Of a DNA stretch of 64,000 bases, positions 1 through 64,000 are shown piece after piece. How positions within the stretch are numbered: position 1 is the first letter of the stretch; every line of letters starts with the position of its first letter. The position numbers were made by a program, and so were the translations under genes. The notes below the pieces were generated by a model. It made no database searches. It saw only the letters and a program-made list of their open reading frames with translations, and was not told where the DNA came from. The stretch covers positions 1 to 64,000 of the forward strand of contig QIAU01000127.1 in assembly GCA_003225055.1 (NCBI GenBank), written 5' to 3'. The DNA is from Acidobacteriota bacterium (lineage in GTDB: Bacteria > Acidobacteriota > Terriglobia > Terriglobales > Acidobacteriaceae).

Positions 1-8497: not shown

Positions 8498-8904
8498 GCT
8501 TCTCCGTAGAAATCTACGAACAAGTCCGGCGTCTCGTACACCCGCACGCGATGCAGTTTGGCGGTTCTCAACTTCGGTTCCAGCCGATGCCAGATGGCGA
8601 TCGCAATATTCTCGGTCGTAGGAATTTGTCGGCTGAACTCCGGCACTTCTTTATTCAGAAACCGGTGGTCGAGCGCATCCAGCACTTCCCTGTTCATGAT
8701 CTCTTTCAGCTGCTTGAGATCTACGACGAACCCTGATCGCTGATCGACTTCGCCCTTAACCGTGACTTCGAGCGCGTAGTTGTGACCGTGCCCGTTGGGG
8801 TTGTTGCACTTGCCGAAGATGCGCTTGTTTTCATCCGGCGTGAACTCCGGGTTGTGGTAGTAATGCGAAGCCGAGAATTCCGCTTTGCGTGTCAGATAGA
8901 CCAT
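8494..8904 (-). CDS. 6-pyruvoyl-tetrahydropterin synthase family protein (copy 2)
   Basis: A 136-residue paralogue of the downstream gene. It retains SASHYYHN, the catalytic cysteine and zinc histidines in GKCNNPNGHGHNY, LDHRFLN and PTTEN; the Cys-to-His spacing is identical to animal PTPS. It is the first of the two overlapping PTPS genes, and its own start overlaps the end of the upstream glycosyltransferase by 13 bp. Heteromeric assembly or a division of labour between copies is possible but unproven. Confidence 0.9.
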   Translation of the reverse strand: MVYLTRKAEFSASHYYHNPEFTPDENKRIFGKCNNPNGHGHNYALEVTVKGEVDQRSGFVVDLKQLKEIMNREVLDALDHRFLNKEVPEFSRQIPTTENIAIAIWHRLEPKLRTAKLHRVRVYETPDLFVDFYGEA

Positions 8905-9998
8905 GATCGCCCCGGGTTAGCGCCGGCGTCCCGGCGGCAATCTTGCGGAGGCACTGCCGGAACTCGGGTGTTGTTCGAAGAACTTCCCGCTCGATACCCT
9001 CGGCCCTTCCACATCACAGTTCCCTTCTTATAAGAGAGTCTTGAGCGGGTCAAAAGATAGGCAAACAGCGGCAAGCCGAAGATCGCAAGCAAATTGGAAT
9101 CCCAGGAGAAGTGCGCTCGGAGAACCCGGCGGAGAAACCAGCTGTACAGGCCGGCGGTGACGACCCCCGCCAGTATGCCGAGTGCCATGGTTCGTTGAAG
9201 TAGCGTTGCGGCAGTGAAGACCGCACCGCCGGCGATCAAAAGGAACTCTGCAGCGCGCAAGATCGCCAGCTTCCTCGCCGCTGGAAACAGGAGCGCCAGG
9301 TTCTTCGTCCATCCTTCGCGCATCTGGGCGAAGCTGCGGTACATTCGCGTGCCCACCCGATCTCCGCCAAAGCGGAAGTAAAGCTTTCGTCCTGACTGCT
9401 TGACGGCCCGAGCCAGGGCAACATCCTCAAGAAGGCTGCCGCCGACTGCGGCGAATCCACCCACAGCCTCGTAAGCTTCCCGCGCGATCAGCAGATATTG
9501 ACCGTTGGCGGCTGCGACCTCCGACGCTGGATTGCTCACCTCCGAAGCCTCGTAGGTGGAGGCGAGTTCAGCGAAGATCACCGGCATAACTGCCTTTTCC
9601 CAGAATCCGTGAACCTCCTGCTCGGGAGAATAGGAAACGAGTGCCGCTCCATTTTGCTTAGCCTCGCGCAGGCTCGAGGCCAGAGAGCCCGGCCGGTGGA
9701 CCGTATCGGCATCGGTAAAAAGCAGCCACTCGCCCTCCGCCTCTCTGGCGCCGGCCGCTAGGGCGTTGCTCTTCCCGTTCCAGTCCGAAGGAGGAGGGGG
9801 AGCATCCACGACTCGCACCCGGGGAAACGACAAGGCGATCGCTCGCGTGCCATCGGTCGAGCCGTCATTTACCACCAGCACTTCGAAAACCACCTCCTTC
9901 TGCCGGGTCAGTGAGTCGAGGCACCTGCCCAGGCAGGCCTCTTCGTTGCGTGCGGGCACGATGATGGACACTTCCGGCGGCACAGTTTCTCGCCTCAC
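8892..9998 (-). CDS. GT2 family membrane glycosyltransferase
   Basis: A 368-residue protein. The N-terminal GT-A domain has SIIVPARNEEACLGRCLDSL, VVNDGSTDGT and the DxD-type LLFTDADTVH (about residue 97), with the acceptor-side LLEDVALARAVKQSG and a QMREGWTKN segment near the membrane. It matches the CrtQ/HpnB-like group (PPSDWNGKSNALAAGA). Two or three hydrophobic helices follow at about residues 250-320. These enzymes usually glycosylate a lipid or carotenoid. The 13-bp overlap with the PTPS gene suggests co-transcription with pterin genes, which raises the untested idea of a pterin-linked or merely co-regulated product. Confidence 0.85.
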   Translation of the reverse strand: MRRETVPPEVSIIVPARNEEACLGRCLDSLTRQKEVVFEVLVVNDGSTDGTRAIALSFPRVRVVDAPPPPSDWNGKSNALAAGAREAEGEWLLFTDADTVHRPGSLASSLREAKQNGAALVSYSPEQEVHGFWEKAVMPVIFAELASTYEASEVSNPASEVAAANGQYLLIAREAYEAVGGFAAVGGSLLEDVALARAVKQSGRKLYFRFGGDRVGTRMYRSFAQMREGWTKNLALLFPAARKLAILRAAEFLLIAGGAVFTAATLLQRTMALGILAGVVTAGLYSWFLRRVLRAHFSWDSNLLAIFGLPLFAYLLTRSRLSYKKGTVMWKGRGYRAGSSSNNTRVPAVPPQDCRRDAGANPGRSWSI

Positions 9999-10026
9999 CC
10001 TAGGCCGAATTCGTTATTATATCTGT

Positions 10027-10536
10027 GTGAGAAGGTTTCTTTCCCCCATCCCAATGGTTGTTCTTCTTCTGTCAGTAGGCTGCTACACAGGCTCGCGTCC
10101 GCCTCGGATTGGCACCAACGCACCTGATTTCACCGTCCAAGACGCTGATCGCAAAGTCTCCCTCAGCGAGCTCCACGGCCAAATCGTCGTGCTTAATTTC
10201 TGGGCGACCTGGTGCGCGCCGTGCGTGGAAGAAATTCCGTCTTTGATCGGCATGAGCGAACGAATGAAGGCGAAAGGCGTGACGGTGGTCGGCGTCAGCA
10301 TTGACGTAGATGGCGATGCCTATCACCGTTTCCTGAAAGATCACGGCGTTCCTTTTCTTACTGTCCGCGATCCCGACCAGAAGAGCAGCAGGCTTTATGG
10401 GACTTCAGGATGGCCCGAGACCTACATCATTGACCGCAGCGGTGTCGTCCGGCGCAAGTTCATCGGGCCGGTGGATTGGAATTCCGTAGAGGTAACCGAA
10501 TTCCTCACCAAGCTTTCCCAGAATCAGAAGTCCTAG
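10027..10536 (+). CDS. TlpA/ResA-like thioredoxin-fold protein
   Basis: About 169 residues from the GTG at 10027, chosen because it gives a proper export signal (RRFLSPIPMVVLLLSVGC, a weak lipobox); ATG 10054 is the alternative. The thioredoxin domain carries VLNFWATWCAPCVEEIPSL (redox CAPC) and the cis-proline region GTSGWPETYIIDRSG. It should act as a membrane-attached periplasmic thiol reductant, as in cytochrome c maturation, although no such genes are adjacent. TATTAT at 10015-10020 could be a -10 box placing the transcript start almost on the GTG, that is, a leaderless mRNA; no ribosome site is visible. Confidence 0.85.
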   Translation: MRRFLSPIPMVVLLLSVGCYTGSRPPRIGTNAPDFTVQDADRKVSLSELHGQIVVLNFWATWCAPCVEEIPSLIGMSERMKAKGVTVVGVSIDVDGDAYHRFLKDHGVPFLTVRDPDQKSSRLYGTSGWPETYIIDRSGVVRRKFIGPVDWNSVEVTEFLTKLSQNQKS

Positions 10537-10689
10537 TGCCGCTCGGGACAAAAAGACTGCATGGAAGCGGTCTGTAAAAAGGGAGATTCCTCATCCTCAC
10601 TGGCCGCAACCAGCTCGGAATGACCAGGGGCAAGAGCAAGAGATTTCAGGAGAAGCACGGCAGACGTGCGCTGATACGGACTCTTGCCA

Positions 10690-12366
10690 CTACCCGGTGT
10701 AGACCAGTTCGACCACGGTGCAGTCGTCGGTGAGCGGAGTTCCGCCGCAGAAATTCGCCACCGAACTCAAGATGTCTTCGAACGAGGAACTTGTGCTGGC
10801 GACCTTTTCGAGCCTCTCGTTTTCAAAAAAATCGCCGCGGGCGTTTTCTGCCTCGGTTACCCCATCGGTCACAATGAGCAGACGGTCGCCGGGTTGAAGG
10901 CGGCAGGTTCCGCTTTCGTAAGTGGCTTCTGCCAGCAAGCCTACCGGCAAATTACCCTTCTCGGGACGCGTGACCTGGTGATTGGAAATCAGCAGGGGCG
11001 GCACATGTCCGCAATTGACGTATTCCAGTTCCCCATCAGGGGTGATTCGGGCAATGACCACGGTGGCGTACTTTTCCCCTAGATGTTTTTGGGTAAAGAA
11101 GAGGTTCACCGCGGCCACAATCTCTGCCAAAGGCATGCGAGCCACGAGGTGGGAATAGATCATTCCCTGGAGGGTGTTGGCCAGCAGAGCGGCGGAGACT
11201 CCTTTGCCACACACATCGGCGACAGCGACGGCAAAATAATCTTTCGTGCTAACGGCGTCGAAAAAGTCGCCGCCAATTTCTTTGCAAGGCAAATTGCGGC
11301 CGTTTACCCGCGCGAAAGGCACTTCAGGGATATGGACTTCCATGAGCCGCTGCTGCATGGCCGAAGCGATGGCTAACTCCTGCTGGTAGCGGCGAGCAGC
11401 TTCCTCCGCCTGCACCAGGCGGGCATTCTCGACCAGGGAAGCGGCTTCGGTTGCGACGGCGCGCAGGATGTCGTGGCTGACACTGGAGATATCGCGTGTG
11501 GCGAAGCGAGAGTCCACATACAAGGCGCCCATGATCTCGCCGCCTGTTGAAGGCGCCGTCTCGCTGGTAACCGGTTCCCGTCGGGTTTGGATCTGCGGCT
11601 TTCGCAGAGGAATGCAGATGACGGTGCGCAAATCGTAGGCCATGATGCTGCGACGTGCGGCCAGATCCAAAGACTGGCTGGTGTCGGTGACCAGGTACTC
11701 GGAGGCGGAATTGACAGCTTCCTCGAGGATCGAATGGGAAATCGTTTTGTCGTCGAGAAGCGGCTCGCCCTTAGAGTTGCGACCAGCGGCCAGGCGCAGG
11801 GCTCCCTCTTCCGACTTGAGAAATACGTAGCCGCGCTCGGCACGCGTGAGTTTCAGCGTGGTCTCGACCAAGGTGACCAAGATTTCATCCAGAACGCCAG
11901 TGGTGTTCAGCTTGCGCGCCGCTTCCAGGAACATGGTCAGCTTTTCCAGATCCGTGGTGTCGGTGGAGATCTGCAAGCCTGAGATCTGGCTCAAGAACTC
12001 GCGGGCAGTGTTGGAGGTCGGGTGCTGGGGATGGAAGACGACGTAGGCCCCGTCACGAACGCCGAACTCCAGCCGGTCATTGCGTTCGAGCTTTTGGCGC
12101 TGGACGCGTTGGCCATTGACGAATGTGCCGTGCTTGCTGCCTTCGTCGATGAGGAAGAAAACCCCGTCTTCCGAAACGATTTTAGCGTGATCGCGCGAAA
12201 CCCGGGGATCGGCGATGACCAGATCCTTGTCCACCTTGCGTCCCACACTGAAAGGGCTGTGTTTGAGCGGGATCAAGCGCTGCTCTTCTCCCTGTACAAG
12301 TACCAGGCTGGGAAATACGCCCGAGCCGGACTCGGTGGTGAGCTTCGAAGTCGGTGCGAAGGCCAT
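10690..12366 (-). CDS. FHA-GAF-PP2C (SpoIIE/RsbU-type) phosphatase
   Basis: A 558-residue regulator. The N-terminal FHA domain (about 30-105: FSVGRKVDKDLVI, SRDHAKI, GSKHGTFVNG) binds phosphothreonine peptides. A GAF domain follows (about 145-310), then a SpoIIE/PP2C phosphatase domain (about 330-558) with GGDFFDAV, ADVCGKGVSAALLAN and LLIVTDGVTEAENARG metal-binding motifs. It should dephosphorylate an anti-anti-sigma protein; the STAS gene 113 bp upstream on the same strand is the obvious substrate. No anti-sigma kinase is nearby. The FHA domain suggests input from Ser/Thr kinases. Confidence 0.9.
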   Translation of the reverse strand: MAFAPTSKLTTESGSGVFPSLVLVQGEEQRLIPLKHSPFSVGRKVDKDLVIADPRVSRDHAKIVSEDGVFFLIDEGSKHGTFVNGQRVQRQKLERNDRLEFGVRDGAYVVFHPQHPTSNTAREFLSQISGLQISTDTTDLEKLTMFLEAARKLNTTGVLDEILVTLVETTLKLTRAERGYVFLKSEEGALRLAAGRNSKGEPLLDDKTISHSILEEAVNSASEYLVTDTSQSLDLAARRSIMAYDLRTVICIPLRKPQIQTRREPVTSETAPSTGGEIMGALYVDSRFATRDISSVSHDILRAVATEAASLVENARLVQAEEAARRYQQELAIASAMQQRLMEVHIPEVPFARVNGRNLPCKEIGGDFFDAVSTKDYFAVAVADVCGKGVSAALLANTLQGMIYSHLVARMPLAEIVAAVNLFFTQKHLGEKYATVVIARITPDGELEYVNCGHVPPLLISNHQVTRPEKGNLPVGLLAEATYESGTCRLQPGDRLLIVTDGVTEAENARGDFFENERLEKVASTSSSFEDILSSVANFCGGTPLTDDCTVVELVYTG

Positions 12367-12479
12367 GCGGAACTAATGCTGCTCCTAACAGCGAGGCCAC
12401 GGCCGGAGCTGAGGGCGGTGGGGAGTCGGCTACGAAGGTCCGCCCGGTATCGCGCGCATTGAACCGGTATTTAGCGACG

Positions 12480-12821
12480 TCAGCGGAAAGCGGCGCGTGC
12501 CTTTTGCGCGTTATCGTACACCTCAAACACGGTGACGAGCTTGGTAATCTGCAGGACATCCCGCACGCGCTGGCCCAGGCCAGCGAGTTTGATGTCGGCT
12601 CCTGCACTGCGCGCTGAAGAGTATACGCCAACCAGGGTGCCCAGGCCGCCACTATCGATGTAACTGACTTCGGAAAGGTCGAGAACGACTTTCTTGCTGC
12701 TATTCAGGATTGTTTTCAATTCCGAACGGAGCGCGGAGGCCTCATCCCCGAAGACAATCCGGCCGGCGCAAGAGACTACCGTTACGCCCTCGGTTGTTCT
12801 CGTATCTATCTTCAGATTCAT
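12480..12821 (-). CDS. STAS-domain anti-anti-sigma factor
   Basis: A 113-residue single STAS domain (SpoIIAA/RsbV-like). The phosphoacceptor region reads YIDSGGLGTLVGVYSSA, keeping the serine after Asp and the GLG turn. Expected role: the unphosphorylated form sequesters an anti-sigma kinase; the PP2C protein encoded just downstream would restore that form. The ATG follows the purine-rich GAGGACGC (minus strand). Confidence 0.9.
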   Translation of the reverse strand: MNLKIDTRTTEGVTVVSCAGRIVFGDEASALRSELKTILNSSKKVVLDLSEVSYIDSGGLGTLVGVYSSARSAGADIKLAGLGQRVRDVLQITKLVTVFEVYDNAQKARAAFR

Positions 12822-12869
12822 CGCGTCCTCCGTAAGACAGGGTGCAGAAGAGTAACCCGTGGCCTTCGA

Positions 12870-14195
12870 TCATTGCAATACTCCTTGAGGCCGAGACGGA
12901 GCGCTCGAGAGCGGGCGATTGGCCAAGATCGGCCCAGCGCAGACTGCGAGCAGCCCCAGCACGGTCACGGGAATCGCCAAGCTGGGATACAAGGGCACGG
13001 CCCAGGTCTTGAGAACGAGTTCATGGGGCAGCCCTAGCAGCGCAAGATCGGCCAGCACGGCGGTGACCCAGGGCCAAAGGATAGCCGCGCCGGTTATCGC
13101 CGCAAGAAAACGAGCCATCCTTCCCTTTCCCCACAGCTCAGGGAGAGAGCGAACAACCAGCATGAATGCGGGGAGCAGGAGCAATTGGTTATAGAGAGCG
13201 AAGGTCGGAATCACGACGAGGGTGACGGCCAGCACGAGCGCCAGCATCCAGGCGAAAACGGAACTGTCAGCCGGTTCCCGACGAACTCGCCAGCACAAAA
13301 CTGCAAGCACGATCACGAGAATGACGGCGATCGGTTTGCCCAGGGCCGTACTCAACCCTACGTCGAGGACGGACTTCCCTCCTCCGGTGTACTGCCAGTA
13401 ATCAGCCGCGGCAGCGCGGAAACGAGCCACCCAGCCGGGGAGCAGGATTTCCGAACCCGCCAACAGGATTGCCATCGTCACAGCAAAGCTGACGACCACC
13501 CGCTTTCGCGAGCTCCATTCGGCAATCGCCCAGAGCAGCAGCCAGCCGGCAAGAATCGCCGTTAATTGTGGCTTGATCGTAGCCAAACCCAGAAGAATAC
13601 CGGCAAGAAGGAGTGCGCCACTTGCCACGGCGGCCGCGCAGGCGGCCAGCAGCGCGCAAACCAGCAGGCTCAACTGCTGCAGCTTGAGACCTTGGATCGC
13701 TGGGAAACAGCCCAGGGTTACTACTATCCAAGCCGCCGCGATGCCGGGAGAAGGCCGCCATCGGAGCGCGCGCAGCCATAAGAGGACAGATGAGCCGGTA
13801 AGAATGACCAAGAGCCAACGGAAACCGAGCTGCACCTCGCGGAAAGGCAAGCGCACGGTGGGGGCAAGCAGAAACACAACATAGAGAGGATAGGCGAAGC
13901 CCTGCTGGTCTTTGGGGTCATGGGGGCGGGTGGGATCGACCTGCCTTCCGTAATAGCCGACCTGAATTTCGCGGGTGATCTCGCGGCTATAAGGATCGCG
14001 TCCATGCAGCAACAACTCGCGCGCGCCCAGCCAGCGCGGGTAAAGATCGGAAAGATTCCCCCGCGGAAGGCCTTTCACAGCGGATTCGCTTATCTCGTAA
14101 GCGACGAGAACATGGTTGGTGAAAAACCAAGCGCTGCCAGCCGCGACGAGAGCGAGCAGCAATGCGAGTTCAGGTCTCTTCGCCAAACTGTTCAC
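12870..14195 (-). CDS. GT87/DUF2029-type membrane glycosyltransferase
   Basis: A 441-residue polytopic protein with about ten hydrophobic segments and the DUF2029/GT87 features: LYPRWLGARELLLHGRDPYS in the first periplasmic loop and GLATIKPQLTAILAGWLLLW (Lys-Pro-Gln) mid-protein. Relatives are polyprenyl-phosphate-mannose-dependent mannosyltransferases (PimE-like). A GTG start opens a Lys/Arg-then-hydrophobic N-terminus. It is divergent from the next membrane gene over a 116-bp spacer. Substrate unknown; surface glycan or pilin modification is inference. Confidence 0.8.
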   Translation of the reverse strand: MNSLAKRPELALLLALVAAGSAWFFTNHVLVAYEISESAVKGLPRGNLSDLYPRWLGARELLLHGRDPYSREITREIQVGYYGRQVDPTRPHDPKDQQGFAYPLYVVFLLAPTVRLPFREVQLGFRWLLVILTGSSVLLWLRALRWRPSPGIAAAWIVVTLGCFPAIQGLKLQQLSLLVCALLAACAAAVASGALLLAGILLGLATIKPQLTAILAGWLLLWAIAEWSSRKRVVVSFAVTMAILLAGSEILLPGWVARFRAAAADYWQYTGGGKSVLDVGLSTALGKPIAVILVIVLAVLCWRVRREPADSSVFAWMLALVLAVTLVVIPTFALYNQLLLLPAFMLVVRSLPELWGKGRMARFLAAITGAAILWPWVTAVLADLALLGLPHELVLKTWAVPLYPSLAIPVTVLGLLAVCAGPILANRPLSSAPSRPQGVLQ

Positions 14196-14311
14196 AGTGA
14201 TTGCAAGGGTGTCCTCTTGGGATTCTTCAAAGAGTCTTAACCCGCCCCGCCGACGTGGTGTTTGGATGCCACCATGCTCATGTTACAACTGAGGCGGCAA
14301 GCGAAGCTCAT

Positions 14312-15199
14312 ATGCACCGGCGTATTGCGGTCTCCCTCGCAATTGGGATAGCCAGCGGGCTGTTTTGCTGGTACTTGCTGCACAGGTTTCACCAGGACGC
14401 GGCCGATTTCCAATGGGCGATACGAGGGGCTCAACATCTGCTGGCACGCCGTAATCCTTACGATACCGCACTCCAACAATACCCGATGACGGCGGCTCTG
14501 TTTGGGCTGCCTTTTGTGAGGATGACGCCGGAGATCGCGGCCGGAATATTTTTCGGCATCAGTTCGGGGCTGCTGGCTTTCGGCTTGACAGGTTACGGCT
14601 ATAAGCGCCTATTTGTTTTTCTTGCTTATCCTTACTGGGGGTCGATGTTGACCGCGCAGTGGTCGCCGCTGATCACGGCAAGCGCTTTCTTTCCGCTGCT
14701 ATTGCCGGTGACACTGGCCAAACCACAAGTCGGCTTTCCGGTTGCGGCAACGCACCTGAGCCGCAAAGGGATTATCGCCTGCCTAGTCTGGCTGTTGCTC
14801 AGCCTGGTCCTGATGCCCAGCTGGCCGCTCGGCTGGTGGAAGCAGTTGGGAAATTATCAGCACTTCATTCCCCTGCTGGTGCTGCCCGGACCGCTGCTGG
14901 CACTGGCGCTGGTTCACTATCGCGAACGTGATGCCTGGCTGCTGTTGCTGGCCGCCATGGTGCCCGAGCGGTGGTTCTTTGATTCCCTGATCCTGTGGCT
15001 GATTCCCAAGTCGCGACGCGAATTACTCTTTACAGCGGCGCTGAGTTGGGGAGCAGGGATCTGGCGCTGGTATCACTATCCACAGAGCTTCAACCAGGTT
15101 GGACGCTGGACGGTAATTTTCATCTACTTGCCCATGCTTGTAGTGCTGCTGACGAGAAAGGTTGCCTATCGGGAAAAGAGCGTAGCCAACCCGTTTTGA
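14312..15199 (+). CDS. Polytopic membrane protein, DUF2029-like
   Basis: About 295 residues from the ATG at 14312 (MHRRIAVSLAIGIASGLFCW), chosen because it opens directly with a membrane helix. The first loop has DFQWAIRGAQHLLARRNPYD, the same GAxxLLxRxNPYD pattern as the GT87 family, and a mid-protein Lys-Pro-Gln (LAKPQVGFPVAATHLS). It is therefore probably a shorter GT87-like glycosyltransferase and a distant relative of the divergent neighbour. It converges on the next gene over 135 bp. Confidence 0.75.
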   Translation: MHRRIAVSLAIGIASGLFCWYLLHRFHQDAADFQWAIRGAQHLLARRNPYDTALQQYPMTAALFGLPFVRMTPEIAAGIFFGISSGLLAFGLTGYGYKRLFVFLAYPYWGSMLTAQWSPLITASAFFPLLLPVTLAKPQVGFPVAATHLSRKGIIACLVWLLLSLVLMPSWPLGWWKQLGNYQHFIPLLVLPGPLLALALVHYRERDAWLLLLAAMVPERWFFDSLILWLIPKSRRELLFTAALSWGAGIWRWYHYPQSFNQVGRWTVIFIYLPMLVVLLTRKVAYREKSVANPF

Positions 15200-15334
15200 T
15201 TTGATCGTTTTCCGTTCGCAGCCGCTCGACGCCCACGCCTCGTGCAAGACCCGCAGACGGGCAGATGGATGAGAGTTCAAGAGTATTGTGGAGTGCCCAC
15301 CACGGCTCCCGAGTACAGTGAATCGCGATGGGAG

Positions 15335-16528
15335 TCATGGCTGTTCCCTCAGTCTGTGAATTATCCTTTCTACTGGCACTGCCGCCATCAAAAGAAGCAG
15401 CGGCTCAATGGGATGGCGGTAGCTGGTCGCCCATGAAGTCTGGGTCACGTAAAACACCACCGGATAGATAAGGAACAGCACGGCAGTGAACGCAGCAAAG
15501 GGTTGTGGGGCTTGCCTGAATCCCCAAAGGGCTAATCCGATCAGAGTGAAGTACACGAACGGCCAGGGATGCAGCCAGAAATCCTCCAATCGTTTGGCTG
15601 CGCGCAGGAGAAAATCTTCCGGCGCCGAAACAATGTAGACCATGGCCTCGCGCTGCCGTGCTGCCATGAACCTCGCTTCGCCCCATTCTGTCAACTGGCG
15701 GCTTCGGTAAGGGGATTCACCTGTGAAGTAGTCGTAGATTCCCGACATGCCCGCATGATTCCCGATGTATAGCTCAAGCCCGAGATTGTCCCGCAGACAG
15801 GGATAGAAGGAGCCGAGCATGCGGTAGTTGCGAACGTACCAGGGAGCAAGCGTCAGGGCTGTCATCGCCAGCATGATCGCCACGAACCCTTTCCTTGGCA
15901 AAAGCCACAGAGCGCTTGCTGGAATGAGCAGGACCAGCATCGGATTCAAAAGCAAGGCAACTCCTACAGCTATGCCAAGGAGCATCCAATCTCGAGTCCG
16001 TGCTGACATATCCGGGATAAGCAAAAGCCAGCTGAGAACCGCAAGCGTCGAGAAACTGTAATGGCAAAGCGCAAGGTCGGTAAGCGCGGTGGGCGGCAAA
16101 ACAGCCCACATCCAGGCAGCAACGAGGGCTGCAGTCTGTGAGAAATATTTTAGCGCTACCCTATAAAGCAAGAGCGCGACAACCCCTCCGGTTACAGCAT
16201 TGGCGCCGACGATCACGCAGAGCGACATGCGCGAGAAGATGCCAAACAGCTTAAAGATCACGGCTAGGAACAAGGGATATAGAGGCGGTTGCTGGGCAGT
16301 CGGTGTCGGCAGATCAGTGTACGGTGATGCGAAACCCTCCCCACGCGCGATGTGAGCGGCAATATGACTGGGCTCGTTCTTGGTGAATGGCTGGTTCGGG
16401 TACGGATTCATCGGACCTAGCCAAACCGGGCCAATGAGTATGAGTCGAAAGGTAACGGCGACCAGAGCAATTGCAAGTGGATTGCGCAACCGACGCATAA
16501 CTCCCTCGACGGTTTGGGAGAAAACCAT
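15335..16528 (-). CDS. ArnT/PMT-like (GT39-type) membrane glycosyltransferase
   Basis: A 397-residue membrane protein with a GT-C layout. The first periplasmic loop carries NEPSHIAAHIARGEGF followed by PTAQQPPLYPLFLAVIFKLF, the Glu-and-PPLYP pattern of PMT-2/ArnT enzymes; LEDFWLHPWPF and repeated helices follow. A ribosome site (AAGGGGACAG) precedes the ATG. Expected to move a sugar from a polyprenyl phosphate to an acceptor on the outer face of the inner membrane. It is divergent from the Flp pilin gene (81 bp), which makes pilin or its export path a candidate acceptor (inference). Confidence 0.8.
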   Translation of the reverse strand: MVFSQTVEGVMRRLRNPLAIALVAVTFRLILIGPVWLGPMNPYPNQPFTKNEPSHIAAHIARGEGFASPYTDLPTPTAQQPPLYPLFLAVIFKLFGIFSRMSLCVIVGANAVTGGVVALLLYRVALKYFSQTAALVAAWMWAVLPPTALTDLALCHYSFSTLAVLSWLLLIPDMSARTRDWMLLGIAVGVALLLNPMLVLLIPASALWLLPRKGFVAIMLAMTALTLAPWYVRNYRMLGSFYPCLRDNLGLELYIGNHAGMSGIYDYFTGESPYRSRQLTEWGEARFMAARQREAMVYIVSAPEDFLLRAAKRLEDFWLHPWPFVYFTLIGLALWGFRQAPQPFAAFTAVLFLIYPVVFYVTQTSWATSYRHPIEPLLLLMAAVPVERIIHRLREQP

Positions 16529-16582
16529 CTGTCCCCTTCCACCCCGTTTCCAAGTGGCGGATCCCTTTAGAAAAGTTCGCTA

Positions 16583-16591
16583 TGCTATAGT
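16583..16591 (+). promoter_or_regulatory. Extended -10 promoter of the pilin gene
   Basis: TGC-TATAGT (16583-16591) fits the extended -10 form TGnTATAAT with one mismatch; no -35 match is seen, as usual for this type. It would start transcription near 16597, 13 bp before the pilin ATG. Confidence 0.55.
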
Positions 16592-16609
16592 GCCAGTTTG
16601 GGGGGCGAT

Positions 16610-16774
16610 ATGACCACCTTTTTCCTTGAGCTATGGAGAGACGATCTGGGTCAGGACATTGCCGAGTATGCAGTAATGCTCGCGGTGATTCTGGTACTCG
16701 TGGTTGGCACCGTTCGACTGATTGGCACCCAAACCAACACTGTATTCTCCAACGTAGCGAGTGCGCTTCAGTAG
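16610..16774 (+). CDS. flp: Flp family type IVb pilin
   Basis: A 54-residue prepilin, short enough to be missed by length-filtered gene calling. A brief leader MTTFFLELWRDDLG ends at the prepilin peptidase site: Gly-14 is followed by QDIAEY, exactly the G/XXXXEY motif of Flp pilins. Next comes the hydrophobic polymerisation helix AVMLAVILVLVVGTVRLIG and a short tail (TQTNTVFSNVASALQ). The ribosome site GGGGGGC lies just before the ATG. It is the structural subunit for the Tad machinery encoded from 17452. No prepilin peptidase gene (TadV/CpaA) is in the window, so it must be elsewhere. Confidence 0.88.
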   Translation: MTTFFLELWRDDLGQDIAEYAVMLAVILVLVVGTVRLIGTQTNTVFSNVASALQ

Positions 16775-17280
16775 AGGGGCCACGACGTAATCCCCCGAAA
16801 CACATCCGGCGTAGGACCCAGTTTTCGATCTTCACTCAGACAGGCTGAGCTAAGGCAACGAGCGCGCGCCCGCCTGGCATCACTTCCGAATGCCGCAAGT
16901 CTCAGAACAGCCAAAGCCTGGCACCGGATCGGAGAACGGTCAGTTTTGTTCGATTCGCGCTCCGTTGGGCAGCAATTCGCGTTAATATGTACGGAGTGTC
17001 TGGTGCTTCGTCGTTTCCATTCAAGATATTGATTCATAGGCTGGAGTCGGGCTGGCGCGAAAGCGCACTCGGGGTTGTTCCCCACCCTCCAGTTTGGAAA
17101 GCGGCTCAACACCCTGGATTCCCGGATGAGCAGGTCCCGGGACGAGGATCAAAGACAAGATATCACCGAGTCCGCCTTGCAGCCGACGCCGGTTACGGCA
17201 ATCGCTATCGACACGGTGCGCGTGACCGGTCGGTTAGCCAAGCCAGTGCTCTCCTCGGTCGCCAGATCGACCCAATAGGT

Positions 17281-17311
17281 TTGACCCTAGGACGAGGGGG
17301 TCTGATATCAT
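17281..17311 (+). promoter_or_regulatory. Candidate promoter of the cpaB operon
   Basis: TTGACC (17281-17286) lies 19 bp upstream of TGA-TATCAT (17303-17311), an extended -10 with 5 of 6 core matches. The resulting leader would be about 130 nt. Confidence 0.5.
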
Positions 17312-17366
17312 TCGCGTCAATTATCCGGAAATACTGGACAAAGAGATGCTTGTCCTCACTTCCGCT

Positions 17367-17446
17367 GAGGAGAGAGTTGGTGTGAACAGCGATCTCCTCG
17401 AGTCTCGCTTGTCGACCATTCGATTTTGGAATTTCCTGATGAGGAG
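17367..17446 (+). promoter_or_regulatory. Possible mutually exclusive leader hairpins
   Basis: GAGGAGA (17367-17373) can pair with TCTCCTC (17393-17399). The same CTCCTC can instead pair with the cpaB ribosome site GAGGAG (17441-17446). A smaller hairpin GGACAA/TTGTCC (17336-17341 / 17350-17355) precedes them. The arrangement could switch translation on and off, but it is a base-pairing inference only. Confidence 0.35.
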
Positions 17447-17451
17447 CCGCC

Positions 17452-18297
17452 ATGAATCGCACTAGACTTCTGCTGATCGGCATCGTAGCGGTGGCCCTGG
17501 GAGGCCTGTTGAGCTTCACCGTGTACCGCACTCTACAGGCGAGGACCGCGGGCCCCCGGCAGGTTGGGGTGGACGTTGTCCTCGCCGCGAGCGACATTCA
17601 GGTCGGGGCGAAAATTGAAGAGCGCGATGTGAAAATTGTGAAGCTTCCTCCGGAGGATTTGCCGGCCAATGTCTTCCGCGGGAAGACGCACTTGGTGGGA
17701 CGCGGGGTCGTACTGCCGATTGTCAAGGGCGAGTTCATTTTGCCCAATAAGTTGGCGGCGGAGAATGCCGGGTCCGGTATGCCCGCGCTCATTCCGCCAG
17801 GGATGCGGGCAGTTTCGGTGCGGGTGAATGAAGTGGTGTCGGTTGCCGGTTTTGTGATGCCGGGCACACGCGTCGATGTGCTTCTGACCGGGAATCCGCT
17901 GGGAAGCCCCGAATCGCAAACCACAACCGTACTGGAGAATATCGCCGTGCTGGCCGCGGGTCAGAAACTGGAACGTAGCACGGCGGGAGAACCCCAAACT
18001 GTACCGGTGATCACCTTGCTGGTCTCGCCGGAAGATGCCCAGAAATTGACGCTCGCGAGCCAGGACGGAAAAATTCAACTGGCGCTGCGTAACCCACTCG
18101 ATACGTTCCAACAAAAACTTCCGTCGGTGCGCAACACGACTCTCTATACCGGCGTCGCCCCCTCTCCTACTCCCGCCGTCATGAAAATGCCGAAGATCAA
18201 ACGTGCTCTAATGAACCAGCCGCCTCCGGCGCCCCCCGTTTACAGCATTGAAGTGATTAAGGGAAACAAGAAGGACAGTGTCAAGTTCGAGCAATAA
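17452..18297 (+). CDS. cpaB: Flp pilus assembly protein CpaB/RcpC
   Basis: A 281-residue periplasmic protein anchored by one N-terminal helix (LLLIGIVAVALGGLLSFTVY). Residues about 38-100 form the SAF domain (VVLAASDIQVGAKIEERDV, KGEFILPNKLAAENAGSGMP), followed by the RcpC region (VSVRVNEVVSVAGFVMPGTR VDVL). It is the inner-membrane/periplasm component linking the secretin to the Tad motor. The ribosome site GAGGAG lies 6 nt before the ATG. It is the first gene of a tightly ordered cpaB-cpaC-cpaE-cpaF-tadB-tadC series. Confidence 0.93.
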   Translation: MNRTRLLLIGIVAVALGGLLSFTVYRTLQARTAGPRQVGVDVVLAASDIQVGAKIEERDVKIVKLPPEDLPANVFRGKTHLVGRGVVLPIVKGEFILPNKLAAENAGSGMPALIPPGMRAVSVRVNEVVSVAGFVMPGTRVDVLLTGNPLGSPESQTTTVLENIAVLAAGQKLERSTAGEPQTVPVITLLVSPEDAQKLTLASQDGKIQLALRNPLDTFQQKLPSVRNTTLYTGVAPSPTPAVMKMPKIKRALMNQPPPAPPVYSIEVIKGNKKDSVKFEQ

Positions 18298-18345
18298 TCC
18301 CGGTTAAGTCCAGCGGGAGTAAAAAGGGGAATTTTGCGGAGACAG

Positions 18346-19815
18346 ATGAAGATGATGGTGGGCGGGAAGGTTCTTACGGCAGGTCTACTCCTCCTAGCGA
18401 CAGCCGGAATGGCACAGAACCAGGGCAACCCGCCACAGGGCGCTCCGCCTTCCCCGCAAGGCGCTGAACCGGCTAACAATCCAGCCGCCGCTTCGCCTGC
18501 GGCTCAGAACGAAACAACACCTCCCTCTAGCGCGCTAACCCCGCAGAAGGAGCCGACCGGCGCGGCGCCATTGCGCGTAATGGTCGGCAAGTCGCTGCTG
18601 ATCAATGTTACCGAGCGGCTGAAGCGGGTCTCGGTCACCGACGACACGGTCGCCGACGCAATGGTCGTTACGCCGACGCAAATCCTGGTGCACGGCCGAG
18701 CGCCGGGCGAAGTTTCCCTTCTGATCTGGGATCTGGCGGAGCGTTCGCGAAGCTTTGACCTGCGGGTCGACGTCGATATCACTGCCGCAGCCGAGGACGA
18801 ACACCGGGTTTTCCCGGACGAACAGATCAATGTTTCGCCGTCCCGTAACGCGATTGTGATCTCTGGCCACGTTTCCACGGAAGACGTGGCCAAGCGCGCG
18901 GGCATGATTGCCGAAGCGTATTCCAGCAAAGTTGTCAACGTTCTGACCTTTGGCCCGGTAGGCGCACAGGAAGTGCTGCTGGAGGTCAAGTTTGCGGAAG
19001 TTGATCGCTCGGCCCTGGCGGAACTGGGCGCCAATCTGTTCAGCACCGGCATTACTAACACGATCGGCAGTACCACAACCGGGCAGTTCTCCGCCCCTAA
19101 GCTTGGAAACATCAGCGACACGGTCCCTTCTCCATCCGGCGCACCTTTTTCGAGCAGTGTCTCAATCAGCGACATGCTCAATGTTTTTCTCTTTCGTCCC
19201 GACACTCACGTAGGCGCCGTGATCAAGGCCTTGCAGACCAAGAATCTGCTGCAAATTCTGGCCGAGCCGAACCTGATTGCCGTGAACGGCAAAGAGGCGA
19301 GCTTCCTGGCCGGTGGCGAGTTCCCCTTCCCCATCGTGCAGCCGGGACAAGGTTTTACGGCGGTCACCATCTCCTTCAAGGAATTCGGTGTCCGGCTGAA
19401 ATTTACCCCGGTCATCACCCCCAACGGCAATATTCACTTGCGAGTAGTGCCGGAGGTGAGCACGCTGGACTTCGCCAACGGGCTCACCATTCAGGGCTTA
19501 ACCGTACCGGCTTTGAGCACGCGGCGGGCGGATACTGAATTTGAATTGCAGGATGGACAAAGCTTCGTGATCGCCGGCCTGATGGATAACCGCGTGACCA
19601 ACATTGTAAATAAGATTCCCGGGTTGGGCGACATCCCAATCCTGGGTAATTTTTTCAAGAGCACGAGCAAACACAAAAGCAATGCGGAATTAATGGTGCT
19701 GTGCACGGCGCGGCGCGTTTCTCCCAGCAGCGCGCCCCCGGCGGGCCCCAAGAATCCGGAACCGCTCCTGAATAATGATAAGTTTGACGGGAAGAAGCCA
19801 TCCGGCGGCAAGTAA
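18346..19815 (+). CDS. cpaC: Tad pilus secretin CpaC/RcpA
   Basis: About 489 residues; ATG 18346 is chosen because GGAG precedes it and it gives a normal signal peptide (MKMMVGGKVLTAGLLLLATA, cleaved before QNQ). A Pro/Ala/Gln-rich linker is followed by the pilus-secretin N-domain (SLLINVTERLKRVSVTDDTV), a BON-like region (QINVSPSRNAIVISGHVS) and the secretin core (VLLEVKFAEVDRSAL; ASFLAGGEFPFPIVQ; LVPALSTRR region; MVLCTARRV). It forms the outer-membrane channel through which the Flp pilus passes. Confidence 0.93.
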   Translation: MKMMVGGKVLTAGLLLLATAGMAQNQGNPPQGAPPSPQGAEPANNPAAASPAAQNETTPPSSALTPQKEPTGAAPLRVMVGKSLLINVTERLKRVSVTDDTVADAMVVTPTQILVHGRAPGEVSLLIWDLAERSRSFDLRVDVDITAAAEDEHRVFPDEQINVSPSRNAIVISGHVSTEDVAKRAGMIAEAYSSKVVNVLTFGPVGAQEVLLEVKFAEVDRSALAELGANLFSTGITNTIGSTTTGQFSAPKLGNISDTVPSPSGAPFSSSVSISDMLNVFLFRPDTHVGAVIKALQTKNLLQILAEPNLIAVNGKEASFLAGGEFPFPIVQPGQGFTAVTISFKEFGVRLKFTPVITPNGNIHLRVVPEVSTLDFANGLTIQGLTVPALSTRRADTEFELQDGQSFVIAGLMDNRVTNIVNKIPGLGDIPILGNFFKSTSKHKSNAELMVLCTARRVSPSSAPPAGPKNPEPLLNNDKFDGKKPSGGK

Positions 19816-19910
19816 ATGAGTAATCGGCAAGGGACAGGGCCTGCGAAAAGGGGGTTCTTTCTTTGCCAGAGTGGGTTATCTTTAAGGATGTTGGAAATAG
19901 CAGTGCGGCC

Positions 19911-21083
19911 ATGCCAGAACTCTCGGTAGTCATCGTTGCCCCGGACAGCGAACAACGGGCGGTTTTACAGGTGCTGGTGGACGGCACGAGTGTGGCGCGA
20001 ACCGTCCACACCTGCGCGAATTTCCCGGTGGCCACCGCTGATCCGGTGGTGCGCCGGGTGCAGTCGGCAAATGCCGACGTTGTGCTGGTGGACATTCCCT
20101 CCGACAACTCTGTTTTAGCGCTGCGGGCCATCGAATTGTTACATCAGGAAATGCCGGAATGTGCGCTGTTCGCGATCGGCAACATGGAGCAACCGCAAGT
20201 GATCGTGAGCGCCATGCGGGCCGGCGCGCGCGAGTTCATTGAACGCCCGACAACTACCACCGACCTGCTGGAAGCCTTTGTCAGGTTGACCACCGCCCAA
20301 CGCAAAACCCGCCGGGAAGGTTCGCGGGGCAAGGTTTTTACCGTCGTCAACGCGAAAGGCGGCAGTGGTGCGACGACGGTGGCTGTCAATCTGGCGTTGG
20401 CCCTGCAGGCTGCCCACGGCAATGTGGCCCTGATAGATCTGGCGCCGCTCGGACACGCGGCTCTCCACCTCAACTTGAAGCCGCTGTTTACCGTAGCCGA
20501 TGCGATTCGCAACCTGCACCGCCTGGACAGTTCCCTGCTGGAAAGCTTCATGACCCGGCAGACCGGCGGTTTGCAGCTGCTGGCCGGCACCAACATCCCG
20601 GCAACGGCAGAGCCGTCGACAGCCGAGTTTGCGCGCCTTTTCGACATGTTGGTCAACCACTATCATTACATCGTGGTGGACACCTCGAGCCGGCTGGATG
20701 GCGCAACCCGCCTGGTATGTAACCTGTCGGAGACGGTGCTGCTGGTAGGGCACACCGATGTGGCATCACTCTGGAGTGCGGCTCGGGTGCTACAGTACCT
20801 GGGCGAAACCGGCGGGCGCGAGCGAGTGCGGCTGGTGCTGAACCGTTTCCGCAAGGTTCCCGGTTTTACCGAGGCCGATGCCGAAGCGGCCGCCGGAACC
20901 AAGTTATTGTGGAAGATTCCTAACCAGTATTTCGCGGTTTCCTCGGCGATCGATCGGGGCATCCCGTTGATGTCGCAGAATCATACGGAAATTGCCCGTT
21001 CCTTCACCGCCCTGGCCACTATCCTCACCCAACACGACGAGGAGGCAAAGCGAACGGCCTGGTCGCTGTTTAAAACGGTTTAA
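19911..21083 (+). CDS. cpaE: Pilus assembly ATPase-like protein CpaE/TadZ
   Basis: About 390 residues from ATG 19911 (MPELSVVIVAPDSEQRAVLQ); an in-frame TTG at 19863 is less likely. The N-terminal ~120 residues form a receiver-like domain without a clear phosphoacceptor. A ParA/MinD-type domain begins at about 140 with the degenerate Walker A VNAKGGSGATTVAVNLALAL (Ala where the second Lys would be), as is usual in CpaE/TadZ, and continues with HYHYIVVDTSSRLDGATR. It is thought to position the Tad apparatus at the pole. Confidence 0.9.
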   Translation: MPELSVVIVAPDSEQRAVLQVLVDGTSVARTVHTCANFPVATADPVVRRVQSANADVVLVDIPSDNSVLALRAIELLHQEMPECALFAIGNMEQPQVIVSAMRAGAREFIERPTTTTDLLEAFVRLTTAQRKTRREGSRGKVFTVVNAKGGSGATTVAVNLALALQAAHGNVALIDLAPLGHAALHLNLKPLFTVADAIRNLHRLDSSLLESFMTRQTGGLQLLAGTNIPATAEPSTAEFARLFDMLVNHYHYIVVDTSSRLDGATRLVCNLSETVLLVGHTDVASLWSAARVLQYLGETGGRERVRLVLNRFRKVPGFTEADAEAAAGTKLLWKIPNQYFAVSSAIDRGIPLMSQNHTEIARSFTALATILTQHDEEAKRTAWSLFKTV

Positions 21084-21092
21084 AGGATACTC

Positions 21093-22388
21093 ATGGGAAA
21101 TTTGCAAACCTTCGAACGGAGCGAGTACCAGCAGGTCAAAGCGGATCTGCATCGCAAGATTCTTGACCGTTTGAATCTAGAAAAATTGGGTAAGACGCCC
21201 GGCGACGCGGCTCGCGAAGAAGTGCTGATCGTGATCCGCAATACCGTCAACAGCGAGGCGGTGCCGCTCAGCTTTGCCGAGCGCGAGCGGCTGTCCCGGG
21301 AAATTCTGGATGAAATTTTCGGCCTTGGGCCCTTGGAGCCGCTTCTCAAAGACCCCACCATCTCCGACATCCTGGTGAACCGCTTCAATCGCGTCTACAT
21401 AGAGCGCAACGGCAAGCTGGAGCTTACCGGCCTGAGTTTCAAGGATGACTCCCACCTGATGCAGATCATTGATCGCATCGTCTCCAAGGTGGGGCGGCGC
21501 GTGGACGAGTCTTCGCCCATGGTGGATGCGCGTCTGACGGACGGTTCTCGCGTGAACGCCATCATTCCGCCCTTGGCCATTGATGGGCCCTGCCTGTCGA
21601 TCCGCCGGTTTGGACGGGATCCCCTGACCGCCCGCAACATGATCGAGAACAAAACTCTAACCGAACCCATGCTGGAATTGCTTTCCTCCATGGTAAAGGG
21701 CAAGCTAAATATCCTGATTTCAGGCGGCACCGGCGCCGGCAAGACGACTCTGTTAAATGTACTCTCGGGATATATTCCCACTACCGAACGCATCGTTACC
21801 ATTGAAGACGCCGCCGAACTGCAGCTGAAGCAGGAACACGTCGTGCGCCTGGAAACTCGCGCCCCGAACATTGAGGGCAAAGGCGCGGTTCGACAGCGGC
21901 AACTGGTGATCAACTGCTTGCGTATGCGTCCGGACCGCATCGTGGTGGGCGAGGTGCGCGCGGAAGAAGCTTTCGACATGTTGCAGGCCATGAATACAGG
22001 CCATGAAGGTTCGCTGACCACGGTGCACGCCAACTCGCAACGTGACGCGTTGGCCCGTATCGAGAACATGTGCCTGATGGCGAATCTGAACATCCCGGAG
22101 CGGGCCATCCGGCAGCAGATCTGCTCGGCGGTTCATGCCGTCGTGCAAATCGCCCGCCTGTCGGACGGCACGCGAAAAGTGATTACCATCTCCGAGATCA
22201 CCGGCATGGAAGGCGACGTGGTGCTGATGCAAGACATCTTCGGCTTTGAGAGACGCGGGCTGGACGAGAGCGGAAAGGTCCGCGGCGCGTTCAAGGCTTC
22301 CGGTATCCGCCCGCATTTCGCCGACCGCCTGGCTACATCCGGATGCCGGCTGCGGGCCGCTATGTTCGAATCACGGATGGAGGTTTAG
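21093..22388 (+). CDS. cpaF: Tad pilus motor ATPase CpaF/TadA
   Basis: A 431-residue type II/IV secretion ATPase that powers pilus extension (and retraction in characterised systems). The N-domain contains [19 protein letters not shown]. The Walker A is [20 protein letters not shown] (about residue 210), the Asp box [14 protein letters not shown], and the Walker B and His box follow in [20 protein letters not shown] and [10 protein letters not shown]. The ribosome site AAGGA lies 6 nt upstream. The 9-nt gap from cpaE implies one transcript. Confidence 0.95.
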
Positions 22389-22398
22389 GGATACAAGG

Positions 22399-23367
22399 AT
22401 GTTAACCGGCATTGCCATCCTGGTTTTTGTCGTGGTGACGCTGGCGGTGTTCACTGGCGGCTCGTTGCTGGATGAGCGCCGCTCGCGGGCACGCCTGTTG
22501 CGCGATCGCCTGACTACCGTGCAAAAGGCCGCTGAGCGCGAGCCCACCGAAGAACTGGCGATTCTGCGCGACGAAATGCTCAGCGAGATTCCTGCTCTCG
22601 ATACGCTGCTGCGCAAGTCCGCGCGCGTTTCCTCGCTGCAGAAGCTGCTTTCCCAGGCGGATATCCAGATTCGAGCGGGCAATTTCCTGATGCTCTCCGC
22701 CTTGAGCGCGATTGTGCTGGCGGTGGTGGTGATTCTGTGGAGCAAGATGCCAGTTCTGGGCTGGGCGGGCGTTCTGATGGGCTTTTTTCTGCCTTATGCC
22801 TATGCCACTCACTTGCGTACCAAGCGCTTCGACAAATTCGAGGAACTTTTCCCGCAGGCAATCGACACCCTGGCACGCGCCGTCCGTGCCGGTCATGCCT
22901 TTACTACCGCGCTGGAGTTGATTGCCAACGAAATTGCCGAGCCGATTTCAGGCGAGTTCCGAAAGCTCTTTGAAGAACAGAAGTTCGGACTCCCGGTACG
23001 CGACGCCCTGATCAACCTGACGGAACGGGTTCCGCTGGTCGACGTGAAATTCTTTATTACCGCCGTAATGTTGCAGCGGGAGACCGGCGGCAACCTGGCC
23101 GAAATCCTTGATAATCTGTCGTATGTGATCCGGGAGCGGTTCAAGATCCTGCGTCAGGTCCGGGTCTATACGGCCCAGGGCCGCCTGACCATGGCGCTTT
23201 TGATGGGGCTTCCGCCGCTTGTGGTCGCCCTGATGCGAATCATGAATCCGAGTTTTGTTGAGCCCTTGTTCTCCGACCCCATCGGGCATGCCCTACTGGT
23301 GATCGGCATCACCTTGCAGACGATCGGCTACTTCGTCATTCGCAGGATTATTCAGATTCAGGTATAG
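22399..23367 (+). CDS. tadB: Tad pilus inner-membrane protein TadB
   Basis: 322 residues from ATG 22399 (MLTGIAILVFVVVTLAVFTG), preceded by AAGG and 10 nt after cpaF. It is a GspF/TadB family platform protein: helices at the N-terminus, at about 95-130 and at the C-terminus, with the cytoplasmic T2SSF domain (FPQAIDTLARAVRAGHAFTT, LQRETGGNLAEILDNLSYVI). It pairs with TadC to form the inner-membrane platform for CpaF. Confidence 0.93.
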   Translation: MLTGIAILVFVVVTLAVFTGGSLLDERRSRARLLRDRLTTVQKAAEREPTEELAILRDEMLSEIPALDTLLRKSARVSSLQKLLSQADIQIRAGNFLMLSALSAIVLAVVVILWSKMPVLGWAGVLMGFFLPYAYATHLRTKRFDKFEELFPQAIDTLARAVRAGHAFTTALELIANEIAEPISGEFRKLFEEQKFGLPVRDALINLTERVPLVDVKFFITAVMLQRETGGNLAEILDNLSYVIRERFKILRQVRVYTAQGRLTMALLMGLPPLVVALMRIMNPSFVEPLFSDPIGHALLVIGITLQTIGYFVIRRIIQIQV

Positions 23368-23370
23368 AGC

Positions 23371-24273
23371 ATGACACTTGCCCTCGCCCTCATTGTCTTC
23401 CTGACGATCACCATCGCCATATTCGCGTTTGGCGCGGCGGTGGCGATTCCCTTCTCGGCCCTGGGCGCGCGCCTGCGGGCCCTGGGCTGGCAAAAACAGG
23501 CGGAACCGGAGAAACCTGGGATCAAGCAGCGTATTCAAGAGGTGCTGGACCCTCTCAGCAAGGCGCTTCCCCTGTCTCCTTCGGAGGCCTCCAAAACACG
23601 CGTGCTGCTGATGCAGGCCGGCTATCGCGAACCGCGTCACATAACTCACTACTTTGCCTCGCGTTTGGTTGGCGCGCTGTTGGGCCTGGCCGTGGCGGTG
23701 ATTGTGGCCGGCGGAACCGATTCATTCTTGTCTTTCCTGATTGGAGGCGTAGGACTGGGGTTCCTGCTGCCCCAGTTCTTTCTGAAGCAGAAGATCAAGG
23801 CTCGGCAGCGTCGCATCCGGCTGGGTTTGGCTGATGCGCTGGACCTTACTGTGATCTGCGTGGACGCAGGCCTGTCGCTGGAACAGGCGTTGTCGCGGGT
23901 CGGCGAGGATTTGCAGCACGCGCACCCCGACCTGAGCGACGAGTTGCACCTCGTCAATCTTGAAATGCGTGCCGGTAAGCCCCGCCCGGAAGCGCTGCGG
24001 AATTTGGCGGACCGCACCGCAGTAGACGACATTAAAGCTCTGGTTGGCGTGCTGATCCAGACGGACCGGTTCGGCACTAGCGTCACCCAGGCCCTGCGCG
24101 TGCACTCCGATTCTCTGCGCACGGAGCGACGGCAGCGGGCAGAGGAGCAAGCGGCCAAAACTACCATTAAAATGGTTCCTGCGCTGGTTGTGTTCGTCCT
24201 CCCCTCCTTGTTCTTCGTAACCTTGGGGCCGGCTGTGATCCAGTTACTTCGCACTTTGCTTCCCGGCCAGTGA
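23371..24273 (+). CDS. tadC: Tad pilus inner-membrane protein TadC
   Basis: A 300-residue T2SSF-domain platform protein, 3 nt after tadB. It has an N-terminal helix (LALALIVFLTITIAIFAFGA), two central helices (about 95-130), the cytoplasmic domain with DLTVICVDAGLSLEQALSRV and VGVLIQTDRFGTSVTQALRV, and a C-terminal helix (MVPALVVFVLPSLFFVTLGP). Confidence 0.93.
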   Translation: MTLALALIVFLTITIAIFAFGAAVAIPFSALGARLRALGWQKQAEPEKPGIKQRIQEVLDPLSKALPLSPSEASKTRVLLMQAGYREPRHITHYFASRLVGALLGLAVAVIVAGGTDSFLSFLIGGVGLGFLLPQFFLKQKIKARQRRIRLGLADALDLTVICVDAGLSLEQALSRVGEDLQHAHPDLSDELHLVNLEMRAGKPRPEALRNLADRTAVDDIKALVGVLIQTDRFGTSVTQALRVHSDSLRTERRQRAEEQAAKTTIKMVPALVVFVLPSLFFVTLGPAVIQLLRTLLPGQ

Positions 24274-24310
24274 AGTAGGTTTGCTCGAGCTGTCGGATAC
24301 AGGAGTTGTG

Positions 24311-24703
24311 ATGCCTGCATCGGCTATAAGAACCCGTGCCTACAATCGCACTCGGCAAGCCTACCTCGCTACCGATCTCGAGGTTGCCGACACGCATTGG
24401 TCGCGGCTACGAGGATTGATGGGAACCGATGCCTCCAATTTTCCCGCCGGAAAGGGGCTCTGGATTGTGCCCTGCCGCGGCGTACACACGCTGGGAATGC
24501 GCTTTCCCATTGATGTGGTTTACTTGAATGGAGATCGAGTCATCGTGCACATCCAAGAGCAACTGCGGCCATGGCGTCTGGCAGCGCTTCGCCTGAACGC
24601 AGCCACGGTTCTGGAATTGCCCTCTAGCGTGGTGCGCCAGACAGGGACCATCGTTGGGGACAAGATCGACATTGAATTCGGGAAGGACCAAGTGAGGGCA
24701 TGA
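24311..24703 (+). CDS. DUF192 family protein
   Basis: About 130 residues from ATG 24311, chosen for its ribosome site (GGAG 5 nt upstream) over a TTG at 24281. The DUF192 signature is clear: VADTHWSRLRGLMG, then CRGVHTLGMRFPIDVVYLNG and VLELPSSVVRQTGTIVGD. There is no signal peptide, unlike many relatives. The molecular function of the family is unknown. It lies 37 nt after tadC and overlaps the next gene by 4 bp, so it is part of the pilus operon by position; this recurrent partner could be an accessory assembly factor (inference). Confidence 0.88.
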   Translation: MPASAIRTRAYNRTRQAYLATDLEVADTHWSRLRGLMGTDASNFPAGKGLWIVPCRGVHTLGMRFPIDVVYLNGDRVIVHIQEQLRPWRLAALRLNAATVLELPSSVVRQTGTIVGDKIDIEFGKDQVRA

Positions 24704-26811
24704 AAGAAGCTACCCAACAGGCTGTCGGCATGCCCGAACCACCACGGTTGCTGATCGAGTGGTCCTCACCGTGGCGGGAATTTGTCAGCGCCATTGGCCC
24801 CGCCCTGCACCGTTCTCCGAAACGGCTGGCGGGCGAGGCACGCGGTGGGCTCCCTTTTCCGGGCATGGCGGCCGCGTGGGTCTTGGAGGCGGTATTGCTG
24901 GTGGCGGCGATTGTGTTGCCAGGCAAGCTGGCCAGTCTCCAGCCCTACACTCCCCTGCCTCAGCCCAAGTACGACGTTATTTACTTTTCTGGCGAAGAGC
25001 TGCCGCAAACCGCAGACAACGGAGGAGCCAAAAGTGGGAAATCGGGGCGCGCCGGTGGACATGAAGGTTATCACCGCACCCAGACAATTCGCGTGGCACG
25101 CGGCGATTCGCTCACGGAAAGAGTTGTCGATGTACCCAAGATCAACCTGCCCAAATCGGATTTTCCGACAAACCTGCTGACGATTAAACGAATTCCGGGG
25201 CCGCCGCCGGCTTCCGGCCTGCGCTCTTCCCTGCCGGCAATGCCTCAAGCTTCTCCCGTGCCGCCACCCCCGGACGTTTTTCGGGATAAGATCCACGCCG
25301 CCGCAGCGCTGAACAACTTGGTCATCGCGCCCCCTCCGAACGTCTCTCGGGACAAGATGCATCCGGCGGCGGCGCTCAATAACCCGATTGTTGCGCCTCC
25401 GCCGGATGTCGCGAGGGAGAAGATGCAGGCCTTGTCCGGGGTCAACAGCGGTGTCGTGGCGCCTCCGCCCAGCGTGCAGCGTGATATTGCAGGAGTGCGG
25501 GCCGCGCCGGCTCCGGCGGCGAATGTCGTGCCTCCACCGGTCTCGGCTCCAGTGAATACGACTTCTATTACGTCGCGTCTGTCGCTGCCCCAGCCCAGCG
25601 TAATTGCACCGCCTCCCAGTCGTGTGACGCGCGAGAGTACATCGATAGCGGGCACACAGATAACCGACATTGAAAAGCAGATTGTTCCACCGCCGGTCGA
25701 GGTGGGAGGCGGTATGGCCGGCCGACAGACACCCGGTGGTTTGGCCGAGGCTAATAATATCGTTCCTCCTCCCCCCAGTCTGGGCAGCGGCAATCCGCTC
25801 GCTAACGGCGGACGTAGAGCGGCAGGCGGATCGGTGGGCGCGGCGACGGACGTGGTTCCGCCTCCGCCTACCGTCAGTGGCGGCAACTCTCTGACCGGAA
25901 GGGGGCGTGGCCAGTCAGGCGGTGGCCTGGGCGAAGCGCTCGATCGAGGATCGGTCGTTTCCCCGCCGAAAGGTGGCGGCGGTACGAGTGGCGATAAGGC
26001 TGGGGTGGTGATCTCCAGCCAGCCGGGATCGCGCTTTGGCGTGCCGGGCAGCGGCGGCACGGGCTCGCTGGCTATGTCACCGGCCGGAGGAGCTAAAACT
26101 GGACTCGGCGGCTCCGGTGGCGGCAACGGCATTGGACGCGGCGCAGGTCCGGGAAGCGGCCTAGTGGGCGAAGGTTCCGGAGCTGGAAAAGCCGGTACCG
26201 GACATGGTTCAGGATCGAATGCCAAGGACGGAATTTCACCTTACGTGGGCCCGGGCGGCACCGGCAATGGCACCAACGGCCCGGCAGCAGCCCCGGGCGT
26301 GTCGGTCTACGGGGGAGGCACCATCACCCTGCCCAGCTTCGGCGGCAACGCGGACCCGCCCAGTTTGCCGGCAAATTCGGGAACTCGAGCCACCCGCAGC
26401 GGCCCGAATGTCGTAGTGTTCGGGACTTCACGCTCAGGAGGCGCGTTTAACTTTTACGGAGCGTTGCCAGGCGACAATTTCACAATCTATATTCCCACCA
26501 GTTTGGGCCCGGCCGTGTTGCAGTATGCCGACCCGACCTCGGCTCAGCACGCTCACGCCGAGGAATTGACCGCCCCCGACCCCATGACCACCAATCTCCC
26601 CGCCGGTTTGACGCACTCGCGGCTGATCGTGGCCTGCGTGCTCGATCGCTCCGGTTTGCTACAGAATTTACATACGCTCGAGCCGGGCCCCCCAGAAATG
26701 ACCTCTAAAGTCATAGCGGCACTCCACAGCTGGAAATTCCGCCCCGCCATGCGCGGAAACGAACCGGTCGAGGTGAATGCGATTCTGGGATTCAACATCG
26801 ATACGCGCTGA
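24700..26811 (+). CDS. TonB-like protein with long Pro/Gly-rich linker
   Basis: A 703-residue protein whose ATG overlaps the DUF192 stop (ATGA). It has an N-terminal cytoplasmic stretch, one membrane helix (AAWVLEAVLLVAAIVLPGKL, about 58-77), and a ~500-residue periplasmic linker rich in Pro then Gly/Ser. The linker includes 22-residue repeats of the type APPPxVxRxKMxxAxxLNN (25261-25490) and later IVPPP/VVPPP motifs. The C-terminal ~75 residues form a TonB_C-type domain (LIVACVLDRSGLLQNLHTLE; IAALHSWKFRPAMRGNEPVE). It resembles TonB but no ExbB/ExbD is near; in this operon it may brace the secretin across the periplasm (inference). Confidence 0.85.
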   Translation: MKEATQQAVGMPEPPRLLIEWSSPWREFVSAIGPALHRSPKRLAGEARGGLPFPGMAAAWVLEAVLLVAAIVLPGKLASLQPYTPLPQPKYDVIYFSGEELPQTADNGGAKSGKSGRAGGHEGYHRTQTIRVARGDSLTERVVDVPKINLPKSDFPTNLLTIKRIPGPPPASGLRSSLPAMPQASPVPPPPDVFRDKIHAAAALNNLVIAPPPNVSRDKMHPAAALNNPIVAPPPDVAREKMQALSGVNSGVVAPPPSVQRDIAGVRAAPAPAANVVPPPVSAPVNTTSITSRLSLPQPSVIAPPPSRVTRESTSIAGTQITDIEKQIVPPPVEVGGGMAGRQTPGGLAEANNIVPPPPSLGSGNPLANGGRRAAGGSVGAATDVVPPPPTVSGGNSLTGRGRGQSGGGLGEALDRGSVVSPPKGGGGTSGDKAGVVISSQPGSRFGVPGSGGTGSLAMSPAGGAKTGLGGSGGGNGIGRGAGPGSGLVGEGSGAGKAGTGHGSGSNAKDGISPYVGPGGTGNGTNGPAAAPGVSVYGGGTITLPSFGGNADPPSLPANSGTRATRSGPNVVVFGTSRSGGAFNFYGALPGDNFTIYIPTSLGPAVLQYADPTSAQHAHAEELTAPDPMTTNLPAGLTHSRLIVACVLDRSGLLQNLHTLEPGPPEMTSKVIAALHSWKFRPAMRGNEPVEVNAILGFNIDTR
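25261..25490 (+). repeat. 66-bp in-frame tandem repeats in the TonB-like gene
   Basis: APPP codons recur at 25327, 25393 and 25459, exactly 66 bp apart, with a further copy from 25261. Each 22-residue unit reads roughly (V/I)xAPPPxVxRxKMxxAxxLNN and has drifted at the DNA level, so this is an old protein repeat rather than a recent duplication. Confidence 0.8.
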
Positions 26812-28435
26812 TAGCCCGCAAAGAACCAATGTCCACACGAAGCCAAGGATCTCTGTATTTCGCTCCGGGAAACCTTCCTCGCGATCGCTCAAATATGTTC
26901 GCCACCTCATCCTGGTGAATGGGTTTCCACCCTGGCGCTTGCTGAAGTCGATCCCCCAGCTTCGACTTGGCGGGGACGACGATAAGGTTCACCCCTAACT
27001 GGTCGAGGACCTGGTTCCAGCCTGGCTCAACATGCAAGAGCTGCAAGTAGTCCCTCACGAACGGTTCACCGTAGAAATCGTGACGGTCATCGACGAAGAC
27101 CTTGGTTCCTGGATATAGGCGGTAAATCAGGTAGCCGCCCCAGGAGTCCAGGGTGAAGACCGGCTCGCGATTGCCGCGTTGTTCTAACCAATCCACCGCC
27201 TGCACGGGAAAGCGTGTAGCGTCAAAATGCGCGTTCATCACCGGGGTGCCGAAGAGCGTGCCCTGGTGAAAACAGGAGGCAGTCGTGAGCAGGACCGCGA
27301 GGATCGGCCAGGCGTGCCAGCGTAGTTCAATCTCCAGATTGTCCATTCGGCTGGAAAACGCTCGCAGCCTGGAGAATGGCCCCGAAGATCCTACGGAAGC
27401 TCGGGAGAACAGGGGCGCGGCAATCATGGTAAGCAACATGGCGGCCACGGGGATATTGCGCGCGGCGTAGAGCCCGGACCCTGAGCTGAACAGGATCAGC
27501 AGCCATTCCGCCCAGCCCAGCTTGGCGCGGGCGGCCAAGATTCCAACCAGCGTCAAGACCAATAGCAGCAGAAAAAATTGCATAGGCAGGCCGTGGATAT
27601 TGGGCCTGCGGAATTCGTCAATGTGCTGCATCAGAAAGCGATTGGTAAGGTATTGGTAGACATGCACGTGCAGTTTGTAGCCGTAGGGATTGATAAGGCT
27701 GACGAGGGCGGAAACGCCGAAAACTACGCCGAGATGTCGCGCGTGTCGCGACGCTCTTCGTCGCTGGCCGGCATCTCGACATTTAAGCCGTTTCAAAAAG
27801 TCGGCGGCCAGGAAGACTCCCAAAAGAACGAAGCCCAGTACAAAACCGCCGTGCAGGTTCGCCCAGAGCAGCATGACGAACGGCAGCCACCAGATCCGAT
27901 AACCGCGAGGACCGTTTCCCCGGTAGCTGGAATCCAGCACCGAGAACCACCCGACCGTAATCAGCCAACTGATCACGTGCGGGCGGGCCAGGAAGTGAAT
28001 GGAAGATGCCACGATGCTGGTCAACAACAGCACCATTATCGTGGTCACAGTTCCGCCCCGCAGCACAGAGAAGCGAAAGACCAACGCGAAGGTGAGGGCG
28101 ATCACGAGCCCGCTGAAAAAGACAACTCCGTTGAGCCCGAGGTGGCTATAAATCCAGCCCATGCCCAGATCGTAGAGCCATTCCCAGGCGTACCAGGGCT
28201 TGCCGCCCATCGTGGCGGAAAAAGCGTCGGCGTGAGGAATGGCATGGGCCGCGATGATGTTTTGCCCGTCACGGATATGCCATCCGATATCGCCGTCCCA
28301 AAGCAGACGCGACGATAGCGTGCCGTAGGTGAACGCAATTAGAAGCAGAATGAAAATTAGATCCGTGATCGACGGCAGGAGAAAGCGTGCGGCCTTGGAG
28401 GTGACTGGGTCCGGGGTTGAGACAAGGGTATGCAA
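26792..28435 (-). CDS. Large polytopic membrane protein, GT-C-like
   Basis: A 547-residue protein with about ten membrane helices. The first loop holds LWDGDIGWHIRDGQNIIAAH and GKPWYAWEWLYDLGMG, a pattern seen in large uncharacterised bacterial membrane proteins resembling GT-C glycosyltransferases (Asp/Glu in loop 1). The C-terminal soluble ~150 residues include FTLDSWGGYLIYRLYPGTKV FVDDRHDFYG. It converges with the TonB-like gene and their 3' ends overlap by 20 bp. No specific substrate can be named. Confidence 0.8.
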   Translation of the reverse strand: MHTLVSTPDPVTSKAARFLLPSITDLIFILLLIAFTYGTLSSRLLWDGDIGWHIRDGQNIIAAHAIPHADAFSATMGGKPWYAWEWLYDLGMGWIYSHLGLNGVVFFSGLVIALTFALVFRFSVLRGGTVTTIMVLLLTSIVASSIHFLARPHVISWLITVGWFSVLDSSYRGNGPRGYRIWWLPFVMLLWANLHGGFVLGFVLLGVFLAADFLKRLKCRDAGQRRRASRHARHLGVVFGVSALVSLINPYGYKLHVHVYQYLTNRFLMQHIDEFRRPNIHGLPMQFFLLLLVLTLVGILAARAKLGWAEWLLILFSSGSGLYAARNIPVAAMLLTMIAAPLFSRASVGSSGPFSRLRAFSSRMDNLEIELRWHAWPILAVLLTTASCFHQGTLFGTPVMNAHFDATRFPVQAVDWLEQRGNREPVFTLDSWGGYLIYRLYPGTKVFVDDRHDFYGEPFVRDYLQLLHVEPGWNQVLDQLGVNLIVVPAKSKLGDRLQQAPGWKPIHQDEVANIFERSRGRFPGAKYRDPWLRVDIGSLRAISAYRC

Positions 28436-28456
28436 CCTGCAAGCGTAACAGAAGGC

Positions 28457-28798
28457 TTAGCTGATGCCGAGCAACACGCCGAGATAGATACGAACCTTGG
28501 CAGCCTGTGAGGGATCAGCTCTCAAATGGAACTCGGCGTGGCGGGCGCCCCAATCCAGGCTTTCGAGTTGATCAACCAGGACCGCGCCTTCTACTTGGTC
28601 CACCTCAACCGAAGCGCGAAGGGGTAAGGCTCGCGCTGACTGGTGAGAGTACAAACAACCGCAAGCCCGCTGGTGCGGTTGTAGGAACAATCGGTCAGGA
28701 CCAGCGCGGGACGGCGCTTGGGCCTCGTCGCGCCCAGCCTGCCGATCAAAATCCAGCCACACTATGTCGCCCGCGTTAGGGACGTACTTGGCTAGCAC
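28457..28798 (-). pseudogene. mazF-like toxin gene with two frameshifts
   Basis: The GTG at 28798 opens AKYVPNAGDIVWLDFDRQAG, the MazF/PemK N-terminus. Near 28711-28720 the homology moves to the +1 frame (RRPALVLTDCSYNRTSGLAV, then CTLTSQREPYPFAL). Near 28608-28624 it returns to the first frame for SVEVDQVEGAVLVDQLESLD and the C-terminus, ending at a TAA. The in-frame product would lack the middle third, including the RPALVL strand. Two compensating indels in conserved sequence suggest a decayed toxin; sequencing error is an alternative. The start overlaps the antitoxin stop by 7 nt. Confidence 0.7.
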
Positions 28799-29003
28799 TC
28801 GACCGCTTCGCTGCCCAGGGTTGGTCCGCTGGCCATTTCAGGATAGCGATTCTCGCGAGCGATTTGGGCCACCAACTCGACGAGGGTCGGGGTTTTCTCC
28901 AGGCGACGCAGTTCGATCTTGCCCCTACCCCCCGGATTTCCAGCGCGTCTCCTTCGCCGAGCTTGGCTTCGGCCAGCAGCGGCTTGGCAATAGACCACGC
29001 CGG
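28792..29003 (-). pseudogene. mazE-like antitoxin gene, frameshifted
   Basis: The C-terminal half is readable in the frame ending at 28792 (KIELRRLEKTPTLVELVAQI, then the tail GPTLGSEAVEC), typical of MazE tails that wrap MazF. The swapped-hairpin N-terminal half reads in another frame (SIAKPLLAEAKLGEGDALEI). The switch falls at a run of six G on the coding strand (28928-28933). A normal start and the usual WGNSLA motif are not intact, which points to more than one lesion. Confidence 0.6.
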
Positions 29004-29027
29004 CGAGGGCGCCCGCGCCGCACCAGT

Positions 29028-32000
29028 CTAATCTGCGGATTTTCCTACCCAGGCCGGCCGTGCCAGCTCTTCCTCGGTCTCAGGTGGGCGCTTGCGCCGG
29101 GCCCTCAACCACGCCTGGAAGGATTCCATGTAGATGTAGAAAACAGGGGTGATATAGAGGGTCAGCAACTGGGAGAAGACCAAGCCGCCCACCACCGCCA
29201 GGCCCAAAGGTCGCCGCGACTCGGCGCCGGAGCCGAATCCCAGAGCTATCGGCAGCGTGCCCATCAAGGCTGCCATGGTGGTCATCATAATGGGGCGGAA
29301 GCGTAGCAGAGCTCCCTGGTAAATGGCATCGCGGGCGCTCTCGCCGGATTGCCGCTGCTTCTCCAGGGCGACGTCAATCATCATGATGGCGTTCTTCTTG
29401 ACGATGCCCACCAGCATGATGATGCCGACAAAGGCATATAAGCTCAAGTCCACACGGAACAGTAGCAAGGTGAGGAGCGCGCCAAAACCCGCCGAAGGTA
29501 AGCCGGAGAGAATGGTGATGGGGTGGATGAAGCTCTCGTACAGGATGCCCAGCACGATGTAAATCACCAGAATCGCCATGAACAGCAGCAGGCCCAGTCC
29601 GGTCACCGAGGATTGGAAAGCCTGCGCCGTGCCCTGGAAGCTGGTACTGATCGTTGCAGGCAGCATCTGCTGCGCCTCGCGCCCGACGGCGTTCACCGCA
29701 TCGCCCAAGGAGACACCCGGACGCAGATTGAAGGAAATCGTGACTGCCGGGAGCTGGCCGAGATGGTTGATGCTCAAAGGACCGACATCGTAAGTCAGCT
29801 TAGCTACGGTGTTCAGAGGGACCAGCTGACCCGTGGAAGAATGCACGTACAGCAGGGATAGCAACGACGGCTCTGATTGGTACTGGTCTTCGGTCTCGGT
29901 AATGACGCGATAAGCATTGTTCGGCGCATAGATGGTCGAAACCTGGCGCTGACTGTAAGCAGTATTGAGCGCGTCTTCAATCTGATTGGCCGTAATCCCC
30001 AGGGCGGAAGCCTTGTCGCGGTCGATCTCGACATTGACCTGCGGGTTCTTGATCTGCAAATCGCTGGTCACATCCTGGAGCAGCTTGCGCAATGGTGGAT
30101 CGGTGCGCAGTTTGCTCTCAAACTTGGGGGCGTACTGGTACAACTCTTCTGTATCAGGGTCCTGGAGGGTGAATTGATACTGGCTCTTCGTAAGACTGCC
30201 GCCGATCCGTATGGGTGGAAGCACCTGCGGATAAGCGCTGATTCCGGGCACTTGCGACACGATGGGGCGCAGCGCCTGCACCAGTTCCATTGCCGACTTC
30301 CGCGTCTTGCGGGGAGTAAGCCGCATGAAGATGCGCCCGGCATTTCCGCCGGCGGCCGTTGACATGAAGGAGCTGACCCACGGCTGCTTCATGACAATCT
30401 CGTTCAGTGCCTTCTGGTGCTTGACCATGCCGTCGAACGAGATGCCCTGCACACCCTCCGTGAACATGAAGATCTGGCCCGTGTCTTCGTCGGGCAGGAA
30501 GCCCTTGGGAGTAATCATGAACAGGTACACCGTGGCGGCCAATACCACGCCTGAGACCAGCATGGTGGTGGCGCGGTACTTGAGCGTGACCTCGAGTGTC
30601 CGGTCATAGACGCGGAGCATGCCATCGAAGAAGCGCTCCGAAACGTCGTAGAGGCGGCCGTGGTGCTCCTCGCGGGCGGGACGCAGGAACCGGCTGCACA
30701 GCATAGGCGTCAAGCTCAGAGAGACCAGGCCAGACACCAGGATGGCTGCGGTGATGGTCACAGCGAATTCGTGCAACAGACGGCCTAGAATTCCGCCCAT
30801 GAACAGCACGGGGATAAAGACGGCGGCCAGCGACAAGGTCATCGAGATAATGGTGAAGCCAATTTCCTTGGCGCCGCGGAACGCCGCTTCCATCGGGCGC
30901 TCTCCCATTTCCATGTGGCGCACGATGTTTTCCAGCATGACGATGGCGTCGTCCACCACAAAACCTACCGATAGGGTCAGCGCCATCAGCGACAAGTTGT
31001 CGAGCGAGTAGCCCAGCAGGTACATCAAGGCAAACGTGCCCACAATCGACATGGGCAGGGCCAGGCTGGGAATGGCCGTGGCAGAAAGATTCCGCAAGAA
31101 GAGGAAAATGACAAGAATGACCAGGACCAGCGCAAGGAACAGCGTGAACTTGACGTCGTTCACCGAATCGCGAATGGACACGGACCGGTCATACAGAATG
31201 TTCATGTCCACCGAGGGCGGCATCTGCTGGCGGAAGGTGGGCAACAGCTTTTTGATCGAGTCCACCACTTCCACGGTGTTGGTGCCGGGCTGGCGCTGGA
31301 TCGCCAGCACGATAGCGCGACGGATCCCAGATTGCTTGTCGTAATACCAACTTGCGGTCTTGTCGACTTCCACGCCGTCAACGACCTGGCCTAGGTCCTT
31401 CAAGCGAACCGGGGCGCCGTTGCGATAGGCGACCACCAGCGGCGCATAGTCCGCGGCTTTCTCCAACTGCCCGTTGGCCTGCACCACGTACGCCTGATTC
31501 TTTCCGTAAAGGGTTCCTGTGGGCTGATTGACGTTTCCATTGGCAATGGCGTTGGCCACATCATCCATGCCAATCTGGCGGCTGGCCATCGCCTTGGGAT
31601 CCAGCTTCACGTGGACAGCATATTTTTGCGCCCCATAAACGCTTACCTGGGCCACGCCGTTGATCATTGAGACGCGCTGTGCGATCAAGGTCTCGGCGTA
31701 TTCGTCCACGTCGGAGAGGCGCAAGGTGGGTGAACTCAAGGAGAGATACAGAATGGGCTGATCCGCAGGGTTCACCTTCTGATAGGAGGGCGGATACGGC
31801 ATACTCTGGGGAAGGTCTCGCCCTGCCTTGGCGATCATGGACTGCACGTCCTGGGCAGCGGCATCCAGGCTGCGGCTAAGGTTGAACTGGAGAGTGATTT
31901 GCGTAAAGCCTTGGGTACTCGTGGACGTCATCGAGTCCACGCCGGCAATGGTGGAGAACTGCTTTTCTAGCGGCATGGCCACGGCCGACGCCATGGTGTC

Positions 32001-32168
32001 GGGAGTCGCACCGGGCAGGCTGGCGGACACCAGGATGGTGGGGAAATCCACGTTGGGCAGGTCGCTCACCGGCAGCATCCGGTAGCCCATGGCGCCGAAC
32101 AAAAGGATGGCCATCATGACCAGAGTGGTCATGACGGGCCGCTTTATGAAAAGTTCCGCCCCACTCAT
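29028..32168 (-). CDS. RND efflux transporter, HAE-1/AcrB-MdtB type
   Basis: A 1046-residue inner-membrane proton-drug antiporter of full family length. It begins ELFIKRPVMTTLVMMAILLF, has the two large periplasmic loops after TM1 and TM7, and keeps the TM4 proton-relay Asp pair in VGFVVDDAIVMLENIVRHME. The C-terminal half has GILYESFIHPITILSGLPSA and MLVGIVKKNAIMMIDVALEK. The pattern of TM1 and loop sequences is closest to MdtB/MdtC-like pumps. Its start overlaps the adaptor stop by 4 bp. No outer-membrane channel gene follows, so it must borrow one. Confidence 0.95.
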   Translation of the reverse strand: MSGAELFIKRPVMTTLVMMAILLFGAMGYRMLPVSDLPNVDFPTILVSASLPGATPDTMASAVAMPLEKQFSTIAGVDSMTSTSTQGFTQITLQFNLSRSLDAAAQDVQSMIAKAGRDLPQSMPYPPSYQKVNPADQPILYLSLSSPTLRLSDVDEYAETLIAQRVSMINGVAQVSVYGAQKYAVHVKLDPKAMASRQIGMDDVANAIANGNVNQPTGTLYGKNQAYVVQANGQLEKAADYAPLVVAYRNGAPVRLKDLGQVVDGVEVDKTASWYYDKQSGIRRAIVLAIQRQPGTNTVEVVDSIKKLLPTFRQQMPPSVDMNILYDRSVSIRDSVNDVKFTLFLALVLVILVIFLFLRNLSATAIPSLALPMSIVGTFALMYLLGYSLDNLSLMALTLSVGFVVDDAIVMLENIVRHMEMGERPMEAAFRGAKEIGFTIISMTLSLAAVFIPVLFMGGILGRLLHEFAVTITAAILVSGLVSLSLTPMLCSRFLRPAREEHHGRLYDVSERFFDGMLRVYDRTLEVTLKYRATTMLVSGVVLAATVYLFMITPKGFLPDEDTGQIFMFTEGVQGISFDGMVKHQKALNEIVMKQPWVSSFMSTAAGGNAGRIFMRLTPRKTRKSAMELVQALRPIVSQVPGISAYPQVLPPIRIGGSLTKSQYQFTLQDPDTEELYQYAPKFESKLRTDPPLRKLLQDVTSDLQIKNPQVNVEIDRDKASALGITANQIEDALNTAYSQRQVSTIYAPNNAYRVITETEDQYQSEPSLLSLLYVHSSTGQLVPLNTVAKLTYDVGPLSINHLGQLPAVTISFNLRPGVSLGDAVNAVGREAQQMLPATISTSFQGTAQAFQSSVTGLGLLLFMAILVIYIVLGILYESFIHPITILSGLPSAGFGALLTLLLFRVDLSLYAFVGIIMLVGIVKKNAIMMIDVALEKQRQSGESARDAIYQGALLRFRPIMMTTMAALMGTLPIALGFGSGAESRRPLGLAVVGGLVFSQLLTLYITPVFYIYMESFQAWLRARRKRPPETEEELARPAWVGKSAD

Positions 32169-33397
32169 GCCTGCGCTTCCTCAATTGAACGTCGAGGCCG
32201 GAGTTCGATGCTTTGAGCGGAAGGCGACGTTTTGTTCTCGCCACTAGCCGGCTCTGGCCCCACCGCTTCCTTGATCTGAACCTTGGATCCCGGCACCAGA
32301 CGCAACTGCCCGTCGGTCACGACCCGTTCTCCGGGCCCGAGTCCCTTATCGATGACCGACTGTCCCTTCGTAGTGCGGTTCACGGCTACCGGCCGGGTTT
32401 CCACGGTCATGTCCGGCCTGATCACGAACACGTATTGACCTTGCTGGCCGGTATTGACGGCTTGCGAAGGTACGACGATGGCATTGGGCTGGGTGTGCAG
32501 AGTAAGCACGACATCGACAAACTGGCCCGGCCAAAGCCGCCGGTCGGTGTTGGCAAACTCGCCTTTCAGCTTGATCGTGCCGGTAGCGGGATCGACCGTG
32601 TTGTCGATGAAACTAAGCTTCCCGATCGCCGGCTGGGGATCGTTGCGAATGGAAACTTCGACAGGCAGCTTGCCGCTGGCGGCAAATTTCTTGATCTCAC
32701 CCAGGTATTGCTCCGGCACGGTGAACGCGACCCGGATAGGTTGGATCTGATTAATGTTCACCAGGGGCACGTCATTGGCCTTGATCATGTTGCCCTGGTG
32801 AATCAGCAGGCTTCCGACCCGGCCATGGATGGGCGAGTAGATCGAACAATAGATCAACTGCACACGCGCGTTTTCTACTGCCGCCTTGTCCGCTTCGACG
32901 GCGGCGTCCAGGGCGTCGGCGCTGGACTGCATCTGGTCGTACTGTTCTTTCGCCACGACCCCGTCTTGCATCAAGGCGGCGTAACGCTTGGCCTCGACGT
33001 GAGCCAGTTCAGCCTGGGCGTGGTCCTTGGCCAGCGTGCTCTGAGCCTGTTTCAGGACGGCTTCAAACGGACGCTTGTCCAGGGTGAAAATCAGGTCGCC
33101 TTTTTTGACATCCTGGCCTTCGCGGAAGAAAACGCCGGTCAGTTCTCCCGTGATCTGGGTCTTCACAGCAACCGTGGAATAAGGCTCGACCGAGCCGATA
33201 GCCTGAACTTGGACCGGGACATCCTTCTGCTCTGCGGTGGCGGCCAATACCGGAACCACCGGCGTGGCCGGCGCGGCTGGTCCCGCCGCCTTGGTACCGG
33301 AGCAAGCGGTCAGAAGCAAACCGCCCGCCAGGCCGAGACATGGCGCCAGCACCGCCGACAACGGCCGGGTTAAGAGATTATGAGTTCTGAGTGACAC
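32165..33397 (-). CDS. RND efflux periplasmic adaptor (membrane fusion) lipoprotein
   Basis: About 410 residues from the GTG at 33397, chosen because GGAG lies 7 nt upstream; the ATG at 33430 lacks a ribosome site. The lipoprotein signal ends GLAGGLLLTAC. Then come the barrel-sandwich strands (SVEPYSTVAVKTQITGELTG), the alpha-hairpin (about 120-180), the second lipoyl half (YSPIHGRVGSLLIHQGNMIK), beta-barrel (VDPATGTIKLKGEFANTDRR) and membrane-proximal domain (LGPGERVVTDGQLRLVPGSK). It links the pump to an outer-membrane channel. It overlaps the tetR gene by 20 bp. Confidence 0.93.
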   Translation of the reverse strand: MSLRTHNLLTRPLSAVLAPCLGLAGGLLLTACSGTKAAGPAAPATPVVPVLAATAEQKDVPVQVQAIGSVEPYSTVAVKTQITGELTGVFFREGQDVKKGDLIFTLDKRPFEAVLKQAQSTLAKDHAQAELAHVEAKRYAALMQDGVVAKEQYDQMQSSADALDAAVEADKAAVENARVQLIYCSIYSPIHGRVGSLLIHQGNMIKANDVPLVNINQIQPIRVAFTVPEQYLGEIKKFAASGKLPVEVSIRNDPQPAIGKLSFIDNTVDPATGTIKLKGEFANTDRRLWPGQFVDVVLTLHTQPNAIVVPSQAVNTGQQGQYVFVIRPDMTVETRPVAVNRTTKGQSVIDKGLGPGERVVTDGQLRLVPGSKVQIKEAVGPEPASGENKTSPSAQSIELRPRRSIEEAQA

Positions 33398-34085
33398 CGC
33401 CCTGCTCCTGAGTTGCGCGCTGATTGCCATTGTCGGACTTGCGAGACCGGACGCCGGGTGCAGCCTTGGGCGGCTGCAACATGCCCTCGAGCCAGATGTC
33501 GACCAGCGTCCTGCTTACCTGTTCGACGGAAAATTTCTGGAAACGTTTGCCGCCGAAAAGCTCTTGTACCCAGGAGTGATAGATCACCATCCCTAAGAAA
33601 CCGCGCGCTGCCAGGAGGGGATCGACGTCCCGGAAAGCGCCTTCCCTGGCGCGCCGCCGGATGTATTCGGCCAAAACATCGTAATAACCGGCGATGTGAT
33701 TGCGAAAGAAACGCTGCGAAAGGCGATGGTTCTCCAAAGCGCTATAGAGCAAGAGTCGAGACAAGGTTTGATCCGTGGAGCGGCGCTCCAAGATCTCGGC
33801 GGCCAGCCCGGCCAGAATCTCGGCATCCGTACCAGCCGAGTTGAGCCGCTGCCGCATCCGGTCCCGGGGAGAAGCGCCTTTAATCTTGCCCTGTATGACC
33901 GCCCAGTAGAGGCTTTCCTTCGTCGGGAAATGCCGGAAAATCAGGGCCTCGGTGACCCCGGCATGCTCGGCAATTTGCTTGGTGGTGGTTCCCTGAAAGC
34001 CCTGGCGAGCGAACAAACGAGCGGCGACCGAGAGGATCTGTTCCCGTCGGCCGGCGGCGGTGAATCTGAGCTGGGCGGTGGCCAT
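33378..34085 (-). CDS. TetR family regulator of the RND operon
   Basis: A 235-residue repressor. The N-terminal helix-turn-helix reads ILSVAARLFARQGFQGTTTK then QIAEHAGVTEALIFRHFPTK, the classical TetR/AcrR motif; the ligand-binding C-terminal domain is variable and has a TetR_C-like tail (GFLGMVIYHSWVQELFGGKR). It is the first gene of the tetR-adaptor-RND operon, and a perfect palindrome sits 17 bp upstream of its start, so autorepression of the whole operon is expected. Confidence 0.93.
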   Translation of the reverse strand: MATAQLRFTAAGRREQILSVAARLFARQGFQGTTTKQIAEHAGVTEALIFRHFPTKESLYWAVIQGKIKGASPRDRMRQRLNSAGTDAEILAGLAAEILERRSTDQTLSRLLLYSALENHRLSQRFFRNHIAGYYDVLAEYIRRRAREGAFRDVDPLLAARGFLGMVIYHSWVQELFGGKRFQKFSVEQVSRTLVDIWLEGMLQPPKAAPGVRSRKSDNGNQRATQEQGGVTQNS

Positions 34086-34102
34086 GCCGGTAAGGAAATA
34101 CT

Positions 34103-34122
34103 AAGTAAGTAGATACTTACTT
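34103..34122 (-). promoter_or_regulatory. TetR operator palindrome
   Basis: AAGTAAGTA (34103-34111) and its exact complement TACTTACTT (34114-34122) are separated by two bases: a perfect 20-bp palindrome of the size TetR-family dimers bind. On the minus strand it sits just downstream of a consensus -35 TTGACA (34137-34132), so a bound repressor would block the -10 region. Confidence 0.8.
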
Positions 34123-34131
34123 GCAGGGCTT

Positions 34132-34137
34132 TGTCAA
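34132..34137 (-). promoter_or_regulatory. -35 element of the tetR-RND operon
   Basis: TTGACA on the minus strand, a perfect -35 hexamer. The -10 is less clear: TATCTA begins 16 bp downstream, inside the operator palindrome. Confidence 0.5.
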
Positions 34138-34313
34138 CCGGCGCTGGGGGTGGACGGGGTGGAAGCGGCAGGTGCATGCATGAAACCTGGCATTCCGAAG
34201 CGCAGCGCGCAATCCCTACCGCGAAAATTCAATTGGTTGGTCGGGATGCTTCGCTTCGCTCTGCATGAGAAACCTTAATGGAGCATGACCACCGATTGGC
34301 ATGCCGCAGCTGG

Positions 34314-36527
34314 TCAGTGTTCCAGCGGCGGGCTGGCAAAGGTGACGCCGAGTTGGTCGAACAGGAAGCTCCAATTGAAAGTCTCCATGGCGATCTGCTG
34401 GTCCCGACCGGCGCCGATCCCGCCATGTCCGGCGTCGGAGAAACTGACGAGGAGGACCGGCTTCCCCGACGCCGTAGCGGCCTGCAATCGGGCGGCGAAC
34501 TTGCGGGAGTGCCAGGGATCGACCCGCAGATCGTTCTCTCCTACGGTCAACAAAATCGCCGGATACTTGGTGCCGTCCTTGACGTGCTGATAGGGGGAGT
34601 AGGTATAGAGCGCGCGGAACTGCTCCTGATCTCTCACCGAGCCGTACTCGGTAACGTTGAACTGCCCGTTCTGAGTGGTCTCAAAACGCAGCATGTCATA
34701 GAGGCCGGCGACCGAGACCACGGCCCGAAACAGATCAGGCCGCTGGGTTAGGACCGCACCCATCAACAACCCGCCATTGCTGCCGCCTTCGATGCCTAGT
34801 TTTTGGGGATTCGTGTATTTCGCCTGGAACAGGTGTTCGGCGGAGGCAATGAAATCGTCGAATACGTGCTGCTTGTTGGTCAGCATTCCGGCCCGGTGCC
34901 ACTCCTCGCCGAACTCGGCGCCACCGCGCAGGTTGGCGATCGCATACACGCCGCCTGCATCCAGCCACAGGCGCAGCGAGGGATCGAACCACGGAGTCAG
35001 GCTTATACCGTATCCGCCGTAACCGGTCAGCACCGTAGGATGGCTGCCGTCCAACTGAAGGCCCTTCTTGCGGATGATGTTGATCGGGACCTCCGTTCCG
35101 TCCTTGGAGACGCCGAATTCGCGCACCGCTTCCACATCGCTGAAATCCACGGGCGAAGTCGAGCGCAGGCGAGTGGCCCTGGTCTGGTTCTCGTGCGGGT
35201 CGAAGACGTACCAGGCTCCCGGCCTGACGTAGCTGCTATTGCGGAACAGCAGTTCGCCATTGGGCGTTCGCAGCACTTGGGATACCGCCGAGACGGGCTC
35301 AATCGGCACCGACCCCAGCGACTGGCCGGCGAGGTCGAAGACGCGAATCTGGTTGGGGCCACCGACCACATCCACGATGTACAGGCGATCACGGGTAGCA
35401 GCGAAATTCGGAGGGAACCCCGATAGTGCGAATCCAAAACCCTGAATAACCGACTCGCTCTCCTGGACAATCACGGTCGCCTTTTTCAAGTCAGGCGTCG
35501 CCAGGGGAAGGCGAAGCATTTTGCCACGCGGGGCACCCTTGCGCGAGACCAGGTAAAGCGCGTCGTCAGCGCCGAAAGCCGCCCCGCTGATCTGATCGGA
35601 CCACTCGGTCAACTGCCTCCACTTCCCTTCCGGGCTGCGCAGAAAATGTTCATACTCGCCGCCATCGCCGTTGGCCACGATGGCGAGAAGATATTTGCCA
35701 TCGTCGCTGGTGGACAGTGAAACCTCAGCGATACGCGGAAAATTCTTTCCCAGCACATAAGAATCCTGATTGGCGGGCGTGCCCAGTTTGTGAAAATAAA
35801 TCTGCTGGTAGAAGTTGAGATCCTGGGGCGGACGCTCGCCCTGGTGCGGATAGCGCGTGTAGTAGAAGCCGGAACCATCCGCATTCCAGGCCACGCTGCC
35901 GCCGGCGGTGGGGAAATTCACTCGCGGGACAACATCCGCCAGCGCCTTACCGGAAGCTGCGTCGTACAGGCGCAGGTTGCCAGCTTCGCTGCCACCCTCG
36001 GCCAGGCACACGGCCACCTGTTTGCCATCCACGGAAGGTTCGTAAAACTCGATCGCGGTGCGCCCGCTGGGATCGACACTCGAGGGATCCAGGACGAGGT
36101 GCTCGGATTCGGGATCGTGGGGCGACTTGAGTGTCACGAGCATGGGTTGCTGCTTGCCGGGCTGCCATTTCAAGGCGAACAGCAGGCCGCCGGCAGCCGC
36201 GAATCCGTAATGCGTAGCCGATTGCCCTCTTTCCAATTGCTTGAGCCAGTCGAAGATTTTGGCGCCCTGGGGAAGCGAGTCCAGATAGGCTCGCGTGCGG
36301 GTATTCTGCGCCTCGACCCAGGCGCGAACCTCTGGGTCGTTGTTCGACTCCAGCCAGCGGTAGTCGTCAACGACCTTGACATCCTGGTACTCGTCCCGGA
36401 CCGGCCTCTTGGCGGTGGAGGGTGCAGCAGCAATGACCGAGATGCGGGGTTCGGGCGCTTCCGCAGGCTGCTGGGCAAGAACCCAAATCGAGAAAAGGAA
36501 AAGACCAAAAATGGCGAGACGCTTCAA
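34314..36527 (-). CDS. Prolyl oligopeptidase family serine protease
   Basis: About 737 residues from TTG 36527, preferred because GGAGG lies 9 nt upstream and it opens directly with a signal sequence (LKRLAIFGLFLFSIWVLAQQ); an in-frame ATG lies at 36587. The N-terminal propeller begins RPVRDEYQDVKVVDDYRWLE. The alpha/beta-hydrolase domain has the nucleophile in EGGSNGGLLMGAVLTQRPDL, the acid in LLTVGENDLRVDPWHSRKFA and the histidine in SFSDAGHGGIGAGR. It cleaves short peptides after proline in the periplasm. Family length is normal; it is a stand-alone gene. Confidence 0.93.
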   Translation of the reverse strand: MKRLAIFGLFLFSIWVLAQQPAEAPEPRISVIAAAPSTAKRPVRDEYQDVKVVDDYRWLESNNDPEVRAWVEAQNTRTRAYLDSLPQGAKIFDWLKQLERGQSATHYGFAAAGGLLFALKWQPGKQQPMLVTLKSPHDPESEHLVLDPSSVDPSGRTAIEFYEPSVDGKQVAVCLAEGGSEAGNLRLYDAASGKALADVVPRVNFPTAGGSVAWNADGSGFYYTRYPHQGERPPQDLNFYQQIYFHKLGTPANQDSYVLGKNFPRIAEVSLSTSDDGKYLLAIVANGDGGEYEHFLRSPEGKWRQLTEWSDQISGAAFGADDALYLVSRKGAPRGKMLRLPLATPDLKKATVIVQESESVIQGFGFALSGFPPNFAATRDRLYIVDVVGGPNQIRVFDLAGQSLGSVPIEPVSAVSQVLRTPNGELLFRNSSYVRPGAWYVFDPHENQTRATRLRSTSPVDFSDVEAVREFGVSKDGTEVPINIIRKKGLQLDGSHPTVLTGYGGYGISLTPWFDPSLRLWLDAGGVYAIANLRGGAEFGEEWHRAGMLTNKQHVFDDFIASAEHLFQAKYTNPQKLGIEGGSNGGLLMGAVLTQRPDLFRAVVSVAGLYDMLRFETTQNGQFNVTEYGSVRDQEQFRALYTYSPYQHVKDGTKYPAILLTVGENDLRVDPWHSRKFAARLQAATASGKPVLLVSFSDAGHGGIGAGRDQQIAMETFNWSFLFDQLGVTFASPPLEH

Positions 36528-36738
36528 AGGGTGATTCCTCCCTGGGATGGGAACGCTCGAGCGCTTGATCGTACCCTGCTTGACCAAATAGAGGCAAACG
36601 GCTGGTCTAGCGCATGTTCCGGGTCATTACGAAAGGTCTATACCATGCCGCATCTGGGCGTGCCGAAGCGCCCCGGTTAGACTGGGCCAATCGGAGCATC
36701 CCCGGCTCTGCTGCTTGTTCCGAGGTCTTGCTAATCCT

Positions 36739-37386
36739 ATGTACCTACAATGGTTTCATGTGCCCAGCATCCAGCTTTCTACTCTGCTGGCTTGTATCCC
36801 CGTAGTCGCGACCGTGGTCACCTGCATCCTGAGCCTGGTGCTGGCGCGGGCCACGCTCCGCTACGCGGAAGCAACTGATAAGAGTCTGGCTCTGGCCCGC
36901 GAAGAATACGAGCGCGAATGGTCGCCCGAGCTGCACATCAAGTTGGAAAGAGTTTCTTCCAGCGAGGCGAAAATTGTAATCACGAACCTGGCCAAGATTT
37001 CCGTCCTGCTCCAGCTGGTGCAGCTGCGGAGACCTTCGCAGGGCGTGCCCTTCGGGCGATATTTTCTCAATGACCCGCTGGTAGGCGGCATGACCTGGAC
37101 CGACAAAATCGGGCAGCGTCTTGTGGCCGGCATGGGAGACGATTTCGAAGGCCAGATCTCGGCGTCGGTCACCTTCTATGCTTCGGGCCGCCTGTTCCGA
37201 ACCGACTGGTTCCGCTTTCAAATCAAGATCAGCGACGGTAATATCCAACGTCTTGAGCCGGTCAACATTGCCGCGCGCCGCGTGCAGGTGCTCGAGAAGA
37301 AAGACACGCCGGAAGAGTTTCGGCGCGAGTTGGTGAGGGACGTAGCCGGAGACCTGGTCGAGAGCGGAGCCAACGGCAACTCTTAA
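36739..37386 (+). CDS. Membrane-anchored hypothetical protein
   Basis: About 215 residues from ATG 36739. One N-terminal helix (LLACIPVVATVVTCILSLVL, about 15-35) is followed by a charged helix (YAEATDKSLALAREEYEREW) and a beta-rich domain (PELHIKLERVSSSEAKIVIT NLAK). The layout resembles many small bacterial proteins with a membrane helix, coiled coil and immunoglobulin-like fold, but no named family is recognised. Isolated, with no operon partner. Confidence 0.65.
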   Translation: MYLQWFHVPSIQLSTLLACIPVVATVVTCILSLVLARATLRYAEATDKSLALAREEYEREWSPELHIKLERVSSSEAKIVITNLAKISVLLQLVQLRRPSQGVPFGRYFLNDPLVGGMTWTDKIGQRLVAGMGDDFEGQISASVTFYASGRLFRTDWFRFQIKISDGNIQRLEPVNIAARRVQVLEKKDTPEEFRRELVRDVAGDLVESGANGNS

Positions 37387-37410
37387 TCCGGCTTCGTGAC
37401 TGGGGCGGCT

Positions 37411-38127
37411 TTAGTGTGAGTCGAGGTACCCGATTCCCACTCGCATATGCCGCAGTAACACGACCGAGAGCGCTTCGGCGATCGCCAAACCCAGCAAGGC
37501 GTGGGCGGCGCCCAACGGGTAGAGGTTCCGATAGCGTCGAAAGAGTTCGCAGAAAACCAGTCCACCCAGCAGCGTTGCCGGAACCAGCCAGGGATTAGGA
37601 ATATGGGCGGCTGAAAACAGCAGAGCTGCGCCAAGCACGGCAAACCGGCTGTTGTCGAGCGCGACTTCGAGACGTTTGTAGAAGAAAATCTGCAGCAGAA
37701 ACTGCTGGACCAGCGCCCATGCCGCGTACAGACCAGGGTTCTCGACTGGCGGCCAGGTGGGATGCCGGGGATCCCAGGTTCCCCCTATCCAGCCTCCCAG
37801 GAGAATTCCAGCAGCCAGGATCGCCGCCGCGCTGAGCGTCCACAGAGTGCCTTTCAGCGGCGGCAGATTCAGGCCGAGTTCCTTCAAGGTCGGCCTTCTA
37901 CGGAAAACAAAAATCAGAGCACACGCCGTTGCGGCCACCGTCCAGAGCAGCTTGGTGCGGTCTTCGGTCCAGATAGCCGCCTCGATCAGACCATAAACGA
38001 TGGCCAATTCTGTCCAGACCCTCTTCGCTTGGAGCGAATGAGTTTCTGGGTGCTTGCCGGCTCGGTCGAACGAGGAAGCTTGCTCGAGCGGCGGATCGCG
38101 GGGAAAAGTTTTCGACTCCGAGGACAC
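37411..38127 (-). CDS. CAAX-protease-like (CPBP) membrane protein, degenerate motif
   Basis: About 238 residues from GTG 38127; longer starts reach into the divergent NDH-2 gene. A polytopic protein whose C-terminal half has the CPBP order of motifs: AWALVQQFLLQIFFYKRLEV (where family members have EExxxR), ALLFSAAHIPNPWLVPATLL and YPLGAAHALLGLAIAEALSV. The paired glutamates needed for Glu/His catalysis are QQ here, so proteolysis is doubtful. Its 5' end faces ndh with a shared TTATAA element between. Confidence 0.65.
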   Translation of the reverse strand: MSSESKTFPRDPPLEQASSFDRAGKHPETHSLQAKRVWTELAIVYGLIEAAIWTEDRTKLLWTVAATACALIFVFRRRPTLKELGLNLPPLKGTLWTLSAAAILAAGILLGGWIGGTWDPRHPTWPPVENPGLYAAWALVQQFLLQIFFYKRLEVALDNSRFAVLGAALLFSAAHIPNPWLVPATLLGGLVFCELFRRYRNLYPLGAAHALLGLAIAEALSVVLLRHMRVGIGYLDSH

Positions 38128-38137
38128 TAAGGCAATC

Positions 38138-38143
38138 TTATAA
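38138..38143. promoter_or_regulatory. Possible bidirectional -10 element
   Basis: TTATAA (38138-38143) is its own reverse complement and lies between divergent starts only about 25 bp apart. Reading rightward it gives TATAAA ending 8 bp before the ndh ATG (near-leaderless); leftward it gives TATAAG ending about 9 bp before the GTG at 38127. No -35 match is seen for either direction. Confidence 0.4.
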
Positions 38144-38152
38144 AGTGTGCCC

Positions 38153-39490
38153 ATGGACGGCAAGCCTACACCCCGCGTAGTGATCATCGGAGGCGGCTTC
38201 GGAGGCCTTCGTGCGGCTCGTTCTCTGGCTCGCCACCCGGTCCGAGTCACGCTCATTGACCGCAAGAACCATCACACGTTTCAGCCGCTGCTATACCAGG
38301 TGGCTACTGCGGGATTGTCGCCGGGAGATATTGCCGCGCCGATTCGTTGGATCCTGCGCGGACATCCCAACGTCGAAGTGCTTCTCGGCGAGGTGGTTGA
38401 CTTCGACTTGGCAGCACGCGTGGTTAAGCTGGCGGACGCCGAGATCACTTATGACTATCTGATTGTTGCGGCCGGTGCGACCCATTCCTACTTTGGACAC
38501 AACGAGTGGGAGCCGCTGGCGCCCGGGTTGAAGACGGTAGAGGATGCAATCGAGATCCGCCGCCGCGTCTTGCTGGCCTTCGAGTTGGCAGAAAGGCAGG
38601 CTGCGCAAGGCGGCGGGCAGATTCCGCTAAATTTCGTTGTCATTGGCGGCGGGCCTACCGGCGTCGAACTGGCGGGCACGCTGGCGGAAATCGCACGGCG
38701 CGTGCTCACCCGCGAATTTCTTTCGATCGATCCCAAGAGCACAAGAATTTTGCTGCTGGAAGGCGGGGCGCGAATTCTGCCCGCCTATCCCGATGATCTT
38801 TCCCGCAGCGCCGAAGCGCAGTTACGCCGGCTGGGAGTGGACGTCGAAACTTCGGCGATGGTCACCCGCATTGAGCCCGATGCCGTCTACGTTGGCGAGA
38901 CCCGCCTGCCTGCGGCCGTGATTCTTTGGGCGGCTGGAGTAGCGGCTTCACCGTTAGGCAGGAAATTGGGTGCGCCGGTCGATCGCGCCGGACGCGTGCT
39001 GGTGCAACCGGATCTGAGCCATCCCGCTCACCCCGAGGTATTTGTCATTGGCGATCTTGCCGCATTCGAGGATGCCAAGGGCCAGCCACTGCCAGGCCTT
39101 GCGCCGGTCGCTATGCAGCAGGGGCGTCGAGTAGCCATGAATATCGGACGCGAGCTCGGTGGGCAGCCTCGGGAGGCTTTCCGTTACCTTGACCGGGGCA
39201 GCCTGGCGACCATCGGGCGGGCCGCCGCGGTGGCGCAGTTCGGAAAAATTCATTTGTCCGGGTTTGTGGCCTGGCTTGCCTGGCTGTTCATTCACATTCT
39301 GTTTCTGATCGGGTTTCGCAATCGGCTGATTGTCATGATCCAGTGGGCCTGGTCGTATTTCACCTACGAGCGGGGCGCGCGGCTGATCACCGGTGATACC
39401 CGTCTGCCCAGTTGGACGGGACGATCTCGGCAGGCGCTGGACAAAGAAAAAGGCGACTCACCCCCAGCCTCGAACCCGGCGGCTGATTAG
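38153..39490 (+). CDS. ndh: Type II NADH dehydrogenase (NDH-2)
   Basis: About 445 residues from ATG 38153 (GTG 38147 is possible). The FAD-binding fold opens VVIIGGGFGGLRAARSLARH; the NADH-binding fold has NFVVIGGGPTGVELAGTLAE. The segment HHTFQPLLYQVATAGLSPGD is the quinone/FAD motif typical of NDH-2, VFVIGDLAAFEDAKGQPLPG contacts FAD, and the C-terminus has the membrane-associating stretch FVAWLAWLFIHILFLIGFRN. It transfers electrons from NADH to quinone without pumping protons. Confidence 0.93.
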   Translation: MDGKPTPRVVIIGGGFGGLRAARSLARHPVRVTLIDRKNHHTFQPLLYQVATAGLSPGDIAAPIRWILRGHPNVEVLLGEVVDFDLAARVVKLADAEITYDYLIVAAGATHSYFGHNEWEPLAPGLKTVEDAIEIRRRVLLAFELAERQAAQGGGQIPLNFVVIGGGPTGVELAGTLAEIARRVLTREFLSIDPKSTRILLLEGGARILPAYPDDLSRSAEAQLRRLGVDVETSAMVTRIEPDAVYVGETRLPAAVILWAAGVAASPLGRKLGAPVDRAGRVLVQPDLSHPAHPEVFVIGDLAAFEDAKGQPLPGLAPVAMQQGRRVAMNIGRELGGQPREAFRYLDRGSLATIGRAAAVAQFGKIHLSGFVAWLAWLFIHILFLIGFRNRLIVMIQWAWSYFTYERGARLITGDTRLPSWTGRSRQALDKEKGDSPPASNPAAD

Positions 39491-39672
39491 GCGCGCCCCC
39501 CCAAAGATTCGGCCCGGAATCGAGCTTTTGCTGCTGGGCCGGCTTGGATTTGAGAGACAATAAAAACGGGGCGCCGACAAGTGCGCGGAGCTCTCAAGAA
39601 GCCTTCGTCACCGGCTTTGTAGTGCGCCATCGCAGCCAAGCTCGCGGAGAAAGCGCAGCCACTGCTCAAGCG

Positions 39673-41004
39673 ATGAAACGGTTGTTCTTTCGACGTCTTT
39701 TTCTGCCTCGGCTTTTGACCTCGCTCGTGCTGTTTCTGGGCGCCCGCACGGGTTCGGCTGAGGTGCTCAAAATGGTGGTGAACGACACCATTCAACCCAT
39801 TACAGACGAATACATCGGGCGGGCGCTGGCTGATGCCAAGGAAAAGGGTGACCAGGCGGTGCTGATTGAACTGAGCACGCCGGGAGGGCTGGTGGAGTCA
39901 ACCCGGGACATCATTAACAAAATCTTAGAATCATCGGTCCCAGTAATCATCTATGTGACCCCCGCGGGAAGCCGGGCGGCGTCAGCGGGATTTTTCATCC
40001 TGGAAGCAGCCGACGTGGCAGCCATGGCCCCGGGCACAAACACCGGGGCGGCTCATCCGGTCAGCATGGGCGGCGGCAAGCTCGACGAGGTCATGAAGCA
40101 GAAGCTCGAAAACGACTCGGCGGCGCTCATGCGCACAGTTGCCGCGAAGCGTGGACGGAATGTCGAAGTAGCCGAAAGTGCGGTCCGCCAGTCCAAATCG
40201 TTTACCGAAGACGAGGCGCTCAAGAACAAGCTCATCGACATTGTCGCCTCGAACGAAGACAATCTGTTCAAGCAGCTTCAGGGCCGAACCGTCAAGCGTT
40301 TTAACGGCCAGGAAGTCAAGTTGAACCTGGTGGGGCAGGTGGTCCGGCCTTACGAGATGACGCTCAAACAACGAATTTTGGGCTTCATCATGGATCCCAA
40401 TATCGCCTTCATCCTGCTGGCGATTGGAGCCCTGGCGCTCTATGCCGAATTCAACCATCCCGGCGCCGTTGTGCCGGGAACCGTGGGCGTGATCTTCATC
40501 CTGCTGGCAGCCTTTGCCCTGAATTTGCTGCCGGTGCGCCATGCGGCTCTGGCACTGATTTTAGGAGCATTCATACTCTTCGCGCTGGAGGCTAAGTTTG
40601 CCACCCACGGCGTGCTCGGACTGGGTGGTGTTGTGTTGCTCACCTTGGGCGCGCTCCTGCTGGTGGACGCTCCCATACCTGAAATGCGCGTGAAACTGAT
40701 CACGGCGCTGGCCGTCAGCATTCCGGTCGGGGTGATCACAGTGCTCCTGATGAGCATCGCGCTCAAGGCGCGGCACAACAAGATTGTGACCGGCGTCGAA
40801 GGTCTGGTAGGCGAAGTGGGCGTGGCTCAGACGGCACTTTCGCCACGCGGTAAGGTTTTTGTGCACGGCGAGATTTGGGACGCCTTGTCTAGGGCACCGA
40901 TAAACGCAGGCCAGTCAGTTGTGGTGCGCAAGGTGGATGGACTCGAGTTAGAGGTCGAGCCCGTGCTGGTGACACAGCGGCCGCAGGTGTCGGCGCCGGC
41001 TTAA
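39673..41004 (+). CDS. NfeD family membrane serine protease
   Basis: About 443 residues from ATG 39673, which begins a signal/anchor (KRLFFRRLFLPRLLTSLVLF). The ClpP-like domain has LKMVVNDTIQPITDEYIGRA, TPGGLVESTRDIINKILESS and the nucleophile-bearing VTPAGSRAASAGFFILEAAD. Four to five membrane helices follow (about 270-375), then a soluble OB-fold NfeD domain (GLVGEVGVAQTALSPRGKVF). It is the long NfeD1b form, known to cleave partner stomatins; a stomatin/slipin gene follows 212 bp downstream. Confidence 0.92.
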   Translation: MKRLFFRRLFLPRLLTSLVLFLGARTGSAEVLKMVVNDTIQPITDEYIGRALADAKEKGDQAVLIELSTPGGLVESTRDIINKILESSVPVIIYVTPAGSRAASAGFFILEAADVAAMAPGTNTGAAHPVSMGGGKLDEVMKQKLENDSAALMRTVAAKRGRNVEVAESAVRQSKSFTEDEALKNKLIDIVASNEDNLFKQLQGRTVKRFNGQEVKLNLVGQVVRPYEMTLKQRILGFIMDPNIAFILLAIGALALYAEFNHPGAVVPGTVGVIFILLAAFALNLLPVRHAALALILGAFILFALEAKFATHGVLGLGGVVLLTLGALLLVDAPIPEMRVKLITALAVSIPVGVITVLLMSIALKARHNKIVTGVEGLVGEVGVAQTALSPRGKVFVHGEIWDALSRAPINAGQSVVVRKVDGLELEVEPVLVTQRPQVSAPA

Positions 41005-41216
41005 AGTCCACTCGATTGAGCTTTACGGGGTTCTGGTCCAATTCTCAAGCTGACCCGGCACTTCCGTGCCGCCTTTTCCAATTTCGCCCTGCCGGCTAAG
41101 CCGAAAGCGCATCTCCTGAGGTAACCGTCGTTTGTCGGAAATGGCGCAACCAGCGCATTCATTTGGGATACAATCCGCCCCAGCAGCAATCCTGACAAGC
41201 CGGGCTTGGAGGCAAG

Positions 41217-41999
41217 ATGCCAATCAACTTGTCTGTCGTCGTCGTCATTATTATTGCCCTTTACTTGTTAAGCTCGGTCAAGATCCTGGCCGAGTACGAG
41301 CGGGGCGTTATCTTTCGGCTGGGACGCTTGCTGGATCGGGAAAAAGGGCCGGGCGTCATCCTGGTGTTCGCTCCGGTCGATCGCATGGTGCGCATTTCGC
41401 TGCGGCAGGAAGCCTTGGAGGTCCCGCCGCAGGACATCATCACGCGCGACAACGTCACCCTGAAAGTCAACGCCGTCATTTTTCTGCGTGTCATCGATCC
41501 CCGCAAGGCGGTCGTGGAAGTTTCCAATTACGTCTACCAGACTTCGCAATTTGCGCAGACAACTCTGCGTTCCGTGTTGGGCGAATTGGAACTCGACGAA
41601 CTGCTGGCACACCGCGATAAAATCAATCTCCGTCTGCAAAGCATCCTCGACACTCACACTGCGCCTTGGGGCGTGAAAGTAGTGAACGTTGAGGTCAAGC
41701 AGGTGGATATGCCCGAGACCATGCTGCGCGCCATGGCCAAACAGGCCGAGGCGGAACGCGAGAAGCGGTCAAAGATCATCCACGCAGAAGGCGAGTTTTC
41801 TGCGGCGCAACGACTGGTGGACGCCGCCCACCTGCTGGCCACCGAGCCGGTCAGCGTGCAGTTGCGCTACTTGCAGACTTTGACGGAAATCGGTGTGGAG
41901 AAGAACACAACCGTTGTTTTCCCTGTCCCGGTGGACGTGTTCTCGGGAATTCAGAAGCTGGTGTCCCAGGCGGCGGAAGGTGGCAAGAAAACGACATGA
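41217..41999 (+). CDS. Slipin/stomatin-like SPFH protein
   Basis: A 260-residue protein with one N-terminal hairpin helix (LSVVVVIIIALYLLSSVKIL) and an SPFH/band-7 domain: EYERGVIFRLGRLLDREKGP, TRDNVTLKVNAVIFLRVIDP, RSVLGELELDELLAHRDKIN and the coiled region MPETMLRAMAKQAEAEREKR. The ribosome site GGAGG lies 5 nt before the ATG. With the upstream NfeD gene it forms the conserved NfeD-slipin pair, a membrane microdomain scaffold whose C-terminus NfeD may trim. Confidence 0.93.
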   Translation: MPINLSVVVVIIIALYLLSSVKILAEYERGVIFRLGRLLDREKGPGVILVFAPVDRMVRISLRQEALEVPPQDIITRDNVTLKVNAVIFLRVIDPRKAVVEVSNYVYQTSQFAQTTLRSVLGELELDELLAHRDKINLRLQSILDTHTAPWGVKVVNVEVKQVDMPETMLRAMAKQAEAEREKRSKIIHAEGEFSAAQRLVDAAHLLATEPVSVQLRYLQTLTEIGVEKNTTVVFPVPVDVFSGIQKLVSQAAEGGKKTT

Positions 42000-42061
42000 A
42001 GCAGGCATTACATGGGAACCAATCTTTGACCGATGCCACTTAGACCCAGCAGGAGTAGACA

Positions 42062-42664
42062 ATGACCGTGGATCAGGACACTGAAATCACATTAGGGACT
42101 GGCAAGATGCTGGCCCTGTTTTTCGGGCTGGTGGGCCTTTGCGCCGTGTTCTTTGGCGTGGGATTTTCGTTGGGACGGAGCTCCTCCAGGCCAGTGCTGG
42201 CCGCCGATGCCGCGGGTTCTCCCGCTGGGGGTGTGCCACGTTCTACCAACCCCAAGCCGGCCACTACGGACAATTCCACCAAGCCTGCGGATCTGACGTT
42301 CTATAAAACGGTCGAGCAGAAGGATGCAAATCCGCAGCTCACGCCAGCCGATGCCGGCAGCACTCCGCCGGCTCCGACTTCCGCGCAAAACACCAGCCCT
42401 GCTTCGCAGCCTGCTCCTCCCGATCCGTCGACCATTGGCAATACCAGCTCCTATTACGTGCAAGTGGCGGCGGTGACCAAAGAAGAAGATGCCCAGGCTC
42501 TGGTCGATGCCTTGAAGAAGAAACAGTATCCCGCGTTTACCACCAGCGCGACGACGGACAAGCTGTTTCACGTGCAGGTCGGACCCTATGCGGACATCAA
42601 AGACGCGGAGGCGATGAAGGCCAAGCTGATCAGCGACGGCTACAATCCCATCCTGAAAAAATAA
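42062..42664 (+). CDS. SPOR domain membrane protein
   Basis: A 200-residue protein: a short cytoplasmic N-terminus, one membrane helix (MLALFFGLVGLCAVFFGVGF), a Pro/Ser/Thr/Ala-rich linker (about 45-135), and a C-terminal SPOR domain (YYVQVAAVTKEEDAQALVDA, then FHVQVGPYADIKDAEAMKAK). SPOR domains bind denuded peptidoglycan at the septum, so a division or cell-wall role is likely. AGGAG lies 6 nt before the ATG, 62 nt after the slipin gene. Confidence 0.88.
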   Translation: MTVDQDTEITLGTGKMLALFFGLVGLCAVFFGVGFSLGRSSSRPVLAADAAGSPAGGVPRSTNPKPATTDNSTKPADLTFYKTVEQKDANPQLTPADAGSTPPAPTSAQNTSPASQPAPPDPSTIGNTSSYYVQVAAVTKEEDAQALVDALKKKQYPAFTTSATTDKLFHVQVGPYADIKDAEAMKAKLISDGYNPILKK

Positions 42665-42671
42665 GCAGTCT

Positions 42672-43283
42672 TCATTCCCGGCTGAAGCGCTGTTCGTTCC
42701 AAGGGTCGCCGTACATGTGGTATCCATTCTGCTCCCAGAAGCCGGGGACGTCATGGTCCAGGAACTCCAAACCCCGCACCCACTTCACCGATTTCCAGGC
42801 GTACAAATGGGGCACAATCAGGCGAAGTGGATAGCCATGCTCAGGACTGAGGGGTTGACCGTCATGATGAGTGGCAAAAAGGACTTCCTCCCGGTCGAGG
42901 TCAGGCAAGGGAACGTTGGCGGTGAATCCCTGCTCGGCGTGGACCAGCACGTAGGCCGCGCCAGGCTTCATTCTCACCCGGCGCAACACCTCGCGAAAGG
43001 CTACGCCCTCCCACCGGTTGTCGAAGCGGCTCCAGCGGGTCACGCAGTGGAAATCGCTGGTGCGCTCGACTTTGGGAAGACTATTGAACTCCTGCCAGGT
43101 CCATCGCAGCAGCTCTTCCAGTTGGCCACGGATGCGGAAATCCCAGGTGTCGGGATCAAAGCGCGGGACCGAACCCGAGTGGAGCACGGGCCACTTCAGC
43201 GTCAGGGACTGGCCTGGCGGGAGAAGACCTTGCGACTTCTTCCGTTTCTCCCGTTCGCGGCGTTCGTTGCCCTCAAAAAGCAT
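42672..43283 (-). CDS. Sulfite oxidase-like molybdopterin oxidoreductase
   Basis: A 203-residue cytosolic-looking protein with only the molybdopterin domain. The molybdenum-ligating cysteine sits in RTSDFHCVTRWSRFDNRWEG (about residue 80), with DFRIRGQLEELLRWTWQEFN before it and GYPLRLIVPHLYAWKSVKWV RGLEF after. It lacks the Ig-like dimerisation domain of true sulfite oxidases and any Tat signal. It converges on the SPOR gene (7 bp) and is divergent from an ArsR regulator whose spacer holds three palindromes. Confidence 0.9.
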   Translation of the reverse strand: MLFEGNERREREKRKKSQGLLPPGQSLTLKWPVLHSGSVPRFDPDTWDFRIRGQLEELLRWTWQEFNSLPKVERTSDFHCVTRWSRFDNRWEGVAFREVLRRVRMKPGAAYVLVHAEQGFTANVPLPDLDREEVLFATHHDGQPLSPEHGYPLRLIVPHLYAWKSVKWVRGLEFLDHDVPGFWEQNGYHMYGDPWNEQRFSRE

Positions 43284-43338
43284 GGGAAAGCAGATTGCTC
43301 GCGGCTGAAGCCGCTCCGAATCACAATACAGGAGACCG

Positions 43339-43350
43339 TACTATATAGTA
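43339..43350. promoter_or_regulatory. 12-bp palindrome in the divergent spacer
   Basis: TACTATATAGTA is a perfect palindrome 56 bp upstream of the sulfite oxidase-like start and about 110-140 bp upstream of the arsR-type start. It may be a regulator site or a promoter core (TATA-rich); no regulator is identified. Confidence 0.35.
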
Positions 43351-43418
43351 ATGCAGCGCTAAAAGCGGCCGGGCCACCCAACCGCATGCAAAATTTCAAT
43401 CGAACTCCAAGCCCAAAA

Positions 43419-43437
43419 GCCGCGTTATTATAGCGGC
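43419..43437 (+). promoter_or_regulatory. Inverted repeat around a -10-like TTATTATA
   Basis: GCCGC (43419-43423) and GCGGC (43433-43437) flank GTTATTATA, which contains a plausible -10 (TATTAT). The arms would form a site over the arsR promoter. Confidence 0.35.
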
Positions 43438-43446
43438 GTTACCCAG

Positions 43447-43462
43447 ATTGACATGTATCAAT
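43447..43462 (+). promoter_or_regulatory. Likely ArsR autoregulatory operator
   Basis: ATTGA (43447-43451) and TCAAT (43458-43462) are exact complements around CATGTA, the size and spacing of ArsR/SmtB operators. It overlaps the first in-frame ATG (43461), which favours ATG 43488 as the real start. Confidence 0.5.
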
Positions 43463-43487
43463 GAATTCGGTATTTCTTCGTGGTGTC

Positions 43488-43787
43488 ATGGACAACACGG
43501 AAGAAACAATTGATCGTATGCTGCACGCTATCGCCGATCCTACCCGGCGCCGCATTCTACAAGCGCTCAAAGAAAAGGGCGCGTGTTCCATCGGCAAGGA
43601 AGTGGGACTTTGCGCTTGCGACATCGAGCAACGGGTTCGACTGTCGCAGCCGACGATTTCTCATCATATGGCCATTTTGAACAAGGCGGGGTTGGTGGAG
43701 GCCAGAAAGCAGGGACAGTGGATGTGGTATCGGCGCAACGAAGCCGCGTTGCATGAACTGGCACGCAACTTGCGGGATGAATTGTGA
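43488..43787 (+). CDS. ArsR/SmtB family regulator
   Basis: About 99 residues from ATG 43488 (ATG 43461 is possible). The winged helix has RMLHAIADPTRRRILQALKE and RVRLSQPTISHHMAILNKAG as the recognition helix, then the wing KQGQWMWYRRN. The cysteines in GACSIGKEVGLCACDIEQRV match the ELCVCDL metal site of ArsR-type arsenite sensors, so a soft-metal or thiol signal is likely. No arsenic genes are adjacent; the divergent neighbour is the sulfite oxidase-like gene. Confidence 0.85.
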   Translation: MDNTEETIDRMLHAIADPTRRRILQALKEKGACSIGKEVGLCACDIEQRVRLSQPTISHHMAILNKAGLVEARKQGQWMWYRRNEAALHELARNLRDEL

Positions 43788-44006
43788 AGGCTTTCAGAGA
43801 TTTCGTGGCGCACGCGAGATCCTTCGAGCCTAGGTTTGGCCAGAGGGCGTGACTTTTTTGGATTGGTGGAATTTTTCCGGCACCTCAGCAGCTTGTTTTC
43901 AGCATCACTCCGTGGAGAAAACGAAAAGAGCCACAAACTCTCAGGGATGACGACATGGGTGACGGGTTACTACGCCCACCCGATAGCGACATGCGGCTAA
44001 CTAAGA

Positions 44007-47000
44007 TTAGTCACCCGCGGCGGCGGCAGCGGCGGCTTGAGTCTTTTGCAGCAGGTTGCGGGCGGCGGTGATCAAGTCAGCGACTTCGAAGGGTTTCACC
44101 AAGAACGGGAGATTATTCGATTGCAGGAAGCCGCGCATATCTAGGTCCATGGCAGTCGAGAAGGTGAATAGCACGCGATTTTCCATGCCCGGACATTTTT
44201 CCTTTAGCCATTCGTGCATCTCACGCGCGCTCCAGTTCGCCTGCGTGCCGCTGGTAACCAGGGCATCGAAGGGCTCGGCCTCGAGGCGCTCTTTCATGGC
44301 CTCACTGGTGGTCACTGAGGCGACCTTGGCCCCGGCGCCGACCAGAACATCGCGCTCGAAATCCAGCACCGCTTCTTCCTCTTCCGCCAGCAGGAGATAA
44401 CCTTGGATCACCGTCTCTCGCTGGGGAACCACAACTTCCTTCTCCGCGGCTGCCGCCTGCCCAGAAACCGGAATTCGCACCTCAACGACCGCGCCGCCCT
44501 CCGGACGGTTATGCGCCAGGATGTCGCCGCCGTGCTCCTTCACGATGCCATAGCAGATGCTCAGACCTAGCCCAGTTCCCTTCCCGATGCTCTTGGTGGT
44601 GTAGAAGGGATCGAAAATGCGCTTCGGATCCTGGATGCCGGGCCCGCTATCGTGGAACTCGAGACACACGAACTTGTCGTTCGGCTGGACTCTCACTTTC
44701 AGCGTTCTGCGTTCGCCGATTTCCAGCATAGCATCCAGTGCGTTGTTGATGACGTTGAGGAAGACCTGTTCTAACTGGTGCGGATCCGCGTCGGCGTTGG
44801 GAGTGTTGGGATCGATTTCCCGTTCGATCGTGATGTTGTTGACCTTGAGGTCGTATTCGCGCAGCGTAAGCGTCTCCTCCAACACTTTTCGCAGATCGAC
44901 CGCCTGTTTCTCCGACTTGCGCTGGCGGGCGAATGACAGCAGGTTCTGCACCACGCGATGGGTACGCTGCGCCTGCTTGAACAGCTTGCGGACATAGTCC
45001 TGGGCGCGTTCCTGAAGCCCTTCACTCTCGAGCAACTGGGCATAGCCGAGAATTGCGGTGAGAGGATTGTTCAGTTCGTGCGCTACTCCGGAAATTAGTT
45101 GTCCGACCGCTGACATCTTCTCGCTTTGCAGCAGTTGCTCCTGCGTCTTACGCAGGTCGTCGTAGGCGCGGCAGGTTTCCTCATACAGGCGGACTTTCTC
45201 GATGGTGGTCGCTAATTGACGGCCGATGGCGACCAGCAGGTTCTCATCATTGCTGGAGAACGTCCGGGCTTCGCGGCAACTGATTCCCAGCACGCCAATG
45301 GGAAAATCTTTGCTCCAGAGCAGCACCCAGATCCAGGATTTGAGGCCGTCGGCCTGGACGAATTCCGCCACCAGAGGCGGGAGGTGGGGCAAGAATTCCT
45401 GGGTGATGACTTCCGTGCGCGAGCGCATGACCAGCTCGCCGAAACCTCCGGGCAGGGAGACTTCGGAAAACTTCTGGCGATCGCCCGTGCGCTGCCCCCA
45501 TCCTGCCCGGCGGCGCAAGGTCGTGTTATCCAGGTCGGAGAGGTAGATAGAACCCGTTTCCGCGCCAAAAAGCGTTACTACCTGGCGAAGCGTCAGATTC
45601 AGGATTTCGTCTAAATCGAAAGACTGGGTCGCGATGACCGCCATCGCGTTGAGCGCATTCAACTCGCGGTTGCGGCGCCGAATTTCTTCGTCGGCACGCT
45701 TCTTCTCGGTCATGTCGAGCAGGAAGCCCTGGTAGCGGTCGATCTTGCCAGTGGCATTTCGGCTGGCAAAACTGCTTTCTACGGCATTCAGCAGCGTGCC
45801 ATCCTTCCTGCGCATGGTGACTTCAAAATTTCGCACATAATTGTGCTTCTCTGCTTCGCGGCGGAACAATTCGCGCTGCTCGGGAGAGGCGTAAATCTCT
45901 GTCTCCAGATTGAGGACCATCAACTCGTCGCGGCAGCTGTAACCCAGCATGTGGACGAAAGCGTCGTTGCAGTCCACCAGGTGGCCGTTGGGAGTGGCGA
46001 CGAAAACGCCCTCCTGCACCTGCTCGAACAACAGTCGATATTTCTCTTCAGCGGCGCGGCGCTCCGTGGTGTCCCGGATAACGTGGATGGTGCCTTTTTG
46101 CTTGCTGTTCTGGTCGGTGTAGGAGGAGGTTGAAACCAGCGAATACCCACCGAAGCAAGGATCGGAGCCTTCCACGAAATCAACGTCTCCGCGCGAGCAG
46201 TACGGACACCCTTTCCACTGCTCGTAGCTCTTCGAGAGTATAGTCTCGCAGGGGCTGCCCACGACCGCCGCCGGCGCCAGGTTCAGGCGTCCGACCAGGG
46301 CCTGGTTCACTTTCATGATCTTGAAGTCGGCGTCGTGCACCAGGATGAGGTCCTGGATGGAATCAAAGGTGTTGACCCACTGCCGCTGTGAACGCAGCAC
46401 CTGCTCCATGAGGCGGATGTTTTCGACCGCGATGCCCAGCTGGTTGGCGCTGGTTTCCAGGAATTCCAGATCCTCGGGAGTGTAAGAGCGCCAATGGCGG
46501 CTGCCGAGGGCGAGGACGCCGATGACTGATTTCTTACCCCGCACCGGCACCATCACGACATGATGGAATTTTTCGTTTCTGAGAGCATCTTGGAAGTCGG
46601 GCTCGGCGGTTTTGGTTTTGATAACCGCAGCCTTCCCGTCCTGAATGAGAGCGCGCAACCCGTCATCGGTTGCAATCGAGCCGCGCGACATCATGAAATC
46701 GGGCGACAGACCGATCTGCTGGACGACGACCAGCTTCTCGTCTTCCTGCTGCAGCCGGAACCAGGCAGCGCGCGCCTTCATGAGCTTCTTGAGCTCCTCC
46801 AGCGCGGTCAGCAGCATGGGTGCGGATTGGGTGGCGCGGGCGATGCTGGTGGTAAGCGCGTTGACGACCCCCAGCCGCCGGGTGCGCGCACGGGAATCAT
46901 CGAAGACCACTAAGAGCATGCTCAAACCCAACAGCAGGTCGGAGATCACGCTCACACCCGCGGGCAGATGGATGAGCGCGGGCCAATCGAGGTTAATGGA

Positions 47001-47492
47001 CAGCAGGCCCAGGCTCATCAACCAGGGGCCAGTTTCCCAGCGTCCCCAGCGAACTCTAATCAATTCCATGGCTGCGGTCACCGCCACGATCCGGTAGGCA
47101 ACTTCCAAGGCAACCCGCAACGGCACAGAGTCGGGCCACAACAGGGGTCGAGCCACTGCGTAGCCAACCAGCGCAAGGGAGATAAACAGCAGGGGCAGGA
47201 ACAGGTTCTTGGCGCGGGTGTAAGAGAATACGGCCGCCGCAAAAAGACAGACGGCGAGTACGAACGTTCCTTCGGCAATGGCCCGCCCGTATTGCGGGTC
47301 CGAGGAGGCCAAAGGCATCCGAGAAACCAGATAAACCATCCAGCCGAGGATCCAGACCAACAGGTACCGTTCGCGGAACGTGCGGAAGACCACCAGGCTG
47401 GCCGCCAGCATGATCAAGGCAGCCGATTCCAGCGGGCTCAGCTTGAGGATGGCTGCTCCGGCAAGGGTCCAAAGGCTGAGCAAAAGGTTCAT
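44007..47492 (-). CDS. Multi-domain membrane sensor histidine kinase
   Basis: A 1161-residue protein: about seven N-terminal membrane helices (1-210), GAF (about 225-365), PAS with four cysteines (about 380-475, CETILS, GCPYC, DPCFGG), PAS (about 480-600), GAF (about 610-780), coiled coil, HisKA (about 800-870, phosphoacceptor in ISGVAHELNNPLTAILGYAQ), HATPase (NALDAMLEIGERR; FHDSGPGI; KGTGLGLSICYGIV). The last ~130 residues have a receiver-like fold but read FDALVTSGTQANWSAREMHE where a phosphoacceptor Asp should be, so it is probably a pseudo-receiver. It ends in an Ala-rich tail and is divergent from the HD-GYP regulator. Confidence 0.92.
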   Translation of the reverse strand: MNLLLSLWTLAGAAILKLSPLESAALIMLAASLVVFRTFRERYLLVWILGWMVYLVSRMPLASSDPQYGRAIAEGTFVLAVCLFAAAVFSYTRAKNLFLPLLFISLALVGYAVARPLLWPDSVPLRVALEVAYRIVAVTAAMELIRVRWGRWETGPWLMSLGLLSINLDWPALIHLPAGVSVISDLLLGLSMLLVVFDDSRARTRRLGVVNALTTSIARATQSAPMLLTALEELKKLMKARAAWFRLQQEDEKLVVVQQIGLSPDFMMSRGSIATDDGLRALIQDGKAAVIKTKTAEPDFQDALRNEKFHHVVMVPVRGKKSVIGVLALGSRHWRSYTPEDLEFLETSANQLGIAVENIRLMEQVLRSQRQWVNTFDSIQDLILVHDADFKIMKVNQALVGRLNLAPAAVVGSPCETILSKSYEQWKGCPYCSRGDVDFVEGSDPCFGGYSLVSTSSYTDQNSKQKGTIHVIRDTTERRAAEEKYRLLFEQVQEGVFVATPNGHLVDCNDAFVHMLGYSCRDELMVLNLETEIYASPEQRELFRREAEKHNYVRNFEVTMRRKDGTLLNAVESSFASRNATGKIDRYQGFLLDMTEKKRADEEIRRRNRELNALNAMAVIATQSFDLDEILNLTLRQVVTLFGAETGSIYLSDLDNTTLRRRAGWGQRTGDRQKFSEVSLPGGFGELVMRSRTEVITQEFLPHLPPLVAEFVQADGLKSWIWVLLWSKDFPIGVLGISCREARTFSSNDENLLVAIGRQLATTIEKVRLYEETCRAYDDLRKTQEQLLQSEKMSAVGQLISGVAHELNNPLTAILGYAQLLESEGLQERAQDYVRKLFKQAQRTHRVVQNLLSFARQRKSEKQAVDLRKVLEETLTLREYDLKVNNITIEREIDPNTPNADADPHQLEQVFLNVINNALDAMLEIGERRTLKVRVQPNDKFVCLEFHDSGPGIQDPKRIFDPFYTTKSIGKGTGLGLSICYGIVKEHGGDILAHNRPEGGAVVEVRIPVSGQAAAAEKEVVVPQRETVIQGYLLLAEEEEAVLDFERDVLVGAGAKVASVTTSEAMKERLEAEPFDALVTSGTQANWSAREMHEWLKEKCPGMENRVLFTFSTAMDLDMRGFLQSNNLPFLVKPFEVADLITAARNLLQKTQAAAAAAAGD

Positions 47493-47640
47493 GTTCGCTG
47501 TGGATACAAAGCTACCGAATTCCTAAATAACACGCTGGCCCCGCCTAAGGGTGACTTTTCGACAGGCCGATGGTTACGGTGGTTACCCCTGCAATAGAGG
47601 ACGAAAACGGGCAAAACTGGGGTAAACTGAGGCTACTTCC

Positions 47641-48732
47641 ATGCCAGCCGACCGAATCCTGGTAGTTGACGACGAAGAGCCTATCCGCGAAATCGTTGTC
47701 TCCATGCTCCGCTCGGCCCGCTATGAATGCCAGCAAGCGGCTTCCGGGGTGGAAGCGCTGGCCCTACTGAATTCCGGCGAAGAATTCGAGCTCATGCTGT
47801 CGGACCTGATGATGCCCGAAATGGACGGCAGTACCCTTTTGGAGCGCATCAAGGAGAGGTATCCGGATCTGCCGGTGGTGATGGTGACCGCCGTGCACGA
47901 CATTTCGGTCGCCCTGCAAGCTATCCGGGACGGCGCCTACGACTACCTGCTGAAGCCGTTCGAACGCGAACAGTTATTGGCGACGGTGCGGCGGGCGCTG
48001 GAGAATCGCCGACTGAAGATGGAAAACCGCGCCTACCAGACCAACCTGGAGGCGCTGGTGGCCAACCGTACCGATCAATTACGGAAGGCGATGAGCAACC
48101 TGGAGCGCTCCTACGACACTACCCTGGAAGTTCTGGGCGACGCGCTCGACATGAAAGACGCCGAGACCGAAGGACACTCGAAACGAGTCACGGCCTTTAC
48201 GATCGCTATCGCCCGCGCCATGGGATTGCCCGCTGATCAGATTCGCGTGATCGCTCGCGGCGCCTTTCTGCATGATCTCGGAAAGATGGCAATTCCCGAT
48301 GCCATTCTGCGCAAGCCCGGCAAGCTCAACCAGGAAGAAATTGCGATCATGCGCGAGCATTGTTATCGCGGATACCAACTGCTCAAGCGAGTTACTTTCC
48401 TCGGCGAGGCCTGCGAGATCGTTTACTCCCATCAGGAACATTATGACGGAAGCGGCTATCCGCGCGGGCTAAAGGGTAGCGAGATACCGCTAGGGGCGCG
48501 GATCTTCTCGATCGCAGATACCCTGGATGCTATTACCTCGGATCGCCCGTATCGTGCCGCACAGACCTTCACCGCGGCCCGTCGGGAAATCTATCGCTGC
48601 ACAAGCAGCCAATTCGACCCCGAAGTTGTCGACCACTACCGGCAGATGCCCGATAGCATCTTCGAAGATCTCAAGAAGGAAATCGATTCCCAGAGCCACC
48701 GGTTTACCTTCTCGGCGGTGGCAAAGAGCTAA
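47641..48732 (+). CDS. Response regulator with HD-GYP domain
   Basis: A 363-residue protein. The receiver domain (1-125) is intact: ILVVDDEEPIREIVVSMLRS and the phosphoacceptor in LMLSDLMMPEMDGS. A helical linker is followed by an HD-GYP domain (about 165-335) with HDLGKMAIPDAILRKPGKLN and HQEHYDGSGYPRGLKGSEIP, both catalytic motifs complete. Such proteins hydrolyse cyclic di-GMP. It is divergent from the large histidine kinase across 148 bp, its likely phosphodonor, linking that sensor to c-di-GMP turnover. Confidence 0.93.
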   Translation: MPADRILVVDDEEPIREIVVSMLRSARYECQQAASGVEALALLNSGEEFELMLSDLMMPEMDGSTLLERIKERYPDLPVVMVTAVHDISVALQAIRDGAYDYLLKPFEREQLLATVRRALENRRLKMENRAYQTNLEALVANRTDQLRKAMSNLERSYDTTLEVLGDALDMKDAETEGHSKRVTAFTIAIARAMGLPADQIRVIARGAFLHDLGKMAIPDAILRKPGKLNQEEIAIMREHCYRGYQLLKRVTFLGEACEIVYSHQEHYDGSGYPRGLKGSEIPLGARIFSIADTLDAITSDRPYRAAQTFTAARREIYRCTSSQFDPEVVDHYRQMPDSIFEDLKKEIDSQSHRFTFSAVAKS

Positions 48733-48846
48733 CCGGATCCACGCTTATCTTCCTGATCTGGAATACGTAATTGGGCAGGCAGCCAATTTACTCTGCGCGG
48801 ACATCCAACCTAAGGCAAGTGATTCCTTTCGATTGAGGACTTCGTT

Positions 48847-49491
48847 ATGACGAGGCTTGGTTCTCGCGCATGGTCCGGTGTGGCCGCAATGCTGTTAGCG
48901 GGCTTGCCCCTGGCGGCCCAGGATAGAGGCACTGCGCCCCCTCCCATGCTCAACGCAATTCCCGAAGGGCAGACTTTCCTGATCCGCCTCAACGACAAGC
49001 TGGATACCAGCAACGTCAAACAGGGCCACCACTTCACGGCCAAGCTGGCCGAGGATCTGGTTGCTCCCAATGGCGCTACCATTCGACGCGGCAACAAAAT
49101 CTGGGGACATGTATCGTCGGTGGAGCAGGGACTGCACGCGCGCATGATTCTGAGTTTCGATCAGATCGATACTGGCCACGGCAAGATGCCGCTGGTAGCC
49201 AGCGTGACTGGCGTGCCGGGTGAGCACGCGGCCAAACAGCCTAACGCTGAGGGAGAAATTGAGCGCAAGGGCACGGACCCGCGCCGCATGGTCGAAACTG
49301 CGGCGGTCGGTGCCGGCCTGGGGGCGGTCGCCGGCGCGGCCGCCGGAGGCGGCAAGGGTGCCGGCATCGGCGCCGGCGCTGGAGCTGGGCTGGGAGCACT
49401 GACTGGCATCCTGACAGAGCGCAATCTGCGCCTGGAAAAGAATACGGTTCTGGAAATTCGCCTCGATCATCCGCTTAAGGTTCCTCGTTAG
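48847..49491 (+). CDS. Secreted glycine-zipper protein (copy 1)
   Basis: A 214-residue exported protein of unknown function. Signal peptide SGVAAMLLAGLPLAAQ; then a beta-rich region (GQTFLIRLNDKLDTSNVKQG HHF) and a glycine zipper (GAGLGAVAGAAAGGGKGAGI) able to insert in or oligomerise on membranes; the C-terminus is LEKNTVLEIRLDHPLKVPR. A paralogue is encoded convergently at 50551. Commonly annotated as a TrbI/VirB10-like or uncharacterised outer-surface protein in Acidobacteria. A strong terminator follows. Confidence 0.75.
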   Translation: MTRLGSRAWSGVAAMLLAGLPLAAQDRGTAPPPMLNAIPEGQTFLIRLNDKLDTSNVKQGHHFTAKLAEDLVAPNGATIRRGNKIWGHVSSVEQGLHARMILSFDQIDTGHGKMPLVASVTGVPGEHAAKQPNAEGEIERKGTDPRRMVETAAVGAGLGAVAGAAAGGGKGAGIGAGAGAGLGALTGILTERNLRLEKNTVLEIRLDHPLKVPR

Positions 49492-49545
49492 ACCTTGGCG
49501 CAGGCCGGATCCCTCGTCGCATGATCCGGTCTCGCGACGAAGATG

Positions 49546-49579
49546 AAGGCACGGATTGGGTCCCGTGCCTTTGTCTTTT
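49546..49579 (+). terminator. Rho-independent terminator
   Basis: AAGGCACGG (49546-49554) pairs with CCGTGCCTT (49563-49571) around an 8-nt loop, followed by TGTCTTTT. A second hairpin, TCGTCGC/GCGACGA, lies just upstream (about 49514-49540). It ends the glycine-zipper transcript. Confidence 0.75.
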
Positions 49580-49692
49580 AGACGATCTGAATCTTGGCTT
49601 TCTAGCCACTCGGCTGCGCAAGCCCGGTGTTCCCGCGCGTTCTTTTTACGTGTAAACAAGCGTATAACGTCTTAGCTTCAACGGAGACTCCC

Positions 49693-50418
49693 ATGAAAAA
49701 CAGGGTTGCCATCCTGGTCATACTGTTTGCCGCAACCACAGTTTATTCGCAGGACCGTCCCACTATCGCGGCGCAGCCCAACACTGTGTTCGTGGGCGCA
49801 GACGGCAAGTTCGAAGCGGCGCCCGATACGGTGCGGGTCGAGTTCAACATCTCAGCCCAGGAAGATACGGCCCCGGCCGCTTACGATCGGGCGGCGAAAA
49901 ACGCGGAACAGATTCGGCAGATTCTGCGTTCGAACGGCATCGACGCTAAGACTGCCGAGATCGGCTTCTTTTCCCTGCAGCCCGTCTATGACTGGCGAAC
50001 CGCTAAACGGAAGCTGGTTGCGTACCGGGTGAATTCCGCGGTTTCTTTGAAGCTGAAAGATTTTTCGAAAGTCGCTCCCCTCGTCGAGCAGCTCGCCGCT
50101 ACCGACGTCACGGCGAACCAATCTGTGAACTATTCTCTGGAAGATATAGATGCCGCAAAGGTTAAGGCGGTGGAGGATGCCTTTCGTCACGCCCGGGAAA
50201 ATGCCGCTGCGGTGGCGCGAGCGGGCGGACGGGTACTAGGAGAGCTTTCCTATGCGTCGGTAGATACCGCGGAGCAGATACGCATCATGACCCCGCTGGC
50301 CGCGCAACCCATGACGGCCATGCGGGCGCAGGCGGAGACGCCTACACCCACGGCGGAGTTCAGTCCCGAGAACGTGCAGGTGACAGCGCACGTGAACGCG
50401 ATGTTCAACCTAAAATGA
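49693..50418 (+). CDS. SIMPL domain (DUF541) secreted protein
   Basis: About 241 residues from ATG 49693 (GGAGAC lies 6 nt upstream); the longer frame lacks a ribosome site. Signal peptide KNRVAILVILFAATTVYSQ. The SIMPL/DUF541 fold is clear: FEAAPDTVRVEFNISAQED, NAEQIRQILRSNGIDAKTAE, LKDFSKVAPLVEQLAATDVT and AFRHARENAAAVARAGGRVL. The family is periplasmic or cell-surface; function is poorly defined, some members are oxidative-stress linked. Confidence 0.88.
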   Translation: MKNRVAILVILFAATTVYSQDRPTIAAQPNTVFVGADGKFEAAPDTVRVEFNISAQEDTAPAAYDRAAKNAEQIRQILRSNGIDAKTAEIGFFSLQPVYDWRTAKRKLVAYRVNSAVSLKLKDFSKVAPLVEQLAATDVTANQSVNYSLEDIDAAKVKAVEDAFRHARENAAAVARAGGRVLGELSYASVDTAEQIRIMTPLAAQPMTAMRAQAETPTPTAEFSPENVQVTAHVNAMFNLK

Positions 50419-50550
50419 GGTTTGGGCAGGAAGACGCGGGCGCCGGCGTCACCCGGCCACCCTCGCCGCATTTTTGATGGTGGATTGAAAACCGCTCGAC
50501 TAGGGCTAGCTTCGAATCATCAATCGACAATCGAAAATCGACCATTCAAG

Positions 50551-51231
50551 TTACCGCACGCGGGATGGGTCCAGCGTAATCGGACGCTGGATAATCATCT
50601 CCAGGGTGGTACCAGCGTCCAGGTGGACGTCCGTGTTGCGGGTCAGCAGGGCGATGGCGGTGCCGGCAGCCCCTCCGACGCCCGCGCCAATCAGCGCGCC
50701 CTTGCCGCCGCGGCTCAGACCTCCCACGATGGCCCCGGTAGCGCCTGCGCTGGCCACGGTGCCGACCTTCTTGCCGGTATCGCTGTCCTGGCGAATCGTG
50801 CCTTCTTTATCTATGATCGAGGCCTTCTCTGCCCCGGGAACGTTCTCGACCGCGCCTGGGAGCATTACGGTGTATCCGCTGGGAAAGATCAGAGTAGTGA
50901 AGTGAATGAGTACCTCGGCTCGCCCCTTGACTCGCCCGGCCTTCTTGACGTGAGCGATGCGGCCCTGCACATAAGTCCCCGCGGGAACCAGCACCTTATC
51001 GTTCATGACGAACGGAAAAGTAGTGGCGGCATAGACCGCATCGCCGTCGCGCGATCTCTTGGTAGAAATGGCGTGCTTCAGCGCAACCGGAATCCGGCTG
51101 CCGGCGGGGATGGTCAGCGTGTTCTCGTTGCTGTCGCGCGACTCGCTGGGCCGGGCAGGTTCTGACGAATCTTGCTTGGCTTGCGCCAATGACAGCGTGG
51201 ACAACAGTAGAAACGTCAGCAGAACGCGCAT
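50551..51231 (-). CDS. Secreted glycine-zipper protein (copy 2)
   Basis: A 226-residue paralogue of the gene at 48847. Signal peptide RVLLTFLLLSTLSLAQA; conserved core LTIPAGSRIPVALKHAISTK, the zipper ATGAIVGGLSRGGKGALIGA then GVGGAAGTAIALL, and the C-terminal LDAGTTLEMIIQRPITL, matching the LEKNTVLEIRLDHPL of copy 1. The mature N-terminus is Ser/Glu-rich. It converges on the SIMPL gene. Function unknown. Confidence 0.75.
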   Translation of the reverse strand: MRVLLTFLLLSTLSLAQAKQDSSEPARPSESRDSNENTLTIPAGSRIPVALKHAISTKRSRDGDAVYAATTFPFVMNDKVLVPAGTYVQGRIAHVKKAGRVKGRAEVLIHFTTLIFPSGYTVMLPGAVENVPGAEKASIIDKEGTIRQDSDTGKKVGTVASAGATGAIVGGLSRGGKGALIGAGVGGAAGTAIALLTRNTDVHLDAGTTLEMIIQRPITLDPSRVR

Positions 51232-51394
51232 AGAACCCTCCCACCAGACACACCAGCGGCTCTAGTATAGACCTCGAGCCTGAAGCAGGCGTGCGCCGAC
51301 CGTCGATGAGTCCCAACTGTTTCATCGAAGTCGTCTTAGGGAAACAGTAGCGGTTCTTACCAAGGGCTGCGCAGTTGTTGAAATCCGTTTGCGC

Positions 51395-51670
51395 TCACAA
51401 TCCGGCTAGTCGCCCTGTGCCCTTTACCTGATTGTCGCGCACATTCCCCATGAACTGAGACTGCAGCTTCTGAGCGCACAGCTCTCCGCAGACGTGCAGG
51501 GTGCCTTCTGCCTGCGCCAGTTCTTCGTTCCAGGGCGCGAGATAAAGCACAGGAGCTTTGAACGATTCGATGGACGTCCACATCAGCCACCAGCGGTCGT
51601 TCGCTTTTTTGACTATTCCACAGTTCGGGCCGGCGCAGCGGTACAGAGGGTTGGATGAATTCGCGGTCAT
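51395..51670 (-). CDS. Small cysteine-pair protein, hypothetical
   Basis: About 91 residues from ATG 51670; the upstream part of the frame runs through a repeat and is not credible as coding. Two cysteine pairs (YRCAGPNCGIVKKANDRWWL and LHVCGELCAQKLQSQFMG) fit a small zinc-binding fold around an aromatic-rich core. No family name is recognised. It is on the same strand as the NamZ-fusion gene, downstream of it. Confidence 0.6.
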   Translation of the reverse strand: MTANSSNPLYRCAGPNCGIVKKANDRWWLMWTSIESFKAPVLYLAPWNEELAQAEGTLHVCGELCAQKLQSQFMGNVRDNQVKGTGRLAGL

Positions 51671-51701
51671 CAAATCGGCTCGGAAAAGTTCTCTGGGTTC
51701 A

Positions 51702-51800
51702 CAGTTCTCGGTTTCTGAGCAGTGTAACTGAGAACTGGGAAGGAACAACTGAGAAACTGGAAAAAGTTCTGGTTTCCCGGTTCTCGGGTTTGAACTGAGC
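51702..51800. repeat. Intergenic palindromic word repeats
   Basis: The words GTTCTC and GAGAAC recur in both orientations. CAGTTCTC (51702-51709) pairs exactly with GAGAACTG (51730-51737), and further CTGAGAAACTG and GGTTCTCGGG copies follow to about 51790. The block can fold in several ways and separates the small cysteine-pair gene from the NamZ-fusion gene. Confidence 0.6.
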
Positions 51801-51817
51801 ACCGGGGACTGAATTGT

Positions 51818-54214
51818 CTACTTATAAATCAGATATTTCTCCCGGATCTTCATAAATTGCTGGAGCCGTTCCTGCCAGTCCTGCGCGATGCGGCGCGGGT
51901 CTTCGTCTCTGGCAATCGCATCGAAGACCGCCTGGTTGGCGAGGATCTCGATCATTCTCGCCATCTGCCACGGCTGCGGATAGAGCTTGTGCAGCGCCGA
52001 TGCCAGTTCCACGCCTAGTTCCGGCGCGTCCAGGACATTGCGGTTGAGAAGGACAATGTTCACCCCTTGGCATTTCTCGCCGGCAAAATTGCTCGACGAC
52101 GGCGTGAAGCTGATGGGGACAAAACGCACCCCGGCGATCTCCCGGGCATTAAGGTAGGTTGCCAGTTCCTTGCCTTTGATCCAGGGAGCGCCGAGCAGCT
52201 CGAAGGGCGTATCGGTTCCCCGCCCGACCGAAAGGTTCGTGCCCTCAACCAGAGCTACGCCAGGATACAGTGCTGCTTCGGTCGCGCTGCGCAGGTTGGG
52301 CGAAGGATTGATCCACACCAGGCCGGTGGAGTCGTACCAGTCGCCGCGCAGCCAGCCCTCCATAGTCTGAACCTGGAGCTGGGCATGGATGTCGCGCTCG
52401 GCGTTGAACAGGGTGGCCAGTTCGCCGAGCGTCATGCCGTGGCGCACCGGGACAGGATGGTAGTTGACGAAATTCTCGCGCCCAATATCTGATACCGGGC
52501 CCTGCACGAACGAACCCGTTACCGGATTGGGGCGATCCAGCACGATGACTTCGATCCCGGCCTTGGCCGCGGCTTCCAGAAAGTAGCCGACGGTCGTTTC
52601 GTAAGTGTAGCAGCGCGCCCCCGCATCCTGAATGTCAATGACCACGGCATCGAGCGTCTTCAAGATGTCGACGGAAGGGCGCCGCGCCGCATCGGTTGCG
52701 CCGTAGACGCTCAAAACCGGCACTCCCGTGGCCGCATCTTTGGAGTTGCCGACGTCGGTCGTGTCCAGAGCGCCCGTGACACCGTGCTCTGGGCTAAAGA
52801 TGGCTTCAAGCGAAACGCCCGGGGCTTGAGCGAGAACGTCGATGGTGCGGCGTCCTTGTGAATCGATGCCGGTTTGATTGGTCACGATGCCAATTTTCCT
52901 CTTTCCAGCCGGCGCGCGCAGAAGATCGAAATTGTGATCTTCGAGAACATCGATTCCGGTCTTGACCGAACCATTGCGGGCAGCGAGGCGGCGTCCACCG
53001 GCCATCGCTTCGTTGTAGCCGGTGATGCTCTCCCAGCGGAGCTTCTCTTTTTCGCTCGCCGTAAGTGGCAGGGCGGCAGCGATCGCCGTAGCCAGCTTGG
53101 TTCGCAACGCCACCGCCGTTCCCCGTCCGTGTGGGTGGACGGAGTTGGTCAGCAGGATGATGTAAGTCTTCGTGACCGGATCGATCCACAGAGACGTCCC
53201 GGTGAATCCAGTGTGACCGAAAGAGCCAACCGGCAAGAGGTCGCCGCGATTGGTGGAGAAAGGCGAATCGATGTCCCAGCCAAAGCCCCGCAGGGAAGTT
53301 GCGTTGGGTGGTTGCTGGGGAGTCGACATCTTCTCGACGGCGAGTGGGGAGAGCACTTTGCTGCCGCTGAGCAATGCCTGGGCGAACTTGGCCAGATCAT
53401 CCGCCGTCGAAAACAGGCCGGCGTGGCCGGCCACTCCGCCCATACGACGCGCACTCGGGTCGTGGACTACCGCGCGCAGCATCACGCCATCGTCGTCGTA
53501 TTGCGTGGGCGCGGTCTTGGAGCGCCATGAGGGAGGCGGCAGGTAGCGCGTGTGCGTCATCTTCAGCGGGGCGAAGATTTTGCTCTGGGTGTAGTTGTCG
53601 AGAGTCATCTTCGAGACTTCCTCGACCAGCGCACCCAGGGTGATGAAGTTAATATCGCTGTAGACAAATTGCGCGCCCGGCGGATCTTGCGGCTTCTCGG
53701 CCAAGGCCATGGCATAGGCGGTGGCCTTGCCTTGCCAGGCCGTCTTTAAGTCAAGGTCGGGCTCCAGACCCGAATAATGGGTCAACAATTCCCGCACCGT
53801 GATGTCTTCCTTGCCGTTCTGAGCGAATTCGGGCAGGTATTTCGCCACCGGATCGTTGGGCCGCACCTCACCCCGCTCGACCAGTTGCATCACGGCGGTG
53901 GTCGTGGCAACTACTTTGGTCAGTGAGGCCAGGTCAAAAATCGTGTCCACGGTCATGCGCTCGCGGCGCGGCTCGAGCGCCCGGTAACCGAATGCTTTGC
54001 GATAGACAACCCGACCCCGGTGCCCGACCAGCACGACGGCGCCCGGAATCTGGCCGCTGTCGATGGCCTGCTTGATGATGGTGTCAATGACGGCGAGGCG
54101 AGCATAGGAGCCCGCCTTGGCCGCTTTCGCAGCGGAAGTGGGTACGACCAACAGCGCCAGAACGAAGAGAGCTCGAATCGGGCGGGTGCAAAGACGATGG
54201 AGGACAGAATTCAC
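51818..54214 (-). CDS. Serine hydrolase fused to NamZ-type exo-N-acetylmuramidase
   Basis: A 798-residue exported protein with two catalytic units. After a signal peptide (IRALFVLALLVVPTSAAKA) residues about 40-395 are a class C beta-lactamase-like hydrolase (nucleophile in FDLASLTKVVATT, second motif VYSDINF, HTGFTGTSLWIDP). Residues about 410-798 are DUF1343/NamZ: IGIVTNQTGIDSQGRR, AIFSPEHGVTGALDT, VVIDIQDAGARCYTYETTVG and VIVLDRPNPVTG. Characterised NamZ releases MurNAc from peptidoglycan chain ends, so the pair could trim peptide and sugar together. It starts at GTG 54214, 77 bp before the left end of the IS. Confidence 0.92.
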   Translation of the reverse strand: MNSVLHRLCTRPIRALFVLALLVVPTSAAKAAKAGSYARLAVIDTIIKQAIDSGQIPGAVVLVGHRGRVVYRKAFGYRALEPRRERMTVDTIFDLASLTKVVATTTAVMQLVERGEVRPNDPVAKYLPEFAQNGKEDITVRELLTHYSGLEPDLDLKTAWQGKATAYAMALAEKPQDPPGAQFVYSDINFITLGALVEEVSKMTLDNYTQSKIFAPLKMTHTRYLPPPSWRSKTAPTQYDDDGVMLRAVVHDPSARRMGGVAGHAGLFSTADDLAKFAQALLSGSKVLSPLAVEKMSTPQQPPNATSLRGFGWDIDSPFSTNRGDLLPVGSFGHTGFTGTSLWIDPVTKTYIILLTNSVHPHGRGTAVALRTKLATAIAAALPLTASEKEKLRWESITGYNEAMAGGRRLAARNGSVKTGIDVLEDHNFDLLRAPAGKRKIGIVTNQTGIDSQGRRTIDVLAQAPGVSLEAIFSPEHGVTGALDTTDVGNSKDAATGVPVLSVYGATDAARRPSVDILKTLDAVVIDIQDAGARCYTYETTVGYFLEAAAKAGIEVIVLDRPNPVTGSFVQGPVSDIGRENFVNYHPVPVRHGMTLGELATLFNAERDIHAQLQVQTMEGWLRGDWYDSTGLVWINPSPNLRSATEAALYPGVALVEGTNLSVGRGTDTPFELLGAPWIKGKELATYLNAREIAGVRFVPISFTPSSSNFAGEKCQGVNIVLLNRNVLDAPELGVELASALHKLYPQPWQMARMIEILANQAVFDAIARDEDPRRIAQDWQERLQQFMKIREKYLIYK

Positions 54215-54287
54215 GTTCGTATTAGGTGACTGGAAGATGTTCTGACTTTACACAAGCAGAGCAGGATTTCTCAAGAAACTGAAGTGC

Positions 54288-54290
54288 TAA
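54288..54290. repeat. Left target-site copy (TAA)
   Basis: TAA abuts the left IS end and recurs at 56182-56184 just outside the right end, the expected 3-bp duplication. A 4-bp CTAA reading is possible if the right end is set one base shorter. Confidence 0.6.
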
Positions 54291-54315
54291 GGCCTCGCGC
54301 AACAATAACTCCGCA
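54291..54315 (+). repeat. IS left inverted repeat
   Basis: Begins GGCCTCGCGCAACAATAAC and matches the right end in inverse orientation at 18 of 25 positions. Confidence 0.75.
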
Positions 54316-54405
54316 TTCTGTGGTTAAACTATCCCAATACCCTAAATAGGATGCTGGCTCAAATAGGCGTTGGACGCCAGATTTACAGAAAAGAACAATT
54401 TAGCC

Positions 54406-54455
54406 GTGGTATAGTTCATCCTGTATACTGGTCCTTATAGGAGGAACTATACCAC
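54406..54455 (+). promoter_or_regulatory. Stem-loop covering the transposase start
   Basis: GTGGTATAGTTC (54406-54417) is perfectly complementary to GAACTATACCAC (54444-54455), which ends on the base before the ATG. The 26-nt loop holds most of the ribosome site (GGAGG, 54440-54444) and a -10-like TATACT (54424-54429). A transcript entering from outside would fold this stem and mask the start; one starting near 54436 would lack the 5' arm. Confidence 0.7.
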
Positions 54456-55208
54456 ATGGTTTTCACCTCAGAAAGCCTTCGCTCCTTCTTGCGACGCAAA
54501 CAAATCGCCACCTTGGAAGAATTAAAACAAGCGTTGGGCACGACCTCCACCATGACCGTGTTCCGCAAACTGAAGACCTTGAACTATCGCACCAGTTACT
54601 CCCACCGCGGCAAGTACTACACCCTGGCGGAGATCCCTCAGTTCGATGAACAAGGACTTTGGTCCTCTCGGGGGGTCTGGTTTTCTCGCGACGGGACTTT
54701 GTTGGCCACCGCACAACGCTTCGTGCAACAATCCCCCGCAGGATTTACGGCCAGCGAGTTGCAGGCCCTCTTGAGTGTGGAAGTCAAACAGACCTTGCTC
54801 CAGCTTTATCAGCACCATCGGGTGGACCGACGCGTGGTAGCAGATGTGTACGTCTACTTCTCTCCTGAGGCGGAGCGGAAACGGGAACAACGCTTGCGGC
54901 GGGAAGCTCGGCCAGCAGCCCAGGAGATTGAGGAACCGGCGGTGGAGGCCAAGCTGTCGCCGGAACTGAAAGCGGCGATCATTCTGTTTTACAGTTTGCT
55001 GGATGAGCGGCAGCGGCGTCTCTATGCAGGGTTGGAGGCCCACAAAGTAGGCTACGGCGGCGACCGGAAGATCGCAGAGTTTCTGGGATTGGACGTGCAC
55101 ACGGTGGCCCGTGGACGGCGGGAGTTGCTGGGAGGGGAGGTGCAACGGCAACGCGTGCGCCAAGCCGGGGGTGGGCGCAAAGCAGTAGAAAAAAAAAGCC
55201 CGCAGTGA
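54456..55208 (+). CDS. IS transposase, upstream frame (winged helix plus N-domain)
   Basis: 250 residues in the 0 frame. Residues 1 to about 150 form a winged-helix DNA-binding region (LRSFLRRKQIATLEELKQAL, MTVFRKLKTLNYRTSYSHRG KYYTL) that usually appears as a separate protein near transposases. From about 165 the ISAzo13 N-domain begins (LSPELKAAIILFYSLLDERQ RRLYAGLEA; FLGLDVHTVARGRRELLG). The frame ends just after nine A residues (55189-55197). Alone it could bind IS ends without catalysis, as IS inhibitors do. Confidence 0.8.
   Translation: MVFTSESLRSFLRRKQIATLEELKQALGTTSTMTVFRKLKTLNYRTSYSHRGKYYTLAEIPQFDEQGLWSSRGVWFSRDGTLLATAQRFVQQSPAGFTASELQALLSVEVKQTLLQLYQHHRVDRRVVADVYVYFSPEAERKREQRLRREARPAAQEIEEPAVEAKLSPELKAAIILFYSLLDERQRRLYAGLEAHKVGYGGDRKIAEFLGLDVHTVARGRRELLGGEVQRQRVRQAGGGRKAVEKKSPQ
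55189..55197 (+). promoter_or_regulatory. Minus-1 frameshift slippery site (A9)
   Basis: The 0 frame reads GAA AAA AAA AGC; slipping back one base gives AAA AAA AAG and enters the downstream frame (KKKPAVIKAIAHLL), which continues the transposase homology without a gap. The 0-frame stop (TGA, 55206-55208) follows 9 nt after the A run. Confidence 0.75.
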
Positions 55209-56161
55209 TCAAGGCCATTGCCCATCTGCTGCGCCACGAAACCGGCGGGGATCCCATGCGGGATCTGAAATGGTCCCGCCGCGCCATCCGAAAAATCGCG
55301 CGCCAACTGCATCGCCTGAAGATTCGGGTCAGCGCAAGTACCGTACGTCGCTTATTGAAACACATGGGATTCAGCTTGCGGGTGAATCACAAGCGGCTGG
55401 AATCGGGAAACAACAATCCGCCGCCGCGACGGGTACGCCACCGCCAATTTACCTATATCGATCGCCAGCGCAAGCGATTCACGGCGCGGGCCAACCCCAT
55501 TATCAGCGTCGATGCCAAGAAGAAGGAGTGGATCGGCAAGTTCAAGAACCCTGGGACCAGCTGGGAACAGCAACCCCAACTGGTCAACGATCACGACTTC
55601 CCCAGCGATGCCGTGGGCCGGGCGGTTCCCTATGGGGTTTACGATGCGAGGAAGAATCACGGTTTTGTAGTGGTGGGCACCAGCCGCGAAACCCCGGCGT
55701 TTGCGGTCGATGCCATTACCCTCTGGTGGAAGAGTTGTGGACACAAACGGTACCCCAAGGCCAAGGAACTGTTAATCCTGGCCGACGCGGGCGGTGGCAA
55801 CAGCGCTCGGGCCCGCGGCTGGAAATACCATTTACAACATCAACTGGTGAACCCCTACCGATTGCAGGTCACCGTCTGTCACTATCCTCCGGGAGCTTCG
55901 AAATGGAATCCCATCGAACATCGCCTGTTTTCGCAGATCAGCAACAATTGGGCGGGTCGCCCTCTCGAGAGCTACGAGACCGCACTCAAGTACATTCGCA
56001 CCACCAGCACCGCAACTGGACTCGCAGTGTGTGCTCGTATGCTGCCCAAGAAATATGAAAAAGGCGAATCGTTCTCCGCTCAGCAAATGCAGCAACTAAT
56101 GCTTTCCAAGCACACCACACTACCGGCGTGGAACTACACCTTGACTCCAGCAACTATGTGA
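55205..56161 (+). CDS. IS transposase, downstream frame (DDE catalytic domain)
   Basis: 318 residues in the -1 frame. It holds the Rhodopirellula/ISAzo13-type DDE domain: ISVDAKKKEWIGKFKNPGTS (first Asp), ELLILADAGGGNSARARGWK (second Asp) and CHYPPGASKWNPIEHRLFSQ (Glu). With the upstream frame joined at the A9 site the full transposase would be about 568 residues. A GTG at 55205 overlapping the upstream stop could also allow separate translation. Confidence 0.88.
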   Translation: MIKAIAHLLRHETGGDPMRDLKWSRRAIRKIARQLHRLKIRVSASTVRRLLKHMGFSLRVNHKRLESGNNNPPPRRVRHRQFTYIDRQRKRFTARANPIISVDAKKKEWIGKFKNPGTSWEQQPQLVNDHDFPSDAVGRAVPYGVYDARKNHGFVVVGTSRETPAFAVDAITLWWKSCGHKRYPKAKELLILADAGGGNSARARGWKYHLQHQLVNPYRLQVTVCHYPPGASKWNPIEHRLFSQISNNWAGRPLESYETALKYIRTTSTATGLAVCARMLPKKYEKGESFSAQQMQQLMLSKHTTLPAWNYTLTPATM

Positions 56162-56181
56162 AACTATTTTTGCGCAAGCCC
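56157..56181 (-). repeat. IS right inverted repeat
   Basis: Read inward it begins GGGCTTGCGCAAAAATAGT. It also encodes the last codons of the truncated membrane gene on the minus strand. Confidence 0.75.
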
Positions 56182-56547
56182 TAAGGGTGCCGTTTGTGCC
56201 CCAGATAGGTACAGGCCGGCCCCGATCAGCACACCCGCAGGCAAAGCCAGCACGCGGAACCAACAAGCCTGGGGTATCGATATAAAGAAAATTGCCATGG
56301 TCCCCGTCGTGAATACCAGGCCCATGGCTCTTTTAACCGGAATCTTGGCTATCTGGATCTCGGACATTTTTTCGTCGGGTTGCCGAGCAGGTGACGGCTT
56401 CGACGAGGGAAGAATTACAGCTACTACCACGCCGATCACGAGAGCGGGAAAAATGAACCAGGCCAGCACAGGCTCAGCGATGAACACGACGACCATCACC
56501 GCCAAGGTGACTGCGATACCGACTGGCCTCTCGACGAGTGCAGGCAC
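56164..56547 (-). CDS. Membrane protein truncated by the IS
   Basis: A 127-residue frame with four hydrophobic helices (VGIAVTLAVMVVVFIAEPVL AWFIFPALVIG; MGLVFTTGTMAIFFISIP; VLALPAGVLIGAGLYL). The last five residues (GLAQK) and the stop come from the IS right end. Removing the IS and one TAA copy, the frame runs on through 21 further codons from the left flank and stops at 54222-54224, 7 nt before the NamZ-fusion start. It was therefore probably the first gene of that operon. Function unknown. Confidence 0.6.
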   Translation of the reverse strand: MPALVERPVGIAVTLAVMVVVFIAEPVLAWFIFPALVIGVVVAVILPSSKPSPARQPDEKMSEIQIAKIPVKRAMGLVFTTGTMAIFFISIPQACWFRVLALPAGVLIGAGLYLSGAQTAPLGLAQK

Positions 56548-56674
56548 GACGAGATTCTAGTACACCGGGAACACCGGGATGCGCATCTTTACCCTCCCCT
56601 CCGGACTCTGCTAATGTTGGTCCTAGCCTTTAGCCGAGGTCCTTTGCCTTCTGAACAGCGTCCCAAAAACTTCC

Positions 56675-57769
56675 GTGCCGTTTCCGATTCCCGCCTTTGA
56701 GAAGCAGGACGCGGTTTTCCCGCGAGCTTTCGGCATCCTGCATGACGCCATAGCCGCACACGCGTTTCCCGGAGCGTCGGTGGCAGTCACCTTTAAAGGC
56801 AGGCTGGTCGCTCTGAAGGCGGTCGGGCGGTTTACCTATGACCCGCGCTCTCCAGAAATTACCGTTGACACCAGGTTCGATCTGGCATCGCTTTCCAAGG
56901 CGATTGCCACTACCAGCATGGCCATGGTTCTCTACCAGGGTGGCTTTCTTGACCTGGACATGCCGGTTGTGGCGGCCGTGCCCGAGTTCGGTACTGGCGA
57001 TGCGCGGCGGCGGGAAGTAACTGTCCGTATGTTGCTGGCCCACTCCTCGGGACTGCCCGCGTACGAGAAATTGTTCTTGCAAGCACGCACCCCAGACCAG
57101 CTTCTGAGCCGAGCGTTCTTGGTTCCGCTGGCCGCCGATCCCGGAACCGTCGCGGTATACAGCGACATTGGCTTCATCGTTCTTGGAGTGGTGCTGGCGC
57201 GGCTTGCCGATGAACGGCTGGATGAGTTTTGTTACCGACACCTGCCCGTGCTTGGCATGCCTGACACCCTCTTCAACCCTCCGGCGCGTTGCCGTGCTTC
57301 CATTCCTCCCACCGCCGACGATCGAACTTTTCGGAAGCGCATTATCCAGGGCGAAGTTCAGGACGAAAACGCCAGTGTTCTGGGAGGAGTAGCGGGACAT
57401 GCCGGGCTGTTTGGACCAGCGCGCGACCTCGCCCATTTTGCCCACACCATGCTTTTGGGGGGGCAGCCCCTGATTCTCCCCGAGACATTGTCCCTATTCA
57501 CTCGCCGTGAATCCACTCCCGACGGCACGTCTCGGGCGCTCGGTTGGGATACTGCTTCGCAACCATCCCAGTCGGGCAAGTATTTTTCACCGCGCTCTTT
57601 CGGGCATCTTGGGTACACCGGAACATCGCTGTGGATCGATCCCGAGCGGCAGTTTTCACTGACTCTGTTGACCAACCGCACCTGGCCGGACTCGAAGAAC
57701 CAAGCTATTAAGCAGGTGCGACCAAAATTTCATGATGCAATAGTGGAAGCGTTGCAGCATGAAAAGTAA
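56675..57769 (+). CDS. Beta-lactamase-like serine hydrolase
   Basis: A 364-residue class C/penicillin-binding-like hydrolase starting at a GTG. It has the SxxK nucleophile in TRFDLASLSKAIATTSMAMV, the second motif in VAVYSDIGFIVLG and the third region FGHLGYTGTSLWIDPERQFS. No signal peptide is visible, unlike the related N-terminal domain of the NamZ fusion (51818), suggesting cytoplasmic action or a missed start. It overlaps murQ by 11 bp, so it is probably an amidase/esterase working on recycled muropeptides (inference). Confidence 0.88.
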   Translation: MPFPIPAFEKQDAVFPRAFGILHDAIAAHAFPGASVAVTFKGRLVALKAVGRFTYDPRSPEITVDTRFDLASLSKAIATTSMAMVLYQGGFLDLDMPVVAAVPEFGTGDARRREVTVRMLLAHSSGLPAYEKLFLQARTPDQLLSRAFLVPLAADPGTVAVYSDIGFIVLGVVLARLADERLDEFCYRHLPVLGMPDTLFNPPARCRASIPPTADDRTFRKRIIQGEVQDENASVLGGVAGHAGLFGPARDLAHFAHTMLLGGQPLILPETLSLFTRRESTPDGTSRALGWDTASQPSQSGKYFSPRSFGHLGYTGTSLWIDPERQFSLTLLTNRTWPDSKNQAIKQVRPKFHDAIVEALQHEK

Positions 57770-58673
57770 CCTCATCCTTCGCAAACTAAGAACCGAACAG
57801 CCCAATCCCCTCTCGGCGGGGTTGGACTACAAGTCGTCGCTCGAAATTGCTCGCATCATGAATGCCGAAGATGCCAAGGTGGCAGCGGCGGTGAAGCGGG
57901 CTCTGCCGCAGATTGCGCGCGCGATCGACTGGATTGAAGATGCGCTCCACAGCGGCGGGCGACTGATCTATGTCGGCGCCGGGACCAGCGGGAGGATCGC
58001 AGCCCTTGACGCCGCCGAGTCCCCGCCTACCTTCGATACCGACCCGAGAACTGTTCAATTCGTGATCGCGGGCGGTACCAAGGCGCTGGCGGCAGCCACC
58101 GAGGTCAGCGAGGACTCGCCGGACTTGGGCCGTCAGCAGATCGCCAAGCGCAAGCCTGGCAAGAACGATGTGGTGGTCGGAATCGCCGCCAGTGGACGTA
58201 CTCCGTTCACGGTCGCGGCGATCCAGGAGGCTCGCCGCAAGGGCGCCAAGACGATTGCTGTCACCTGCAACCGGAATTCCCCGCTCGAAAAGGCCGCCCA
58301 CCTTGCGATCGTGACGCAGGTCGGGCCAGAGGTGCTGGCCGGCTCCTCCCGATTGAAGGCGGGTACGGCGCAGAAATTAGTGTTGAACATGCTTTCAACT
58401 GGGGCCATGACTCGACTGGGCTATGTCTACGGCAACCTGATGGTGAACCTGCGTCTGAAGAACGAAAAGTTGAGGGAGCGTGGCATCAGCATCGTGGAAC
58501 AGGCGGCCAGAGTGTCCCGCGAGGCGGCGCGCAAGGCACTACAGGCGGGGGGCAGCGTGGCTATCACCCTGGTGATGTTAAAGGCGGGCGTGAGCCGCGA
58601 TGTGGCGGCGCGGGCTTTGAGACTTTCTCGCGGGAATGTCCGAGAGGCCATCACCAGCGTTAAACGGGACTGA
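57759..58673 (+). CDS. murQ: N-acetylmuramic acid 6-phosphate etherase
   Basis: A 304-residue enzyme cleaving the D-lactyl ether of MurNAc-6P to GlcNAc-6P, the key step of cell-wall MurNAc recycling. The SIS fold has LIYVGAGTSGRIAALDAAES (sugar-phosphate loop and catalytic Glu region PPTF), GIAASGRTPFTVAAIQEARR, and ITLVMLKAGVSRDVAARALR in the C-terminal helical part. The length is normal. It overlaps the serine hydrolase by 11 bp and precedes murA by 110 bp. Confidence 0.95.
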   Translation: MKSNLILRKLRTEQPNPLSAGLDYKSSLEIARIMNAEDAKVAAAVKRALPQIARAIDWIEDALHSGGRLIYVGAGTSGRIAALDAAESPPTFDTDPRTVQFVIAGGTKALAAATEVSEDSPDLGRQQIAKRKPGKNDVVVGIAASGRTPFTVAAIQEARRKGAKTIAVTCNRNSPLEKAAHLAIVTQVGPEVLAGSSRLKAGTAQKLVLNMLSTGAMTRLGYVYGNLMVNLRLKNEKLRERGISIVEQAARVSREAARKALQAGGSVAITLVMLKAGVSRDVAARALRLSRGNVREAITSVKRD

Positions 58674-58783
58674 CACTAAAGTGCGTTTTCCGGCATCCCC
58701 TTTCCTGCTATCCACAGGACAACTGGCTACAATAGGAAACAAAGCCGGATTGAAACCACCGTCGGGCTTGCCCAAGGAATTCG

Positions 58784-60088
58784 ATGGATAAGTTTGTTAT
58801 TCGGGGCGGCAATCCCCTGCTGGGCACGGTTCGCGTCAGCGGGGCCAAGAACGCGGCCCTGCCTGCGATGGCCGCCGCCCTGCTCACGGAAGAGCCCGTC
58901 ATCCTGGAGAATGTGCCCCAGGTACGCGACATCGAGACCACGCGCAAGCTGCTGTCCAGCATGGGCGCCGAAGTTGAGCTGGGGTATGGGCGGGCGCAGC
59001 ACCGCACCACGATTTGCTGTCGCAATCTGGCTAGGCCAGAAGCTTCCTACGAACTGGTTAAGACCATGCGAGCTTCCACCCTGGTTCTGGGTTCGCTGGT
59101 AGCTCGTTGTGGGCGGGCTCGGGTTTCCCTTCCCGGGGGATGCGCCATTGGAGCTCGGCCTATCGACCTCCACATCAAAGGACTTGAACGCCTGGGCGCT
59201 CACATCACGCAGGAGCACGGCTACGTGGAAGCAAACGCAAGCCGGCTGCGCGGCGCTGAAGTGGTTTTCGACAAGATCACGGTGACCGGCACCGAGGACG
59301 TGCTGATGGCTGCCACCCTCGCCGACGGAGAAACCATCATGCAGAATTGTGCCCGTGAGCCGGAAGTCGCCGATCTGGCTGACCTGCTCAACAAGATGGG
59401 CGCAAACATCGAGGGTGCGGGAACTTCCACCATCCGGGTGAAGGGAGTCAGCAAGCTGAATGGGGCGCGCCATCGCATTTGTCCTGATCGCATTGAGGCT
59501 GGAACCTTCATCCTTGCGGCTGCCCTTACAGGAGGAGACCTGAATGTTTCCGGCTGCGAGCCGCATCATCTCGATGCTCTGCTCCACAAACTCACAGAAG
59601 TCGGAGTGAAGACGGCGCACAACGGGGATTCTGTTCGCGTGCTCGGCAGTGGCGATCTGAAAGCTTCCGACGTGGTCACGGAAGAATACCCCGGCTTCCC
59701 CACCGACATGCAGGCGCAGTACATGGCGCTGGCTACTCAGGCGGAGGGAACGTCTATCATCACGGAAAACATCTTCGAGAACCGTTTCATGCATGCTCTG
59801 GAACTGGTGCGCATGGGAGCGAACATCAAGATGGAGGGCCGGCGGGCGATCGTGCGCGGGAAAACGCCGTTGAGCGCGGCCGCCGTACTGGCCTCGGATT
59901 TGCGGGCTTCCGCTTCGCTGGTTTTGGCTGCGCTGGTTGCCGATGGGGAAACCATCATTGATCGCGTTTACCACATTGACCGCGGCTATGAGCACATCGA
60001 AGAGAAATTACGCGGCGTGGGAGCGCAGATCCGGCGCATTGGCGAAATGCTGCCCAAGAAGGTGGCCGCGCCCCTGGTGAGGGCGTAG
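58784..60088 (+). CDS. murA: UDP-N-acetylglucosamine 1-carboxyvinyltransferase
   Basis: A 434-residue enzyme adding enolpyruvate from PEP to UDP-GlcNAc, the first committed step of peptidoglycan synthesis and the target of fosfomycin. It opens FVIRGGNPLLGTVRVSGAKN. The catalytic loop ARVSLPGGCAIGARPIDLHI keeps the Cys that fosfomycin alkylates, so it should be sensitive on this count. ITVTGTEDVLMAATLADGET and GFPTDMQAQYMALATQAEGT complete the family. TACAAT (58728-58733) may be its -10. Confidence 0.96.
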   Translation: MDKFVIRGGNPLLGTVRVSGAKNAALPAMAAALLTEEPVILENVPQVRDIETTRKLLSSMGAEVELGYGRAQHRTTICCRNLARPEASYELVKTMRASTLVLGSLVARCGRARVSLPGGCAIGARPIDLHIKGLERLGAHITQEHGYVEANASRLRGAEVVFDKITVTGTEDVLMAATLADGETIMQNCAREPEVADLADLLNKMGANIEGAGTSTIRVKGVSKLNGARHRICPDRIEAGTFILAAALTGGDLNVSGCEPHHLDALLHKLTEVGVKTAHNGDSVRVLGSGDLKASDVVTEEYPGFPTDMQAQYMALATQAEGTSIITENIFENRFMHALELVRMGANIKMEGRRAIVRGKTPLSAAAVLASDLRASASLVLAALVADGETIIDRVYHIDRGYEHIEEKLRGVGAQIRRIGEMLPKKVAAPLVRA

Positions 60089-60233
60089 GGCCAGCTTACG
60101 TCCACGCACGCCGAGGTTGAGAAATCCAGGTACCGGCCTTCCCCACCTCTCCTTGATCCTTGGTTCCCAATTCTTCTTAGATGTCGTTGGGGGGACAGCG
60201 AGCTCAGCAGAATTCGCCATTGCCTAAGCAAGA

Positions 60234-60264
60234 AAATGGGCCGCGATTTTATCGCGGCCCATTT
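60234..60264. terminator. Bidirectional terminator between murA and pnp
   Basis: A perfect 14-bp stem (60234-60247 with 60251-60264; core GGGCCGCGAT/ATCGCGGCCC) around a TTT loop, with an A-rich left and T-rich right edge. It can end both the convergent murA and pnp transcripts. Confidence 0.85.
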
Positions 60265-60329
60265 GGTGGTGCTGTGGATTGGGGGAGGACGGGTCTTTGA
60301 CCCCGTCCGAGCCGGGCGCAGCTCGGCTG

Positions 60330-62669
60330 CTAATGTCTACCGTGTCCGCCACCGCGACCACCCCGCCCGTTATGGCCACGACCGCCTCGGCCACCGCGAC
60401 CGCCACCACGGCCGCCGCGGTCGTGACGCCCGCCTCCGCCGCCGAGCTGGCGGGGCTGGTCCCGATTGAAGTTAGGTTCGCCTTCGGGTTCCTCGGGGAA
60501 CTCTCCGCCGCCCTCGATGGTCATAGCAGGCGTACCGCCTTCGGCGGGCGCTTCTCCGCCGCCCATCTTGGCGCGCTGTTCCTTGAGAATCGCTTTGCGC
60601 GACAGGCGAATACGATTGCCTTCCACGGCCAGCACCTTGACCAGAACCTGGTCGCCCTCTTTCAGTTCGTCGCGGATATCTTTGATGCGATGCTCGGCGA
60701 CTTCGCTGATGTGCAGCAAACCGTCGGTTCCAGGCAGGATTTCGACAAACGCTCCAAAATCCGCCAGGCGCGAGACCTTGCCGAGATAGGTCTTCCCTAC
60801 TTCGGCGGTGGCAGTCAGGTCGCCGATAATCTGCAGAGCCCTGGCCGCCGAGGCTTCGTCATTGGACGCCACGTTGACCTTGCCCGAATCTTCGACGTCA
60901 ATTTTGACTCCGGTCTGCTCGATGATGCTGCGGATCATCTTGCCACCGGGCCCAATCACATCGCGAATCTTGTCCACAGGAATCTGCAAGGTGTAAATCC
61001 GCGGCGCATAGGCCGAGACTTTCTCCCGCGGAGTGGAGATGGCTTCCTGCATCTTGTCGAGGATGAACAGGCGTCCGCGCCGGGCCTGGGCGAGAGCCTC
61101 GCGCATGATCTGGGGCGTGATGCCCATCACCTTGATGTCCATCTGCAGAGCCGTGATGCCTTCACCGGTTCCGGCAACTTTAAAGTCCATGTCGCCGTAA
61201 TGGTCTTCGGCACCGGCGATGTCGGTCAGGATGGCGTATTTCTCGCCTTCCTTCACCAGTCCCATCGCGACACCTGCAACCGGCGCGGCGATGGGAACGC
61301 CCGCATCCATTAGCGAGAGCGATGCCCCGCAGACGGTGGCCATCGAGGAAGAACCGTTGGACTCCAAGATGTCGGAAACCACGCGCATGGCGTAGGGCCA
61401 CTTATCTTCACTAGGCAGCACGGCGGAGAGGGCTCGCTCCGCCAGCGCGCCGTGTCCGATTTCCCGGCGGCCTGCGCCGCGCAGGAAGGCTACTTCCCCA
61501 ACCGAAAACGGCGGGAAGTTGTAGTGCAGCATGAAGCGTTTCTTGGCCTCTCCCTCGAAAACCTCGAGCCGCTGCATATCGTCGCTCGTGCCTAGGGTGG
61601 TCGTGACTAGCGCCTGGGTCTCACCGCGGGTGAAGATGGCCGAACCGTGGGTGCGTGGCAACACGCCCACTTCAATCCAGATGGGCCGGATCTGGTCGAA
61701 TTCTCGCCTATCGGGACGGCGATGTTGGTCAATGACCTGCTGGCGGAAGATGCGCTCGCGCAGGATTTCGTAATAATGCTCGAGTTGGCGGCGACCCTCT
61801 TCATCTTCCTCCGGCAAGGCCTCCAGCAACTCGTCCTGTAAGGCCTTAACCAGGCTGTAGCTTTCGGATTTGGGATGCTTTTCAGTATCCAGGGCGTCGG
61901 TCAGCCGGTCGCCGGTTTTCTGCTTGAGATTGTTGTAGTAGGCCTCGTCGAATGCGGGAGGCACGACTTCCCTTTTGGGCTTGCCGGCGCGGCCGCGTAA
62001 GTCTTCGATCGCGGCACAGATCTTTTTGATTTCGGCGTGGGCGAACTCAATCGCGTCTACCACGGTCTCTTCTTTCACCTGCTTGCCGCCGGACTCGATC
62101 ATCACGATGCCGTCCTTGGTGCCCACGACCATGATGTTGAGCAGGCTGTCACGCATCTCCGAGTAGGTCGGATTAATGATGAATTGTCCGTCAACAAGAC
62201 CGACGCGCACCGCGCCCACCGGACCTTGAAACGGAACGTCGGAGAGAGTCAGGGCGCAGGAAGCAGCGTTGATGGCTACGACGTCAGGGTCGTTCTCGGT
62301 ATCGGCAGAAAGCACGAATGCAATGACCTGGGTCTCGCAGCGGAAACCTTCCGGGAAAAGCGGGCGGATAGGGCGGTCGATCTGGCGGCTGGTGAGAATC
62401 TCGCGCTCACTGGGGCGGCCTTCGCGCTTAATGAATCCGCCGGGGATGCGGCCGCCGGCATAGGTGTATTCACGGTAGTCGACCGTCAACGGGAAGAAAT
62501 CGATTCCTTCCCGCGGTTCGGGGTTGGCCACAGCGGTGGCCAGGATAACGTTGTCGCCCAGGCGTACCACAGCACTGCCATGCGCCTGCTTCGCCAGTTT
62601 TCCTGTTTCCAAAGTGATGCGTTTTCCGCCGGAAAGTTCAACGCTAGTAACTTGAGGTTCGGGCTTCAT
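60330..62669 (-). CDS. pnp: Polynucleotide phosphorylase
   Basis: A 779-residue 3'-5' exoribonuclease of the RNA degradosome: two RNase PH domains (YTYAGGRIPGGFIKREGRPS and, in the second, VVSDILESNGSSSMATVCGA and GDMDFKVAGTGEGITALQMD), KH (about 565-620, VIGPGGKMIRSIIEQTGVKI) and S1 (about 630-700, GKVSRLADFGAFVEILPGTD). The C-terminal ~40 residues are an RGG-rich tail (GGRGGGRGGRGGRGHNGRGG), unusual for PNPase and likely to bind RNA. The ribosome site AAGGA precedes the ATG. It follows rpsO in the classical order. Confidence 0.96.
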   Translation of the reverse strand: MKPEPQVTSVELSGGKRITLETGKLAKQAHGSAVVRLGDNVILATAVANPEPREGIDFFPLTVDYREYTYAGGRIPGGFIKREGRPSEREILTSRQIDRPIRPLFPEGFRCETQVIAFVLSADTENDPDVVAINAASCALTLSDVPFQGPVGAVRVGLVDGQFIINPTYSEMRDSLLNIMVVGTKDGIVMIESGGKQVKEETVVDAIEFAHAEIKKICAAIEDLRGRAGKPKREVVPPAFDEAYYNNLKQKTGDRLTDALDTEKHPKSESYSLVKALQDELLEALPEEDEEGRRQLEHYYEILRERIFRQQVIDQHRRPDRREFDQIRPIWIEVGVLPRTHGSAIFTRGETQALVTTTLGTSDDMQRLEVFEGEAKKRFMLHYNFPPFSVGEVAFLRGAGRREIGHGALAERALSAVLPSEDKWPYAMRVVSDILESNGSSSMATVCGASLSLMDAGVPIAAPVAGVAMGLVKEGEKYAILTDIAGAEDHYGDMDFKVAGTGEGITALQMDIKVMGITPQIMREALAQARRGRLFILDKMQEAISTPREKVSAYAPRIYTLQIPVDKIRDVIGPGGKMIRSIIEQTGVKIDVEDSGKVNVASNDEASAARALQIIGDLTATAEVGKTYLGKVSRLADFGAFVEILPGTDGLLHISEVAEHRIKDIRDELKEGDQVLVKVLAVEGNRIRLSRKAILKEQRAKMGGGEAPAEGGTPAMTIEGGGEFPEEPEGEPNFNRDQPRQLGGGGGRHDRGGRGGGRGGRGGRGHNGRGGRGGGHGRH

Positions 62670-62865
62670 GATTCATTCCTTTTTTGAGCAGGAGGGTGTC
62701 CGCCAAGAGCGGATGCACGGTAGATGAGAGTGCCAGTAGCGTAATTGCAAGGGGCCGAAAACACTATTCCGAGTTCGGGGAATTCAAGCTCGGCCGCCCA
62801 CCGATCGGCGGAGCCATCCCCAATACGCCCCGGCACCCATGCGCCGGGCACCCGACCGCAAGTTG

Positions 62866-63132
62866 TTACTTGCGCAGGCCGAGTTTCTGAACCACCGTCT
62901 TGTAGCGCTCGGAATCGTATTTCTTGAGGTAGTCGAGCAAGCGACGCCGCTTGCTGACCAGCATGAGAAGACCGCGGCGTGACCCGTGGTCTTTCTGGTG
63001 CGTCTTGAAGTGCTCCGTCAGTTGACCAATGCGCTCGCTTAACAGCGCAATCTGGACTTCTGGGCTGCCGGTATCCGTGGGATGCGTGCGATATTGGTCA
63101 ATGAGGGACTGCTTTTGCTCTCTGGCTAGCAC
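62866..63132 (-). CDS. rpsO: 30S ribosomal protein S15
   Basis: 88 residues from GTG 63132, exactly the usual length; a longer frame upstream is not credible. It binds 16S rRNA helices 20-22 and begins [20 protein letters not shown], with [20 protein letters not shown] and [20 protein letters not shown] identifying the family. Candidate ribosome sites are AGG just before the GTG and GGAG farther upstream. It is upstream of pnp on the same strand; the 196-bp spacer has a short GC hairpin (62829-62834/62843-62848) of a kind often cut by RNase III. Confidence 0.95.
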
Positions 63133-63301
63133 TAACCTGGTGCACTCCTGTCTGTTTTCGATTGTCTTTTGTGACGTCCTTGACTGTAACACGTTGAAGC
63201 GAAACCTGTAAAGTTAGCAGCTACTCATACTCAGCAAACCACTGGCGTCCTTCGTTCCTCTAAAATATCCTATGTGAGAGTAGGAGAGAGTAGGAGGAGG
63301 A

Positions 63302-64000
63302 GTGCTCTGCCCCAAATGCAGGAATGACAACCCGGCCGATTACCGCTTTTGCGGCATGTGCGGTACTCCGCTAGACAAGCCGGCCGCAGGTTCCGAACCT
63401 GGATCGACACGAAGGGGCGAGTTGTCAGGGCTGCGGGAGCGCACCTCCGATACTCGGTCCCCGGTCAGTGGACCGTCGTTCCTGGGTTTAAATGATGTAC
63501 CCTCGGGAACCGGTTACGGAGACTCTTCCCGGGACGTTACCTACTTGTTTGAAGATGAGCGGCCGCGGCGCACCTACTGGCGTTTCACCCTGGTGCTGAT
63601 CATTCTTCTCGGTTTTGCTGGACTGGGATGGCTGGAATACACCCGTTCGGGAAAATCGTGGACTGCGCCATGGTCGACGGGTCCGGCGCAGAGCCCGATT
63701 CAGGCAGGCCAGCAGGCGCCACAGGAGCAGGACCAGGCAGCTCCAACTCAGCCACCGGCGGATAACTCGGCCCCCCCGAATCCGGGCAACGCTCTGGCCG
63801 CCGCCGCGCCAACGCCGTCCCCAGCTCCAGCCCAACCGGCAGCTGCTGAGGCGCCGGACACTACCGGAAGCAAGCAGGAGCAGGCCGAAAGCGCGTCCGC
63901 GGAAAAACCGCCTTCTGCAAGCGACCGCAGCGAAGAAGCAGACACAACCGAACCTGCCAAGCCTATCAAGCCTGCCAAACCTGAGAAACTGGCAAAGTCG
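63302..64000 (+). CDS. Zinc-ribbon membrane protein, 3' partial
   Basis: The frame from GTG 63302, just after the ribosome site GGAGGAGG, stays open to the window end (233 codons). It starts with a zinc ribbon of two CxxC pairs (LCPKCRNDNP and YRFCGMCGTPLD), then a polar region, a single membrane helix (RFTLVLIILLGFAGLGWLEY, about 98-117) and a long Pro/Ala/Gln/Lys-rich stretch. Such layouts in Acidobacteria often end in a SEL1 or TPR domain, here outside the window. Function unknown. Confidence 0.75.
   Translation, partial: MLCPKCRNDNPADYRFCGMCGTPLDKPAAGSEPGSTRRGELSGLRERTSDTRSPVSGPSFLGLNDVPSGTGYGDSSRDVTYLFEDERPRRTYWRFTLVLIILLGFAGLGWLEYTRSGKSWTAPWSTGPAQSPIQAGQQAPQEQDQAAPTQPPADNSAPPNPGNALAAAAPTPSPAPAQPAAAEAPDTTGSKQEQAESASAEKPPSASDRSEEADTTEPAKPIKPAKPEKLAKS

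Follow-up and report, generated by a model that had tools for sequence, protein, structure and literature searches.

An ISAzo13-family insertion sequence in the presumed promoter region of a NamZ fusion gene of an acidobacterium

Insertion sequences (ISs) of the ISAzo13 family usually generate a target duplication of 3 bp. The element described here resembles members of this family in its DDE transposase, which covers nearly the whole family profile, in its terminal inverted repeats and in a 3-bp duplication. It differs from them in a transposase split into two frames over an A9 run and in ∼180 N-terminal residues of the first frame that lie outside the profile. For another element, ISPpu9, PMC8450116 reports a 5′ untranslated region hiding the ribosome-binding site, comparable to a hairpin found in the present IS. 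Among the literature matches listed, titles and abstract openings contain nothing on the regulation of NamZ, the exo-N-acetylmuramidase whose gene adjoins the IS, in Acidobacteria.

The locus lies in 64,000 nt of contig QIAU01000127.1 of an Acidobacteriota bacterium (assembly GCA_003225055.1), the whole of which is called the window. A preliminary description, made from the sequence, proposed that the IS had split an operon and replaced the C-terminus of a membrane protein. The comparison with related genomes leads to another reading: most likely, the insertion is an ordinary one that hit a regulatory region, and the split operon and the replaced protein end are misreadings of it. The genes concerned and the IS are as follows.

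51818–54214, − strand: serine hydrolase (beta-lactamase fold)–NamZ fusion (PF00144, PF07075, PF20732), GTG start at 54214
54291–56181, + strand: ISAzo13-family insertion sequence, 1,891 bp, with imperfect terminal repeats
56164–56547, − strand: membrane ORF, at present 127 aa, with a two-helix module in duplicate and an end derived from the IS
56675–57769, + strand: second serine hydrolase (beta-lactamase fold, PF00144), divergent partner of the NamZ fusion
57759–58673, + strand: murQ, N-acetylmuramic acid 6-phosphate etherase (TIGR00274, above cut-off)

The insertion sequence and the site it entered

Six further features belong to the IS, its borders and the joined membrane frame.

54288–54290, strand not applicable: TAA target duplication, left copy (joined-flank analysis)
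56182–56184, strand not applicable: TAA target duplication, right copy (joined-flank analysis)
54406–54455, + strand: perfect 12-bp inverted repeat directly 5′ of the transposase ATG, covering the ribosome-binding site (from folding)
54456–55208, + strand: transposase ORF A, matching NF033519 profile positions 3–76 at its C-terminus
55205–56161, + strand: transposase ORF B (PF07592), matching NF033519 positions 78–387, in the −1 frame across the A9 run
54222–54224, − strand: TAA closing the joined membrane frame, 7 nt before the GTG at 54214

Family membership follows from ORF B, which scores 387.6 bits against NF033519 (cut-off 200); ORF A reaches 55.5 bits, by itself below that cut-off. The profile match is contiguous over both frames (3–76, then 78–387). 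These overlap at 55189–55208, where the A9 run occupies 55189–55197 and the −1 frame is open across it, which suggests programmed frameshifting or slippage. The inverted repeat at 54406–54455 folds with −30.1 kcal/mol (z −5.9), a value equalled by none of 200 shuffles, and looks like a protection against read-through expression of the transposase. By eye, its loop contains a −10-like TATACT.

At the ends, 14 of the 17 outermost bases are identical between the terminal inverted repeats, and TAA is duplicated at the borders. Independent support for the right end at 56181 comes from contig C115 of the same genome (locus L054, G000:C115), where a 452-bp right-end remnant with 95% identity (about 14929–15381) terminates at the identical last base. 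Besides this partial copy, the genome holds one full copy only. Of 300 family genomes searched (E ≤ 1e-50, two candidates scored per genome), the other 299 gave no match, and no same-species genome without the IS was found. The C115 remnant adjoins TTAGCAC, and the IS of the window adjoins the same seven bases at its opposite end and on the opposite strand. With two sites only, this perhaps reflects a target preference.

The site without the IS was compared with the region upstream of NamZ in 45 genomes, mostly those whose NamZ identity is highest, together with some more distant genomes. In 31 of the 45, the joined site aligns above all 100 dinucleotide shuffles made for each, and 26 of these 31 alignments span the junction with at least 10 nt on each side. 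The best (G015) has 62 identical columns of 75 and covers 23 nt to one side of the junction and 51 nt to the other; marginal ones are G029 (30 versus 29 for the shuffles), G005 (35 versus 33) and G255 (39 versus 34). No alignment above shuffles was obtained in the remaining 14. Because the upstream regions of relatives align across the joined site, the comparison supports insertion of the IS into contiguous, pre-existing sequence. Judged from these alignments, taking out the IS and one TAA restores the site with an uncertainty no larger than the small indels among relatives; the distance from CACCC to TTGAG is 13–16 nt in relatives (by eye) and 16 in the window.

The membrane ORF now ends in APL-GLAQK followed by TAG, and GLAQK and the TAG lie within the IS. 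When the flanks are joined without the IS and one TAA, a frame of 143 residues results, ending in APLALQFLEKSCSACVKSEHLPVT; it gains 21 codons from the left flank and stops at TAA (54224–54222), 7 nt before the GTG of the NamZ fusion. Both observations had been made in the preliminary description, the origin of the last five codons and the stop from the IS as well as the 21-codon continuation, and both are reproduced here. The weight placed on them is not confirmed. A close, open junction had been called hard to explain by chance; as far as openness alone is concerned, when the 63 nt of the left flank were base-shuffled 20,000 times, 36% of the shuffles had no stop in 21 codons, and the flank DNA is conserved, presumably as a promoter, as described below.

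The presumed promoter region of the NamZ fusion

The NamZ fusion is widespread among relatives, being found in 166 of 250 family genomes (E ≤ 1e-230), and 59 of 61 relatives have some match to one or both of its domains (E ≤ 1e-20), the window's own genome being included in both counts. Judged by title only, most of the named records that match it (80 loci) are assemblies of Acidobacteriota, and soil or sediment is the source of many. The neighbouring NamZ and murQ genes point to recycling of muramic acid. Transcribed away from the NamZ fusion, a second serine hydrolase gene is its upstream neighbour in 43 of the 45 relatives, and the two are no more than 360 nt apart in 36 of these 43. The exceptions are G006, with only 1.1 kb upstream on the contig, and G001, with another gene upstream and the second hydrolase on another contig. 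An enlarged gap of 0.6–3.8 kb between the hydrolases is seen in seven of the 43 (L051, L055, L177, L180, L182, L195 and L052), and that of G015 contains other genes, with a TetR-like frame noted by eye. The gap between the divergent hydrolases is perhaps a tolerated insertion site.

Four elements of this intergenic region can be placed in the window.

54245–54250, − strand: −10 hexamer TAAAGT (within TTGTGTAAAGTCA) of the presumed NamZ-fusion promoter, from the motif in relatives
54269–54274, − strand: −35 hexamer TTGAGA of the same presumed promoter, 18-nt spacer, from the motif in relatives
56184–56204, − strand: conserved upstream block (GGCACAAACGGCACCC and neighbours), cut off by the IS, from alignment
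56584–56613, + strand: what may remain of the second hydrolase's divergent promoter (CATCTTTACCC..CTCTGCTA), from relatives' alignments

Of the 34 loci whose NamZ identity is 68% or higher and whose upstream sequence is available, 26 have a core motif upstream of the NamZ start, TTGAG followed after 17–18 nt by a −10 in TGTGTAaAgT; the other eight lack it, as do all 17 loci below 68%. The pattern included alternatives fitted after an earlier look; without these, there are 25 loci and 25 hits. It was found nowhere else in the 549,648 strand-bases of 52 loci (the 34 closer and 17 distant ones plus L042, whose upstream region is cut by the contig), and its one exact match in the window's own 7.4-Mb genome is the present site. 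A promoter consensus scan alone was not significant (two sites versus 1.0 expected). Rfam models had no match between positions 50 and 60 kb of the window. The two conserved hexamers, separated by 17 or 18 nt among relatives while indels are found above the −35, have the layout of a sigma-70-type promoter; on this distribution we infer that the core is the NamZ promoter.

In an alignment of 30 relatives, in which TTGAG and GTGTA are conserved by construction, columns outside the pattern are also conserved, upstream of the −35 as CttaCtt.aGTTtC and around the −10 and beyond it as AGTCa.aa.ATcc. The window agrees with the consensus in 11 of 15 columns on the side of the right flank and in 33 of 38 on that of the left flank, the latter count including pattern-fixed columns. 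The frame of the window is kept and open in five of the 30 relatives with the core, and another frame is also open in five. Third codon positions are not freer, with a mean majority fraction of 0.75 against 0.67 at first and 0.74 at second positions, so that the 21 codons lack the conservation pattern of coding sequence. One of the five open-frame relatives, G010, keeps similar residues (QTAPPLLQFLELSRAACVNSKH). Collectively, the flank looks like the NamZ promoter region and not a protein end. The proposal of a replaced C-terminus thus divides: the present end of the ORF is indeed derived from the IS, and the 21 codons taken for the earlier protein end coincide with the presumed NamZ promoter.

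The block at 56184–56204, which doubles as the final membrane-ORF codons ahead of the IS, stays beside NamZ in five of the seven relatives whose second hydrolase is >500 nt off (present in G010, G015, G049, G124 and G200, absent in G005 and G027). The same-genus genome G001 has the core without the block. The IS starts 16 nt above the −35 and leaves the core promoter intact down to the start codon; the block now stands 1.9 kb from the NamZ promoter. With up to two mismatches, the block was found four times forward and twice in reverse in the own genome, against four and four for a reversed control, and therefore no regulon can be read from block hits. Inside the transposase gene, 55740–55756 repeats the 17 bases of the NamZ upstream block with one mismatch. 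This copy is probably due to chance, the reversed control being equally frequent genome-wide at up to two mismatches.

Towards the second hydrolase, the segment 56584–56613 aligns above all shuffles in six of 43 relatives, and 12 of 16 listed alignments end at 56613. With only six above shuffles, this side is the weaker one. Less strongly, these alignments support the persistence of both halves of an old divergent promoter region, with the membrane ORF between them.

The membrane ORF between the presumed promoters

The two halves of the membrane ORF match each other with 34% identity over 50 residues (E 3e-7). Relatives carry single-module stop-to-stop frames elsewhere (15 examined, all of 78–107 residues but for one of 158; best E 1.5e-7). 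The two-helix module in these relatives (L004–L018) often has a charged tail with RPLxL, and by eye the membrane ORF is without such a tail. Pfam and NCBIfam gave no match for the ORF. Its codon-usage score is weak (0.025 bits per codon), and the + strand over it is also a stop-free frame, with a score of −0.047.

Among 100 relative genomes, 13 match the ORF at E ≤ 0.01, including its own, and all the others are half-length. Among 398 family genomes, at E ≤ 1e-4, its own genome and three others match, two of these by halves and one over a longer stretch, and no full-length relative was found. The longer match (G418) covers residues 29–118 with two stops inside, and the stretch examined there has no NamZ match. 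In a search of genome contigs for an uninterrupted membrane ORF plus NamZ, 156 stretches fitted a pattern and none was confirmed, own-genome records possibly being excluded. Neither a membrane-ORF nor a transposase match was found upstream of NamZ in the stretches taken from the 45 relatives (tblastn, E ≤ 0.01), and the 17 loci with membrane-like matches have no NamZ-fusion or second-hydrolase match within roughly 3 kb each (E ≤ 1e-5). The split operon is not borne out by these comparisons. In relatives without the IS, a continuous gene before NamZ had been anticipated; the gene order of membrane gene and NamZ is found in 0 of 45, and the divergent second hydrolase takes that position in 43. 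Loss of the membrane frame in relatives had been named in advance as counting against the operon, and only the five of 30 mentioned above keep it open.

Where the ORF meets the promoter region is indicated by its second half. All seven second-half matches among the 100 relatives end at residues 113–115, and the promoter block begins at about 56204, which corresponds to residue 115. Past this border, the alignments of G098 (tblastn) and G418 reach residues 118–122. The body of the ORF scored above shuffles against one of 41 intergenic regions (31 versus 29), taken as chance. The ORF itself is probably an addition to the locus. Because the second-half matches end where the block begins, we infer that the membrane gene lost its own tail when it was placed between two promoters, before the arrival of the IS.

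Competing explanations and comparison with known systems

These comparisons make one history highly probable, namely insertion of the IS, with TAA duplication, into the conserved NamZ promoter region after a membrane gene had been placed between promoters. A small membrane gene made of two fused module copies would first have come to lie between the promoters of NamZ and of the second hydrolase and murQ. Its 3′ end would have been lost at that spot, so that its frame then ran by chance into the promoter block. The ISAzo13-family element would next have inserted 16 nt upstream of the NamZ −35, duplicating the 3-bp TAA and leaving the core motif intact beside NamZ and the conserved block beyond the IS. 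The block would act in cis on the NamZ promoter from about two helical turns above the −35, a possible activator position. If so, the IS would change the control of NamZ rather than split an operon, that control being altered if the block binds an activator. As the best-supported effect of the IS, 1.9 kb would now stand between the NamZ promoter and the conserved block upstream of it.

An ancestral operon of membrane gene and NamZ, with the 21 codons as true C-terminus and the IS as the cause of its splitting, is very improbable. The common orientation, the 7-nt gap and the open frame agree with it, as does the similar frame of G010. In that same genome, however, the block is present and no membrane-ORF match lies upstream; conserved hexamers lie inside the supposed codons, openness has the 36% chance given above, and neither the site in the 45 relatives nor the neighbourhood of the 17 membrane-like loci shows the expected genes. 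For the family, this operon is largely refuted by the arrangement in 0 of 45 relatives and a frame open in five of 30. A lineage-specific operon, in which the inserted membrane gene had come to be transcribed together with NamZ across the promoter region prior to the IS insertion, is quite unlikely. Orientation and the open joined ORF would allow it, and no terminator-like site on the − strand was called between the genes outside the IS; against it stand the conserved core motif that NamZ retains for itself, the same lack of the arrangement in all 45 relatives and the missing charged tail of the ORF.

It may also be asked whether the membrane ORF is a gene. If it were just a frame open by chance, in filler DNA separating the promoters, this would account for the lack of a family match, for the weak codon usage and for the lack of a full-length relative in the 398 family genomes; against it, the two halves match each other and also single-module frames in relatives, and this reading is doubtful. 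More room is left for an IS without effect on NamZ, or one that supplies replacement upstream sequence. The untouched stretch from −35 to start speaks for it, whereas many relatives conserve the block above the −35, and in five of the seven with a displaced divergent gene it remains next to NamZ; it is a serious possibility, though a change of NamZ control by separation from the block is preferred. Tentatively, then, the block GGCACAAACGGYACCCCCTTACTT may be a putative activator site for muramic-acid recycling in Terriglobales, and this genome a natural IS promoter mutant.

The case illustrates that an apparently cut gene with a lost C-terminus can arise from conserved promoter DNA that is open in frame. 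It marks a presumed conserved promoter and upstream element for the NamZ/murQ cell-wall recycling locus in Acidobacteriota, for which the IS-bearing genome would be a natural insertion mutant of the NamZ promoter region. A similar situation, an IS between divergently transcribed genes and beside a promoter, is described in PMC9208149; here, unlike there, the promoters have a membrane ORF between them as well, and any effect on expression is putative. With the NamZ exo-N-acetylmuramidase and the other genes of N-acetylmuramic acid recycling, the present locus shares the NamZ_N and NamZ_C domains, an adjoining murQ and a neighbouring serine hydrolase related to PBP4B, although below the model cut-off. 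It departs from them in the N-terminal beta-lactamase-fold domain fused to NamZ and in the divergent pair of genes with a conserved intervening region in these Acidobacteriota.
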